From Acidimicrobiia bacterium (lineage in GTDB: Bacteria; Actinomycetota; Acidimicrobiia; Spongiisociales; UBA5794), in assembly GCA_026985095.1 (NCBI GenBank), contig JALSQW010000042.1:1-49119 (forward strand): 49,119 bases of DNA. The letters run 5' to 3'. Below are positions 1-49,119 of the stretch, one piece after another; within the stretch, counting starts at the first letter, position 1; the number at the start of each line of letters is the position of its first letter. The translations under genes and the position numbers were made by a program. The notes beneath the pieces are model-generated. The model was not told where the DNA came from. It did no database searches and worked only from the letters and a program-made list of their open reading frames with translations.

Positions 1-1
1 G

Positions 2-502
2 ACGCGGCCGCCACGACCGGGTGAGCGCAACGGCGTCGACTACTGGTTCGTTGACGACGAGACCTTCGACCAGATGATCGACGACGGCGCGCTCCTCGAA
101 TGGGCCGACTACGGGGGCTACCGGTACGGCACGCCTCGCACCGAGGTGGTGCGGATGCTCGAGGCCGGCCGCGACGTGATCCTCGACATCGAGAACGAAG
201 GCGCCAAGCAGGTGAAACGGGCGTACCCCGACGCGGTGACGATCTTCATCCTGCCTCCGAACCGAGCCGAACTCGAACGGCGCCTCCGGGCCCGCGGGGA
301 CACGTCCCCCCGGGACGTCGAACGGCGCCTGGCGATCGCCGACGCACAGATCGCCGAAGCCCCCCGCGTCTACGATCATCTCGTCGTCAACGACGACCTC
401 GACACCGCCATCGACGAGATCGTCTCTATACTGGCACCTACTCCCGCCCGGGCCCGCCGTGACGGCGCGCCCGGCGAACCACGAACGAGGAGCACCACCT
501 GA
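2..502 (+). CDS. gmk: Guanylate kinase, 5' end missing
   Basis: Phosphorylates GMP to GDP with ATP in the cytoplasm. The left window edge removes the start and the P-loop; the first complete codon is at base 2 and 166 residues are visible. What remains matches the rest of the family: an RPPRPGE-type GMP-binding segment followed by the NGVDYWFV stretch, the LEWADYGGYRYGTP segment, the VILDIENEGAKQVK strand (Walker B-like region) and the arginine-rich lid ELERRLRARG. The stop codon overlaps the rpoZ start (TGATG), so the two genes are translationally linked. The gmk-rpoZ order is standard in actinobacteria. Identity is secure; only the N-terminus is unseen. Confidence 0.96.
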   Translation, partial: TRPPRPGERNGVDYWFVDDETFDQMIDDGALLEWADYGGYRYGTPRTEVVRMLEAGRDVILDIENEGAKQVKRAYPDAVTIFILPPNRAELERRLRARGDTSPRDVERRLAIADAQIAEAPRVYDHLVVNDDLDTAIDEIVSILAPTPARARRDGAPGEPRTRSTT

Positions 503-738
503 TGTTGATCGAACCCCCCGTCGGATCGCTGGTCGAGAAGGCCGGCTCCCGATTCGGCCTCGTCGTGCTCGCCGCGCGACGGGCACGACAGATCAACGCC
601 TACTTCAACCAGCTCGGCGACGGCATGGGCGGCTACGTCCCTCCACAGGTCCACAGCCTGGCCCGGATGCCCCTTTCGATCGCCATGGAGGAGATCTACG
701 AGGACAAGGTCGTCCCCGCCCAGAGCGACGACGAGTAG
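502..738 (+). CDS. rpoZ: DNA-directed RNA polymerase omega subunit
   Basis: Small RNA polymerase subunit that helps assemble and stabilise beta-prime. It is 78 residues, the usual actinobacterial size. The conserved core is visible as LVEKAGSRFGLVVLAARRARQIN followed by a short variable loop and then PLSIAMEEIYEDKV near the C-terminus. The ATG overlaps the gmk stop codon and has a GAGG ribosome-binding site about nine bases upstream. It is followed after four bases by coaBC, as expected for the gmk-rpoZ-coaBC cluster. Confidence 0.96.
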   Translation: MLIEPPVGSLVEKAGSRFGLVVLAARRARQINAYFNQLGDGMGGYVPPQVHSLARMPLSIAMEEIYEDKVVPAQSDDE

Positions 739-742
739 CCCG

Positions 743-1936
743 ATGATCGCCTCGCGGCGGATCGTGCTCGGCGTCACCGGTGGCATCGCCGCGTACAAGG
801 CCGCAGCCCTCGCCAGGGGCCTCGTCCTCGCCGGCGCGGAGGTGCGAACGGTGATGACCGGCCCCGCCACGAGGTTCCTCGGCCCGGCCACGCTCGCCGC
901 CATCACCGGCACCCGGCCCGTGGTCGACCTGTTCGACGATCCCGCCGTCAGCCCCCACACCGACCTCGCCGCCTGGGCGGACCTCATGGTGATCGCTCCC
1001 GCCACCACCGCCACCCTCGCGCGGCTCGCCAGCGGATTGTCGTCCGATGCCGTCGCAGCCACCGTCATCGCGTTCGCCGGCCCGGTCGTGATCGCTCCCG
1101 CCATGCACACCGAGATGTGGGAGCACCCTGCAACGGTCCGCAACGTCACCACACTCCGCGGCGACGGCTACCGGATCGTCGGACCTGCCGCCGGTCCGCT
1201 GGCGGGCGGAGACGTCGGGGTCGGACGGATGGCCGAACCCGAAGAGATCCTGGCGGCGATCGACGAGGCCCTGGCTCCCGGCGACCTGGACGGTCTGCGG
1301 GTCCTCGTCGACGCGGGAGGAACGAGGGAACCGATCGACCCGGTACGGTACATCGGCAACCGCTCGTCCGGGAAGATGGGCAACGCCATCGCACGGGTCG
1401 CGGCACGTCGCGGAGCGTCGGTGACGTTGGTCACCGCCGCGGAGCCACCCGACGACGATCGCATCGAGGTGGTCCCCGTGGAGACCGCCCAAGAGATGGC
1501 AGAAGCTATGTGGCGGAGGGCGCCGGAGGCGGACGTCGCGGTCCTCGCCGCGGCCGTGGCCGACTTCCGTCCCGCGCGGCCCGCCGACGACAAGCTCCGC
1601 CGTGCCGACGGGCTGGAGGCGGTGGCGCTGGAGCCGACCCCCGACATCTTGCGAGGCATCGCCGAGATGCCCGAGCGTCCGTTCCTCGTCGGTTTCGCCG
1701 CCCAGGTGGGCGACCTCGCCGGCGCCGTCGACAAGGCGCGGTCCAAGGACGTCGACCTCCTCGTCGCCAACGACGTCTCCAAGGAGGGTTCGGGCTTCGG
1801 AACCGACACCAACGAGGTCGTGCTCGTCGCTCCCGACGGCACGACCGAGACGTGGCCGTTGCTCACCAAGGACGAGGTCGCGGAGCGACTGTGGGATCGG
1901 ATCCGCGACCGACGCGCGGGAGAGGCACCGACCTGA
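743..1936 (+). CDS. coaBC: Bifunctional phosphopantothenoylcysteine decarboxylase / phosphopantothenate-cysteine ligase (CoaBC)
   Basis: Carries out two consecutive steps of coenzyme A synthesis: ligation of cysteine to 4'-phosphopantothenate (CoaB) and FMN-dependent decarboxylation of the product (CoaC). The 397 residues split into an N-terminal CoaC domain (about 1-185) and a C-terminal CoaB domain (about 190-397). CoaC shows GGIAAYK (13-19), the likely catalytic His72 in SPHTDL, and APAMHTEMW (118-126). CoaB shows DAGGTREPIDPVRYIGNRSSGK and AAAVADFRP. In the substrate flap the usual ACGD motif reads AGGD, so the cysteine that assists reduction of the intermediate in E. coli is glycine 155 here. 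The rest is intact and essential-gene context supports activity. Confidence 0.96.
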   Translation: MIASRRIVLGVTGGIAAYKAAALARGLVLAGAEVRTVMTGPATRFLGPATLAAITGTRPVVDLFDDPAVSPHTDLAAWADLMVIAPATTATLARLASGLSSDAVAATVIAFAGPVVIAPAMHTEMWEHPATVRNVTTLRGDGYRIVGPAAGPLAGGDVGVGRMAEPEEILAAIDEALAPGDLDGLRVLVDAGGTREPIDPVRYIGNRSSGKMGNAIARVAARRGASVTLVTAAEPPDDDRIEVVPVETAQEMAEAMWRRAPEADVAVLAAAVADFRPARPADDKLRRADGLEAVALEPTPDILRGIAEMPERPFLVGFAAQVGDLAGAVDKARSKDVDLLVANDVSKEGSGFGTDTNEVVLVAPDGTTETWPLLTKDEVAERLWDRIRDRRAGEAPT

Positions 1937-3699
1937 CCGAGATCGCCCAGGTCGTACCGGACGTCCCCACCTTCGCGGTCGACGACGGATTCGCCTACGA
2001 GGTGCCCGACGCCCTCACCGGAGTCACCGTGGGAAGCATCGTTCGGATCCCCCTCGGCGGCCGCAGGGTCCGGGGCTTCGTGACCGCCATGCGCCGCGGC
2101 GCACCAGGCCGGCCGTTGAAGCCCATCGCCGGCATCTCGGGCGATCTCCCCGTGTTCGACACGGACCTGTTGCAGACGGCCCGCTGGGCCGCCAGCCACT
2201 ATGTCACGCCGCTGGCTGCCGTCCTCCGGATGTGCGCCCCACGCAACAATCCGGCGGCGGGGCGGACCCTCCCGGCCGTCGACCGCCCGCTGGGCCCGGC
2301 GCCCCCCGTTCCGATCGACGGCCTCGAACGCAGCGCGAAGCGAGCGGGAACGCACGTCGTGGTCACCGGCCACCGCACCGACGAGATCGTGCACTGGGCA
2401 GCCGCCACCGCAGGTGAGGACGCCAACATGCTGGTCGTCTGCCCGACCGTGGCCGAGGCCGAAGCGACGGCCCAGCGACTCGCCCCGGCCGTCGGGAGCG
2501 TCCTGATCGCCCACTCCGGTCGCTCGGCGACCGAGGAGACCGCGGCGTGGGTCGCGCTGGCCACCACGACCGGTCGGGTCGCCGTCACCACCAGGGAGAG
2601 CACGTTCTGGCCCGTCACCTCCCTCGGTCTCGCCGTCGTGGTCGACGACGGACGGCGCGGTCACACCTCCCGCCAGATGCCCACCTACCAGACCCGAGCG
2701 GTGCTGCGACGCAGAGCCGCCGTCGAACGGTTCCCCCTGCTGGTCGTCGGGGCGGTGCCGACCACCGACGCCCTCGCCTCGGGAGCCGACGTCCTCGAGC
2801 CATCGGGTCGGGTCTGGCCCCTGGTCGAGATCGCCGACCGGGCCGAAGAACCCCCCGGCCGAGGAACCGTCATGGAGCGGACGCGAACGGCGCTGCGGGC
2901 GATCGTTCGCGGCGGCGGTACCGCCTTCGTGCTCACCAGGCGCCGCGGCTACGCCCCCGTGTTCCGCTGCATCGCGTGCGGGACCATCCGTCGCTGCCCG
3001 CGATGCGGGGCCGGAGGAGGGGAGCAGGACTCGTGTGTCAGATGTGGGACCGACCTGGGGCGCTGCGACTGCGGGAACGCACGCTTCGAGGCGTTGGGTG
3101 CCGGTGTCGGGAGGGTCGTCGACGAGCTGCGGCGGTCCCTCGGGGACGCGGTGACCCGAGTCGGCGGCGCCGGAGCGGTCACGGTCGGTACCGTCCGCGA
3201 CCTCGTCCACATCGAACGGGTCGACCTGGCGGTGTGCGTCGATGCGGACTCGTTCGTCCTCGCTCCCCACTACCGATCCGGCGAGGACGCCTTGCGGACC
3301 TTGGCGAGGCTGGCGCTACTCGTCGAACCCGGACGCGGCAAACGGGCGTTGATCCAGACCGCCATGCCGGAACACCCGGTCTACGCTGCGCTCCGTCGCG
3401 GCAGGCCACTGGGCTACCTGCGAGAGGAGCTCGTCGAGCGGGCCCGCGCGGGGATGCCGCCGGTCGCCGACCTCCTCGCCTTCGAGGTCGACCGGGGCGC
3501 CGACGTCGACGCCGCGTTGCGACGCATCGTCGGTGACGACGGGGACGTCCTCGGGCCCGCCGAAGGCGATGGCACCTGGCGGTGGCTCGTCCAAGGCGAC
3601 GATCTGCGAGCCGTCAAGACCAGACTTCGGGCGCTCGTCCAGCGCCTGCGCGATGCCGCCGTCAAGGTCCGAGTGAACGTCGACCCCATCGACCTGTGA
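1891..3699 (+). CDS. priA: PriA-like primosomal protein, helicase motifs degenerate
   Basis: Homologue of the replication-restart protein PriA, of the actinobacterial type that has lost helicase activity. The N-terminal 3'-DNA-end-binding domain is clear (VVPDVPTFAVDDGFAYEVPD, then GSIVRIPLGGRRVRGFV). A cysteine cluster at about residues 360-396 (CIACG, CPRCG, CVRCG, CDCG) is the PriA zinc-binding insert. The region that should hold a Walker A GSGKT instead reads VVVTGHRTDEI, and no DEAH box is visible, so ATP hydrolysis is not expected. I chose GTG at 1891 because GGAG lies five bases upstream, giving a 46-base overlap with coaBC. The next alternatives are CTG at 1933 or an internal GTG near 2001, which would cut the N-terminal domain. 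Role beyond DNA binding is unknown. Confidence 0.85.
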   Translation: MGSDPRPTRGRGTDLTEIAQVVPDVPTFAVDDGFAYEVPDALTGVTVGSIVRIPLGGRRVRGFVTAMRRGAPGRPLKPIAGISGDLPVFDTDLLQTARWAASHYVTPLAAVLRMCAPRNNPAAGRTLPAVDRPLGPAPPVPIDGLERSAKRAGTHVVVTGHRTDEIVHWAAATAGEDANMLVVCPTVAEAEATAQRLAPAVGSVLIAHSGRSATEETAAWVALATTTGRVAVTTRESTFWPVTSLGLAVVVDDGRRGHTSRQMPTYQTRAVLRRRAAVERFPLLVVGAVPTTDALASGADVLEPSGRVWPLVEIADRAEEPPGRGTVMERTRTALRAIVRGGGTAFVLTRRRGYAPVFRCIACGTIRRCPRCGAGGGEQDSCVRCGTDLGRCDCGNARFEALGAGVGRVVDELRRSLGDAVTRVGGAGAVTVGTVRDLVHIERVDLAVCVDADSFVLAPHYRSGEDALRTLARLALLVEPGRGKRALIQTAMPEHPVYAALRRGRPLGYLREELVERARAGMPPVADLLAFEVDRGADVDAALRRIVGDDGDVLGPAEGDGTWRWLVQGDDLRAVKTRLRALVQRLRDAAVKVRVNVDPIDL

Positions 3700-3797
3700 C
3701 CCTCACCCGGGTCGCCGTGGCCGCCGGCCGGGGGAGCGAGCGCCGTCGGAGGCGGCGACCCACCGGCGCGAGACGGCCGTCGCCGGCGCAACGCGGT

Positions 3798-3803
3798 TAG
3801 CCT
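3798..3803 (+). promoter_or_regulatory. Candidate -10 element for leaderless def transcript
   Basis: TAGCCT ends eight bases before the def ATG, and no Shine-Dalgarno sequence lies in between. This spacing would place transcription start at or next to the A of the start codon. No convincing -35 is seen. Confidence 0.5.
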
Positions 3804-3811
3804 TCCCTCCC

Positions 3812-4318
3812 ATGGCGATCTACCCGATCCGGACGTTCCCCGACCCGGTGCTGCGCAGCCCCGCCGCCGACGTGACCGCGTTCGACGAGGACCTGGCGCG
3901 CCTCGTCGAGGACATGCTCGAGACCATGTACGACGCGCCGGGCGTCGGCTTGGCCGCGCCGCAGATCGGCATCTCGAAGCGGATCTTCGTGGCCGACATC
4001 GGGGAAGGGCCGTTCGTCATGGTCAACCCGGAGCTCGTCGCGGTGGCGGGTTCGTGGACCTTCGACGAAGGATGCCTGTCGGTGCCCGGACGGTTCTGGC
4101 CCATCTCCCGACCCGCGTACGCCGAGGCACGAGGCTACGACGTCCGCGGCGAGCCGGTCGAATACGCCGGCGAAGACCTCATGGGACGCGTTCTGCAGCA
4201 CGAGATCGACCATCTCGGCGGCATGCTCCTGCTCGAACGGCTTCCACGACGCGAGAAGAAGGCCGCGCTCAAGGAGCTGAGGGAAGCATCCCTGCAGGAC
4301 CCGTCACGGCACCCATGA
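3812..4318 (+). CDS. def: Peptide deformylase
   Basis: Metalloenzyme that removes the formyl group from N-formylmethionine of nascent proteins. All three family motifs are present: GVGLAAPQIG at residues 44-53, EGCLSVP at 86-92 with metal ligand Cys88, and QHEIDH at 129-134 giving His130, catalytic Glu131 and His134. The length of 168 residues is normal. The stop codon overlaps the fmt start (ATGA), which pairs the enzymes that remove and add the formyl group. There is no Shine-Dalgarno sequence; the upstream TAGCCT hexamer suggests a leaderless mRNA. Confidence 0.97.
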   Translation: MAIYPIRTFPDPVLRSPAADVTAFDEDLARLVEDMLETMYDAPGVGLAAPQIGISKRIFVADIGEGPFVMVNPELVAVAGSWTFDEGCLSVPGRFWPISRPAYAEARGYDVRGEPVEYAGEDLMGRVLQHEIDHLGGMLLLERLPRREKKAALKELREASLQDPSRHP

Positions 4319-5235
4319 GGGCGCTCTTCCTCGGCACCCCCGCCGCCGCCGTTCCCTCCCTCGCGGCCCTCGCCGACGTCGCCGACGTCGAGCTCGTCGT
4401 GACCCGCCCCGACCGTCCCAGCGGCCGAAGCCGACGACCGGCCCCCCCTGCCGTCAAGCTCGCCGCCCTCGAGTTCGGCTTCCCCGTCGCACAACCCGAC
4501 TCCGTCGACCACCTGCGCCGTGTCGTCGACGAAACGCCGGCCGAGGTGGCGCTCGTCGTGGCGTACGGGCGCATCCTCCCGTCCGACGTGATCGCGGCCC
4601 TCCCGCACGGCTTCCTCAACGTCCACTTCTCGCTCCTGCCCCGGTGGCGCGGCGCCGCGCCGGTCGAACGGGCCATCCTCGAAGGAGACGCCGAGACCGG
4701 AGTGACGCTGATGATCATCGACGAGGGCCTCGACACGGGCCCGGTCGTGTCGGCCCTCGAAACCCCGATCGAACCCGACGAGACCGGAGGCTCCCTCACC
4801 GCCCGGTTGTCCTATCTCGGGGCCAAGCTCGTCGACGACGTCGTCCCCGACTACCTCGCAGGCAGACGGCGCGCCGCCGCGCAGCTCGCGGCCGGCGTCA
4901 CCATCGCCCGCCGCCTCACCAGGGACGAAGCGCGGCTGGACGGATCATGGAGCGTGACCAGGGCCGAACGCGCCGTGCGCGCCTTCCATCCGCGGCCCGG
5001 AGCCTGGATCGAGACCCCCGAGGGTCTCGTCAAGGTGCTCGCCGCCGTACCCGTCGACATCGAGCTGTCACCGGGAGCGATCCAGCCGGTCGACGGCAGC
5101 CCGTGCGCGGGCTTCGAGGGGGGAGCGCTCGAGCTGATCGAGGTGCAACCCGCCGGGAAGCGACCGGTCGGCGGTCGCGCCTGGATGCACGGACGCCGGG
5201 GACGGGGAACCACCATGCTCCCGGCCCCCACGTGA
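4315..5235 (+). CDS. fmt: Methionyl-tRNA formyltransferase
   Basis: Transfers a formyl group from 10-formyltetrahydrofolate to initiator Met-tRNA. The N-terminal domain carries the catalytic triad in LNVHFSLLPRWRGAAP and IDEGLDTGP, giving Asn102, His104 and Asp140. A C-terminal Fmt_C-like domain follows (GAWIETPEG onward). At 306 residues it is of normal length. The ATG overlaps the def stop and the end overlaps the rsmB GTG, so def-fmt-rsmB are likely one translation-coupled unit. Confidence 0.96.
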   Translation: MRALFLGTPAAAVPSLAALADVADVELVVTRPDRPSGRSRRPAPPAVKLAALEFGFPVAQPDSVDHLRRVVDETPAEVALVVAYGRILPSDVIAALPHGFLNVHFSLLPRWRGAAPVERAILEGDAETGVTLMIIDEGLDTGPVVSALETPIEPDETGGSLTARLSYLGAKLVDDVVPDYLAGRRRAAAQLAAGVTIARRLTRDEARLDGSWSVTRAERAVRAFHPRPGAWIETPEGLVKVLAAVPVDIELSPGAIQPVDGSPCAGFEGGALELIEVQPAGKRPVGGRAWMHGRRGRGTTMLPAPT

Positions 5236-6449
5236 GCGGAACCGACACCCGTCGCACCGCAGCCCGGCTGGTCGGACGGATCATCGACGGTGGTGCCTAC
5301 GCCAACGTCGTCGTCCCCCGGCGGGCCTTCGCCGACCGGCGTGACCAGGCCTTCATGCGGCGACTCGTGTTGACGACGGTGCGGATGCTGTCGAGGGTCG
5401 ATCGGGCCGTCGCCACCATCGCCGATCGACCCATGACGGCCATCGACCCGGACCTGCGGAACCTGCTCCGCACCGGCGCCACCGAGCTGCTGTTCCTTCG
5501 TAGCCCACCTCGAGCGGTGGTGCATACGACCGTCTCGATCGCCGCGGCGCTCCGTCCCCGTGCGGCGGGCTTCGTCAACGCGGTGCTCCGTGAGCTGGCC
5601 CGACAAGGGGAACCGCCCCTTCCGGCCGGCCCCGAAGGCGCAGCCCTCCGCCACGGCGTCCCCGGCTGGATCTACGAGGCCCTGGTCGACCAGTGGGGTG
5701 CGGACCGTACCGGCCGCTTCCTCGAAGCATCGAACCAGGAAGCACCGTTGACGATCCGTGCCCGCCGGCCGGGCTTCACCCACCGACGGCCGGTCCCCGG
5801 CATCGACGGGGCATACGTCGTCGACGACGCCCGTCGTCTCGACGGCATCGACCCGACGAGCTTCACCTACACCGATCCTGCATCGGTCGCCGTCGGCATC
5901 GCCATGGGGATCCGCCCCGGAGACGCGGTCGCCGACCTCGCCGCCGCGCCCGGCGGCAAGACCCTGCACCTGTGGGACCAGGCGGGACCCGCTGGGCTCG
6001 TGGTGGCCCTCGACGTGCATCGGCGCCGGGTGAGATCGGGACGGAGCCGCCTCCGACGACTGGGAGCCGACGTTCCCTGGATCATCGCCGACGCCGCCGC
6101 CATCCCCCTCAGGCGAGGCGCCGTCGACCGCGTCCTGCTGGACGCTCCATGCACCGGGTTGGGGACCCTCCGCCGGCGCCCCGAGATCCGTCACCGTCTC
6201 GACCCGGAGGCCCCGAAACGTTTCGCAAGGCGCCAACGCGAGCTGCTGACGTCCGCGCTCGGGTCACGGCCGACCAGGCTCGTCTACTCGGTCTGCACCG
6301 TCTTCGCCGCCGAGACCGTCGAGGTGATCGAGGGCCTCGGTGGCCGCCCTCCCGACGGACTCCCGGGCGAACGGTGGGGCGACGGGCTCCTCCTCGCCCC
6401 CGACACGACCGGGACCGACGGCATGTTCATCGCGGTATTCGATCGCTGA
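5232..6449 (+). CDS. rsmB: 16S rRNA m5C967 methyltransferase RsmB
   Basis: SAM-dependent RNA cytosine-5 methyltransferase (NOL1/NOP2/Sun family) with an N-terminal NusB-like RNA-binding domain. The NusB-like part spans roughly residues 1-140. The SAM site DLAAAPGGKT is near residue 233, and the catalytic loop DAPCTGLGTLRRRPE near 303 includes the general PC motif. The second conserved cysteine lies in VYSVCTVFAAET near 352, where most relatives have YSTC. The GTG start overlaps the fmt stop codon by two bases. The protein is 405 residues. Confidence 0.94.
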   Translation: MSGTDTRRTAARLVGRIIDGGAYANVVVPRRAFADRRDQAFMRRLVLTTVRMLSRVDRAVATIADRPMTAIDPDLRNLLRTGATELLFLRSPPRAVVHTTVSIAAALRPRAAGFVNAVLRELARQGEPPLPAGPEGAALRHGVPGWIYEALVDQWGADRTGRFLEASNQEAPLTIRARRPGFTHRRPVPGIDGAYVVDDARRLDGIDPTSFTYTDPASVAVGIAMGIRPGDAVADLAAAPGGKTLHLWDQAGPAGLVVALDVHRRRVRSGRSRLRRLGADVPWIIADAAAIPLRRGAVDRVLLDAPCTGLGTLRRRPEIRHRLDPEAPKRFARRQRELLTSALGSRPTRLVYSVCTVFAAETVEVIEGLGGRPPDGLPGERWGDGLLLAPDTTGTDGMFIAVFDR

Positions 6450-6493
6450 CCGGGCGTCCCGGGCGCCCGAGGAGCCCGCCGGATCGGGACGGC

Positions 6494-7297
6494 TCAGGTG
6501 ATGACGAACCGTTCCGGATCCACCGCCGGGGTGGGATAGCGAGGATCGAGCGCCTCGATGTGCTCGATCAGCGTGCGTGCCACCACCAGGTTCCGGTACC
6601 ACTTGCGGTCGGCCGGCACGACGTACCACGGCGCAGCGTCGGTGCTCGTCCTCGCCAAGGCCTCCTCGTAGGCCACCCGGTACTCGTCCCAACGGGCCCG
6701 GGAGTCGAGGTCCGCAGGGTTGAACTTCCACAGCTTCGTCGGGTCCTGCAACCGCGCCTCGAGACGGCGCTTCTGCTCCTCTCTCGAGATGTGTAGATAG
6801 AACTTGACGACCCGGACCCCTTCGTCCGTCAGCATGCGCTCGAAGGCGTTGATGTGGTCGAAGCGCCGCCGCCAGCGCTCCTCGGGGACCAGGCCCAAGA
6901 CCCGCACGACCAGCACATCCTCGTAGTGGCTGCGGTTGAAGACCCCGATCCGGCCTCGGGCGGGCACATGGCGATGGACCCGCCACAGGTAATCATGGCT
7001 GAGCTCCTCCTCCGACGGCTTCTTGAAGCCCGTGACGTCGACCCCCTGCGGGTTCACGCCCGCGAACACCTTGCGGATGGTCCCGTCCTTGCCGCCGGTG
7101 TCCATGGCCTGGAAGACGACGAGCAGCGCGTGCGAGCCGTCGGCCCAGAAGACCCGCTGCAGTTCGGCGAGCCGTTTGCGGAGGTGGCGGAGCTGCTCCT
7201 TGGCCGCATGCTTGTCGCCGTCGAATCCCGATCGGTCCGCCGGATCGACAGACGCCAGGTCCACCGTCGTCCCCGGCCGTACCCGGTACCGTTCCAC
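6494..7297 (-). CDS. ppk2: PPK2-family polyphosphate:nucleotide phosphotransferase
   Basis: Member of the polyphosphate kinase 2 family, which moves phosphate between polyphosphate and nucleotides (AMP, ADP or GDP depending on class). The Walker A loop FQAMDTGGKDGT is near residue 60, the Walker B-like FNRSHYEDV near 117, and the lid with KFNPADLDSR near 190. The start is set at GTG 7297, which has a strong GAGGAGGAGG ribosome-binding site directly upstream and begins VERYRVRPGT, as expected for the family; a longer TTG-initiated reading frame to 7375 would overlap rpe. The gene is divergent from rpe. The precise nucleotide preference cannot be told from sequence alone. Confidence 0.93.
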   Translation of the reverse strand: MERYRVRPGTTVDLASVDPADRSGFDGDKHAAKEQLRHLRKRLAELQRVFWADGSHALLVVFQAMDTGGKDGTIRKVFAGVNPQGVDVTGFKKPSEEELSHDYLWRVHRHVPARGRIGVFNRSHYEDVLVVRVLGLVPEERWRRRFDHINAFERMLTDEGVRVVKFYLHISREEQKRRLEARLQDPTKLWKFNPADLDSRARWDEYRVAYEEALARTSTDAAPWYVVPADRKWYRNLVVARTLIEHIEALDPRYPTPAVDPERFVIT

Positions 7298-7345
7298 CGC
7301 CTCCTCCTCTGCTCGCTTTGCCGCCGTTGGGCGCACATCGCCCGA

Positions 7346-7351
7346 TACACT
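7346..7351 (+). promoter_or_regulatory. Candidate -10 element for leaderless rpe transcript
   Basis: TACACT ends eight bases before the rpe ATG. A GGAG sits only one base before the ATG, too close to act as a ribosome-binding site, so the hexamer is more likely to define a leaderless start. Confidence 0.5.
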
Positions 7352-7359
7352 CGTCGGAG

Positions 7360-8028
7360 ATGCATGCACCCGCAAGGATCGCCCCGTCCATCCTCGCCGC
7401 CGACTTCGCCAGGCTCGCCGACGAGATCGCCCCCATCGAGCCGTTCGTCGACTGGTGGCACGTGGATGTGATGGACGGCCACTTCGTCCCCAACCTGGCC
7501 CTCGGGATGCCCGTGATCGCGTCGTTGCGAGCGGTCACGGACCTTCCGCTCGACTGCCACATGATGACGACGAACGCCGGCGACTACGTCGGATCCCTCC
7601 GCGACGCCGGTGCCGACCAGATCACCGTCCATATCGAGGCGTACCCGGACCCGACCGACGTCGCCGGTCGGGTCCACGCCGCCGGACTCCGATTCGGCCT
7701 CGTCATGAACCCGCCGACCCCCGTCGAAGCCGTCCTCCCCTATCTGGGGGCCTGCGATGTCGCCCTCGTGATGTCCGTCAACCCCGGCTTCGGCGGCCAG
7801 GGGTTCCTCGACGGCGTCCTGTCGAAGGTCGAGCGCCTCAGAAAGTGGGTTGACTCGAGCGGCTCGGGGACCGATATACAGATCGACGGCGGAATCGGAC
7901 CGGACACCGCCCGCCTGGCGCGCGACGCCGGAGCGAACGTGTTCGTCGCCGGGACCGCGGTGTTCCGAGCTCCGGATCCCGTCGCCGCCGTCCATGAGCT
8001 GCGGAGGGCAATTGGCGACAACCGATGA
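7360..8028 (+). CDS. rpe: Ribulose-phosphate 3-epimerase
   Basis: Interconverts ribulose 5-phosphate and xylulose 5-phosphate in the pentose phosphate pathway. The TIM-barrel motifs are all visible: IAPSILAADFARL at the N-terminus, HVDVMDGHFVPNL with the metal-binding histidine and catalytic aspartate, LDCHMM, VMSVNPGFGGQGF, and IQIDGGI with the second catalytic aspartate. The ATG at 7360 begins MHAPARIAPSIL, the normal N-terminus, giving 222 residues. Ribulose 5-phosphate is also the substrate of RibBA downstream, so the gene sits naturally next to the riboflavin operon. Confidence 0.96.
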   Translation: MHAPARIAPSILAADFARLADEIAPIEPFVDWWHVDVMDGHFVPNLALGMPVIASLRAVTDLPLDCHMMTTNAGDYVGSLRDAGADQITVHIEAYPDPTDVAGRVHAAGLRFGLVMNPPTPVEAVLPYLGACDVALVMSVNPGFGGQGFLDGVLSKVERLRKWVDSSGSGTDIQIDGGIGPDTARLARDAGANVFVAGTAVFRAPDPVAAVHELRRAIGDNR

Positions 8029-8956
8029 GATCAAGGAACGGATCCTCGTCGTCGACGACGATCCCGATATCCTGCAGTTCGTCCGCGTGAACCTGGAACT
8101 CGAAGGCTTCGAGGTGACCTCGGCGGCCGGGGGCATGGAGGCGCTCGAGGCGGCAAGGGAACGGCCCCCGGATCTCGTGCTGCTCGATGTCATGATGCCG
8201 CAGATGGACGGCCTCAGCGTCCTGCGCCGCCTCCGCAGCCACCGTGCGACCGCCAACGTGCCGGTCATCATCCTCACCGCCAAGGCCCTCGCCGAGGACC
8301 GGGTCAGAGGCCTCGACCTGGGCGCGGACGACTACATCACCAAGCCGTTCGACCTCGAAGAGCTCATCGCTCGGGTCCGTACCGTTCTCCGCCGAGCCCA
8401 GCAGATGCGTGACCTGTCACCCCTCACCGGGCTGCCCGGCAACTTCCGGATCACCGCCGAACTCGAAGAGCGCGTCGGCGGCAGCCAGCTGCTGTCGGTG
8501 GTCCACGCCGACCTGGACAACTTCAAGGCGTTCAACGATCACTACGGGTTCATGCGGGGAGACCAGGTCATCAAGTACACCGCCCAGTCCCTTCTCCAAG
8601 CCGCCGCCGACTGCGGCGACCCGAACGCCTTCGTCGGTCACGTCGGCGGCGACGATTTCGTCGCCATCGTCCACCCCGACTACGTCGAGGAGTTCTGCAA
8701 GTCGACCATCCGCCACTTCGACGACGGTGTCCTCGACTTCTACGACACCAAGGACGCCCTCCAAGGCTACATCGAGGTCACGGACCGTCGGGGGGAACGG
8801 CACGCGTTCCCGATCGCCTCGATCTCCCTGGGCGTGGCGACCAACCAACGCCGACGCATCGCCTCGGAATGGGAAGCCTCGGCGATCGCCTCCGAGATGA
8901 AGGAGTTCGCCAAGGCGCAGCCGGGATCGAGCTACAAGATCGACCGGCGGACCTGA
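8012..8956 (+). CDS. Response regulator with GGDEF domain (REC-GGDEF)
   Basis: Two-domain signalling protein of 314 residues. The receiver domain (about 8-125) has the acidic cluster VVDDD (Asp15-17), the phospho-acceptor aspartate in LVLLDVMMPQMDG near residue 59, and the lysine in YITKPF. The GGDEF domain (about 135-314) has HADLDNFKAFNDHYG and a signature reading GGDDF near residue 212 rather than GGDEF or GGEEF, so cyclase activity is likely but not certain. No RxxD inhibitory site precedes the signature. The TTG at 8012 follows GGAGGG closely and overlaps rpe; ATG 7994 in the same frame is the alternative. No histidine kinase is adjacent. Confidence 0.88.
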   Translation: MATTDEIKERILVVDDDPDILQFVRVNLELEGFEVTSAAGGMEALEAARERPPDLVLLDVMMPQMDGLSVLRRLRSHRATANVPVIILTAKALAEDRVRGLDLGADDYITKPFDLEELIARVRTVLRRAQQMRDLSPLTGLPGNFRITAELEERVGGSQLLSVVHADLDNFKAFNDHYGFMRGDQVIKYTAQSLLQAAADCGDPNAFVGHVGGDDFVAIVHPDYVEEFCKSTIRHFDDGVLDFYDTKDALQGYIEVTDRRGERHAFPIASISLGVATNQRRRIASEWEASAIASEMKEFAKAQPGSSYKIDRRT

Positions 8957-9016
8957 CGTCATCCCGGCCGGCAACAGACCGTGACGAGACGCTATCGTAA
9001 GGGCGAACAACCGAGG

Positions 9017-9140
9017 CCCCCTTCAGGGCAGGGTGAAATCCCCGACCGGCGGTGACAGCCCGCGAACCCCTCGGCGACGAGGGGCCGATCCCGGTGGAAA
9101 CCCGGAGCCGACGGTGACAGTCCGGATGGGAGAAGGAGGG
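9017..9140 (+). promoter_or_regulatory. FMN riboswitch (RFN element) controlling the rib operon
   Basis: The conserved RFN core is present in order: CAGGGTGAAATCCCCGACCG, then GGTGACAGCCCGCGA, a variable hairpin (CCCCTCGGCGACGAGGGG), GGTGGAAACCCGGAGCCGAC and GGTGACAGTCCGGATGGGAG. The closing helix P1 pairs 9017-9024 (CCC plus CCTTC) with 9132-9140 (GAAGG, one bulged A, GGG). The 3' strand of P1 is itself the ribD Shine-Dalgarno sequence, so FMN binding should block translation directly. This matches the known family; the direct sequestration mode is my inference. Confidence 0.96.
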
Positions 9141-9143
9141 CGT

Positions 9144-10247
9144 GTGTCGCGCCGCGTCGACGACAATCTGGTCGATCCACGCCGCGCGGGTGAGCTGATG
9201 AGGCGAGCCATGGCCAAGGCCGTGGCCACCAGACCGCATCCCAACCCGCGGGTCGGCGCCGTCGTGGTCGCCGCGGATGGGACCATCGCCGGAGAAGGAG
9301 CGCACTCGGGCCCCGGTTCCCCGCACGCCGAGACCCACGCGCTCGCCGCCGCAGGACCCGCCGCCGCCGGGAGCACTCTCTATGTGACCCTCGAGCCGTG
9401 CGATCATCACGGTCGAACGCCCCCCTGCACCGAGGCGATCATCGACGCTGGGGTGGCTCGGGTCGTCGTCGGGACACTCGACCCGGACGTCCGGGTCTCG
9501 GGCCGAGGCGTCGAACGGCTCCGGGAGGCAGGGATCGACGTTCACGTCGGCGTTGCCGGCATCGACGCCGAAGGGCTGGACGAGGCCTACTTCCATCATC
9601 GCCGCACCGGCCTTCCCTTCGTCACCGTGAAGGTGGCCGGCACCCTCGACGGTCAAGCAGCCGCCCAGGACGGAACGTCGCGCTGGATCACCGGGGAGGC
9701 TGCCCGCGCCGATGCCCACCGGCTCCGGGCCGACCACGACGCCGTCATGATCGGCGCCGGCACCCTTCGCGTCGACGACCCCCGCCTCGACGTGCGCCTG
9801 GCCGACCACGACCGTCCACAACCCCGTCCGGTCGTGATCGCCGGCCGGCGACCGCTTCCCCCCGCGAGGGTCCTGTATGAGCGTGGTCCACTCATCGTGG
9901 CCTCCGAACCGCGCACCGACATCCCTACCGGGGCCGAGCTGGTGCTGGTTGCCGGCACCGATGGTCTGGTCGCACCAGAAGCCGTCCTCGAGGCGCTCGG
10001 CAAGCGCGACATCGTCGCGCTCATGATCGAGGGCGGGCCGCATCTCGCCGGCGCCTTCATCAGCGCCGGGTTGGCGGACCGGATCGTCCTCTACCTCGGC
10101 GCCATGGTCGCCGGCGGCCTGGGACTGCCGGTGCTCTCCGGGGCGTTCCCGACGCTGGACGCCGGCCGCGCGGTCACCATCGACCGCGTCGAACGGCTCG
10201 GTGACGACCTCCGCATCGACGCGCGGCCCGCGAAGGGACGACGCTGA
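9144..10247 (+). CDS. ribD: Bifunctional riboflavin biosynthesis deaminase/reductase RibD
   Basis: Performs the second and third steps of riboflavin synthesis: deamination of the GTP-derived pyrimidine, then NADPH-dependent reduction of its ribose. The N-terminal zinc deaminase has HPNPRVGAVVV, the HAET motif and PCDHHGRTPPCTEAI with the two zinc cysteines. The C-terminal reductase (from about residue 150) has VTVKVAGTLDG and MIEGGPHLAGAF. GTG 9144 was chosen because AGGAGG lies four bases upstream and an earlier ATG (9126) is inside the riboswitch. Length is 367 residues. Expression is expected to fall when FMN is abundant. Confidence 0.96.
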   Translation: MSRRVDDNLVDPRRAGELMRRAMAKAVATRPHPNPRVGAVVVAADGTIAGEGAHSGPGSPHAETHALAAAGPAAAGSTLYVTLEPCDHHGRTPPCTEAIIDAGVARVVVGTLDPDVRVSGRGVERLREAGIDVHVGVAGIDAEGLDEAYFHHRRTGLPFVTVKVAGTLDGQAAAQDGTSRWITGEAARADAHRLRADHDAVMIGAGTLRVDDPRLDVRLADHDRPQPRPVVIAGRRPLPPARVLYERGPLIVASEPRTDIPTGAELVLVAGTDGLVAPEAVLEALGKRDIVALMIEGGPHLAGAFISAGLADRIVLYLGAMVAGGLGLPVLSGAFPTLDAGRAVTIDRVERLGDDLRIDARPAKGRR

Positions 10248-10864
10248 TGTTCACCGGCATCGTCACCGAGGTCGGCACCGTCGAAGACAACGTCGGGACC
10301 GACGACGGTGCCCGGCGGGTGACGATCCAGGCACCCTCCACCACCAAGGACCTCGCGGTTGGCGACAGCGTCGCCGTCGCCGGGGTCTGTCTCACCGCCA
10401 CCGCCGTCGTCGGCGACCGCTTCACCGTGGACGTCGTCCCCGAATCCTTGGCACGCACCGCCCTGGGCGCCTTGGCGTCGGGGACCCGGGTCAACCTGGA
10501 GCGGCCCGTCCCCACCGGCGGCCGGTTCGATGGGCACGTGGTGCAAGGCCACATCGACGGCGTCGGCACCGTCGCCGAGATGCGGCGGGACGGCGACGCG
10601 GTCGTGATCCGCATCGACCTGCCCGGGACCCTGGGACCGTACCTCGTCGAGAAGGGATCGGTCGCCGTCGACGGGGTCAGCCTCACCGTCACCGCCGTCG
10701 ATCCCCGGCCCGAGCCGGCCGGCAGGTCCTGGTTCGAGATCGCGCTGATCCCCCACACGCTGGCCGTCACGACCTTCGGCGAACGCCGGGCCGGGGATGC
10801 CGTCAACGTCGAGGTGGACATCATCGCCAAGTACGTGGAGCGCTGGATGGAGACGAGAACATGA
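10247..10864 (+). CDS. ribE: Riboflavin synthase alpha subunit
   Basis: Dismutates two molecules of 6,7-dimethyl-8-ribityllumazine to riboflavin and the pyrimidine precursor. It has the internal duplication of two lumazine-binding barrels: MFTGIVTEVG with GVCLTA in the first half, and HVVQGHIDGVG with VDGVSLTV in the second. It is 205 residues, the usual size. The ATG overlaps the ribD stop (TGATG) and the stop overlaps the ribBA ATG, showing tight coupling in the rib operon. Confidence 0.96.
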   Translation: MFTGIVTEVGTVEDNVGTDDGARRVTIQAPSTTKDLAVGDSVAVAGVCLTATAVVGDRFTVDVVPESLARTALGALASGTRVNLERPVPTGGRFDGHVVQGHIDGVGTVAEMRRDGDAVVIRIDLPGTLGPYLVEKGSVAVDGVSLTVTAVDPRPEPAGRSWFEIALIPHTLAVTTFGERRAGDAVNVEVDIIAKYVERWMETRT

Positions 10865-12078
10865 CATTCGCCACCGTGGAGGAAGCGATCGACGCGATCG
10901 CCGAAGGGTCGTTCGTGCTGGTCGTCGACGACGAGGACCGGGAGAACGAAGGCGACCTGATCATCGCGGCCGAGAAGGTCACGCCCGAGAAGATCGCCTT
11001 CATGGTGCGCCACACGAGCGGACTCATCTGCCTGCCGGCAGACGGCGCCCGGATCGACGAGCTCGAACTGCCGCTGATGGTGATCGAGAACACCGACTCG
11101 CACAAGACGGCCTTCACGGTCTCGATCGACTATGCCGGAGAGACCACGACGGGGATCTCCGCAGCCGACCGGGCGGCGACCATCAAGGCGTTCGTCGACC
11201 CCGAGAAGGGCGCCGCCGACTTCCACCGTCCGGGGCACATCTTCCCTCTGCGGTACCAAGAGGGTGGCGTCATCGTCCGACCCGGTCACACCGAAGCGGC
11301 CGTCGACCTGGCCCGCCTCGCCGGCTTGGCACCGGCGGGCGTCCTCAGCGAGATCGTCAACGACGACGGCACGATGGCGAAGGGGGAACAACTCGCCCGC
11401 TTCGCCGACGCCCACGGGATCACGATGATCAGCATCGAGGACCTCGTCGCCTACCGGTGGCGGACCGAGGCCCTCGTCACCCGCGAAGCGGAAGCCACGA
11501 TCCCGACCCGCTTCGGGACGTTCCGCGCCGTCGGCTACCGATCCCGTTACAGCACCGTCGAACACCTGGCGCTGGTGATGGGCGACGTGGCGGGCCGATC
11601 CGAGGTGCTCACCCGGGTCCACTCCGCCTGCATCACCGGCGACGTGTTCGGATCGATGCGCTGCGACTGTGGGGAACAGCTCACCGAGTCGATGCGGCGC
11701 GTCGCCGCAGAGGGGCACGGCGTCATCGTCTACAACCCTGCGCACGAGGGACGAGGCATCGGCCTGGTCGAGAAGCTGGCCGCCTACCGTCTGCAGGAGC
11801 AGGGCTTCGACACCGTGGAGGCGAACCACCAGCGAGGCCACGCCGCAGACGCCCGCCACTATGGCATCGACGCGCAGATCCTCAACGACCTGAAGGTCGA
11901 GTCGATCCGTCTCCTCACCAACAACCCCGACAAGATCGACCAGCTCCGCCGGTTCGGAGTCGACGTCACCGCCCGGCTCGAGATCTGGATGGAGCCGAAC
12001 GCCGAGAACCGGGCCTACCTCGAGACCAAGGCCGTCAAGCTCGGACATCTCGTCTCGTCCGAGGACGAAGGCGCATGA
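10861..12078 (+). CDS. ribBA: Bifunctional DHBP synthase / GTP cyclohydrolase II (RibBA)
   Basis: Makes both riboflavin precursors: dihydroxybutanone phosphate from ribulose 5-phosphate (N-terminal half) and the pyrimidine from GTP (C-terminal half). The DHBP synthase part shows VVDDEDRENEGDL and TTGISAADRAAT. The cyclohydrolase part shows the zinc motif GDVFGSMRCDCGEQL and EGRGIGLVEKL. Just before the latter it reads YNPAHEGRGIG where most homologues have a glutamine in place of the histidine, and EANHQRGHAADARHYG is somewhat divergent from the usual EAN..LGF..D.R.Y. Zinc ligands and general fold are preserved, so activity is likely. Length is 405 residues. Confidence 0.94.
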   Translation: MTFATVEEAIDAIAEGSFVLVVDDEDRENEGDLIIAAEKVTPEKIAFMVRHTSGLICLPADGARIDELELPLMVIENTDSHKTAFTVSIDYAGETTTGISAADRAATIKAFVDPEKGAADFHRPGHIFPLRYQEGGVIVRPGHTEAAVDLARLAGLAPAGVLSEIVNDDGTMAKGEQLARFADAHGITMISIEDLVAYRWRTEALVTREAEATIPTRFGTFRAVGYRSRYSTVEHLALVMGDVAGRSEVLTRVHSACITGDVFGSMRCDCGEQLTESMRRVAAEGHGVIVYNPAHEGRGIGLVEKLAAYRLQEQGFDTVEANHQRGHAADARHYGIDAQILNDLKVESIRLLTNNPDKIDQLRRFGVDVTARLEIWMEPNAENRAYLETKAVKLGHLVSSEDEGA

Positions 12079-12596
12079 CCCGTGCGATCACCGAGACCCA
12101 GGGCACCCTCGACGGCTCCGGCCTCCGGATCGCTGTCGTCCAATCGTTGTTCAACCGGGTCGTCACCGACGGGTTGCTCACCGCAGCTCTCGAGACCCTC
12201 GATGAAGCCGGCGTCGACGACGTGCTGGTCGCTCGGGTCCCCGGGGCGTTCGAGCTGCCCCTCGTCGCTCGGCGCCTCGCCACGGCAGGATTCGACGGAG
12301 TCGTCGCCCTCGGAGCGGTGGTGATGGGGGAGACCGACCACTACGAGCACATCGCCACCCAGGCCGCCGCAGGCCTCGCGGCGGTCGCGACCGAGACCGG
12401 TGTCCCCATCGGTTTCGGTGTGCTCACCGTGCGCCAGGCGGAACACGCGTACGCCCGCAGCGCCCCGGGCGGGGGCAACAAGGGCCACGAGGCGGCCGAG
12501 GCCGTCGTGCGCACCGCGGACCTGCTGCGCCGCCTCGAGAGCCTCGTCGGCGAGGACGGGCGGGCGCACCCCGCTCGTGGCCCTCACGGCCGGTAG
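12075..12596 (+). CDS. ribH: 6,7-dimethyl-8-ribityllumazine synthase
   Basis: Condenses the pyrimidine intermediate with dihydroxybutanone phosphate in the penultimate step of riboflavin synthesis. Visible motifs are SLFNRVVTDGLL, VPGAFELPL, GAVVMGETDHYEHI with the catalytic histidine, and FGVLTVRQAEHA followed by GGGNKGHEAA. The residue before GET is methionine where many homologues have arginine or lysine. The ATG overlaps the ribBA stop. The last 13 bases overlap the 3' end of the convergent carboxyltransferase gene. The C-terminal tail after NKGHEAAEAVVRTADLL is longer than usual and poorly conserved. Confidence 0.94.
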   Translation: MTRAITETQGTLDGSGLRIAVVQSLFNRVVTDGLLTAALETLDEAGVDDVLVARVPGAFELPLVARRLATAGFDGVVALGAVVMGETDHYEHIATQAAAGLAAVATETGVPIGFGVLTVRQAEHAYARSAPGGGNKGHEAAEAVVRTADLLRRLESLVGEDGRAHPARGPHGR

Positions 12597-14131
12597 GTGT
12601 AACGGGACGGTCCGGGCCGGAGCGCACCGTAGGCCAGCACCACCCACTCGCACAGCACGGGGCGGGTCTCGGTCGGATCGATGATCTCTTCGATGTCGAA
12701 CGCCTGCGCCGTCCGGATCGGGGAGCGGATGGACTCGAATTCCGCCAGCAACGCATCGCGCATCGCGTCGGGATCGTCCGCTGCAGCCAGATCCCGTCGG
12801 TACGCCGCCTCGATCCCGCCCTCCAGTGGCAATGACCCCCAGTCCCCCGACGGCCACGCCACCCGCACGTTCGGATCGCCTCGATCCACCAGCGCTGCGC
12901 CCGCCACTCCGAAGGCACGTCGAACGATCACCGCGTGGTACGGGACCGAGGCCTGGTAGAGGGCGGCGATGGCCGCCGCGCCATGGCGGATCGTTGCCGC
13001 ACGCTCGGCCGCGGTGCCGACCGCGAAGCCCGGCACGTCGACGAACGCCACGATCGGCAGGTTGAACGTGTCGCACAGATCCACGTGGCGGCGGAGCTTG
13101 TCGCTCGCGGCCGCCGTGACCGCCCCGCCCCACACGCTCGGATCGTGAGCGACGATGCCCACCGGTCGTCCGGACAGCCGCGCCAACCCGACGACCACGG
13201 GACGTCCCCAGCGGGCGCCGACCTCGAGGAACGAGCCCGTGTCCACCACCGCGTCGATCAGTGTGCGGACGTCGTAGGAGCGGCGACGACGACGAGGAAC
13301 GAGGTCGGCGAGCCGCTCGTCGCGGCGGTCCGGAGGATCGGTCGTCGGTGACGACGGGGGAGGGCGCCACACGTTGTCGGGAAGGTACGACAGGATCCGG
13401 CGAAGATGGCTGAACGCGTCGTCCTCCGAGTCGACCACGACGTCGACGGTGCCGTTTCCGGCCTGGACCTGGGCGCCGCCGAGTTCCTCCTTGCCGACCT
13501 CCTCGTGGGTCGCGTAGGCGACGACCGGTGGGCCGGCGACGAAGATCTGGGACGCCTCCGCGACCATGACGCTGTGGTGGCTCGTCACGACCCGCGCCGC
13601 GCCGAGGCCGGCGACCGGACCCAACGCCGCAGCCAGTACGGGAACCGACCCGAGGAGATCGATGGCGGTCCGCCAACCGGGTAGCGGAGGGACGTACGTG
13701 CGGCCGAGCTCCAGGTAGCTCTTGACCGAGCCGCCGCCACCGGAGCCCTCCACGAGCCGCACCAGCGGGATCCGGAACGACAACGCGAGCTGCTCGGCAT
13801 AGACCATCTTGCGGTGGATCGCCGCGTCGGCGGCGCCGCCCCGGACCGTGAAGTCGTCGCCGACCACCACCACCGGCCGTCCCTCGATCGTCGCCCTGCC
13901 CGCCACCAGGTTGGCGGGGAGGAAGTCGACGAGCTCGCCGTCGTCGTAGCGGGCGAAACCTGCGACGCTGCCGACCTCACGGAAGGAGCCCTCGTCGACC
14001 AGCCGGTCGATCCGTTCCCGCACCAACAGACGGCCGGCCGCGTGGTGGCGCCGGACCCGCTCGGGCCCGCCGTGGGCGGCCGCGAGGTCCCGCAGCCGTC
14101 GAAGCTGGTCGAGTTCGGGCTCCCACGTCAT
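12584..14131 (-). CDS. Acyl-CoA carboxylase carboxyltransferase subunit
   Basis: Carboxyltransferase of the AccD/PccB crotonase-like superfamily, which passes a carboxyl group from biotin to an acyl-CoA. Both halves are present in 515 residues. The N-terminal half has RERIDRLVDEGSF and VVVGDDFTVRGGA, and a glycine-rich acyl-CoA oxyanion segment reading VEGSGGGGSV where many relatives have RSGGARI. The C-terminal half has the biotin-side signature VDVPGFAVGTAAE and PSVWGGAV. The substrate cannot be assigned: propionyl-, methylcrotonyl- or another acyl-CoA are all possible. No biotin carboxylase or biotin carrier gene is adjacent. A TAGTGT hexamer eight bases upstream suggests a leaderless mRNA. 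Confidence 0.88.
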   Translation of the reverse strand: MTWEPELDQLRRLRDLAAAHGGPERVRRHHAAGRLLVRERIDRLVDEGSFREVGSVAGFARYDDGELVDFLPANLVAGRATIEGRPVVVVGDDFTVRGGAADAAIHRKMVYAEQLALSFRIPLVRLVEGSGGGGSVKSYLELGRTYVPPLPGWRTAIDLLGSVPVLAAALGPVAGLGAARVVTSHHSVMVAEASQIFVAGPPVVAYATHEEVGKEELGGAQVQAGNGTVDVVVDSEDDAFSHLRRILSYLPDNVWRPPPSSPTTDPPDRRDERLADLVPRRRRRSYDVRTLIDAVVDTGSFLEVGARWGRPVVVGLARLSGRPVGIVAHDPSVWGGAVTAAASDKLRRHVDLCDTFNLPIVAFVDVPGFAVGTAAERAATIRHGAAAIAALYQASVPYHAVIVRRAFGVAGAALVDRGDPNVRVAWPSGDWGSLPLEGGIEAAYRRDLAAADDPDAMRDALLAEFESIRSPIRTAQAFDIEEIIDPTETRPVLCEWVVLAYGALRPGPSRYTYRP

Positions 14132-14139
14132 GCTCCGGC

Positions 14140-14145
14140 ACACTA
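14140..14145 (-). promoter_or_regulatory. Candidate -10 element for leaderless carboxyltransferase transcript
   Basis: On the reverse strand TAGTGT ends eight bases before the ATG of the carboxyltransferase. The GGAG that follows it is five bases from the ATG, so a leadered mRNA with weak Shine-Dalgarno is also possible if transcription starts further upstream. Confidence 0.4.
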
Positions 14146-14168
14146 CTCGGCGCCGTGAACCCGACGCG

Positions 14169-14198
14169 TTGTGTCTAGACGGCTCGGCCGAGTATCCT
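14169..14198 (+). promoter_or_regulatory. Candidate sigma-70-type promoter of the infC-rpmI-rplT operon
   Basis: TTGTGT (14169-14174) and TATCCT (14193-14198) are separated by 18 bases. Transcription would start near 14205, leaving a leader of about 125 bases before infC. The leader includes a small GGAGG/CCTCC hairpin near 14214-14227. No known leader motif was recognised in it. Confidence 0.55.
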
Positions 14199-14332
14199 CG
14201 TCGCACAGCAAGAGGAGGCGAGCCTCCCACCCGGCCACCGCTGCAGGTGCGCCGAGGTCCTGAACGCGGATCGTCGCGTGACGATGGGTCGTTCCTCTTG
14301 GCGTCCGAACAGACGAGACAGGAGGTCCCCCG

Positions 14333-14968
14333 ATCGCAGAACCCAGGGTCAACGAGAAGATCCGCGTCCGAGAGGTGCGCCTGGTCGACCCCAACGGCGG
14401 CCAGATCGGTATCAAGTCCATCGAAGAGGCACGCTGGCTCGCCAACGAGCTCGGCCTCGACCTCGTCGAGGTGGCACCCGACGCCCGACCCCCGGTGGTT
14501 CGGCTCATGGACTACGGGAAGTTCAAGTACGAGCAGTCCGTCAAAGCCCGCGAGGCCCGCAAGAAGCAGACCCGCACCGTCATCAAAGAGGTGCAGTTCC
14601 GCCCCAAGATCGGCGCAGGCGACTTCGAGGTGAAACGCAAGCGGGTCGAGAAGTTCCTCCGCGATCACGACAAGGTGAAGGTCACGATGCGGTTCCGTGG
14701 GCGTGAGGTCACCCACCCAGAGATCGGGCACCAGATCCTGCGCCGACTCGCCGAGAGCGTGGAGGACTACGGCGTGGTCGAGGTGCCCCCTCGCCTCGAG
14801 GGTCGACAGATGACGATGGTCCTGGCACCGGTTCGGCGCACGAAGGAGACCCACCAGTCCGAGCCGGATACGGCGGACGTCGCAGACGCCGCGGCGGATG
14901 GACCACCAGACACCCAGGGATCCCAGACCAGCGATTCGACGGGGACGAGCCAGGAAACCCAGCAGTAG
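14333..14968 (+). CDS. infC: Translation initiation factor IF-3, with ATC start codon
   Basis: Binds the 30S subunit and checks start-codon and initiator-tRNA selection. The protein begins IAEPRVNEKIRVREVRLVDPNG, matching the conserved IF-3 N-terminus, and the codon at that point is ATC, preceded six bases upstream by a strong AGGAGGT. The next in-frame conventional start (GTG 14375) would remove conserved residues, so ATC is chosen. Unusual ATT/ATC/ATA starts on infC are known to allow autorepression by IF-3. The N-domain, lysine-rich linker (KAREARKKQTRT) and C-domain (KVTMRFRGRE) are intact. An acidic, low-complexity tail of about 35 residues follows. Total 211 residues. Confidence 0.95.
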   Translation: MAEPRVNEKIRVREVRLVDPNGGQIGIKSIEEARWLANELGLDLVEVAPDARPPVVRLMDYGKFKYEQSVKAREARKKQTRTVIKEVQFRPKIGAGDFEVKRKRVEKFLRDHDKVKVTMRFRGREVTHPEIGHQILRRLAESVEDYGVVEVPPRLEGRQMTMVLAPVRRTKETHQSEPDTADVADAAADGPPDTQGSQTSDSTGTSQETQQ

Positions 14969-14977
14969 GAGCAGCCA

Positions 14978-15172
14978 GTGCCGAAACAGAAGACCCACAA
15001 GGGCGCCGCCAAGCGCTTCAAGGTGACCGGATCGGGAAAGATCCGTCACCGCAAGGCCTGGCGCGGACACAACCGATACAAGAAGTCGTCGGCGAGGTGG
15101 CGGCGCCTCCAGGGGATGGAGACCCTCGAAGGCGGCGACGCCAAGCGAGCCAAGCGGCTCCTCGGGAGGTAG
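14978..15172 (+). CDS. rpmI: 50S ribosomal protein L35
   Basis: Large-subunit ribosomal protein of 64 residues. It starts [22 protein letters not shown], the typical L35 signature, and is strongly basic throughout. The GTG start at 14978 follows TAGGAG. The gene lies nine bases after infC and four before rplT, the universal infC-rpmI-rplT order. Confidence 0.97.
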
Positions 15173-15176
15173 GACC

Positions 15177-15536
15177 ATGGCCAGAGTCAAGAGAGCGATC
15201 AACGCCAAGAAGAAGCGACGCAAGCTGATGGATCGGGCCTCCGGCTACACCGGAGCCCGAAGCCGCCGGTATCGCGCCGCCCGCGAACAGGTCATGAACG
15301 CCATGCAGGACTCGTACCGGGACCGCAGGGCGCGCAAGGGCCAGTTCCGACGGCTGTGGATCCAACGCATCAACGCCGCCGCACGGCTCAACGGCACGAC
15401 CTACTCGCGGCTGATGGCCGACCTCAAGGCCGCCGACATCGAGGTCGATCGCAAGATGCTCGCAGAGATGGCGGTCAACGATCCGGCCGCGTTCACCTCC
15501 CTGGTCGAAGCCGCCACCGCCGCCTCCGCCGAGTGA
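15177..15536 (+). CDS. rplT: 50S ribosomal protein L20
   Basis: Large-subunit assembly protein that binds 23S rRNA. It shows the classic [17 protein letters not shown]-terminus, the [17 protein letters not shown] stretch and the [11 protein letters not shown] core, in 119 residues. A GGAGGTAGGACC ribosome-binding site precedes the ATG. It ends the ribosomal part of the operon and is followed by a strong intrinsic-type hairpin. Confidence 0.97.
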
Positions 15537-15554
15537 CCCCGACGGATCTCGACC

Positions 15555-15583
15555 CGACGACCCCGCATCGTGCGGGGTCGTCG
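15555..15583 (+). terminator. Strong hairpin after rplT
   Basis: A perfect 13-bp stem (CGACGACCCCGCA paired with its complement) closes on a three-base loop. No U-tract follows, as is common in high-GC genomes. It lies 12 bases before the downstream methyltransferase start, so it may act as an attenuator rather than a full stop. Confidence 0.7.
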
Positions 15584-15594
15584 TCGTAGTCGCC

Positions 15595-16338
15595 GTGCGT
15601 CGGGTCACGTCCGCCTCCAACCCTGCCGTCAAGGCCGCGGCCGCGCTCCACCGGGTGCGGAACCGGCACGCGACGGGCCGGACTCTCGTCGAAGGGCCGG
15701 GCCCGGTCGCTGCGGCCCTCGAGGCCGGGGTCGTGCCCGAGACCTACTTCACGACGGCGTGGGATGCCGACGCCGCCCGGGCCGGCGACCTCGGCGCCGA
15801 GGTCCTGATGGTCGACGAGTCGATCCTGCGACGGGTCGCCGCCACCGGCCATCCGCGGGGACCCGTCGCCGTGATCACCATCCCGACGCCCGAGCGGCCG
15901 CGGCGGGCCCCCACCCTGGTCCTCGCCGGACTCGCCGACCCCGGCAACGCCGGCACCCTCATCCGCAGCGCCGGGGCCTTCGGATACGACGTCGCGGCGA
16001 CACCTGGGACCGTCGATCTCTGGAATCCCAAGACCATCCGCGCCGCCGCCGGAGCCCACTTCGCCGTCACGATCGTCGCCGCCCTGGACCTCTCGGACCT
16101 GCGCGCCGTCGGGCTCACCGTCGTCGGCACGTTCCCCAGCGGCGGTGACGACCCCGAAGGCCTCCAACTCCCATCGCCCCCCGCCGTCGTCGTGGGATCC
16201 GAAGCGCACGGTCTGGCAGACCGCGCCGGCGTCGAGATCGCCGTCACGATCCCCACGACCGGTGCCGTGGAGTCCCTCAACGCGGCGGTGGCGGGGAGCC
16301 TCGTGATGTACACCCTGGCCGTCGCTCGCCACCGCTAA
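15595..16338 (+). CDS. SpoU/TrmH-family rRNA or tRNA 2'-O-methyltransferase
   Basis: SAM-dependent RNA ribose methyltransferase of the SPOUT superfamily. The three trefoil-knot motifs are visible: GLADPGNAGTLIRSAGAFG, VVGSEAHGL and SLNAAVAGSLVMY. The N-terminal part (RRVTSASNPAVKAAAALH, then LVEGPGPV) resembles the substrate-binding domain of the RlmB/TsnR group. GTG 15595 is the first start after the rplT hairpin; 247 residues. Location between rplT and pheS is common in actinobacteria. The modified nucleotide is not known. Confidence 0.9.
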   Translation: MRRVTSASNPAVKAAAALHRVRNRHATGRTLVEGPGPVAAALEAGVVPETYFTTAWDADAARAGDLGAEVLMVDESILRRVAATGHPRGPVAVITIPTPERPRRAPTLVLAGLADPGNAGTLIRSAGAFGYDVAATPGTVDLWNPKTIRAAAGAHFAVTIVAALDLSDLRAVGLTVVGTFPSGGDDPEGLQLPSPPAVVVGSEAHGLADRAGVEIAVTIPTTGAVESLNAAVAGSLVMYTLAVARHR

Positions 16339-16341
16339 CCT
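16336..16341 (+). promoter_or_regulatory. Candidate -10 element for pheST
   Basis: TAACCT ends ten bases before the pheS ATG, slightly further than in the other leaderless candidates, and lies across the stop codon of the preceding gene. No Shine-Dalgarno sequence intervenes. Confidence 0.4.
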
Positions 16342-16351
16342 CAGGCGCCAC

Positions 16352-17356
16352 ATGGAAGCCCTCCAACGCCTCGACCAGCTCGAAAGCGAAGCCCCGGACC
16401 GCATCGCCGCGGCGTCCGACCTCGAGAACCTGGCGCGGATCGAAGCCGAGACGGTCGGGAAACGCTCACCACTCCTCGAGATCCGCCGCGGCCTCGGGTC
16501 GCTGCCCGACGAGGAGCGCCGCGAGGTCGGCAGGCGTGTCAACGAAGTGGCCCAACTCCTCGGCTCCCTCATCGCCCAGCGCCGCTCGATCCTCGAGACC
16601 GCCGCCATGGACGAGGCCTTGCGTGCCGAAGAGGTCGACGTGACCCTGCCCGGCCGCCGCCCCCCCAGAGGGACCCGGCACCTCATCGACGCGATCCAAC
16701 AGGAGGTCGTCGACATCTTCGTCTCGATGGGCTACACGGTCGCCACCGGACCCGAGGCTGAGACGGAGTTCTACAACTTCACGGCCCTCAACATCCCGTA
16801 CACGCATCCGTCCCGGCTCGAGAGCGACACGTTCTACCTCGACTACGGCGAGGTTCCCGAAGGGACGCTCCTGCGCACCCACACCTCACCGATGCAGGCA
16901 CGCTACATGGAACTCCACCGCCCTCCCGTGTACATCGTCGTCCCCGGACGTGTGTTCCGCCGCGACTCGGATTCGACCCACACCCCGTCGTTCCACCAGA
17001 TCGAAGGCCTCGCCGTCGACACGGACATCACCTTCGCCGATCTGAAGGGCACGCTCGCCCACTTCGCCCGTCTGTTCTTCGGGCCCGACACCAAGACCAA
17101 GTTCATCCCCCACTACTTCCCGTTCACCGAACCGTCCGCCGAGATGCACGCCTACGCCGACGGCCGCTGGCTCGAGCTCCTCGGGTGCGGGATGGTCGAC
17201 CCCGCCGTGTTCGGTCACGTCGGTTACGACCCCGACCAGGTCACCGGCTTCGCCTTCGGCATGGGCATCGAACGCTTGGCCATGGTCCGACATGGCATCA
17301 CCGACATCCGCGCCCTCTACGACCCCGACCTCCGGATCCTCAGGCAGTTCCGATGA
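16352..17356 (+). CDS. pheS: Phenylalanyl-tRNA synthetase alpha subunit
   Basis: Catalytic subunit of the heterotetrameric class II PheRS. An N-terminal coiled-coil region (about 1-85) binds tRNA. The catalytic domain carries class II motif 2 around VVPGRVFRRDSDSTHTPSFHQIEG and motif 3 as GFAFGMGIERLAM. The phenylalanine pocket segment RTHTSPMQAR is also present. Length 334 residues is typical. The stop overlaps the pheT ATG. Confidence 0.97.
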   Translation: MEALQRLDQLESEAPDRIAAASDLENLARIEAETVGKRSPLLEIRRGLGSLPDEERREVGRRVNEVAQLLGSLIAQRRSILETAAMDEALRAEEVDVTLPGRRPPRGTRHLIDAIQQEVVDIFVSMGYTVATGPEAETEFYNFTALNIPYTHPSRLESDTFYLDYGEVPEGTLLRTHTSPMQARYMELHRPPVYIVVPGRVFRRDSDSTHTPSFHQIEGLAVDTDITFADLKGTLAHFARLFFGPDTKTKFIPHYFPFTEPSAEMHAYADGRWLELLGCGMVDPAVFGHVGYDPDQVTGFAFGMGIERLAMVRHGITDIRALYDPDLRILRQFR

Positions 17357-19755
17357 AGCTCACCCTCGACTGGCTCAAGGACTTCGTCGACGTCCCCGTC
17401 ACCGACCCGGCCCACCTGGTGGACGTGTTCGAGAGCCTCGGCCTGGAGGTCGAGGACTGGGGACGCATCGAGCCGACCTTCTCGGGAGTCGTCGTCGGCA
17501 AGGTCCTTTCGGTGGAACCGCACCCGAACGCCGACAAGGTCCGGCTCTGCACGGTCGACATCGGTGCCGGCGAACCGTCCCAGATCGTCTGCGGCGCCTG
17601 GAACTTCGACGCCGGCGCGATCGTTCCGGTCGCCCTCCCCGGCGCCGTGCTTCAAGGCGACTTCGAGATCGGGCGACGCACGATCCGAGGCGTCGAGTCC
17701 AACGGGATGATCTGTTCGGAGGAGGAACTCGGCCTCGGCGACGACGCCGCCGGCATCATGGTGCTCGACGAGGACTACCCGTGGGCCACCGACCACATCG
17801 GCGCCGAGTTCAGCAGGCTCCTCCCGTTCCCCGACGCCTACTACGACCTGGCCATCACGCCGAACCGCCCCGACTGCATGTCCGTCTACGGCGTCGCCCG
17901 CGAGCTGGCGGCCTACTACGACGTCGACCTCGTCGAGCCACGCACCGACGTCACCGAAGTGGGCCCTCCATCGACGGCCTCGATCACCATCACCGACCCC
18001 GACGCCTGCCCGCGGTTCGTCGCCAGGGAGGTGCGAGGGCTCGTCGCTCGACGGTCCCCGCACTGGATGCGGCGTCGTCTCCAGCTCGCCGGGGTCCGAC
18101 CGATCTCCAACATCGTGGACGCGTCGAACTACGCGATGCTCGAAGTCGGGCACCCCACCCACGCCTTCGACATGGACAGGCTCGGCGACCGCATCGTCGT
18201 TCGTCACGCCGCCGAAGGGGAGACCATCACGACCCTCGACGGGAACCAGCGGACCCTCGAACCCTCCGACATCGTCGTCGCGGATGCGACCCGGCCCGTT
18301 GCGATCGCCGGCATCATGGGCGGGGCCGACACCGAGGTCCACGACGGCACCTCCCGCGTCCTCATCGAAGCCGCCTACTGGAACCCGCCCAGCATCCTCC
18401 TCACCTCGAAACGCCTCGGCCTCCGATCCGAAGCCTCGGCCCGCTTCGAACGAGGGATGGATCCCAACTTCTGCGACCGCGCCGCGGACCGTGTCGCCCA
18501 CCTCCTGCAGGAGCTCGCCGACGGAGCGGTCGCTCCGCCACTCATCGACGAGTACCCGAAGCCCATCGCAGAGCGCACGGTCCTGTTCGACGTCGCCGAT
18601 GTGCGTCGCCTCCTCGGCATCGAACTGAACGTCGCCGAGGTCGCCGACCTCCTGCGGCGCCTGGGCTTCACGGTCGCCGGCGACGGGCCCCTCGAGGTGA
18701 CCGTACCCACCCGGCGGCCCGACGTGACCCGGCCCGCCGACCTCGTGGAGGAGGTCGCGCGCCTCCACGGATTCGACAACATCCCCGATCGGGTCCGAAC
18801 CGGCACCGGCGGCGGCCTGCCTACTCGTGAACGCACGCTCCGCAAGATCCGCGACGTCGTCGTCGGCGCCGGCTACCACGAGATCGCCACCTTCTCGATC
18901 ATCGCCGAATCCGACCTCGACGCCCTCGGGCTCCCCGACGGGAACCCCGTTCGGGACGCCGTGGCCGTCAGCAACCCCCTCAGCGAGGAAGAACGGCTCC
19001 TCCGCACCACCCTCATCCCCGGCCTGCTCCGTGCCCTGGCCGTCAACCAGTCGCGGCAGCTCAAGGCCATCCGCCTCTTCGAGATCGGAACGGTCTTCAT
19101 GCCCGGGTCCGGGAAGCTCCCCGAACAGCCGCTCCGGCTCGGGTTCGTCGCCGGTGGTCAACCGGCGATCACCTGGGAAGGCCAAGGACGCACCGCCGAC
19201 GTGTTCGACGCCACCGGGCTGTGGGAGCTGCTCGCCGCCGAACTCGGCGTCCCTCAGCCGGCCGTCCGTGCCCACCGCTCGCCCGTGTTCCATCCCGGAC
19301 GTTGCGCCGAGGTGCTGGCCATGGGATCCCCCATCGGCACCGTCGGAGAGGTTCATCCCGCGATCGCCGCACGCTTCGGACTCGCCGGACGCGTGGTGGC
19401 CGGGGAGATCGACCTCGACGAGCTGCTCCTCGAACGACCCCCGTGGCGCTTCGTTCCTCCCAGCACCTACCCGCCCGTCATCATCGACCTCGCCTTCGCC
19501 CTCGACGGCGACGTGCCCGCCGCGGCGCTCACCGAGACGGTCCGCCGGGCTGGCGGTCCCTTCCTCGAGGAACTCACCGTATTCGACGTCTTCGCCGGCG
19601 GGAACCTCGGGGAAGGGAGGAAGAGCATCGCCGTTCGCCTCGTCTTTCGCGCTCCCGACCGGACGCTCACCGACGACGACGTCGTCCCCCTTCGCACCGC
19701 CATCGTCGAGGCCGTCGAACGATCCCTCGGGGGCACCCTGCGAGGAGCGCCGTGA
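17353..19755 (+). CDS. pheT: Phenylalanyl-tRNA synthetase beta subunit
   Basis: Structural and editing subunit of PheRS, 800 residues. Domains in order: a tRNA-binding OB-fold at about 40-150 ([24 protein letters not shown]), the B3/4 editing domain ([25 protein letters not shown]), the B5 domain, a catalytic-like core ([18 protein letters not shown]) and a C-terminal ferredoxin-fold anticodon-binding domain ([16 protein letters not shown]). The ATG overlaps the pheS stop and the pheT stop overlaps the argF GTG, so pheS-pheT-argF are probably co-translated. Confidence 0.97.
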
Positions 19756-20669
19756 GCGACTTCCTCATGGTCACCGACCTCGGGGCCGAGGGGCTGTCAC
19801 AGCTCATCGATCTCGCCGGGGACGTCAAGGCCGACCCGGCCCGAGTCGCGGGCCGCCTCGACGGCGCCAAGATCGGCCTGTTCTTCCAGAAACCATCGAC
19901 CCGCACCCGGGTCTCGGCAGAAGGCGCGGCGGTCGACCTGGGAGCGCACCCCATCGTGTTGCGTAACGACGAGGTCGGGCTCGGAAGCCGAGAAGCCGTC
20001 GAGGACGTCGCTCGGGTCCTGGACCGCTACCTCGACCTGCTCGCCTTCAGGGTGTTCGACCACACGGACCTCGTCGCGGTCGCTCGGTACGCAGACGCAC
20101 CGACGGTCAACCTCCTCTCCGACCTCAGCCATCCCTGCCAAGCGCTCGCCGACCTCCAGACCATCGCGGAGAACCGGGCCATCGGAGGCACGACCCTCAC
20201 CTATGTCGGAGACGGCAACAACGTGTGCCACTCGCTGATGCTCGCCGGCGCCATGTCCGGGATGGAGGTACGCGTCGCCCATCCTCCCGGCTACGCCCCC
20301 CTCGACGCCATCACCGAGGAAGCGACCACGCTCGCCGCCATCACCGGGGGAGCGATCGAGGTGGGCACCGACCCGGAAGCGCTGGTCGCCGGCGCCCACG
20401 TCGTCTACACCGACGTGTGGGCATCGATGGGTCAAGAGGAGGAGGCCGCGGAGCGGCGGCGGGTGTTCGACCGGTACCGCGTCGACGAGGACCTCTTCGG
20501 GCTCGCCGCCGACGACGCCATCTTCCTCCACTGCCTCCCCGCCCATCGCGGCGAGGAGGTCACCGCCGGCGTGCTCGAATCGCCACGCTCCCGGGTGTTC
20601 GATCAGGCCGAGAACCGGCTCCACGCCTTCAAAGCGCTGCTCCTGTACCTCTTCGATGCCGTCGACTGA
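19752..20669 (+). CDS. argF: Ornithine carbamoyltransferase
   Basis: Forms citrulline from ornithine and carbamoyl phosphate in arginine synthesis. The carbamoyl-phosphate site KPSTRTR is in [16 protein letters not shown]; the [11 protein letters not shown] motif and the C-terminal [10 protein letters not shown] motif with the active-site cysteine are also present. The 305-residue length is normal. GTG 19752 overlaps the pheT stop. The remaining arg genes are not in the window. The end of argF overlaps the start of the following glycosylase gene by 14 bases. Confidence 0.95.
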
Positions 20670-21225
20670 CCTCGCCGACCTCCTCCAGACGATGACGGTC
20701 ACCGAAGCCGCCGACGTGCTGGTCGGATGGAGGCTCTCGACGACCTTCGACGATCGACCCACCGCGGTCATGATCACCGAGACCGAGGCGTACGCCGGCG
20801 CCGATGACCCGGCCAGCCACAGCTTCCGGGGCCGGACCGCCCGCAACGAAGCCATGTTCGCAGGCGGCGGCACCCTCTACGTGTACCGTTCCTACGGCGT
20901 CCACTGGTGCATGAACGTCGTCGTCGGCCGTCCGGGCACCGGGCACGCCGTCCTGCTTCGGGGCGGCGTACCGATCACCGGGGAGGAGGTGATGCGGGCC
21001 CGCCGCGGACGAGACGATCACCTGACCGACGGGCCCGGCAAGCTCGCTCAGGCCCTGGGCGTGAACGGGGCCGCCGACGGGACCTCACTGATCCGGGGTC
21101 CGGTGCGCCTCGTTCCCGGGAACCTCCCTCCAGGATGGCAGATCGCGGCCACCCCTCGCATCGGCATCACGAAGGCGACGGAACGCCCGTGGCGCCGGGT
21201 GGCTCGTCCCGTCCCCCGATCGTAG
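20656..21225 (+). CDS. mpg: 3-methyladenine DNA glycosylase (AAG/MPG family)
   Basis: Base-excision repair enzyme that removes alkylated purines. The AAG signature is visible: [31 protein letters not shown] with the catalytic glutamate, then [16 protein letters not shown], and the [12 protein letters not shown] segment. The 189-residue length fits bacterial members. It begins inside the end of argF and is probably in the same operon. No further partner is indicated by the neighbours. Confidence 0.94.
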
Positions 21226-21272
21226 GTGCCGGCCGGGACGGGACCGGCGAGCCGCCGAGCAGGCCCGCCGGA

Positions 21273-23648
21273 TCAGGGATTGACCCACAGCGTCACCTGC
21301 CCGACGTCGACCGCACCCGACGCCGGGCTCTGCTTCCACACGAGGCCTCGACGAGCCGCCGCTGCGTCGGGGTCGTCCTCGGCGACAACGAGCACCTCGT
21401 AGCGCACCCCGAGCTCGTCCAGGCGGTCCTCGGCCGTCGGAAGCGGCAGACCGAGGAGCACCGGAAGGACCGTCCCCGGCTGCGGACCGGCGACGGTGAG
21501 CCGCACCGGACCGTCGATGCGGCTCGATCCGGCCGGAGGATCCTGGGCCAGCACCGTCCCCTGCGCCAGGGGACCCGGCTCCGCCCAGTCGACCACCGCA
21601 GCCACCCCGAGGTCGGCCAAGGAGGACACCGCGTCCGCCAGCGTGCGGCCGACCACGTCGGGCAGCGTCGCCGCAGCGGTCTGCACACCCTCGGGATTGT
21701 GGACCGGGCACACGATGGTCGGTGCCCGATCCGACGGCAGGTACACCCGCTGCACGTTCTCGCGTGGACACAACGGGCCCGCCAGGAACCCGGTCGACAC
21801 GTCGACGTCCACCGCCACGGTTCCCTGATCGGAGGCGATCGCCAGATCGCCGTAGGGCACGCCCGCCAGTGCCGCGGCCGCGAACCGGGACCAGATCCAT
21901 GCCGGCCATGTCCCACCGGTCACCGAGAACGGCGTCGCGGGAGGTTCCATCGGCACGGTCCCCGTCGGGAAGCCCACCCACACCGCAGCAACGAGCTCAG
22001 GGGTGTACCCGACGAACCACGCGTCGGCATGGTTCTGGGTCGTCCCGGTCTTGCCCGCAGACGGGCGACCGATCCGCGCCTGCTGACCGGTTCCGCGGCG
22101 AACGACGTCGGACAACGTGGAGGTGACTCGCTCGGCGATCGTCCGGTCCAACACGGCGCTCGTCGCCGGCACCGCTTCGTAGATGTTCACACCGTCCCGG
22201 TCCTCGATCGCGGTGACGAAGATCGGGTCGACGTGGACGCCACCGTTGGCGAAGGTGCCGTAGGCCGAGGCCATGTCCAGGACCGAGACGTCCTGCGCGC
22301 CGAGGGCCAGGGAATGGAACGGCTGCAGGTCGGAGGTGATCCCCATCGCCTCGGCCAGGTTCGCCACCCGCTCGGGCCCGACGAGATCCATCAGCCGCGC
22401 ATAGACGACGTTCACCGAGAAGACCGTGGCCTCCGCCAGGGTGAGATCGGGGAAGGTCGCCTCGTCGTAGTTGGTGACGAACCACGGTCCCGACGGCGTG
22501 GCGATCTCCACGCTCGTCCCTCCCGGAAGCACGTTGTCGAGCTGGAATCCCTGTTCCAGGGCCGCAGCCAGCACGAAGGGTTTGAACGCCGAGCCAGCCT
22601 GGCGGCGTCCTTGGGTGGCCAGGTTGTATCGCGCCACGGGATCGGAGTCCGAGAAGAAGTCACGTCCGCCCACCAGCGCCGTCACGTAGCCCGACCGTGG
22701 GTCGATGGCGACCAGCGCCGCAGACGGCTCCTCGTCGGCCATCACCGAGTCGACCGCCTCCTCGGCGGCGGCTTGCACGGTCGGGTCGATCGTCGTGTAG
22801 ATGGAGAGGCCGCCGTTGAAGAGGAGGTCGTAACGTTCCTCCCTGGTCGCCCCGAGGGCCGGATCCTCCAAGAGACGCCGCCGAACCTCGGCCACGAAAT
22901 ACGGGAACCGCACCTCGGGCGACCGGTCCGCCACGACCGCCAACGGCGCGGCCTTCGCCGCCGCCGCGGCGTCGTCGTCGAGCCACCCGAGGGACACCAT
23001 CTTGTCGAGCACGACGTTGCGACGCTCCCGCGCCGCGTCCGGGAACCGGAACGGGTCCGTGCTCGACGGTGCCCTGATCAGTCCCGCCAGCAGCGCCGCC
23101 TGAGCGAGGGTGAGGTCCTGCACCCGCGCACCGAAGTACGTCTGGGCGGCCGTGGCCACGCCGTAGGCTCCGGCACCCAGGTAGACGGTGTTGAGGTACC
23201 GCTCGAGGATCGCACGCTTGTCCAGGCCCTCCTCGAGGCGAAGCGCGAGGATCGCCTCCTCCACCTTGCGATCGACACTCACCTCCGGGGTGAGCAGGAC
23301 GTTCTTCAGGTACTGCTGGGTGATCGTGGAGCCGCCTTGCACGACGTCTCCGGCTTCCACGTTGGCCAGCAACGCTCGCACCATCGCCTCGACATCGACG
23401 CCGGTGTGCAACCAGAACCGTTCGTCTTCGATCGCCACCACCGCATCGATCAGCGCCTGGGGCAGGTCATCGTAGGGCACCAGCTCCCGGTTCTCCGATG
23501 CGTACCAGGTGGCGAGGACGGAACCGTCGGCCGCGTACACGACCGTGCTCAACGGCCGATCGCCGATCCCCGGATCGGTCAGCGGCTGCACCGAACAGGC
23601 GGTCGCGACCAGACCGAGACCGAGGATCACTGCGGCGAGCCGGCGCAT
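21273..23648 (-). CDS. Class A penicillin-binding protein with two PASTA domains
   Basis: Bifunctional peptidoglycan polymerase acting outside the cytoplasmic membrane. After a short hydrophobic N-terminus (1-18) come a GT51 transglycosylase domain (EDERFWLHTGVD, then QGGSTITQQYLKN), a transpeptidase domain with SAFK near residue 352, an SVN motif and KTGT near 531, and two PASTA domains at the C-terminus (from TLPDVVGRTLADAV and from VLPVLLGLPLPTAE). The N-terminus MRRLAAVILGLGLVATAC fits a loose lipoprotein signal with Cys18, unlike the usual membrane-spanning helix of this class. The ATG is preceded by TATCGT six bases upstream, so leaderless. 791 residues. Confidence 0.94.
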   Translation of the reverse strand: MRRLAAVILGLGLVATACSVQPLTDPGIGDRPLSTVVYAADGSVLATWYASENRELVPYDDLPQALIDAVVAIEDERFWLHTGVDVEAMVRALLANVEAGDVVQGGSTITQQYLKNVLLTPEVSVDRKVEEAILALRLEEGLDKRAILERYLNTVYLGAGAYGVATAAQTYFGARVQDLTLAQAALLAGLIRAPSSTDPFRFPDAARERRNVVLDKMVSLGWLDDDAAAAAKAAPLAVVADRSPEVRFPYFVAEVRRRLLEDPALGATREERYDLLFNGGLSIYTTIDPTVQAAAEEAVDSVMADEEPSAALVAIDPRSGYVTALVGGRDFFSDSDPVARYNLATQGRRQAGSAFKPFVLAAALEQGFQLDNVLPGGTSVEIATPSGPWFVTNYDEATFPDLTLAEATVFSVNVVYARLMDLVGPERVANLAEAMGITSDLQPFHSLALGAQDVSVLDMASAYGTFANGGVHVDPIFVTAIEDRDGVNIYEAVPATSAVLDRTIAERVTSTLSDVVRRGTGQQARIGRPSAGKTGTTQNHADAWFVGYTPELVAAVWVGFPTGTVPMEPPATPFSVTGGTWPAWIWSRFAAAALAGVPYGDLAIASDQGTVAVDVDVSTGFLAGPLCPRENVQRVYLPSDRAPTIVCPVHNPEGVQTAAATLPDVVGRTLADAVSSLADLGVAAVVDWAEPGPLAQGTVLAQDPPAGSSRIDGPVRLTVAGPQPGTVLPVLLGLPLPTAEDRLDELGVRYEVLVVAEDDPDAAAARRGLVWKQSPASGAVDVGQVTLWVNP

Positions 23649-23654
23649 GGCGCC

Positions 23655-23660
23655 ACGATA
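23655..23660 (-). promoter_or_regulatory. Candidate -10 element for leaderless PBP transcript
   Basis: On the reverse strand TATCGT ends six bases before the PBP ATG, with GGCGCC between. There is no Shine-Dalgarno sequence. Confidence 0.5.
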
Positions 23661-23750
23661 CTGTCGCCCGACCCCTCGACGATGCACTCCACCCTCGCCG
23701 CTCACGACCTGGCACGACCCGCCGGACGCTGCCGCCGGACCGCCTCGCAC

Positions 23751-23756
23751 TAACCT
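23751..23756 (+). promoter_or_regulatory. Candidate -10 element for leaderless tyrS transcript
   Basis: TAACCT ends eight bases before the tyrS ATG and the intervening bases (TGCCCCCC) cannot act as a ribosome-binding site. Confidence 0.5.
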
Positions 23757-23764
23757 TGCCCCCC

Positions 23765-24958
23765 ATGCGATCACCCGAAGAGCAGCTCGCCTACCTGACC
23801 GAGACGGTCGACACCGTGCTCCCCGAAGGGGAGTTGCTGGCCAAACTCGAGGAGGACCGGCCGCTCCGGGTCAAGCTGGGCGTCGACCCGACCGCTCCCG
23901 ACGTCACCTTGGGCTGGGCGGTCGTCTTGGACCTGCTCCGCCGATTCCAGGACCTCGGCCACGTGGCCGTCCTCATCCTCGGCGACTTCACGGCCCAGGT
24001 CGGCGACCCGTCGGAACGCAGCGAGACCAGGAAGCGACTGACCGCCGAGGAGGTCGACGCCCACGCCCAGCGGGTGCTTCCGGTCATCGAAGGGCTGCTG
24101 GCGCCCGAACGGCTCGAGATCCGGCCCAACTCGGAATGGCTCGCTTCGATGGGGATGCACGACATCCTCGACCTGACCTCCAAGATGACCGTCGCCCGGA
24201 TCATGGACCGAGAGGACTTCGCCAAGCGCTGGGCTGCCCACGAGCCGATCAGCATGATCGAGTTCATGTACCCGATGCTCCAAGGCATGGACTCGGTCGC
24301 GGTGGAGGCGGACGTCGAGATCGGCGGCGCCGACCAGCTGTGGAACCTGCTGGTGGGCCGGGAGATCCAGGAACGCTACGGTCAGCGACCCCAGACCGTC
24401 ATGACCGTCCCGCTGCTCGTGGGTACCGACGGGAAACGCAAGATGAGCCAGTCGCTCGGCAACTACATCTCGGTCCGAGACGACGCTGCCGACATGTTCG
24501 GGAAGGTGATGTCCATCCCGGACGAGGTCATGCCCGAGTGGTTCCTCCTCGCCGCAGGTGCTCCACGTCACGAGGTGGAGTCGATCCGAGCCGGGCTCAC
24601 CAGCGGCGATCTCCACCCGGCCGCGTTGAAGCGGGAACTGGCCCGTCGGATCGTCGCCCGCTACCACGGCCAAGAGGCGGCCGCCGAGGCCGAGCAGGCC
24701 TTCGATCGCGTCTTCGTCCTCCATGAGGCACCCGCCGACGTTCCCGAGCAGCCGCTACCGCGACTCGATCCCGTGTGGTTGCCGGCGGCGCTGTCGGAGG
24801 CGGGCATGGTCTCGTCGAACTCGGAGGCCCGGCGCCTCATCGCTCAAGGCGCCATCCGGATCGACGGAGAGAAGGTCGAAGACGAGCAGATCCCCGCGGA
24901 CCGCCTTCGCGGACGCATCGTCAAGGTGGGCAAACGCCGGTTCGTGCGGTTCGTCTGA
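23765..24958 (+). CDS. tyrS: Tyrosyl-tRNA synthetase, TyrZ-like, with altered HIGH motif
   Basis: Class I aminoacyl-tRNA synthetase charging tRNA-Tyr. The Rossmann fold is recognisable from KLGVDPTAPDVTLGWAVVLD, LILGDFTAQVGDPS and the tyrosine-binding segment IEIGGADQLWNLLVGRE. A C-terminal S4 RNA-binding domain (SSNSEARRLIAQGAIRIDG) completes the 397 residues. The HIGH signature reads TLGW (48-51), with both histidines replaced, and KMSKS reads KMSQS (226-230). The rest of the active site is conserved, so the protein is probably still the housekeeping enzyme, but this is an inference. Probably leaderless. Confidence 0.9.
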   Translation: MRSPEEQLAYLTETVDTVLPEGELLAKLEEDRPLRVKLGVDPTAPDVTLGWAVVLDLLRRFQDLGHVAVLILGDFTAQVGDPSERSETRKRLTAEEVDAHAQRVLPVIEGLLAPERLEIRPNSEWLASMGMHDILDLTSKMTVARIMDREDFAKRWAAHEPISMIEFMYPMLQGMDSVAVEADVEIGGADQLWNLLVGREIQERYGQRPQTVMTVPLLVGTDGKRKMSQSLGNYISVRDDAADMFGKVMSIPDEVMPEWFLLAAGAPRHEVESIRAGLTSGDLHPAALKRELARRIVARYHGQEAAAEAEQAFDRVFVLHEAPADVPEQPLPRLDPVWLPAALSEAGMVSSNSEARRLIAQGAIRIDGEKVEDEQIPADRLRGRIVKVGKRRFVRFV

Positions 24959-24976
24959 GCACGACAGGAGGTCGTG

Positions 24977-25189
24977 ATGTCGAGGTCGAGTTGGGACCAC
25001 TGGCCATCGTGGGTGAAGGTCGTGGCGATCCTCCTGCTTGCGGTCCCTGTCGTATGGGGCGTCGGCGTCATCGTCGACTTCGCCACGGGCGTCTCGGCGG
25101 GAGCGGCGGTCGCCATCATCGGCCTCATCGGGCTCGTGGTGTACCTCGACGCCCGCCTCCGCGCAGAGCGGGACTCGAAGGGCCGCTGA
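24977..25189 (+). CDS. Small two-helix membrane protein, function unknown
   Basis: A 70-residue protein not matched to a family I know. Two hydrophobic stretches are visible: VKVVAILLLAVPVVWGVGVI (about 13-32) and AGAAVAIIGLIGLVVYL (about 42-58), followed by a charged tail (DARLRAERDSKGR). AGGAGGT lies four bases before the ATG at 24977. It begins 18 bases after tyrS and ends directly against the stop of the convergent cupredoxin gene. Confidence 0.7.
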   Translation: MSRSSWDHWPSWVKVVAILLLAVPVVWGVGVIVDFATGVSAGAAVAIIGLIGLVVYLDARLRAERDSKGR

Positions 25190-27115
25190 TCAGACGACCC
25201 CCGAGATCACCATCAAGACCGCGAGGATGACCAGGTACGCGCCGGCTCCACCGGCGACGAGCGTCCACCGCATCCAGCGAGGGATCTCCGATCCGCCGAA
25301 GACGTAGTAGAGGACCACGCCGAGGAACGGCACGAGGAAGATGACCGCGAACCATCCGATCGTCCTCCCTCGACCCAGACGGTCCTGGCGGCGGACGAGA
25401 TCCCACACGGCGAGGGCCATCCACGTCCCCATCAACGCCAGGGGCAGGAAGTACAGGTACAGGGAGAACAGTACGGTCCACACGGTGGGTCGGCTCACGG
25501 GCACGCCGCTCACGGTTACCTCCTTGCCCCGGATGCGGGTGCCCTCCGGGAGGGTCGGGACCCCGATGGCATCGAGGTCGGGTTTCTCGAACACGTCGAC
25601 GGCCGGTCGGGCCGGAGCACCGATGGCGTCGGGCATCTGTGGCTGAGGGCCCGGGGCAGGGAACGTTCGGTAGTCCGAGCCGGGGGGATAGCCGAAGTTC
25701 TGGTCGGCGGTGGCGCCCAGGAGCAGCGCGACACCGCTCAGGTCCCACACGACCGGCACGTTCACGGCGAGCCCGTGGTACAGCTCGGCCAGGGGAGGGG
25801 ACGTCCAGGTGTCGTGCCGGTTCCCGACGAACACGTTGCCCGGTGCCCACGGACCGATGATGGCCAGGTCGCCGAATCCGGTGCCGATGATCGTGTTGTC
25901 TCGCACCATGTTGTTCTTCGGCCACCAGAAGTTCTTGTCCGGCAGCATCGTGACGATCACGCCGTAGCGGTCGTGGTTCACGATCAGGTTCCGTTGGACC
26001 ACGTTGTCCTGTCCACCGCCGAGGACCACGCCCTCGCCGAGGGCGAGACCGGCCAGTCCCTTCGTAGGCGCCGTCTCGTTGTTGTTGTCGATGATCAGGT
26101 TCCCCACGATCGTCGCACCGACCTGCGGGGGGTACAGCTCCGAGTCGAGGGAGTTGGGGACGATCCCGCCCATGTTGTTGCGCCACACCGAGTCGATGAT
26201 GTACAGGTCGCCACCGGCGTTGGTTCCCGAGTAGGCCAGGCCGTTGTTCTCGGAGACGACGCCGTCGATGACGGCCCGGCACGACGTGCACTGGCCGATG
26301 TAGTAGCCCGAGTCGCGATTGCCGGAGGCGTAGGAGTACTCGAAGCGACCCACCTCCGAGTCGAAGGCGTAGATGCCGTAGTCACCGTTGTTGTGGGCCG
26401 TCAGATACGAGCCGCGGTAGCCCTCCACTCCGGTCCAGTAGAAGCCGTTGATCACGTAGTTCCGTGCCGTCATGTTCTCGATGGCGACCCCATCGGCGAC
26501 CACCTGGATACCGTTGGACAGCTCGAAGCCGCCATCGAGGATGGTCCCGTTGCGATCCTCGCCCCGGATCGTCAGCGACGGCGTGCGCACGACCACCGCT
26601 TCGCGGTACACCCCGGGGGCCACGAGGATCATGTCCCCTGGTGCGGCGACGTCGACGGCCTGCTGGATGGTCGGCACCTGGGAGGGCACCCGGATCACGT
26701 TCCCGGTCCACTCGGCGACGGCTTCCACATCGGAGGGTCGGGGTCGTTCGTAGTCGGGCACGTCACCGACGACGATGTAGCCCGCCATGCCGTCGCCTTC
26801 GGGCGTCCCGTGGAACGTGCAGAAGTAGGGATAGACGCCCGGCTCGCTGAACGTGCGCTCGAACCGGTCGCCACGCTGGAGCACCGAATCGGACTGCCAT
26901 GTGCCATCCGAGGCGAAGACGTTGTGTGGGTTGTCGCCCTCGATCTTCCACTCGACCGTCCCTCCGACCTCGATCTCGAGCACGGGCGGAACGAACTGGT
27001 CGTCGACCGCCAGCACCCCGGCCGTTCCGGTCCCGGCGGCGGCATCGGCCGAGCAGCCGGCGGCGATGAGGGCGGCGCCGGCGAGCACCATGAGCATCCA
27101 GAGGCGACGGGACAT
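25190..27115 (-). CDS. Cupredoxin / parallel beta-helix lipoprotein with C-terminal membrane domain
   Basis: Unusual 641-residue secreted-and-anchored protein. The N-terminus looks like a lipoprotein signal ending at Cys21 (ALIAAGC). Residues 32-118 form a plastocyanin-like domain with putative type 1 copper ligands His64, Cys99, His102 and Met110. Residues about 140-440 are a right-handed parallel beta-helix (PbH1/NosD-like: repeated N-x-I, GDYGIYAF and GNRDSGYYI turns, plus a CTSC pair). Residues about 520-641 contain three membrane helices; the middle one (WFAVIFLVPFLGVVLYYV) resembles the PLD-nuclease N-terminal membrane domain. Function unknown; extracellular copper or polysaccharide interaction is possible. 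A leaderless start is likely. Confidence 0.82.
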   Translation of the reverse strand: MSRRLWMLMVLAGAALIAAGCSADAAAGTGTAGVLAVDDQFVPPVLEIEVGGTVEWKIEGDNPHNVFASDGTWQSDSVLQRGDRFERTFSEPGVYPYFCTFHGTPEGDGMAGYIVVGDVPDYERPRPSDVEAVAEWTGNVIRVPSQVPTIQQAVDVAAPGDMILVAPGVYREAVVVRTPSLTIRGEDRNGTILDGGFELSNGIQVVADGVAIENMTARNYVINGFYWTGVEGYRGSYLTAHNNGDYGIYAFDSEVGRFEYSYASGNRDSGYYIGQCTSCRAVIDGVVSENNGLAYSGTNAGGDLYIIDSVWRNNMGGIVPNSLDSELYPPQVGATIVGNLIIDNNNETAPTKGLAGLALGEGVVLGGGQDNVVQRNLIVNHDRYGVIVTMLPDKNFWWPKNNMVRDNTIIGTGFGDLAIIGPWAPGNVFVGNRHDTWTSPPLAELYHGLAVNVPVVWDLSGVALLLGATADQNFGYPPGSDYRTFPAPGPQPQMPDAIGAPARPAVDVFEKPDLDAIGVPTLPEGTRIRGKEVTVSGVPVSRPTVWTVLFSLYLYFLPLALMGTWMALAVWDLVRRQDRLGRGRTIGWFAVIFLVPFLGVVLYYVFGGSEIPRWMRWTLVAGGAGAYLVILAVLMVISGVV

Positions 27116-27122
27116 GGCAGCG

Positions 27123-27128
27123 ATCGTA
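27123..27128 (-). promoter_or_regulatory. Candidate -10 element for leaderless cupredoxin-protein transcript
   Basis: On the reverse strand TACGAT ends seven bases before the ATG at 27115. It faces the ligase promoter in a 60-base divergent intergenic region. Confidence 0.5.
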
Positions 27129-27162
27129 GACCACCGACCGCCATCGCTGCCATCGGGGGCGC

Positions 27163-27168
27163 TACCGT
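27163..27168 (+). promoter_or_regulatory. Candidate -10 element for leaderless ligase transcript
   Basis: TACCGT ends seven bases before the ligase ATG, with no Shine-Dalgarno sequence between. Confidence 0.45.
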
Positions 27169-27175
27169 GGTGACC

Positions 27176-28192
27176 ATGAGCTCTCCGATCCCGGGTCTCG
27201 TCGACGAACGCTGGCGTGGAGCTCTCCGGGAGTCGCCGATGCCGCGGTGGATCGACCCGATGCTGGCGACCTTGACATCCGAGCGCTTCGATTCCCCCGA
27301 GTGGATCTACGAGCACAAACTCGACGGGGAGCGGTGCCTCGCCTACGTGGAGGCGGGCACCGTCCGGCTCCGGTCCCGCAACGACCATCCGATCGATGCG
27401 TCGTATCCCGAGATCGCCGCAGCCTTCGACGGGGCCGCCGTCGACGTGATCGTCGACGGTGAGGTCGTCGCCATCGGTGAAGACGGCGTCGATCGTTTCG
27501 AGCTCCTCCAGCATCGGATGCAGCTCCAGCGCCCGGCGAAGGCGTTGGCCACGGGCATCCACGTCGAGTACCACGTGTTCGACATCCTCTGGGCCGGCGG
27601 GTACTCGACCCTCGAGCTGCCGGTTCTCGAGCGCAAGGCGGTCCTGCGGGGTGTGGTGACCTTCGGTGAGCGGATCGTCTACGTCGACCATCGCAGCCCC
27701 GACGGGGTCGCCTACTACCAGGAGGCCTGCCGGCGCGGCTGGGAGGGCCTGATCGCCAAGCGGATCGCGGCTCGCTATCAGCCGGGCAAACGGTCCAAGG
27801 ACTGGCTCAAGTTCAAGTGCGTCGCCAACCAGGAGCTCGTGATCGGGGGCTTCACCGATCCCAAGGGCTCAAGGGTCGGCTTCGGCGCGCTGCTGGTGGG
27901 CTATCACGACGCCGATCATCGGCTCCGTTACGCCGGGAAGGTCGGCACCGGCTTCGATGAGCGGACGCTGCGTGAGCTGCGGTCCGTGCTGGATCGCCTG
28001 GAGCGGCCGGAGCCTCCGTTCGCGGAGGATCCGGATCTGCCTCGTCGCGGGGTTCATTGGGTCGAGCCGCGGCTCGTCGCCGAGGTCGCGTTCAGCGAGT
28101 GGACGGACTCGGGCAAGCTGCGGCATCCTCGCTTCCAGGGTCTGCGGCGGGACAAGCCGGCTTCGTCGGTCGTCCGCGAGATCCCGAGGTAG
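27176..28192 (+). CDS. ATP-dependent DNA ligase (LigC/LigD ligase-domain type)
   Basis: Seals DNA nicks through an enzyme-AMP intermediate. The adenylation motif I is EHKLDGER with Lys48 as the AMP acceptor; motif III is VDGEVVA; motif IV/V is WEGLIAKR and SKDWLKFKC. A C-terminal OB-fold follows (LVIGGFTDPKG, GKVGTGFDE, VEPRLVAEVAFSEWT). At 338 residues it is a stand-alone ligase without the polymerase and phosphoesterase parts of full LigD. No Ku gene is in view, so a role in end joining is only a family-level suggestion. It lies just upstream of the rRNA operon but is separated by about 425 bases. Confidence 0.93.
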   Translation: MSSPIPGLVDERWRGALRESPMPRWIDPMLATLTSERFDSPEWIYEHKLDGERCLAYVEAGTVRLRSRNDHPIDASYPEIAAAFDGAAVDVIVDGEVVAIGEDGVDRFELLQHRMQLQRPAKALATGIHVEYHVFDILWAGGYSTLELPVLERKAVLRGVVTFGERIVYVDHRSPDGVAYYQEACRRGWEGLIAKRIAARYQPGKRSKDWLKFKCVANQELVIGGFTDPKGSRVGFGALLVGYHDADHRLRYAGKVGTGFDERTLRELRSVLDRLERPEPPFAEDPDLPRRGVHWVEPRLVAEVAFSEWTDSGKLRHPRFQGLRRDKPASSVVREIPR

Positions 28193-28617
28193 CGGGATCC
28201 GCGACCCGTTCGAGCGGGGATCACAGGGGGGGATTTGCGTTACGGGCACCGGCGTGGTTCAATCATGTTCCGCCGGTCGGATCGGCCGGTGTCCGTCGGG
28301 GTGCCGGTTCGACGAGGACCGGGCGCCGACAGTGTCGGTTGGGATCGACCGGCGCTATACTGTGTGGTCCGCCAGACGGGCACGGTGTCGTGTCGTCTGG
28401 AACCAACCGGGCTCCTTGACAACTGAACAGCGTGCCAAAAGCCAAGCAGGCGCTCGGCGGCCCGTCACCTCGGTGGCGAGTCGACCAGCGCAGAACAAGC
28501 CACGGCCGCATCATCACGAGGACCCCGTCCTTCGATGCGGCCCAGATCGTGTCTTCGGATGCGGTCGACCTTTGAGATGGACTCCAATCCATCATGGATC
28601 AGGATCCATCGATCATT
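28193..28617 (+). promoter_or_regulatory. rRNA operon promoter and leader region
   Basis: No gene is seen here. Two promoter candidates are visible: TTGCGT (28235-28240), 17 bases, TTCAAT (28258-28263); and TATACT (28356-28361) with a weak -35. The leader then carries CTTGACAACTGAACAGCGTG at about 28415, whose 28422-28436 part is perfectly complementary to 30260-30274 in the 16S-23S spacer. The pairing would bracket 16S rRNA and form its RNase III-type processing stem. The same CTTGA-AACTG wording recurs before 23S. Confidence 0.7.
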
Positions 28618-30145
<1,528 letters not shown>

Positions 30146-30368
30146 CTAAGGAGCGATCGAGTGGTCGGGATCTCACCTGACCACGATGTTCCTCAGTGGA
30201 TCTGCATGGTTATTCGATCGACCGACGTCCGATGCTCGACATCGGACGCATGGCGGTCGGGCACGCTGTTCAGTCGTGAGGGAGTCCGGTGGGGCCGCAA
30301 GGCCCGACCGACCCGCTCACGCACCTTGAGAACTGCATAGCGAGCACGAGAGTCAAAGTATTCTCTCC
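30146..30368 (+). other. 16S-23S internal spacer without tRNA genes
   Basis: The 223-base spacer contains no recognisable tRNA (no TTCGANNCC arm with matching acceptor stem). It holds the 3' half of the 16S processing stem (30260-30274) and the 5' half of the 23S processing stem: CCTTGAG (30324-30330) and a 15-base segment at 30336-30350 complementary to 34083-34097, with the outer CTCAAGG at 34103-34109. Confidence 0.85.
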
Positions 30369-30601
30369 GTCCAAGCTACTACGAGTTGACGGTGGATGCC
30401 TTGGCGCTAGGAGCCGATGAAGGACGTGGCAGGCTGCGATAAGCCTCGGTGAGCTGTCAAGCAAGCGTTGACCCGGGGATGTCCGAATTGGGAAACCAGG
30501 CTGGGGTCATGCCCAGTCACTCCGGTCTGAACACATAGGACCGGGAGAGGGAACCGGGGGAATTGAAACATCTCAGTACCCCGAGGAAGAGAAAGCAACA
30601 G

Positions 30602-30645
<44 letters not shown>

Positions 30646-30908
30646 GACGTGGTGTGATAGCCCGATGGCGTTGCCATGTCGGTGTAGCGGGATCCTCCAG
30701 ACGGCGCATCGGAGCCGTCAGGGAGTAAGAAATCCATGGGATAGGCGAATCCTGCTGGAAAGCAGAGCCACAGGAGGTAACAGCCCCGTAGCCGAAATCC
30801 CGATGGACTCCCGGAGGCGATCCCAAGTAGCACGGGGCACGTGAAATCCCGTGTGAATCTGCGAGGACCACCTCGTAAGGCTAAATACATCCTAGCGACC
30901 GATAGCGG

Positions 30909-30942
<34 letters not shown>

Positions 30943-31504
30943 GGTGAGGGGAGTGAAACAGTACCTGAAACCGTCAACTTACAAGCAGTAGGAGGGATCC
31001 TTCGGGATCCTGACTGCCTGCCTTTTGAAGAATGAGCCGACGAGTTATCGATACGTGGCAAGGTTAAGCCGAGAGGTGTAGCCGCAGCGAAAGCGAGTCT
31101 GAATAGGGCGTCTAGTCGCGTGTCATAGACCCGAAGCCGAGTGATCTATCCATGGGCAGGGTGAAGCGAGGGTAAGACCTCGTGGAGGCCCGAACCCACC
31201 TAGGTTGAAAACTGGGGGGATGACCTGTGGATAGGGGTGAAAGGCCAAACAAACTCGGCGATAGCTGGTTCTCCCCGAAATAGCTTTAGGGCTAGCGTCG
31301 TGTGTTCCGCGTTGGGGGTAGAGCACTGATTGGGTTAGGGGGCCAACAAGCTTACCGACCCCAGTCAAACTCCGAATCCCAACGCGCCAAGCACGGCAGT
31401 CAGACCATGTGGGATAAGCTTCATGGTCGAAAGGGAAACAGCCCAGATCGCCAGCTAAGGCCCCCAAGTCAGGACTAAGTGGAGAACGAAGTGGAGTCGC
31501 CCAA

Positions 31505-31553
<49 letters not shown>

Positions 31554-32495
31554 CAGCTCACTGGTCGAGTGATTCCGCGCGGATGATGTAACGGGGCTCA
31601 AGTCCTGCGCCGAAGCTGCGGGATCCTGTCGACAACCCAGGCGATCACCTTCGGGAGGTCGTCCAGGGGACAGGATCGGTAGGGGAGCGTCGAACGGCCG
31701 CGGAAGTTGCGGCGAAAGCCAGTGATGGAGGCCGTTCGAGTGAGAATGTCGGCATGAGTAGCGAATGAGGAGTGAGAATCTCCTCCGCCGGATGTCCAAG
31801 GGTTCCTGGGGAAGGCTCGTCCGCCCAGGGTTAGTCGGGACCTAAGGCGAGGCCGAGAGGCGTAGTCGATGGACAACGGGTTGATATTCCCGTACCACTA
31901 TGCACGCGTCCAGGCCGAACCCAACTTGCTAAGGAAAGCCCTTCGGGGCCTACCGACCCAGTTGGTAGTAGGCCAGCAATGGAGTGACGCGGAAGGGTAA
32001 GCGGACCCGGGCGTTGGTTGACCCGGGGTAAGCGTGTAGGGCGGGGCCTAGGCAAATCCGGGCCCCATTGAAGCCTGAGGCGCGATGCCGAGCCGCGAGA
32101 GGCGAAGCCGCTGAACGCCCATGCCGCCGAGAAAAGCTTCTCGCGAGTGTGCATGGTGCCCGTACCCCAAACCGACACAGGTGGACAGGTAGAGAATACC
32201 AAGGCGAGCGAGATAACTCTGGTTAAGGAATTCGGCAAAATGGCTCCGTAACTTCGGGAGAAGGAGCGCCCCGGTAGGGTGTAGGACCTCGCGTCCGAAG
32301 CCCGAGGGGGTTGCAGAGACCTGGCCCAAGCGACTGTTTACTAAAAACACAGGAGCGTGCTAAGTCGCAAGACGACGTATACGCTCTGACGCCTGCCCGG
32401 TGCCGGAAGGTCAAGGGGATCGGTTAGCTCTTCGGAGCGAAGCTGTGAACCCAAGCCCCGGTAAACGGCGGCGGTAACTATAACCGTCCTAAGGT

Positions 32496-33102
32496 AAACG
32501 GCCCACGTCGCCACGTGGGCCACTGCCCCTCCGCGCGGCGACGCGCGTGAGTGCAGTCAGCTATATGCTGGAAACTCCGAGGATCCGTCGGTACTCGTTC
32601 GTGTCGTAGGTGCGCCCCGTACCGTGAGCGACATGAGCAGTGAAAACCCGTACGGTGCGGACAATCAGCAGGAAAGACCAGGGACCGAGCAGTGGATCGT
32701 CGGCTTCGTCGACGGTGAGGGTTGCTTCTCGATATCGGTGGTACGCGACGCGGGTGGCCGACTCGGCTGGCAGGTCCAGTACGAGAGCGGCGACCCGAGC
32801 TGCGTCCGCACGGCAGGCAGTCGAGGTGCTGGGACGGCACCTCGGATGCGGCTGGATCATCGAGAGGCTCCGACGGGACGACCACAGGGCACCGCTTCTG
32901 CGGTACTCCGTGAAGGCCCGCCGGGACCTCACGAGCGGATCATCCCGTTCTTCGAGGCGAATCCACTGAGCACCGCAACGTAGGACGACGTCCTAGCGGT
33001 CTCGATTCCTGGAATCCTCAGAGGCCATACGCTGACCATCTCGGTTCGACGGCCGAGATGAAGATATGGTCCGAGCCCCATGGCGACATGGGGACCAACT
33101 CG
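32496..33102 (+). ncRNA. Group I intron at 23S position L1931
   Basis: Self-splicing type intron of 607 nt. The 5' exon ends in U (32495) and the intron ends in G (33102), as the group I mechanism requires. Core landmarks: ATATGCTGGAAACTCCG (about 32562) and GGACAATCAGCAGGAAAG (about 32659), whose TGCTG and CAGCA can form P4; and the S element AAGATATGGTCC (33061-33072), whose GGTCC can pair with GGACC at about 32681 as P7. Perfect hairpins lie at 32500-32521 (near the 5' end), 33038-33061 (before the S element) and 33076-33093 (P9-like, with a GCGA tetraloop). The P1 guide pairing is only partly resolved (GGT with GCC at 32525). Wording suggests subgroup IB, as in organellar 23S introns. Confidence 0.93.
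32624..33032 (+). pseudogene. Frameshifted single-motif LAGLIDADG homing endonuclease remnant
   Basis: Starting at GTG 32624, the frame gives QWIVGFVDGEGCFSISV, the LAGLIDADG helix of a homing endonuclease. The family's continuation is then found in another frame (ARQAVEVLGRHLGCGWIIER, then LRYSVKARRDLT, about 32802-32935), and returns to the first frame as ERIIPFFEANPLSTA. Restoring one G at about 32936 joins DLT to ERII exactly. A TAG (32981-32983) then interrupts, and further family-like fragments (DDVLA, SRFLE, ILRGHTLT) lie in shifting frames to about 33032. At least two, probably four, single-base indels are present, so the gene is dead unless these are assembly errors. Its 5' codons overlap the ribozyme core. 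Confidence 0.85.
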
Positions 33103-33146
<44 letters not shown>

Positions 33147-33699
33147 CAACGACTTGGGCGCTGTCTCAACCAGAGACTCGGCGAAATTGCATTGTGAGTA
33201 AAGATGCTCACTTCCCGCGACAGGACGGAAAGACCCCGGGACCTTTACTGCAGCTTGGCATTGGAGTTCGTCATGTGATGTGTAGGATAGGTGGGAGGCT
33301 ATGAAGCGGCGACGCCAGTCGTCGTGGAGCCGCCCTTGAAATACCACCCTTCACATGATGGTCTTCTAACCTCGGTCCGTTATCCGGATCAGGAACAGTG
33401 CCTGGTGGGCAGTTTCACTGGGGTGGTGGCCTCCTAAAATGTAACGGAGGCGCCCAAAGGTTCCCTCAGTCTGGTCGGCAATCAGACGGCGAGTGCAAGG
33501 GCACAAGGGAGCTTGACTGCGAGACCTACGAGTCGAGCAGATTCGAAAGAAGGGCCTAGTGATCCCTCGGCGGCATGTGGGTGCGCCGAGGCCAACGGCT
33601 AAAAGGTACCCCGGGGATAACAGGCTTATCCTGCCCAAGAGTCCATATCGACGGCAGGGGTTGGCACCTCGATGTCGGCTCGTCTCATCCTGGGGCTGA

Positions 33700-33736
<37 letters not shown>

Positions 33737-33755
33737 AGGCACGCGAGCTGGGTTT

Positions 33756-33787
<32 letters not shown>

Positions 33788-33812
33788 TCGCGGGCGCAGG
33801 AGATTTGAGGAG

Positions 33813-33846
<34 letters not shown>

Positions 33847-33902
33847 TACCTCTGGTGTGCCAGTTGTCCTGCCAAGGGCACGGCTGGTTAGCTACGTACG
33901 GA

Positions 33903-33937
<35 letters not shown>

Positions 33938-34082
33938 GGCTCCAAGATGAGATCTCCCACCGGTATAGCCGGGTAAGGCCCCTGGTAGATGACCAGGTTG
34001 ATAGGCCGGAAGTGGAAGCGCAGCGATGCGTGAAGCTGACCGGTACTAATAGGCCGAGGGCTTGGACTTGAATACCGCGACA

Positions 34083-34109
34083 CTCGTGCTCGCTATGGAG
34101 TGCTCAAGG
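34083..34109 (+). other. 3' half of the 23S rRNA processing stem
   Basis: Bases 34083-34097 are the exact reverse complement of 30336-30350, and 34103-34109 (CTCAAGG) pairs with 30324-30330. The two helices are separated by a five-base internal loop on each side. This is the expected RNase III-type stem that encloses precursor 23S rRNA, and its preservation supports normal processing of the intron-containing transcript. Confidence 0.85.
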
Positions 34110-34121
34110 AGCGCTCAGAAG

Positions 34122-34240
<119 letters not shown>

Positions 34241-34249
34241 ATCCCATAG

Positions 34250-34281
34250 ACTGTGGGTCGTCCTTCGGGGCGGCCCACAGT
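34250..34281 (+). terminator. rRNA operon terminator hairpin
   Basis: An ACTGTGGG-type stem of about eleven pairs (one G-U) closes around TCCTTCGGGG ten bases after 5S rRNA. No U-run follows, usual for high-GC genomes. Confidence 0.8.
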
Positions 34282-34344
34282 CGCGTCCGGAGCGAGACAT
34301 GGACCCGACGGTCGCCAGCATGCGGCGGAGAGAAGGATCAGGAG

Positions 34345-35163
34345 ATGGCCGGGAACAAGGACGGCAGATCGAAGGGCCGCCGAGGCCGGCCGCGTCACGG
34401 CCAACGTCGGGAGACGCCACGGCGGACCGGTGAGGACCGCACCGCAGGGAGGAAGGAACGGTCGGGCGGAGGCGCACCGCGATCCCAGCGCGGAGGCAAA
34501 CGACGTCGCGACCTGAAGGGCGCCGCCGTCAACCTCCCCAACTTCGTCGTCGAGGCCCTCGAACGGGTCACCCCTGCCGAGCGGGTCGCCGCGGCCCTCG
34601 AAGCGCTCGGAGAGGCATCGGCCGCGATGGCCGACGGCCGCTACCACGCGGCGGTGAAGCACGCCCGACGAGCCAAGGAGCTCGCCCCCAACGACGCCAC
34701 CGTCAGAGAGACGTTGGGCCTGGCCGCCTACCGGATCGGAGACTGGCAGACCGCTCTGCGCGAACTGCGGGCGTACCGCCGTATGGCTGGAGACACCACC
34801 CACCTGCCCGTCGAGATGGATGCGCTCCGCGCCCTCGGTCGAGACCGCGACGTCTCCAAGGCCTGGGAGGAGCTGCAACGTCGAGGCGGCCGACCGCAGG
34901 TGCTGAAGGAAGGCGCGGTCGTGTACGCGTCGCATCTCCTCGACCGGGGCGATGCTCGCGAGGCGTGGGAGATCACCCGGCCGGGCCGGATGACCGACGA
35001 GGCCCACGAGGCGGACCTGCGCACGTGGTACGTCGCGGCGCGTGCCGCCGCGCGCCTCGGAGATGCCGAGACGGCCCGGAAGATCGCCGACACCATCGTT
35101 CGCCTCGACCCGGGGTTCCCCGGCCTCGACCAACTCGATCGCGAGATCGCCGCCGCCCGCTGA
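34345..35163 (+). CDS. Tetratricopeptide-repeat protein with basic N-terminus
   Basis: 272-residue cytoplasmic protein. Residues 1-60 are very rich in Arg, Gly and Lys and look disordered, possibly nucleic-acid binding. From about residue 75 onward are helical TPR-like repeats (ALGEASAAMADGRYHAAVKHARRAKELAPNDATVRETLGLAAYRIGDWQTALRELRAY, and again near 195-265 with RLGDAETARKIADTIVRLDPG). No catalytic motif is visible. An AGGA precedes the ATG. It follows the rRNA terminator and precedes an SSB-like gene, but function is unknown. Confidence 0.85.
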   Translation: MAGNKDGRSKGRRGRPRHGQRRETPRRTGEDRTAGRKERSGGGAPRSQRGGKRRRDLKGAAVNLPNFVVEALERVTPAERVAAALEALGEASAAMADGRYHAAVKHARRAKELAPNDATVRETLGLAAYRIGDWQTALRELRAYRRMAGDTTHLPVEMDALRALGRDRDVSKAWEELQRRGGRPQVLKEGAVVYASHLLDRGDAREAWEITRPGRMTDEAHEADLRTWYVAARAAARLGDAETARKIADTIVRLDPGFPGLDQLDREIAAAR

Positions 35164-35254
35164 CGTCGGGCCATGGGACGGGCGCCGGACCTGTCAGACG
35201 GCTGCGCTACGTTCGGACCGATCACCCCGCGCGTCCCCGAGAAGGGAAGGAAGC

Positions 35255-35614
35255 ATGGACCTCAACATCGTCGTGCTCGCCGGACGCGCCGCGACGGTCC
35301 CCGAGATCCGCTCGCTACCGGACGGCCGGACGTACGCCCGGTGCCTCGTCACGGTGCGTTCCGAGCAGCCACACCATCGCCTCGACGTGGTGCCGGTGCA
35401 CTGGTGGCGGGCGGATCTGTCGGTGATCATCAAGATCCGGGCCGGCTCGAAGGTCTGGATCGCCGGCAACGTGCAGCGACGGTTCTGGGACGGCGGGAAC
35501 GGCCGTCGGAGCAGGATCGAGATCGTGGCGCACGACATCCAGGTCGCCGACGAACCGACACCGCCGGGACGGATCGGCCCGTCCTCGGCAGCCGATCCGT
35601 CCCGGGCCGAGTGA
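35255..35614 (+). CDS. Single-stranded DNA-binding protein-like OB-fold protein
   Basis: 119-residue protein with an SSB-type OB fold: MDLNIVVLAGRAATVPEIRSLPDGRTYARCLVTVRS, then VPVHWW and GSKVWIAGNVQRRFW, followed by a strand that ends VAHDIQVAD. It is shorter than the essential SSB, lacks the acidic DDDIPF-type tail, and is therefore probably an accessory paralogue. A GAAGGGAAGGAAGC run precedes the ATG as ribosome-binding site. A TACGTT about 40 bases upstream is a possible -10. Confidence 0.8.
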   Translation: MDLNIVVLAGRAATVPEIRSLPDGRTYARCLVTVRSEQPHHRLDVVPVHWWRADLSVIIKIRAGSKVWIAGNVQRRFWDGGNGRRSRIEIVAHDIQVADEPTPPGRIGPSSAADPSRAE

Positions 35615-35661
35615 CCCGTGGGGGCCTCGGAGCCGGTGAGGCCTACCGGCCCACATGCTCC

Positions 35662-35667
35662 TACCCT
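35662..35667 (+). promoter_or_regulatory. Candidate -10 element for leaderless GGT-like transcript
   Basis: TACCCT ends nine bases before the ATG at 35677, with no Shine-Dalgarno sequence between. Confidence 0.4.
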
Positions 35668-35676
35668 CCGGCGAAC

Positions 35677-37215
35677 ATGAGGAGAACCATCATCGCCGCA
35701 CCGACCGAGCTGGCGGCCGACGCGGGGGCCACCGTCGCCGACGACGGAGGCAACGCGGTCGATGCGGCCATCGCCGCCACGATCGCCGCCATGTGCACCG
35801 AACCCGGCATCGTCGCACCCGGCGCCTCCGGATTCCTGACGGTGTCACCACCCGACGGCGATACCGTGGTCGTCGATGCCTACGCGGAGATGCCCGGAAG
35901 GAACGCGCCCCGGCATCGACGCGGTGTCGCGACCCGGGAGGTCCACATCGCCTACGGCGGCGGCATGCGTACCGTCATCGGTTGGGGTTCGATCGCCACG
36001 CCGGGCGCCTTCGCCGGCTTCCAACTGGCCTCCGATCGATACGGTGCGGTCCCGTGGAAGGAGTTGTTCGGCCCCACCATCGCGGTGCTCCGAGAGGGGT
36101 TCCCCATCTCCGCTTCTGCGGCCGCCTATCTCGGATACGCCCACAAGGCCATCTTCGGTTGGCATCCCGACAGCGCCCGGGCGCTGCATCGACCCGGCGG
36201 TCACCCGATCGGTGAAGGCGACATCCTCCGGATCCCGGAACTCGCCGACACGCTCGAGAGGATCGCCGACGGAGGCGCAGACGAGTTCTATCGGGGGGAA
36301 CTAGCCCACGAGATCGCCGCCGCCATCAGCGCCGGCGGCGGTCTCCTGAGCATGGAGGACCTCGCCGCCTACGAGGCGATCCCTCGCCGTCCGATCGCGC
36401 TGGACTTCGACGGGTGGTCGGTCGCCACGAACCCCGCCCCCGCCGTCGGTGGGGTAGCGCTGGGCGCCCTCTTGCTGCTCCTTCGCGACCCCGCGTTCGA
36501 AGGATGGACGGAAGCAGGGTGCCGCCGAACCGCCGAGGTGCAGCGAGCCGTTCTCGAACATCGCGCCCACCTCCTACGTCTTCTCCCATCGGGGCGTCAG
36601 GCCATCGCCGACCAGGTGTTCGAGATGGCCCGCGACGGCGACCTCGACGCCCTCCGACGCTCACCGAGCACCGTCCACACCTCCACGGTGGACTCGGAGG
36701 GCCTCGCCGCGGCAGTGACGGTCTCCGCCGGCTACGGCTCGGGCGCGGTCGTTCCCGGCACCGGGCTCTGGCTCAACAACTCCCTCGGTGAGCTCGAGCT
36801 CGCCCCAGACGGGTTGCCACGCCTGGAGCCAGGCGCTCGCCTCGCTTCGAACATGGCCCCGACCGTCGCTCGACGCGCCGACGGTACGGTGCTCGCGATC
36901 GGCTCTCCCGGTGCCGAGAGGATCACCACCGCGTTGGCGTCGGTGCTGCTCGACTTCATCCATCTCGGGATGTCGCTCACCGACGCGGTCCAACATCCAC
37001 GGCTCCATGTGGAACGATTCGACGGGGTCCCGACGATCGCCTACGAGCCGGGCCTCCCCGTCGTGCCGTTCGACGGCCTGGAGGCCCGGCGGTTCCCTGA
37101 TCTGTCGATGTACTTCGGCGGCGTGCAGGCAGCGCTCTGGGATCCGATCGCCGGTCTCTACGGCGCCGCCGACCCACGCCGGGCGGGCGCGGTCCGTCGT
37201 GGCGGGATCGATTGA
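35677..37215 (+). CDS. Gamma-glutamyltransferase-like protein (Ntn hydrolase)
   Basis: Member of the gamma-glutamyltranspeptidase family, which self-cleaves at a threonine that then acts as nucleophile. Conserved parts are GGNAVDAAIAATIAA and GIVAPGASGFL near the N-terminus, the cleavage-site region PSTVHTSTVDSEGLAAAVTVS with the predicted nucleophile Thr in TVHTS, LWLNNSLGELEL, and GSPGAERI. It has 512 residues and no signal peptide, unlike the periplasmic E. coli enzyme, so a cytoplasmic role is likely. The true substrate is unknown; glutathione is not expected in actinobacteria. Confidence 0.88.
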   Translation: MRRTIIAAPTELAADAGATVADDGGNAVDAAIAATIAAMCTEPGIVAPGASGFLTVSPPDGDTVVVDAYAEMPGRNAPRHRRGVATREVHIAYGGGMRTVIGWGSIATPGAFAGFQLASDRYGAVPWKELFGPTIAVLREGFPISASAAAYLGYAHKAIFGWHPDSARALHRPGGHPIGEGDILRIPELADTLERIADGGADEFYRGELAHEIAAAISAGGGLLSMEDLAAYEAIPRRPIALDFDGWSVATNPAPAVGGVALGALLLLLRDPAFEGWTEAGCRRTAEVQRAVLEHRAHLLRLLPSGRQAIADQVFEMARDGDLDALRRSPSTVHTSTVDSEGLAAAVTVSAGYGSGAVVPGTGLWLNNSLGELELAPDGLPRLEPGARLASNMAPTVARRADGTVLAIGSPGAERITTALASVLLDFIHLGMSLTDAVQHPRLHVERFDGVPTIAYEPGLPVVPFDGLEARRFPDLSMYFGGVQAALWDPIAGLYGAADPRRAGAVRRGGID

Positions 37216-37225
37216 GGTCGCCACC

Positions 37226-37591
37226 ATGACGGGTGACCGCGTCGAGCAGATCATCGAGGAATCCGTGCAGCGGGGCGACGTCGACCACCTCCCGGGCGCC
37301 GGGGCGTCCATCCCCGATCTCGGCATCGCCGCCCCGCCCGATTGGTGGGCTCGGCGGTTCATCGAGCGCGAACACCAACGCGTCGAGAGCAGGGAGCTCG
37401 TGGCGCGGATCAACCGGTCGCTCCCGCGCATCCTGGCGTTGGACGGGGAGGTCCCGATGCGGCAGGGGCTGGGCGACCTCGACCGCGCCATCGCGGCATG
37501 CAACGACCACCTCGCCGAGGACGAACGCCTCGTGCCGCTGGACATCGAGCGCCTCGTCGACGCTCGGTCGCATCGCTGGAAGCGACGATGA
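37226..37591 (+). CDS. DUF1992 (DnaJ-related domain) protein
   Basis: 121 residues. The N-terminal EQIIEESVQRGDVDHLPGAGASI segment and PPDWWARRFIERE match the DUF1992 pattern (two short helices, LPGAGKPL-like turn, aromatic WW). Function of the family is not established. It starts ten bases after the GGT-like gene, and its stop overlaps the SURF1 ATG, indicating one operon. Confidence 0.8.
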   Translation: MTGDRVEQIIEESVQRGDVDHLPGAGASIPDLGIAAPPDWWARRFIEREHQRVESRELVARINRSLPRILALDGEVPMRQGLGDLDRAIAACNDHLAEDERLVPLDIERLVDARSHRWKRR

Positions 37592-38385
37592 CCGGCCCAT
37601 CGCCGCGCTCGTATCGGTTCCTCGCCCGGCCTCGCTGGGTCGCCGCCCTCGCGATCGCTTCGATCGCCGTCGTCGCCTTCGTCTTCCTCGGGTTCTGGCA
37701 ACTGGGGCGCCTCGCGGAACGACGCGCCCTGAACGACAAGATCCTGGAGAGGGCAGACTCCGACCCCGTCGATCTCGACACGCTCGTGGCGGACGGCACC
37801 ATCGACGTCACCGACCTCGAGTACGTCCCGATCGTGGCCGCAGGCCACTACCTGGAGGACCGAGAGATCATCCTGTCGGCTCGAAGCCAAGCCGGCCGTT
37901 CCGGACACAACGTCCTGACGCCACTGGTCACCGCCGGCGGTACGACCGTGATCGTGGACCGTGGCTGGGTACCGGTCGACGTGGACGGGCCGCCGGTCAT
38001 CGGGGCGGAACCGCCCGAAGGGATCGTTCGCGTCGTCGGGATGCTCCGGCGCAGCGAGACCCATGGACCGCTGGGACCGGTCGATGCGGTCCCGTTCCAA
38101 CGCGTCGGGCGCATCGATCTTCCGATCCTCGCCACCAAGCTCGACCTCGACCTGCTACCCATGTACGTCGTCCTCGTCGAGCAGGAGCCTGCCCAGCAAG
38201 GCGACCTCCCGATCCCGCTCCCGCCGCCACAGCTGTCCGAAGGTCCCCACCTGGCGTATGCGGTCCAGTGGTTCCTGTTCGCGCTGGTGGTGGCCGTCGG
38301 CTTTCCCGTCCTGATCGTGCGAACCGCCACCGGCGAGGTCAGGCCTTCTTCTGGGCGGCCTTCCACTCCTTCTTCCGCACCTTGA
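37588..38385 (+). CDS. SURF1-family cytochrome oxidase assembly protein
   Basis: Inner-membrane factor linked to haem insertion into cytochrome c oxidase. The two flanking helices are visible: VAALAIASIAVVAFVFLGFW at about 18-37 and AYAVQWFLFALVVAVGFPVL near 230-250. Between them lies the conserved external domain with FWQLGRLAERRALND, DRGWVPV and GHNVLTPLVT. The length of 265 residues fits actinobacterial SURF1. Its last 47 bases overlap the 3' end of the convergent HhH-GPD gene. Confidence 0.92.
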   Translation: MTGPSPRSYRFLARPRWVAALAIASIAVVAFVFLGFWQLGRLAERRALNDKILERADSDPVDLDTLVADGTIDVTDLEYVPIVAAGHYLEDREIILSARSQAGRSGHNVLTPLVTAGGTTVIVDRGWVPVDVDGPPVIGAEPPEGIVRVVGMLRRSETHGPLGPVDAVPFQRVGRIDLPILATKLDLDLLPMYVVLVEQEPAQQGDLPIPLPPPQLSEGPHLAYAVQWFLFALVVAVGFPVLIVRTATGEVRPSSGRPSTPSSAP

Positions 38386-38890
38386 GATCATCCAGATCGC
38401 CCGGCGCCTCCACATCGGCGATCGACGGCCAGTCGGGGAGGAGGTCCCGGTACCCATCGGGAGTCACCCCCACGTGCTTGGCGAGGATCGCCAGGTAGAT
38501 CCGCGCCTTGTACTCCCCGAACCCGGGGAGCTCCATGATGCGCCGCAGCAGCGTCTGGGCGTCGGAGACGTCGTTCCACAACCGGGTCGGATCCCCGTCG
38601 TACCGCTCCATCAGGAAGCGCGCGACCGCCTGCGTTCGTTTCGCCATGTTGGCGGGGAACCGATGCAGGGCCGGGGCCGTTCCGAACAGCTCCGCCAGGT
38701 CATCGGGATCCATCGCCGCGATCGTCGCGGCATCCAACCGGCCGCCCAGACGGCGCTTCAACTCGGCGGGAGCGGCGAAGGCGCGTTCCACCGGGATCTG
38801 CTGTTGGAGGACGAGCCCGACGAGCATCGCGAACGGGTCCTCGGCCAGCAGCCGGTTCGCTTCGGGGTCCTCGGTGAAATGGATCTCCAT
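38339..38890 (-). CDS. HhH-GPD family protein (uncharacterised base-excision-type)
   Basis: 183-residue protein related to the DNA glycosylases of the helix-hairpin-helix GPD superfamily. The N-terminal region DPFAMLVGLVLQQQIPVERAF resembles the first glycosylase helices, and LPGFGEYKARIYLAILAKHVGV is the HhH motif; the GPD aspartate is probably in the later PDGYRDLLPDWP segment. It matches a conserved actinobacterial family with no assigned substrate, as I recall TIGR03252. A GGAGGAAGG site precedes the ATG. It ends inside the SURF1 gene on the opposite strand. Confidence 0.87.
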   Translation of the reverse strand: MEIHFTEDPEANRLLAEDPFAMLVGLVLQQQIPVERAFAAPAELKRRLGGRLDAATIAAMDPDDLAELFGTAPALHRFPANMAKRTQAVARFLMERYDGDPTRLWNDVSDAQTLLRRIMELPGFGEYKARIYLAILAKHVGVTPDGYRDLLPDWPSIADVEAPGDLDDLKVRKKEWKAAQKKA

Positions 38891-38971
38891 GGGTTCTCGA
38901 CCTTCCTCCACGCTCGAAGCCCGAACGTTACACGCCCTACAGTGGCCACGAACGAGCCTGGAGCGCCACCC

Positions 38972-39709
38972 ATGACCGAGCGCATCTACTCCACCGACTC
39001 CTACGCACGGCAGATGACGGCCCGGGTCCTTCGGGTCGACGCCGACGACCGGCGCCTGCTGCTCGACCGGACCGTCTTCTACCCCGGTGGCGGCGGCCAG
39101 CCGCACGACGTCGGGGCCCTGTGGTTCGGCGACGATCGCCTCGAGGTCGTTCGTGTGACCCAGGACGCCGACGGCGTATGGCATTGGGTGGATACGGCGA
39201 CGATGCCACAGGAAGGATCCGAGATCCGCGGCGAGCTCGACTGGATCCGTCGACACGCGCTCATGCGCACCCACACCGCCATGCACGCCCTGTGCGGGGT
39301 CGTCTGGGAGCGGTACCGCAGTCCCGTCACCGGCGGCAACATGAAGCCGGGGGAGGGACGCCTCGACTTCGACCTCCCCGACTGGCATCCCGACGACCGA
39401 ACGGCCATCGAAGAGGAGCTCAACCGGCAGCTCTCGCTGCGGAGGCCCGTCGAGATCGGTTTCCTCCCTCGAGAGGAGGCCGATCGGGACCCGAGCCTCA
39501 TCCGCACGAAGGTCAGCCTGCTCCCGGCATCGATCCGCACGGTGCGGGTCGTCGACATCGTCGGACTGGACCGGCAGGCCGACGGCGGCACCCACGTATC
39601 GGACACCGGGCACGTCGGTCTCGCTCGGATCGTCAAGGTCGAATCGAAGGGCCGCGGCTTTCGACGGATCAGGGTCGCCGTTCCCGACGACCCCGATCCG
39701 TCCCCCTGA
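38972..39709 (+). CDS. Alanyl-tRNA editing protein (AlaX-type)
   Basis: Free-standing relative of the AlaRS editing domain, which removes serine or glycine from mischarged tRNA-Ala. Motifs: DRTVFYPGGGGQPHDVG at the N-terminus, the zinc motif HTAMHAL near residue 100, the loop with GGNMKPGEGRLDFD, and ADGGTHVSDTGHVGL. In the last motif the usual cysteine of CGGTH is aspartate, a variant I believe occurs in many AlaX proteins. 245 residues. GGAGC lies before the ATG; TACAGT at 38938 is a possible -10. Confidence 0.9.
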   Translation: MTERIYSTDSYARQMTARVLRVDADDRRLLLDRTVFYPGGGGQPHDVGALWFGDDRLEVVRVTQDADGVWHWVDTATMPQEGSEIRGELDWIRRHALMRTHTAMHALCGVVWERYRSPVTGGNMKPGEGRLDFDLPDWHPDDRTAIEEELNRQLSLRRPVEIGFLPREEADRDPSLIRTKVSLLPASIRTVRVVDIVGLDRQADGGTHVSDTGHVGLARIVKVESKGRGFRRIRVAVPDDPDPSP

Positions 39710-39738
39710 AACCGACGCGTTCGGACGCTCGCATCACC

Positions 39739-40233
39739 TCAACGTGTCCCACTCGCGGCGTTCGCGGCGGCTTTGATCTGACGGACGACCTTGACGAAGA
39801 AGTCGCGCATCCCGGCCTCGGCGAGCCGATGCAGGGCCACCCGGTCGACGAGGGCACCAAGACGCCCGAGCGGAGGCACATAGGACGCCAGGAGCGACAC
39901 CATCGTCCGCTCCTCGTCGATCGGTTCGATCTCCAGATCTGCCTCGATCGACGGATGCAGGTCGTGGTGCTCGAGCGGATCCCATCGCATCCGGAGACGC
40001 GTCAGCGGTACGGGACCGGGGACGTCGATCGGGGGCTCGGTGGTGAACTCGATCTCGTCGACGAGGTGGAGGGCAGCGAGATCGAAGCCACCCCGCAGAG
40101 CGAAGCCGGCGTCCGCCAGATGCAGCCGCTTGGGTGACCGCAGCATCGGGACGTCCCCGCCGTGGAGGACATGGCGAACCCGTTGGTACCCGGCGGGAAC
40201 GGCAGAGTACAGCTGGATGTACTGCTCATGCAT
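39739..40233 (-). CDS. SRPBCC (polyketide cyclase/START-like) family protein
   Basis: 164-residue protein with the START-like pattern: MHEQYIQLYSAVPAGYQRVRHVLHGGDVPML at the N-terminus, alternating beta strands with LRMRWDPLEHHDLHPSIEADLEIEPID and TMVSLLASYVPPLGRLGALVD, then a long C-terminal helix (ALHRLAEAGMRDFFVKVVRQIKAA). Such proteins bind hydrophobic ligands in a deep pocket; no catalytic residue is evident. Family assignment is moderate and the ligand unknown. It is convergent with the AlaX gene. Confidence 0.72.
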   Translation of the reverse strand: MHEQYIQLYSAVPAGYQRVRHVLHGGDVPMLRSPKRLHLADAGFALRGGFDLAALHLVDEIEFTTEPPIDVPGPVPLTRLRMRWDPLEHHDLHPSIEADLEIEPIDEERTMVSLLASYVPPLGRLGALVDRVALHRLAEAGMRDFFVKVVRQIKAAANAASGTR

Positions 40234-40382
40234 CGCGAACCCATGGAACCACGGGCGCCGACCCGGGCGTAGGGCCGGTCGTCCCTACCTCCCGATCGGA
40301 CACCGAGAGCGACGTGATCCCGACGTTCGGCCGTCGTGGGGGCCATCGCCGTCGTTGGTGTCCAAGAGACGGAGGATCCCCA

Positions 40383-40916
40383 ATGCGGAGCACATCCACC
40401 CCGAGGCGGCGGACGAACCTCGCGGCCATCGTGGTCGCCCTCGGCATCCTCGCGGCCGCCTGCAGCGGTGCGACGACGGCGACACCCGACGCAGCGAGCG
40501 GGACGGAACCAGCTCCCGACACCCCCTTCACCATGTTCGACGGCCGACAAGCGAGCTTCGCCGACTATCGAGGGAGACCTGTGGTGGTCAACTTCTGGGC
40601 GTCATGGTGTCCCTCGTGTATCGCCGAGATGGGGGCAGCGTTCCGGCCCGCGCAGCTGGCGCTCGGCGATCGGGTCGCGTTCTTGGGCATGAACCTGCAG
40701 GACGAGCGTGAGCAGGCCAACGACCTGGTCGAGAGAACGGCCGTCCTGTTCGACCTCGCCGAGGACCCCGACGGCTCCCTGTACCTCGAGCTGGGGGGGC
40801 TGGGGATGCCGTTCACCGTCTTCATCGACGCACAAGGCAACGTCGTCCGACGGCACGATGGCGCGTTGACGGAGGGACAGCTCGTCGGCCTGATCGAGGA
40901 GCTGCTGTTGCCGTGA
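40383..40916 (+). CDS. Thioredoxin-like lipoprotein (ResA/TlpA type)
   Basis: Extracytoplasmic thiol-disulfide oxidoreductase of 177 residues. The N-terminus NLAAIVVALGILAAACSG fits a lipoprotein signal. The thioredoxin fold has the active site ASWCPSCIAEM and the cis-proline region LGMPFTVFIDAQGNVV. GGAGGATCCCCA precedes the ATG. Its stop overlaps the GTG of ccdA, and the two products are expected to work together, CcdA passing electrons across the membrane to this protein for cytochrome c maturation or disulfide reduction. Confidence 0.92.
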   Translation: MRSTSTPRRRTNLAAIVVALGILAAACSGATTATPDAASGTEPAPDTPFTMFDGRQASFADYRGRPVVVNFWASWCPSCIAEMGAAFRPAQLALGDRVAFLGMNLQDEREQANDLVERTAVLFDLAEDPDGSLYLELGGLGMPFTVFIDAQGNVVRRHDGALTEGQLVGLIEELLLP

Positions 40917-41782
40917 TCGACGCTCCGCTCACCATCGCCTTCGCTGCCGGGTTGATCGCCACCGTCAATCCGTGCGGGTTCGCCATGTTGCCGGCCTACC
41001 TGTCGTACTTCATCGGTAACGCCGACCAGGACGGTCCTCGTGGGGTCGTCCCGGCCCTCGCGGTGGGTGGGGTCGTGTCGGCCGGGTTCATGGTCGTCTT
41101 CGGCGTCGCCGGCCTCCTCATCACCCTGGGTCTGCGGGCGGTCATCGGCCTCATCCCCTGGTTCGCGCTGGTGGTGGGGATCGGGGTCCTCGCCCTCGGG
41201 GTCGCGATGCTGACGGGGTTCCGGCTCGACGCCTCGCTCCCCAGGGCCGCCCGAGGCGTCGACGGACGTGGGCTTCGTTCCATGTTCGTCTTCGGCGTGT
41301 CCTATGCGGTCGCGAGCCTGTCGTGCACCCTGCCGGTCTTCCTGACGGTCGTCGCCGCGCAGGCCACCCGGACGAGCCTCGCCTCCGGACTCGCCACCTT
41401 CGTCGCGTATGGTGGGGGGATGTCCCTCGTCCTCATCGGCGTGACCGTCGCCTTGGCCGTCGGACGGGACGCGATCGTCGGGCGCCTCAAACGGTCGTTG
41501 CGCCACGTGCATGTGGCTTCGGCGGTCGTCCTCGTCGTGACGGGCCTCTACATCACCTGGTTCTGGGCGACCAACATCGCATCGGGCGCGGGCGCCTTGA
41601 GCAGCTCGGGCCCGTTCCGGCTGGTCGAGACCTCCTCGCAGTGGGCTCAGTCGACCATCGGACGGAACCCGGTGGCGTGGAGCGCGGGCCTCGTGGCGGT
41701 CATCGGAGGAGGGAGCCTCCTGCTGGCTCGCACGAGCCGAGAGCGTCCGGTCCAACCGGTGGGCGGAAGCCATGACGACTGA
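40913..41782 (+). CDS. ccdA: CcdA/DsbD-like thiol-disulfide transmembrane protein
   Basis: Six-helix membrane protein that carries reducing equivalents from cytoplasmic thioredoxin to the cell exterior. The two redox cysteines are in ATVNPCGFAMLPAYL (helix 1) and SLSCTLPVFL (helix 4). The 289-residue length includes an extra C-terminal hydrophobic segment (WSAGLVAVIGGGSLLLA). GTG 40913 overlaps the stop of the thioredoxin-like lipoprotein gene, its likely electron acceptor. The stop overlaps the following MFS gene by 11 bases. Confidence 0.92.
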   Translation: MIDAPLTIAFAAGLIATVNPCGFAMLPAYLSYFIGNADQDGPRGVVPALAVGGVVSAGFMVVFGVAGLLITLGLRAVIGLIPWFALVVGIGVLALGVAMLTGFRLDASLPRAARGVDGRGLRSMFVFGVSYAVASLSCTLPVFLTVVAAQATRTSLASGLATFVAYGGGMSLVLIGVTVALAVGRDAIVGRLKRSLRHVHVASAVVLVVTGLYITWFWATNIASGAGALSSSGPFRLVETSSQWAQSTIGRNPVAWSAGLVAVIGGGSLLLARTSRERPVQPVGGSHDD

Positions 41783-43016
41783 GGCCGGCGCGCAGGACGG
41801 CCCCGCGGCGTCGACTGCAGCGGACCGACGCCTCGCCCTCGCAGCCATCGCCGTCAGCCAGCTTCTCGTCTTGACGTTGTGGTTCTCGGCGTCCGCGGTC
41901 GCACCGCAGCTTGAGGACGCGTGGGCGTTGAGCAGCGGTCAGGTCGCGGCGTTGACCTTGGCGGTGCAGGTGGGTTTCGTGGTCGGCGCGGTCGGCTTCG
42001 CGGTCGCCGGCGTCGCCGACGTCGTCCCCGCCCGCCGGCTGTTCCTCGTCGCCGCGCTGGCGGGAGCGGGAGCGAACGCAGCCCTGCTGTTGGTGGGACC
42101 CGACACGCTGACCCTGGCGTTCGGCTTGCGCCTGTCCACCGGCGTCGCGCTGGCGGGGGTCTACCCGAGCGGTTTGAAGGTGATGGCGGGATGGTTCCGG
42201 CGGGGGAGGGGCATGGCGTTGGGTGTGCTGGTCGGTGCCTTGACCGTCGGGAGCGCAGGCCCCCATCTGATCCGTGGTATCGGTTTCGACTGGCGGGGCG
42301 TCATCGTGGGGGCGTCGGCACTGGCCGTTGTGGGTGCCCTGCTCTTGTTCGGTACGGTCAGCGATGGACCGTACGAGACGCCACCGGCACGGTTCTCGTG
42401 GCGTCAGATCGCATCGGTCGTCCAGAACCAGGGTGTGCGCCTGTCGACCTACGGCTATCTGGGCCACATGTGGGAGCTGTACGCGATGTGGACGTGGACG
42501 GCCGCGTATCTCGCGGCCTCGGCGGTCAGGCGTGGCGATGGCGTGGGCTGGGTCCCGACCGCGACGTTCGCGATCATCGCCGTCGGTGGTCTGGGAGCAT
42601 GGCTGGCGGGGGTCGCGGCGGATCGGTGGGGTCGCACCGTGGTGGCGGGGGCATCGATGGCAGTGTCGGGGACGTGCGCGCTCGCGTCCGCTCTCCTCTT
42701 CGGAGTCCACCCCGTGGTCCAGGTCGGGGTGTTCCTCGTCTGGGGCTTCTCGATCGTCGCGGATTCGGCCCAGTTCTCGGCGATGGTCACCGAGACCGCC
42801 GCGGCGCGGCACCGAGGTACCGCCTTGACGCTGCAGACAGGGCTGGGGTTCCTCCTCACGTTGGTCACGATCCGTGGGGTGCCGCTGCTGGCCGAGGCTG
42901 CGGGTTGGCGATGGGCCTTCCCCTGGCTGGCGCTGGGACCGCTCTTCGGGATCTGGGCGATGTGGATGCTGCGACGCTCTCCGGCCCGGGCTCAGCTCGC
43001 CGGGGGCATCGGCTGA
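41772..43016 (+). CDS. Major facilitator superfamily transporter
   Basis: 414-residue membrane protein with about twelve hydrophobic segments. The loop between helices 2 and 3 reads GVADVVPARRLFLV, the MFS motif A region, and the second-half counterpart reads GVAADRWGRTVVAG. The first helix contains LLVLTLWFSASAVAPQL, typical of the nitrate/cyanate/unknown-substrate branch. Substrate cannot be assigned. It overlaps ccdA by 11 bases, so it may be co-transcribed with the thiol pair. Confidence 0.88.
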   Translation: MTTEAGAQDGPAASTAADRRLALAAIAVSQLLVLTLWFSASAVAPQLEDAWALSSGQVAALTLAVQVGFVVGAVGFAVAGVADVVPARRLFLVAALAGAGANAALLLVGPDTLTLAFGLRLSTGVALAGVYPSGLKVMAGWFRRGRGMALGVLVGALTVGSAGPHLIRGIGFDWRGVIVGASALAVVGALLLFGTVSDGPYETPPARFSWRQIASVVQNQGVRLSTYGYLGHMWELYAMWTWTAAYLAASAVRRGDGVGWVPTATFAIIAVGGLGAWLAGVAADRWGRTVVAGASMAVSGTCALASALLFGVHPVVQVGVFLVWGFSIVADSAQFSAMVTETAAARHRGTALTLQTGLGFLLTLVTIRGVPLLAEAAGWRWAFPWLALGPLFGIWAMWMLRRSPARAQLAGGIG

Positions 43017-43018
43017 GG

Positions 43019-43054
43019 GGATCCCCTCGTGGGCTGCTCGTGCCGAGGGGATCC
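43019..43054. terminator. Inverted repeat between convergent MFS and patatin genes
   Basis: Two perfect 11-base arms (GGATCCCCTCG and CGAGGGGATCC) separated by 14 bases. The symmetrical position between two convergent stop codons fits a bidirectional terminator. Confidence 0.7.
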
Positions 43055-43073
43055 GGATCCGCCGCCCGGGTTG

Positions 43074-43943
43074 TCAAGCGGCGCTGGCAGACAGCTGGAT
43101 CTCGGCGGCGCGCCGTCCGCGGTCGAACGCCTCGCGGGCGGCCTCGTTGGAGAGATCGAAGTCGAGGTCGGCCCGGACGGGGACGTGGATCACCTGAGCG
43201 CCGGCTTCGATCGGCCGTGGAAGCGAGTACCGGGCGCGGATGCCTGCGACGACGGTGGACCGCGCCAAGGTGAAGGGACCGGCGATGGGCTGGTGTTCGT
43301 GGCCGTCATGTTCTCGAACCAGCCGGAAGCCGACGATGGGAAGATCGCGAGGAGCGACGCCGATCGGGTAGTTGGCGGCCATGGCACCGTCGGCGATGAC
43401 GACCCGATCGCCCGTTCGGGTATCGATGATCGTCACCGGGGTGAAGATGAACGGCACCGCAGCCGACATCCGAAGCGCGCGAGCGACCGGGAAGGTCGAC
43501 GGATCGATGCCGTAGAGCCTGAGGTCGTCGGGGAGGACGATGCCGCGGCTGTGGCTGAGGTCGGTGGCGACGATCTTGAGCCGGTCGCCGGGAAGGTCCG
43601 AGAAGGTGCGGATGCCTTTGGCCTCGAGCAGTTCACCCCAGATGTGCTCGAGCCGGGAGCTCCGGTACAGGCCTCGTCGCGTGATGAGGGCGATGTGGCG
43701 GCCGACGAGGGGGATCTTGGAGCCCGGCACCGCGTCGAGCAGCCCTGGCCAGTCGACGGCGCACACCGACGAGGACAACTCGTCGGGCGAGTACCCCGCC
43801 ACGATGAGCGAGGCGACGAGGGCGCCGGCGGAGGTGCCGACGACGGTCGAGAACTCGTATCCGGTGTCGATCGCGGCTGCCGCGGCGCCTGCCAGGGCGA
43901 TCCCGCGGACCCCGCCGCCTTCGAACACTGCGTTGACCTTCAT
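43074..43943 (-). CDS. Patatin-like phospholipase
   Basis: Serine-aspartate lipid acyl hydrolase of 289 residues. The oxyanion glycines are in FEGGGVRGIALAG at the N-terminus, the nucleophile serine in VVGTSAGALVAS, and the catalytic aspartate in VIADGAMAANYP. No signal peptide is visible, so it probably acts on the cytoplasmic side of the membrane or is exported by an unknown route. No membrane helix. It is divergent from the Crp/Fnr regulator, with about 110 bases between them. Confidence 0.9.
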   Translation of the reverse strand: MKVNAVFEGGGVRGIALAGAAAAAIDTGYEFSTVVGTSAGALVASLIVAGYSPDELSSSVCAVDWPGLLDAVPGSKIPLVGRHIALITRRGLYRSSRLEHIWGELLEAKGIRTFSDLPGDRLKIVATDLSHSRGIVLPDDLRLYGIDPSTFPVARALRMSAAVPFIFTPVTIIDTRTGDRVVIADGAMAANYPIGVAPRDLPIVGFRLVREHDGHEHQPIAGPFTLARSTVVAGIRARYSLPRPIEAGAQVIHVPVRADLDFDLSNEAAREAFDRGRRAAEIQLSASAA

Positions 43944-44055
43944 GGGTCGAACAACCCCCGCCGACCGCCGGCGGTGGGGAGAGTGTCGCAGCGTTTACGG
44001 TTTCCGGGAACGGCTCGGCGGTCCCATGCGTTGCTGGAGACACGGGAGGTTCCTG

Positions 44056-44739
44056 ATGGTGGACAACGCAGAGCAGCAGCATTTCGCCTGGCTCGCCCGC
44101 AGCTTCGGGCGAACCGACTATCTCCCGCTGACCTCCGACGATCTCGAGGCCCTCGCGGACGCCGGCAGCTACGTCCAGAAGTACCCGGGGACCCATCTGT
44201 TCAAGGAGGGGACGCCCGCCGATGCCGCCTACGTCATCCAGGACGGCGAGGCGGAGCTGTACCGGACACGGGGAAGCGGTGCCAGGGTGGTCGTCGGCAG
44301 GGTCGGATCGGGATCGGTGATCGGGGACATCGCGATGTTCCAGGAGACCCCGTACATCTCGTCGGCGCGGGCGACGACCCCATTGATGGCGTTCCGCATC
44401 GAACGCTCGAAGCTGCTTCCCATCCTGGTCGAACGCCCGGTGATCGCCATGCGATGGTTGGTCGCCGGCTTGAACCAGCTCGAGGCCACCCAACGTCGGG
44501 TCATCCGGTTACTTCATCGCACCGTCAAGGAGCAGGTCGCGGAGCTCGTCCTCGACGAGGCCGATCGCTTCGGGGAGGTCCATCTGAGTCAGACGAGCCT
44601 CGCCAACCTCCTCGGTGCGAGCCGTCAGTCGGTCAACCAGGCGTTGTCCGAGCTGCGTTCGAGCGGTGCGATCGAGACGGGCTACCGGCGGGTCCGGGTC
44701 GTGGACCCGCGTCAACTCGAGGTGCTCGTGGGCCGCTGA
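44056..44739 (+). CDS. Crp/Fnr-family transcription regulator
   Basis: 227-residue DNA-binding regulator. A cyclic-nucleotide-binding-type beta-barrel occupies about 20-130 (GTHLFKEGTPADAAYVIQDGEAELY, then VGSGSVIGDIAMF), a dimer helix follows, and a winged helix at the C-terminus reads LSQTSLANLLGASRQSVNQALSELRSSGAIE. The usual cAMP-binding arginine-serine is not evident, and no cysteine cluster for an iron-sulfur centre is seen, so the effector is unknown. GGGAGGT lies six bases before the ATG. It may regulate the divergent patatin gene. Confidence 0.9.
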   Translation: MVDNAEQQHFAWLARSFGRTDYLPLTSDDLEALADAGSYVQKYPGTHLFKEGTPADAAYVIQDGEAELYRTRGSGARVVVGRVGSGSVIGDIAMFQETPYISSARATTPLMAFRIERSKLLPILVERPVIAMRWLVAGLNQLEATQRRVIRLLHRTVKEQVAELVLDEADRFGEVHLSQTSLANLLGASRQSVNQALSELRSSGAIETGYRRVRVVDPRQLEVLVGR

Positions 44740-45122
44740 GTGGCGCCAGGCCGACGACGGATCGCGATCCCGATGGCGGCGCCCGTCGCGGCGCCACCCA
44801 CGGACAGGGCGATGGCTTCGAGGGTGGGTGAGGGGAACGGCGCCAGGGATGGCCCGTCCATCGCGCCGAGCGCCACCACCGCGGCGGTCGCGGTCAGAGA
44901 CAGGGCTCCCGACCACGCGGCCAGGATCACCACCGCACGCGATTGCAGGGGCGCGTCGAGGGCGGCGAGGACCGGTGCTGCGCCGGCGACCAGCAGCGGC
45001 GCGAGGTGGAACGTCGTGGTCGGCCTGAGGAGGGCGACGCCGATCCAGAGGGCGCCGAGGGCGCCCGTCCAGCCGATCGCGGAACGGAGGGATGGCTCGT
45101 TCGCCAGCGGCAGGGACCACAT
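44712..45122 (-). CDS. Predicted four-helix membrane protein
   Basis: 136 residues, no family recognised. Hydrophobic segments lie at about 16-33 (IGWTGALGALWIGVALL), 41-55 (LAPLLVAGAAPVLAAL), 63-86 (VVILAAWSGALSLTATAAVVAL) and 101-122 (LEAIALSVGGAATGAAIGIAI). The open frame fills the gap between the Crp gene and the ugd promoter, and its 3' end overlaps crp by 28 bases. It has no clear ribosome-binding site, so the exact start is uncertain. Confidence 0.55.
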   Translation of the reverse strand: MWSLPLANEPSLRSAIGWTGALGALWIGVALLRPTTTFHLAPLLVAGAAPVLAALDAPLQSRAVVILAAWSGALSLTATAAVVALGAMDGPSLAPFPSPTLEAIALSVGGAATGAAIGIAIRRRPGATQRPTSTSS

Positions 45123-45201
45123 GGTGTATCACAACCACCCCGCGGGGGTCATGTTCGAGGAAGGTCGGGAAGGTGACGATCGTCGATGGCTGGTCCGGTT
45201 G

Positions 45202-45230
45202 TTTACGCACAGTGGTCGAACGTGTACACT
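45202..45230 (+). promoter_or_regulatory. Sigma-70-type promoter of ugd
   Basis: TTTACG (45202-45207) and TACACT (45225-45230) are spaced by 17 bases, one of the best -35/-10 pairs in the window. A start near 45237 leaves a leader of about 63 bases before the ATG, so this gene, unlike many neighbours, is not leaderless. Confidence 0.65.
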
Positions 45231-45299
45231 GGCCCCGAGGTTGCGAATGGGCTCGCGACCCAGGGGCTCGACAGGGAAGGCAACGGGGGGCAACACATC

Positions 45300-46670
45300 A
45301 TGGGGGAACGTTCGAAGGTCGCTGTCGTCGGCAGCGGCTACGTGGGGACGGTCGTGGCGGCATGTCTGGCCAGTGTGGGCCGGGAGGTCGTGGGCGTCGA
45401 GATCGATCCCGAGAAACTGGCGAAGCTGCAGCGGGGCTCCGCGCCCTTCTTCGAGCCGGGCCTGACCGAGCGCCTGCTCGACGGTGTGGAATCGGGTCGG
45501 CTCACCTTCACCGACGACTTCGAGGTGGCGCTGGTCGACGCGGAGGTCGTCTTCCTGTGCGTCGACACGCCGCCGGGCGAGACCGGCCATCCGGACATGC
45601 GGTCCGTCACCGCCGCGGCACGGTCGATCGGCCGAGCCATGCACGCCCCCCATGTCCTGGTCACCAAGAGCACGGTCCCGGTCGGGAGCGGCAACTGGCT
45701 CGAGACGGTCATCGAGAACGAGCTACCCGAGGGGATGGATCCCGAGGCGCTGTCGGTCGTGTCCAACCCGGAGTTCCTCCGCGAGGGCAGCGCCGTGGAG
45801 GACTTCCTCCACCCGGATCGGATCGTCCTCGGCGGCGACCAGCCGGCGGCCGTCGACACGGTCGCGGACGTGTACCGACCGATCTTGGAACAGGCGTTCC
45901 CCGGTGGGGACAAGACGAAGCGGCCGGTGCTGGTGACGACGTCGCGGTCGACGGCGGAGACCATCAAGTACGCGGCGAACGCGTTCCTCGCGACGAAGAT
46001 CAGCTTCATCAACGAGATCGCCGGGATCTGCGAGGCGGTGGGCGCCGACGTCCAGGAGGTCGCCTACGGCATCGGTTTGGATTCGCGGATCTCGGATCGG
46101 TTCCTCAACGCCGGCCTCGGTTGGGGCGGGTCGTGCTTCGGCAAGGACGTCCTGGCGCTGGCTGCGATGGCGCGTGAGTACGGGCGAGAGCCCCACATCC
46201 TGGAGGCCATCCGTCGGGTCAACGACGATCAGCGCGACATGGTGGTGCGGAAGCTGCAGAAGCACCTGCGTCCGCTGCGCGGTCGCCGGATCACCCTCCT
46301 CGGTCTGGCGTTCAAGCCGAACACCGACGACACCCGCGACGCTCCGGCGTTGACGATCGCGCGGTCGCTGATCGCCAAGGGGGCGGTGGTGAAGGCGTAC
46401 GACCCGATGGTGAAGGAGATCCCGGAGATCCCGGAGTTGAAGACGACCGCCGATCCGTACGCGGCGGTGGAGCGAGCGGACGCGGTGGTGCTGGTCACCG
46501 AGTGGCCGGAGTTCCGAGAGCTCGACTTCGAGGCGGTGGCGTCGCGGATGAAGGGACGGTGCTTCCTCGACGGGCGCAACGCCGTCGATCCGGCGACCGT
46601 CCGTGCCGCCGGTTTGGAGTACGAGGGCGTGGGCCGGGCCGACAGCCATCCGGTCTCGATGTTCGACTGA
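45300..46670 (+). CDS. ugd: UDP-glucose 6-dehydrogenase
   Basis: Oxidises UDP-glucose to UDP-glucuronate (or a related nucleotide sugar) for polysaccharide synthesis. The N-terminal NAD-binding fold has VAVVGSGYVGTVVAACL, then VDTPPGETGHPDM and TKSTVPVGSG. The catalytic cysteine lies in GLGWGGSCFGKDVLAL, and the C-terminal domain has LLGLAFKPNTDDTRDAPAL. Length is 456 residues. ATG 45300 was preferred over an upstream frame start because MGERSKVAVVGSG is the normal N-terminus. A strong promoter lies about 70 bases upstream. Confidence 0.94.
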   Translation: MGERSKVAVVGSGYVGTVVAACLASVGREVVGVEIDPEKLAKLQRGSAPFFEPGLTERLLDGVESGRLTFTDDFEVALVDAEVVFLCVDTPPGETGHPDMRSVTAAARSIGRAMHAPHVLVTKSTVPVGSGNWLETVIENELPEGMDPEALSVVSNPEFLREGSAVEDFLHPDRIVLGGDQPAAVDTVADVYRPILEQAFPGGDKTKRPVLVTTSRSTAETIKYAANAFLATKISFINEIAGICEAVGADVQEVAYGIGLDSRISDRFLNAGLGWGGSCFGKDVLALAAMAREYGREPHILEAIRRVNDDQRDMVVRKLQKHLRPLRGRRITLLGLAFKPNTDDTRDAPALTIARSLIAKGAVVKAYDPMVKEIPEIPELKTTADPYAAVERADAVVLVTEWPEFRELDFEAVASRMKGRCFLDGRNAVDPATVRAAGLEYEGVGRADSHPVSMFD

Positions 46671-46757
46671 CCCCGTACGCGACCTCGGGCCTGTTCCAGA
46701 GCGGTGGGGACCGGCTACCGTTCAGCGCGGAGCAGGCTCGAGCGGAGGAGTGAGGAC

Positions 46758-49119
46758 GTGTTCCGAGCAGTCATGAACGTCGAGGTCGGCCGAGGTGCAC
46801 GTCTGGGGTTGGCGCTCTCGTTGATCGCGACGCTCGTCGTCCTCGTGCCCACTCAGGCGCGAGCCGCTGCGGTCCCTGGCACCGTCAGCTTCTCGGTTCC
46901 CACCAGCAACGCCCCGGAAGGAACGACCCCCCATTCGGTGGAGGTCGCCCTCACCGTCGGACCAGGCAATACGCTGGACGCCGGCTTCACGGTGGATGTG
47001 GCGCTGGCCGTCGGGAGCACCGCTACCGGTGGCGGCATCGACTACACGTACACCACCACGTCGGTCACGTTCAACGCCGGTGACGACGACACCGCGAGAC
47101 GGACGGTGGACATCACGATCGTCGACGACGCCCTCGACGAGGCTCCCGAAACGATCGAGCTGATGCTGACGAACCTGGTCAACACGACGGGCACGAGCAC
47201 GATCGGTGCAGGAGCGACCCACCAGGTCACGATTGCCGACAACGATGGGCCACCGTCGGTGTCGGTTTCGGATGCGGCGGCGGTGACCGAAGGGGCCACG
47301 TCGCAGTTCACGGTGTCGTTGTCGGCAGCGTCGGGCCAGACCGTCACCGTGGACTACGCCACCGTCGATGGGACCGCGGTCGCACCCGGCGATTACACCG
47401 CGGTGGCGGCCACGACCGTGTCCTTCGCTCCTGGGGAGATCCAGAAGACGATCTCGGTGACGACCGTCGACGACGCGGTCGACGAGACCACCGAGACGTT
47501 CAGTGTCGTCCTGTCGGCGCCGACCAACGCGACGGTCGCCGACGGGACCGGCATCGGCACCATCGACGACAACGACAACGCCGGCATCATCGTCGCACCG
47601 CAGAGCGCGACCGTGACCGAGGGCGGCGCCACCGATACCTACACGATGCGGCTCAACAGCCAACCGACCGCGCCAGTCACCATCACCATCTCGTCGGGCA
47701 CCCAGCTCACCACCGATACACCATCGTTGACGTTCACGGCAACGAACTGGAACACGGCGCAGACGGTGACGGTGACCGCGGTGGACGACGCCACGGTCGA
47801 GGGGATCCACGCGGCGACGATCACCCATGCCGTGACGCCGTCGTCGGCGCCCGAGTACGTCGGGCTCTCCCCGGCTTCGGTGAGCGTCACCATCACCGAC
47901 AACGACTTCACCGTCGCCTTCGTCAACGCGAACAGCAGCGTCCCCGAAGGCACCGGCGGATCGACGCCGGCCACCATCGACGTCGTCCTGCAGACCGGCG
48001 GCCAGCCGCTGGCCGCGGCGGCCACCGTCGACGTCGTCCGTACCGGCGGCACCGCCACGCCGGGCAGCGACTTCACGTTGACGACGACCCAGGTGACGTT
48101 CCCGGCAGGGTCGACCGACGGGGCGACCCAGCCCGTGACGGTCTCGGTCGTCGGCGACACGATCAACGAAGCGGTCGAGACCGTCGTCCTGGCCCTCCAG
48201 AACCCCTCACCGGGCGGCACCGTCGCCGCGCCGTCGGTCCACACCCTGAGGATCGCCGACGACGACGGGCCACCGTCGGTGTCGGTCTCCGACGCCTCGA
48301 CGGTGGCCGAAGGAACGACGACCCTGACCTTCACGGTCACCCTGCTCCCGTTCTCCGGCCAGACCGTCACGGTCGGCTACTCGACGGAGGCCACACCGGG
48401 CACCGCCACCGCCGGGTCCGACTACGTCGCCACGACCGGCACCCTCACGTTCGCTCCCGGGGAGACCTCCAAGACCGTGGCCGTGCCGGTGCTCGGCGAC
48501 ACCGTCGACGAGATCGCCGAGACCGTGAAGGTCACCCTCACCTCGGTGACCAACGCCGCCGAAGGCGCCACGGTCGCCTCCGGTGTCATCACCGACGACG
48601 ACAACGTGGCGCCCACCATCGACGCCCACACGACCACCAGCGTCGCGGGCAACCCGAAGGTGCTGTTCATGGTCGGCGAAACGGTCAAGTACACCCTGGA
48701 CTTCACCGACCCGGGTCTCGCCGACACCCACACCGTCACCATCTCGTGGGGTGACGGGACGCCCAACGCCGTCGTCGCGGTCGCCGCCGGAGCCCGCAGC
48801 GTCAGCGCCACCCACGCCTACGCGGCGACTGACGTCTACACGATCTCGGCCTTCGTGTCGGATGGCGACGGCGGCCAGAGCGCCGACGAGAGCAACCTCG
48901 TCATCGTCGAGAACACGGCCGGGGGAGGCGGCGACCACCGCATCATGTTGGTGGATCCGTCGCAGGGGTTGTGGCATGTGTTCGACGTGGCGGGGACGGA
49001 GGTGGATGCGTTCTTCTTCGGGAATCCGGGGGATTATCCGATCATGGGTGATTGGGACGGTGATGGGATCGAGACGCCGGGGATGTATCGCCAGTCGGAC
49101 GGGTACGTGTATCTGCGGA
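46758..49119 (+). CDS. Secreted Calx-beta/PKD repeat protein, 3' end beyond the window
   Basis: At least 787 residues, open at the right edge. A signal peptide is seen (LGLALSLIATLVVLVPTQARA, cleavage likely after ARA). Five Calx-beta-like domains follow at roughly 46860-47250, 47251-47580, 47581-47910, 47911-48270 and 48271-48605, each with an acidic calcium-binding end such as IADNDG, IDDNDN, ITDND, IADDDG or ITDDDN. A PKD-like domain (WGDGTPNAVV) spans about 48606-48915. Next comes an FG-GAP/VCBS-like module with GDWDGDGIETPGMYRQSDGY. From about 48945 codon use shifts sharply toward GTG, GCG and GGG. Likely a cell-surface or secreted adhesin. GTG 46758 was chosen with GGAG upstream; ATG 46773 is possible. 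Confidence 0.9.
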   Translation, partial: MFRAVMNVEVGRGARLGLALSLIATLVVLVPTQARAAAVPGTVSFSVPTSNAPEGTTPHSVEVALTVGPGNTLDAGFTVDVALAVGSTATGGGIDYTYTTTSVTFNAGDDDTARRTVDITIVDDALDEAPETIELMLTNLVNTTGTSTIGAGATHQVTIADNDGPPSVSVSDAAAVTEGATSQFTVSLSAASGQTVTVDYATVDGTAVAPGDYTAVAATTVSFAPGEIQKTISVTTVDDAVDETTETFSVVLSAPTNATVADGTGIGTIDDNDNAGIIVAPQSATVTEGGATDTYTMRLNSQPTAPVTITISSGTQLTTDTPSLTFTATNWNTAQTVTVTAVDDATVEGIHAATITHAVTPSSAPEYVGLSPASVSVTITDNDFTVAFVNANSSVPEGTGGSTPATIDVVLQTGGQPLAAAATVDVVRTGGTATPGSDFTLTTTQVTFPAGSTDGATQPVTVSVVGDTINEAVETVVLALQNPSPGGTVAAPSVHTLRIADDDGPPSVSVSDASTVAEGTTTLTFTVTLLPFSGQTVTVGYSTEATPGTATAGSDYVATTGTLTFAPGETSKTVAVPVLGDTVDEIAETVKVTLTSVTNAAEGATVASGVITDDDNVAPTIDAHTTTSVAGNPKVLFMVGETVKYTLDFTDPGLADTHTVTISWGDGTPNAVVAVAAGARSVSATHAYAATDVYTISAFVSDGDGGQSADESNLVIVENTAGGGGDHRIMLVDPSQGLWHVFDVAGTEVDAFFFGNPGDYPIMGDWDGDGIETPGMYRQSDGYVYLR

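Follow-up and report, generated by a model that had tools for sequence, protein, structure and literature searches.

What task calls for a type 1 copper domain, a parallel β-helix and three membrane helices within a single lipoprotein? The question is raised by a minus-strand gene at positions 25190-27115 of the window, the 49,119-nucleotide stretch of Acidimicrobiia DNA analysed here, which translates without internal stops into 641 amino acids. Its features are as follows.

25190..27115, minus strand: whole gene, 641-residue lipoprotein made of a cupredoxin, a right-handed β-helix and three membrane helices
27053..27115, minus strand: signal peptide with a lipobox-like AAGC and predicted lipid-anchor Cys21 (sequence; Cys kept in fused orthologues)
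26762..27019, minus strand: type 1 cupredoxin domain, residues 33-118 (Copper-bind over cut-off; 1bxu match; ligand conservation)
26924-26926, 26819-26821, 26810-26812 and 26786-26788, minus strand: ligands His64, Cys99, His102 and Met110, respectively
25781..26689, minus strand: right-handed parallel β-helix, about residues 143-445 (Beta_helix over cut-off; TIGR03805 below cut-off; conserved columns)
26279..26290, minus strand: CxxC (Cys276-Thr-Ser-Cys279) within the motif Y(I/V)GQCxxC (invariant in the family)
25394..25486, minus strand: membrane helix 1, about residues 544-574 (hydropathy; low-confidence AlphaFold2 helix)
25298..25369, minus strand: membrane helix 2, about residues 583-606 (PLDc_N match; hydropathy)
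25295-25417, minus strand: PLDc_N match, residues 567-607 (Pfam profile)
25193..25270, minus strand: membrane helix 3, about residues 616-641 (hydropathy; low-confidence AlphaFold2 helix)

Domain architecture and conserved residues

Four Pfam profiles (Copper-bind, Cupredoxin_1, Beta_helix and PLDc_N) match the protein, each over its cut-off, in agreement with the domains that a sequence-only reading of the locus had assigned; the NCBIfam matches (TIGR03805, halocyanin and NosD) are all sub-threshold. The cupredoxin is recognized by Copper-bind (PF00127; residues 40-116, 30.4 bits against a cut-off of 21.2) and has plastocyanin 1bxu as its closest PDB match (E 1.6e-10), with a His64/Cys99/His102/Met110 spacing that fits the plastocyanin/amicyanin pattern. 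Connected to it by a linker, the β-helix passes the Beta_helix threshold (PF13229; 33.7 against 25.9 bits) and is spanned over most of its length by TIGR03805 (beta_helix_1; E 2.6e-19), whose score of 69.5 bits lies below the 141.5-bit cut-off of that family. AlphaFold2, run on an alignment of three similar sequences (the window protein, L049 and L050), gave pLDDT values of 32.8 and 35.7, so that the β-helix assignment rests on the profile matches; one of the two low-confidence models places three helices at the C-terminus.

These helices coincide with the three hydrophobic segments that hydropathy detects beyond a second, proline-rich linker, as the sequence-only reading had anticipated. Its further suggestion that one of them resembles the N-terminal membrane domain of PLD nucleases holds in that PLDc_N (PF13396) matches at 35.1 bits against a cut-off of 23.3, but the match covers the end of the first helix and the whole of the second rather than a single one. 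Helices 1 and 2 are joined by an Arg-rich loop of positive charge (VRRQDRLGRGR); by the positive-inside rule it is predicted to be cytoplasmic, which would leave the lipidated N-terminus and the folded domains outside. The lipobox, the conserved type 1 ligands and the three membrane helices lend good support, as a prediction, to the earlier picture of an extracytoplasmic copper protein held to the membrane at each end.

The copper ligand set and lipoprotein-like signal proposed from the sequence are borne out by conservation: both histidines and the cysteine are found in 51/51 fused homologues and the methionine in 48/51, and the position of Cys21, the predicted lipidation site, is conserved across the fused orthologues. 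The CTSC pair singled out in the same reading is a CxxC that all family members share (74/74). Of a further cysteine pair, C428/C449, each position is retained in 71 of the 74; the window protein carries V428 and L449 instead, a loss on both sides, as expected for a disulfide pair. Several polar residues of the helix are near-invariant (Y246, Y249, D268 and Y272). Homologues on haloarchaeal plasmids (L051, L053) keep the helix motif with both CxxC cysteines replaced (YLGRNxPF, N-x-x-F), and no cupredoxin gene was seen near them.

Distribution of the family and its genomic partners

The gene is present as a single copy in its own genome. Its close relatives are full-length (44-93% identity), and family matches at E <= 1e-30 occur in 98/198 sampled genomes of the class, a count of sampled species uncorrected for relatedness. 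Full-length copies were also found elsewhere in the phylum, in further families and classes, and a scan of genome contigs with this one protein yielded two near relatives, labelled Acidimicrobiia and Actinomycetota; the membrane helices are missing from several cupredoxin-helix forms, and Streptomyces and haloarchaeal plasmids encode helices that are more distantly related. These relatives rule out a fusion unique to the window, and a phage or viral origin was ruled out for lack of matches. The architecture had not been recognized as a characterized system, and we likewise found no description of a cupredoxin-helix-membrane protein in the open-access literature searched; far from being unique, however, it is widespread yet unstudied in actinobacteria. 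About half of the sampled class genomes keep the gene, and one family with genomes of only 0.6-1.1 Mb almost always does; this presence, and the retention in most of these ~1-Mb genomes, suggests a basic role.

The constant partner of the helix is the cupredoxin: fused in 51 cases and encoded nearby in 22, the two are together at 73/76 actinobacterial loci, with no cupredoxin seen at the other three (G110, G060b and G543). In most of the 22 loci the separate cupredoxin is the adjacent gene, and several oxidase-linked relatives have cupredoxin and helix as neighbouring genes where others have the fusion. Such a split into adjacent genes in several lineages, set against the fusion, provides Rosetta-stone evidence for a cupredoxin-helix linkage, and the helix tree requires at least 7 changes of cupredoxin state.

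The window locus itself is no functional operon: a DNA-ligase-like gene and an rRNA operon lie to one side of the gene, tyrS and a penicillin-binding protein gene to the other. A small convergent gene of about 69 amino acids with one hydrophobic helix (24977-25186, plus strand) ends a few bases from the stop codon of the lipoprotein gene. Within the rRNA operon, the 23S rRNA (30369-34069, plus strand) measures 3701 bases compared to 2925 in the model, and its roughly 780 extra bases are read as an insertion or intervening sequences.

Among relatives, whose gene calls are BLAST-clustered open reading frames rather than curated annotations, one clade has a gene for a Tat-exported two-domain multicopper oxidase 5-25 bp downstream of the helix gene on the same strand. 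This arrangement is found in about 23 genomes (20 compared neighbourhoods and three more genomes, G119, G133 and G218) from several families and classes; G227 and G328 carry a different multicopper oxidase, upstream. In the class sample, 13/14 oxidase-bearing genomes carry the helix gene and the two are adjacent in all 13, a co-occurrence with a Fisher p of 6e-4, uncorrected for relatedness. The linked oxidase resembles PDB 3gdc and 7rab. It retains four HxH-type motifs, whose eight histidines are those that a trinuclear copper site calls for, and its domain 1 carries a type 1 Cys, the axial position being taken by Leu. In the helix tree, oxidase linkage changes at least 7 times and most of the oxidase-linked forms group in a single clade of 27 rows (SH-aLRT 97, quick method); the lineage of the window lies outside this clade, so that the strongest linkage of the family is unavailable in its genome.

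The variable partners of the family are mostly redox enzymes. The di-haem oxidoreductase DHOR follows the helix gene in 3 genomes, and in the small (~1-Mb) genomes coxIII and ctaG are located a few kb upstream of it. In 13 genomes the neighbour of the helix gene encodes DUF1996, which is not known to have a redox role. It was considered as a hint to copper and rejected, its fungal members having altered sensitivity to several metal ions, copper excepted (PMC4738358).

Other cupredoxin arrangements were observed in the sampled genomes. In three relatives (L083:2871-6507, L084 and L085), the genes for cupredoxin, β-helix and DUF1996 come after those for the three subunits of a molybdenum hydroxylase, and in another family a cupredoxin gene comes after CoxG-like and MogA-like genes. 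A 902-residue open frame of G020 (C21:50186-52042) contains about six cupredoxin repeats, with similar multi-cupredoxin frames in G002 and G038.

Proposed electron transfer and the alternatives

Partners available to the window protein can be sought in its own 2.9-Mb genome (G000), which contains five COX1-family haem-copper oxidase genes on contigs C19, C48, C11, C29 and C8 (L113-L117), some of them possibly nitric oxide reductases. A Cu-oxidase_3 domain search with a positive control found no multicopper oxidase in this genome, and no two-domain multicopper oxidase gene adjoins the window gene.

The reading that we put forward, at about an even chance of being right, is that of a membrane-tethered electron-transfer and docking protein for extracytoplasmic redox enzymes. 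What the analysis shows are the domains, the conservation of the ligands, the cupredoxin-helix linkage and, in relatives, the linkage to the oxidase; electron transfer, docking, the direction of the electrons and the partner in this organism are what we infer. The lipid at Cys21 and the three C-terminal helices would hold both ends of the protein in the cytoplasmic membrane, with the type 1 copper centre acting as a single-electron carrier outside it, and the β-helix could serve as a rigid docking domain that places the copper domain beside a partner redox enzyme or substrate. In the one large clade, this partner would most likely be the neighbouring Tat-exported oxidase, to whose type 1 copper the cupredoxin may give electrons or from which it may take them. 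In the lineage of the window, which lacks the two-domain oxidase, the role of partner probably falls to some other extracytoplasmic redox enzyme, such as a haem-copper oxidase of the genome. Three observations weigh against the reading: the place of this lineage outside the oxidase-linked clade, the DUF1996 neighbour of 13 genomes, and the cupredoxin-helix forms that have no membrane helices. With its constant cupredoxin partner and its oxidase neighbour, what was an anonymous 'beta-helix repeat protein' becomes open to testing as an extracytoplasmic electron-transfer module.

A bolder extension, which we regard as possible but on balance doubtful, is that cupredoxin-helix-membrane proteins and two-domain multicopper oxidases form a previously undescribed, membrane-tethered surface complex of deep-branching actinobacteria that reduces O2, from which the lineage of the window would have kept just the half that carries electrons, working with a different oxidase. 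If true, such a surface complex could serve for electron disposal, or for the oxidation of copper or another metal.

The main rival to electron transfer is copper delivery, in which the cupredoxin, the CxxC of the helix or both would load copper into extracytoplasmic enzymes such as a multicopper oxidase or cytochrome oxidase, in the manner of NosD though not as NosD itself. The multicopper oxidase neighbour, the proximity of the copper assembly factor gene ctaG in small genomes and the invariance of the CxxC speak for it, as does a weak likeness to the first 70 residues of NosD. Chaperones usually have open, solvent-exposed sites, however, and the full His/Cys/His/Met ligand set is the one that electron carriers have; moreover, no NosF/NosY-type ABC transporter or NosL is seen beside the gene, and the CxxC may be a mere disulfide, as suggested for the 428/449 pair. 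We regard copper delivery as rather improbable. Weaker still, and in our judgement unlikely, is a role in carbohydrate oxidation, where the β-helix would bind or act on a polysaccharide of the cell wall or the environment, in whose oxidation the copper centre would join. Right-handed β-helices of this type are often carbohydrate-active and several polar residues, tyrosines and an aspartate, are near-invariant, but no polysaccharide lyase or hydrolase family scores over its cut-off (pectinesterase matches are sub-threshold only) and the neighbours in the linked clades are redox rather than carbohydrate genes. On carbohydrate binding as such, which the sequence-only reading had offered as an alternative, the evidence speaks neither for nor against.

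The sequence-only reading had also pointed to NosD and the maturation of nitrous oxide reductase. The genome does have a complete clade II nos cluster (contig C29, L148:3795-13466) encoding NosL-like, NosY, NosF, NosD and NosZ proteins, next to genes for a haem-copper oxidase and a subunit II. The organism therefore probably reduces nitrous oxide, and a cupredoxin could, in principle, feed electrons to NosZ. The true NosD and the clade II NosZ of this cluster score 427.5 bits (TIGR04247) and 807.7 bits, respectively; the window protein reaches only 37.3 bits against the NosD cut-off of 300, and resides on another contig than the cluster, which is equipped with its own NosD, NosF, NosY and NosL-like genes. 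Between the window protein and that NosD, the only significant alignment is a short one (69 residues, 32%). In a set of 60 relatives, the family shows no co-occurrence with NosZ (4/12/9/35, with 4 having both; Fisher p = 0.73), and most carriers of the family have no NosZ. On score, on the separate cluster with its own NosD and on the missing co-occurrence, both NosD identity and nos linkage were rejected, and it is very unlikely that the protein serves nitrous oxide respiration, whether by donating electrons to NosZ or by helping NosZ to mature.

Comparison with known systems

The closest known counterparts of the cupredoxin are the plastocyanin/amicyanin/halocyanin-type proteins of PF00127, with which the window protein shares ligand set, spacing and significant sequence matches, and to which it adds a β-helix and a membrane anchor. 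The helix itself is best described, over most of its length, by the TIGR03805 proteins, whose Ruegeria member adjoins genes for a c-type cytochrome and a cytochrome c peroxidase; the window protein scores half of that family's cut-off, and the invariant CxxC and the pairing with a cupredoxin set the present family apart. NosD (TIGR04247) is also a secreted right-handed β-helix with similar first turns, but the window protein is far below its cut-off and without Nos linkage. PLDc_N (PF13396), matched over its cut-off, appears here without a PLD nuclease domain, as part of the C-terminal anchor. Finally, the linked neighbour of one clade belongs with the two-domain multicopper oxidases (PDB 3gdc and 7rab; archaeal MCO1/MCO4), among which archaeal MCO4 combines a two-domain oxidase with an additional blue copper domain (PMC7785015); the window protein, in contrast, is no oxidase, and its cupredoxin is borne by a separate β-helix lipoprotein.

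Follow-up and report, generated by a model that had tools for sequence, protein, structure and literature searches.

The 23S rRNA gene of an Acidimicrobiia bacterium is interrupted at site L1931 by a group I intron which carries the remains of a LAGLIDADG homing endonuclease gene. The intron spans 607 nt (positions 32496–33102, forward strand) of the window, i.e. the whole stretch of 49,119 nt analyzed here. We consider it very likely that this is a resident L1931 LAGLIDADG group I intron which splices while its endonuclease is dead, and which, in terms of the homing cycle, has thus reached the decay phase.

The window contains an rRNA operon composed of 16S (28618–30145), 23S (30369–34069, forward strand; Rfam RF02541, LSU_rRNA_bacteria, 2732.8 bits) and 5S (34124–34240) rRNA genes. 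ARAGORN found no tRNA gene in the window, hence none in the 16S–23S spacer (30146–30368); at a distance from the operon, an FMN riboswitch is located at 9015–9141 (93.2 bits). Within the 23S gene, the 607-base insert is flanked by CCTAAGGT, which ends at 32495, and AGCGAAATTCC, which starts at 33103. Alignment with E. coli 23S rRNA assigns the junction to positions 1931/1932 (the reference record exceeds the usual 2904 by one base, and one was subtracted from the raw value of 1933), which identifies the site as L1931. A U stands at the 5′ site and a G is the last base of the insert, so that the insertion point and the U…G boundaries proposed by a previous sequence-only reading are both borne out. 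The host genome assembly (G000; 2.93 Mb, 70 contigs, rated 100% complete) contains a single 23S match, with collapsed additional rRNA copies being possible in 70 contigs. Homologous introns are found at the same site in other genomes, which contradicts the insert being a chimera of one assembly.

The nature of the insert was assessed with a covariance model of the intron 3′ half (R1), from which the window was excluded. This model and its alignment (A1) contain 26 relatives out of 38 candidates, 11 having been left out for lack of the cutting motif and one (L018) since it had been wrongly cut. The model matches positions 33002–33112 of the window with 125 bits (E 4.9e-33, a roughly calibrated value), while the second-best match in the window reaches 11.5 bits; the 125-bit match is beyond chance. 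In alignment A1, 65 cells of P7, P8, P9.0 and P9 are changed on both sides of a pair, compared to 17.1 after shuffling (0 of 500 shuffles as high, although these do not preserve kinship among rows). Sliding the partner strand by one to three columns, a control which covered the 3′ half, decreased the paired cells from 90.9% to 33.5–47.5%. Similarly, the double changes observed in P2, P3, P5a, P5b, P8, P9.0, P9 and a stem in the P1 loop were matched in none of 300 shuffles, which likewise ignore kinship among rows. Compensatory changes are thus present in seven helices of the P1–P9 layout, whereas P1, P4, P5, P6 and P7 show little or no variation in the set of the 21 closest sequences and give no covariation signal there. 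These 21 cores, taken from 24 sequences after removal of L024, L093 and L080 (cutting motif missing), include near-copies (L054/L077 and L100/L101); the window core violates only two of the 94 pairs predicted by their computed fold.

Concerning the group I core, P3 and P8, as well as P7 in the wider set, show double changes, P4 is assigned by pairing only and P6 is tentative. In addition, the U preceding the 5′ splice site pairs with a guide G and the intron has a terminal G. Collectively, these data support the assignment of the insert to the group I introns at L1931, in agreement with the sequence-only reading. An intervening sequence, excised by RNases without re-joining and leaving the 23S rRNA in two pieces, is known from bacterial 23S genes such as that of Coxiella (PMC4990558); such an element would not account for a group I core with covariation, U and G boundaries and a site reported to be used by LAGLIDADG group I introns (PMC1995217; PMC11270868), and we regard this explanation as highly improbable.

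The search with the Rfam Intron_gpI model which had been suggested as a check returned a match in the intron (32953–33093, E 0.0013), its score of 23.1 bits being under the cut-off of 50. This low score is probably due to the gene located in P6, which splits the model. In fact, a gene-less relative of 298 nt (L046) reaches 63.5 bits, above the cut-off, while the gene-bearing introns of genomes G016 (L056) and G001 (L105) gave no Intron_gpI match up to E 0.1. It thus seems that the inserted gene, rather than the core, masks the family.

The predicted helices, all on the forward strand, begin with P1 (32493–32527), in which the 5′ exon end GGT (32493–32495) pairs with the internal guide GCC (32525–32527), placing a U·G pair at the splice site. 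P1 itself shows no variation and encloses an extra stem of 9 bp. By inspection, CT at 32523–32524, ahead of the guide, could form P10 with AG of the 3′ exon. P2 is a hairpin with a GCGA loop (32529–32551; 66 double-change cells compared to a mean of 17.9 over 300 shuffles). The P3 5′ strand GTCAGC (32556–32561) pairs with GCTGAC at 33031–33036 (11 double-change cells compared to 3.0); this form is shared by the window and the G016 intron, the commonest form being GCTGGC/GCCAGC, from which three of the six pairs differ on both sides. P4 is placed by pairing at 32566–32571/32665–32670, a helix invariant in the 21 sequences. P5 and its P5a/P5b extension occupy 32577–32660, with 19 double-change cells in P5a, nine in P5b and an invariant P5. 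The P5 complex and the core serve to recognize subgroup IC1, and the Synechococcus L1931 introns have been termed IC1-like (PMC1995217).

The P6 region (32671–33017), whose loop contains the endonuclease remnant, was tentatively assigned by inspection, with GG 32671–32672 pairing with CC 33016–33017 and AGACC 32675–32679 with GGTCT 32998–33002. The nested RNAalifold fold, which cannot represent the P3/P7 pseudoknot and puts P7 bases into P6, offers an alternative in which P6 pairs with 33025–33026 and P6a forms between 32675–32682 and 33008–33018. Downstream, the ribozyme 3′ half matched by model R1 (33002–33112) comprises J6/7, P7, the P3 3′ strand, P8, P9 and P9.0, along with 10 bases of the 3′ exon. 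P7 (33023–33071) is formed by GGCCAT 33023–33028 and ATGGTC 33066–33071 and contains P8 (33037–33044/33053–33060). In the 26-row set, one P7 pair changes from C–G to U–A in six rows, and the outermost pair toward P3 is unpaired in seven. Finally, positions 33072–33102 contain P9.0 (33072–33075/33099–33102, terminal G included) and the P9 hairpin with its GCGA loop (33076–33093); both this hairpin and the P7-like sequence had been recognized in the sequence-only reading.

The endonuclease remnant had been missed in that reading. A LAGLIDADG_1 match (32696–32785, E 1.8e-7, 32.4 bits for a cut-off of 23.1) lies in a frame extending from 32624 to 32983 and covers only positions 1–30 of the 102 of the model, while the remnant extends in other frames to about 32980. 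In comparison, the G016 intron contains an open frame of 207 codons (71.1 bits, positions 1–101 of 102) and the G007 intron matches at 72.6 bits (positions 2–101 of 102). Based on this match and on lesions relative to G016, we annotated a LAGLIDADG homing endonuclease pseudogene at 32633–32983 (forward strand), the choice of the ATG at 32633 as its start being a guess. According to the window/G016 alignment, from which all lesion positions derive, two nucleotides are missing after 32785 and one after 32931, a TAG stop codon is present at 32981–32983, and 101 nt are missing around 32992–32995, the gap being split in the alignment into two pieces by two matched bases. These four lesions (two frameshifts, a stop and a deletion) are all outside the predicted ribozyme helices. 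Identity with the G016 intron is 48/50 in the P3–P4 stretch, 103/108 in the 3′ core and 241/297 in the endonuclease region, a conservation of the core which is also expected between intact introns. Substitutions in the dead gene are distributed over the three codon positions as 19/10/27, with no clear difference from six pairs of open-frame introns, which indicates either that the decay is recent or that the test is weak. Inspection places the beginning of the gene in P5b, the P4 3′ strand and P6, and the end of the G016 gene passes through P7 into the P3 3′ strand; the Synechococcus L1917 intron is a described case of a gene continuing through the core (PMC1995217). The window intron, in which an intact endonuclease gene is absent, thus descends from the mobile L1931 LAGLIDADG kind and is no longer a mobile member of it.

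In the mechanism we propose, the core (P3–P8) would bind guanosine at P7 within the 23S precursor, and the guide GCC of P1 would hold the 5′ exon end GGU for a cut after U1931. P9.0 and P10 would then place the 3′ exon for a cut after the terminal G, and the exons would be joined to read CCTAAGGT-AGCGAAATT. The ancestral P6 loop would have encoded a single-motif LAGLIDADG homing endonuclease which cut intron-free 23S genes at L1931 and thereby spread the intron. Both splicing and this past activity are inferred. With the endonuclease dead and the RNA core kept, the intron would remain resident and spliced without spreading itself, selection on splicing presumably maintaining the core. Such a decay is consistent with the homing-cycle model (PMC1654191). 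No further LAGLIDADG_1 match than the remnant was found in the host genome up to E 1, and splicing, if it occurs, would thus be independent of that protein.

The absence of an intact LAGLIDADG_1 protein in the host could also be read as a sign that the intron is crippled, the endonuclease having been a required maturase and splicing having become poor or absent when the gene broke. A maturase-like LAGLIDADG protein has indeed been reported for the 23S intron of Thermotoga neapolitana (PMC3984707). Against this reading, the core pairs are retained and a single 23S match is present in a genome rated 100% complete, which, without splicing, would possess no uninterrupted 23S rRNA. Moreover, the single 23S match of genome G039 is likewise interrupted, by an intron of 499 nt whose frame is broken, and a search of that genome for LAGLIDADG_1 at E 0.001 gave no match. 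A crippled intron is thus very unlikely, and the hosts of the window and G039 introns, both lacking an intact LAGLIDADG_1 protein, offer a natural way to find out whether these ribozymes depend on that protein. That the endonuclease gene is in fact intact and its lesions are sequencing or assembly errors is barely credible: single-base errors are possible in an assembly of 70 contigs, but the lesions are four separate ones, including 101 missing nucleotides, and shortened L1931 introns (499, 500 and 566 nt) are found elsewhere in the order, which indicates that decay is common there.

This decayed intron can be compared to known L1931 systems. L1931 group I introns of 654–700 nt encoding LAGLIDADG proteins have been reported in Thermotoga, Synechococcus and Simkania (PMC1995217). 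According to this published description, on which the comparison is based rather than on sequences, they share with the window intron the site, a group I core and a single-motif LAGLIDADG gene (ancestral in the window), whereas the window intron differs by its pseudogene, its length of 607 nt and its actinobacterial host. In addition, a P2 hairpin is predicted in the window, while the Synechococcus L1917 and L1931 introns are described as lacking P2 (PMC1995217). In CPR bacteria, insertions at 1931 of the 23S gene with LAGLIDADG_1 have been described, along with ORF-less and degenerate copies (PMC11270868). These resemble the window intron in site and LAGLIDADG_1 domain, and their 3′ halves align with the actinobacterial ones in A1, in which the seven CPR rows differ by a much shorter P9 region. 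The closest intron found is that of G016 (L056/L099), which occupies the same site, is sister to the window intron in the intron tree and has 525 of 599 aligned bases identical; it differs by its length (710 nt) and its open LAGLIDADG frame. Among leading titles and abstract openings of the open-licence literature, no earlier report of L1931 introns in Actinomycetota was found, and the present data extend to this phylum a family already documented in Thermotoga, cyanobacteria, chlamydiae and CPR bacteria.

The histories of the introns and of their exons differ. The exons of the window and of the congeneric G001 are about 99% identical (1388/1400 upstream, without any mismatch in the nearest 353 bases, and 499/500 downstream), compared to 1350/1397 and 477/500 between the window and G016. 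Accordingly, the exon tree groups the window with G001 (support 100/99), G016 being their sister, and rejects a window + G016 clade (p-AU 5.6e-5). In contrast, the intron tree (29 rows) groups the window with its nearest kin, the actinobacterial G016 (100/99), and G001 with G007 (100/100), a 100/99 branch separating the two pairs, and rejects window + G001 (p-AU 0.0029). The clades were chosen for the AU test after the identities were known, so that these p-values are indicative, and in the intron tree 13 of the 24 inner branches have weak support, the deeper relations being left aside. The two trees are in conflict, and G001 carries the other L1931 intron lineage. It follows that either the window or the G001 intron was exchanged or gained after the two hosts split. 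The lateral acquisition from an organellar or bacterial donor suggested in the sequence-only reading is thus borne out in part, as an exchange within this pair, in which either member may have changed, while the sharing with G016 may be vertical. Nothing in the sequences compared points to an organellar donor. In the simplest reading, the window intron was inherited from an ancestor common with G016 and G001 changed, the opposite order being possible. One could go further and suppose that, in one genus whose 23S gene is found once per genome, L1931 holds two deep intron lineages, the ancestor having had the window/G016 type and G001 having replaced it, or lost and regained an intron, as the G007 type; this would represent natural turnover between close species and homing spread of introns devoid of a canonical terminal G, a scenario we judge plausible but somewhat short of an even chance.

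Several states of L1931 coexist within one family: G016 has an intact gene, the window a decayed one, G001 and G007 the other lineage, and G008 an empty site, with an intron at 1923 instead. The homing cycle can thereby be put to the test in free-living bacteria. For this site, the data do not support the view that group I introns are rare in bacterial rRNA genes. Genome contigs were scanned for the AAGATAT..TC motif followed by the 1931 exon within 14–44 bases, a strict procedure which misses the G001 intron and whose counts are lower bounds. Among the 96 stretches found, 81 are complete L1931 introns; the other 15 comprise eight with an uninterrupted 1931 exon, six without 5′ exon in the locus and L009, left out for its apparent length of 1539. 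The 81 introns include 21 labeled Actinomycetota, the rest being mostly from CPR groups; further labels include Omnitrophota, Chloroflexota and WOR-3, and some of the contigs are untyped. In the host's order, reading of the alignments revealed an insert at 1931 in at least 11 of 138 genomes (G000, G001, G007, G016, G039, G046, G074, whose contig contains the 3′ side alone, G082, G108, G110 and G119). The 3′-half model matches at some site in 18 of the 138 under stricter filters, by which weak matches are lost, and an uninterrupted 1931 exon is present in 18, the 23S gene being possibly unassembled in many others. Long 23S inserts of this type also have consequences for amplicon studies and assembly of rRNA operons.

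Other inserts were observed in the 23S genes of the order (loci L102, L103, L104, L106, L121, L126, L132, L133, L138, L139 and L140): under the stricter filters, those at 1923, 1931 and 2604 match the intron model and those at 1951 and 2593 do not. G082 and G108 have three intron-model matches each. One further locus (L141, G082:C19:19132–19230) gives a weak match of 35 bits, located upstream of the 23S gene at about 260 bases from its start, and may be an intron of the 16S gene or of the spacer. In G110, position 1931 is occupied by an insert on one of three contigs (C29, C96 and C135) and empty on the other two, which may reflect multiple rRNA copies or a bin of mixed content. The gene-less intron L046 is of the actinobacterial type, on a contig labeled Methylococcaceae; the 23S pieces of this contig are 83.7–88.2% similar to those of the window and 73.4–80.9% to those of E. 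coli. The intron may owe its place on this contig to a transfer or to wrong binning.

In another kind of L1931 intron, the gene stops shortly ahead of the P7 3′ strand, probably in the P8 loop; this kind was observed in L031, L008, L059, L005 and L095, on contigs labeled WOR-3, Chloroflexota, Acidobacteria, Kazan and Caldisericota. Finally, according to the exon alignment, the presumed 3′ end is an A (a C in one case) instead of the canonical G in 14 of the 81 L1931 introns, 12 of which bear CPR names. The title of a study cited in PMC11270868 refers to a Coxiella intron devoid of the terminal G. On the same exon alignment, the L105 (G001) and L102 (G007) introns also have a presumed terminal A in place of G.
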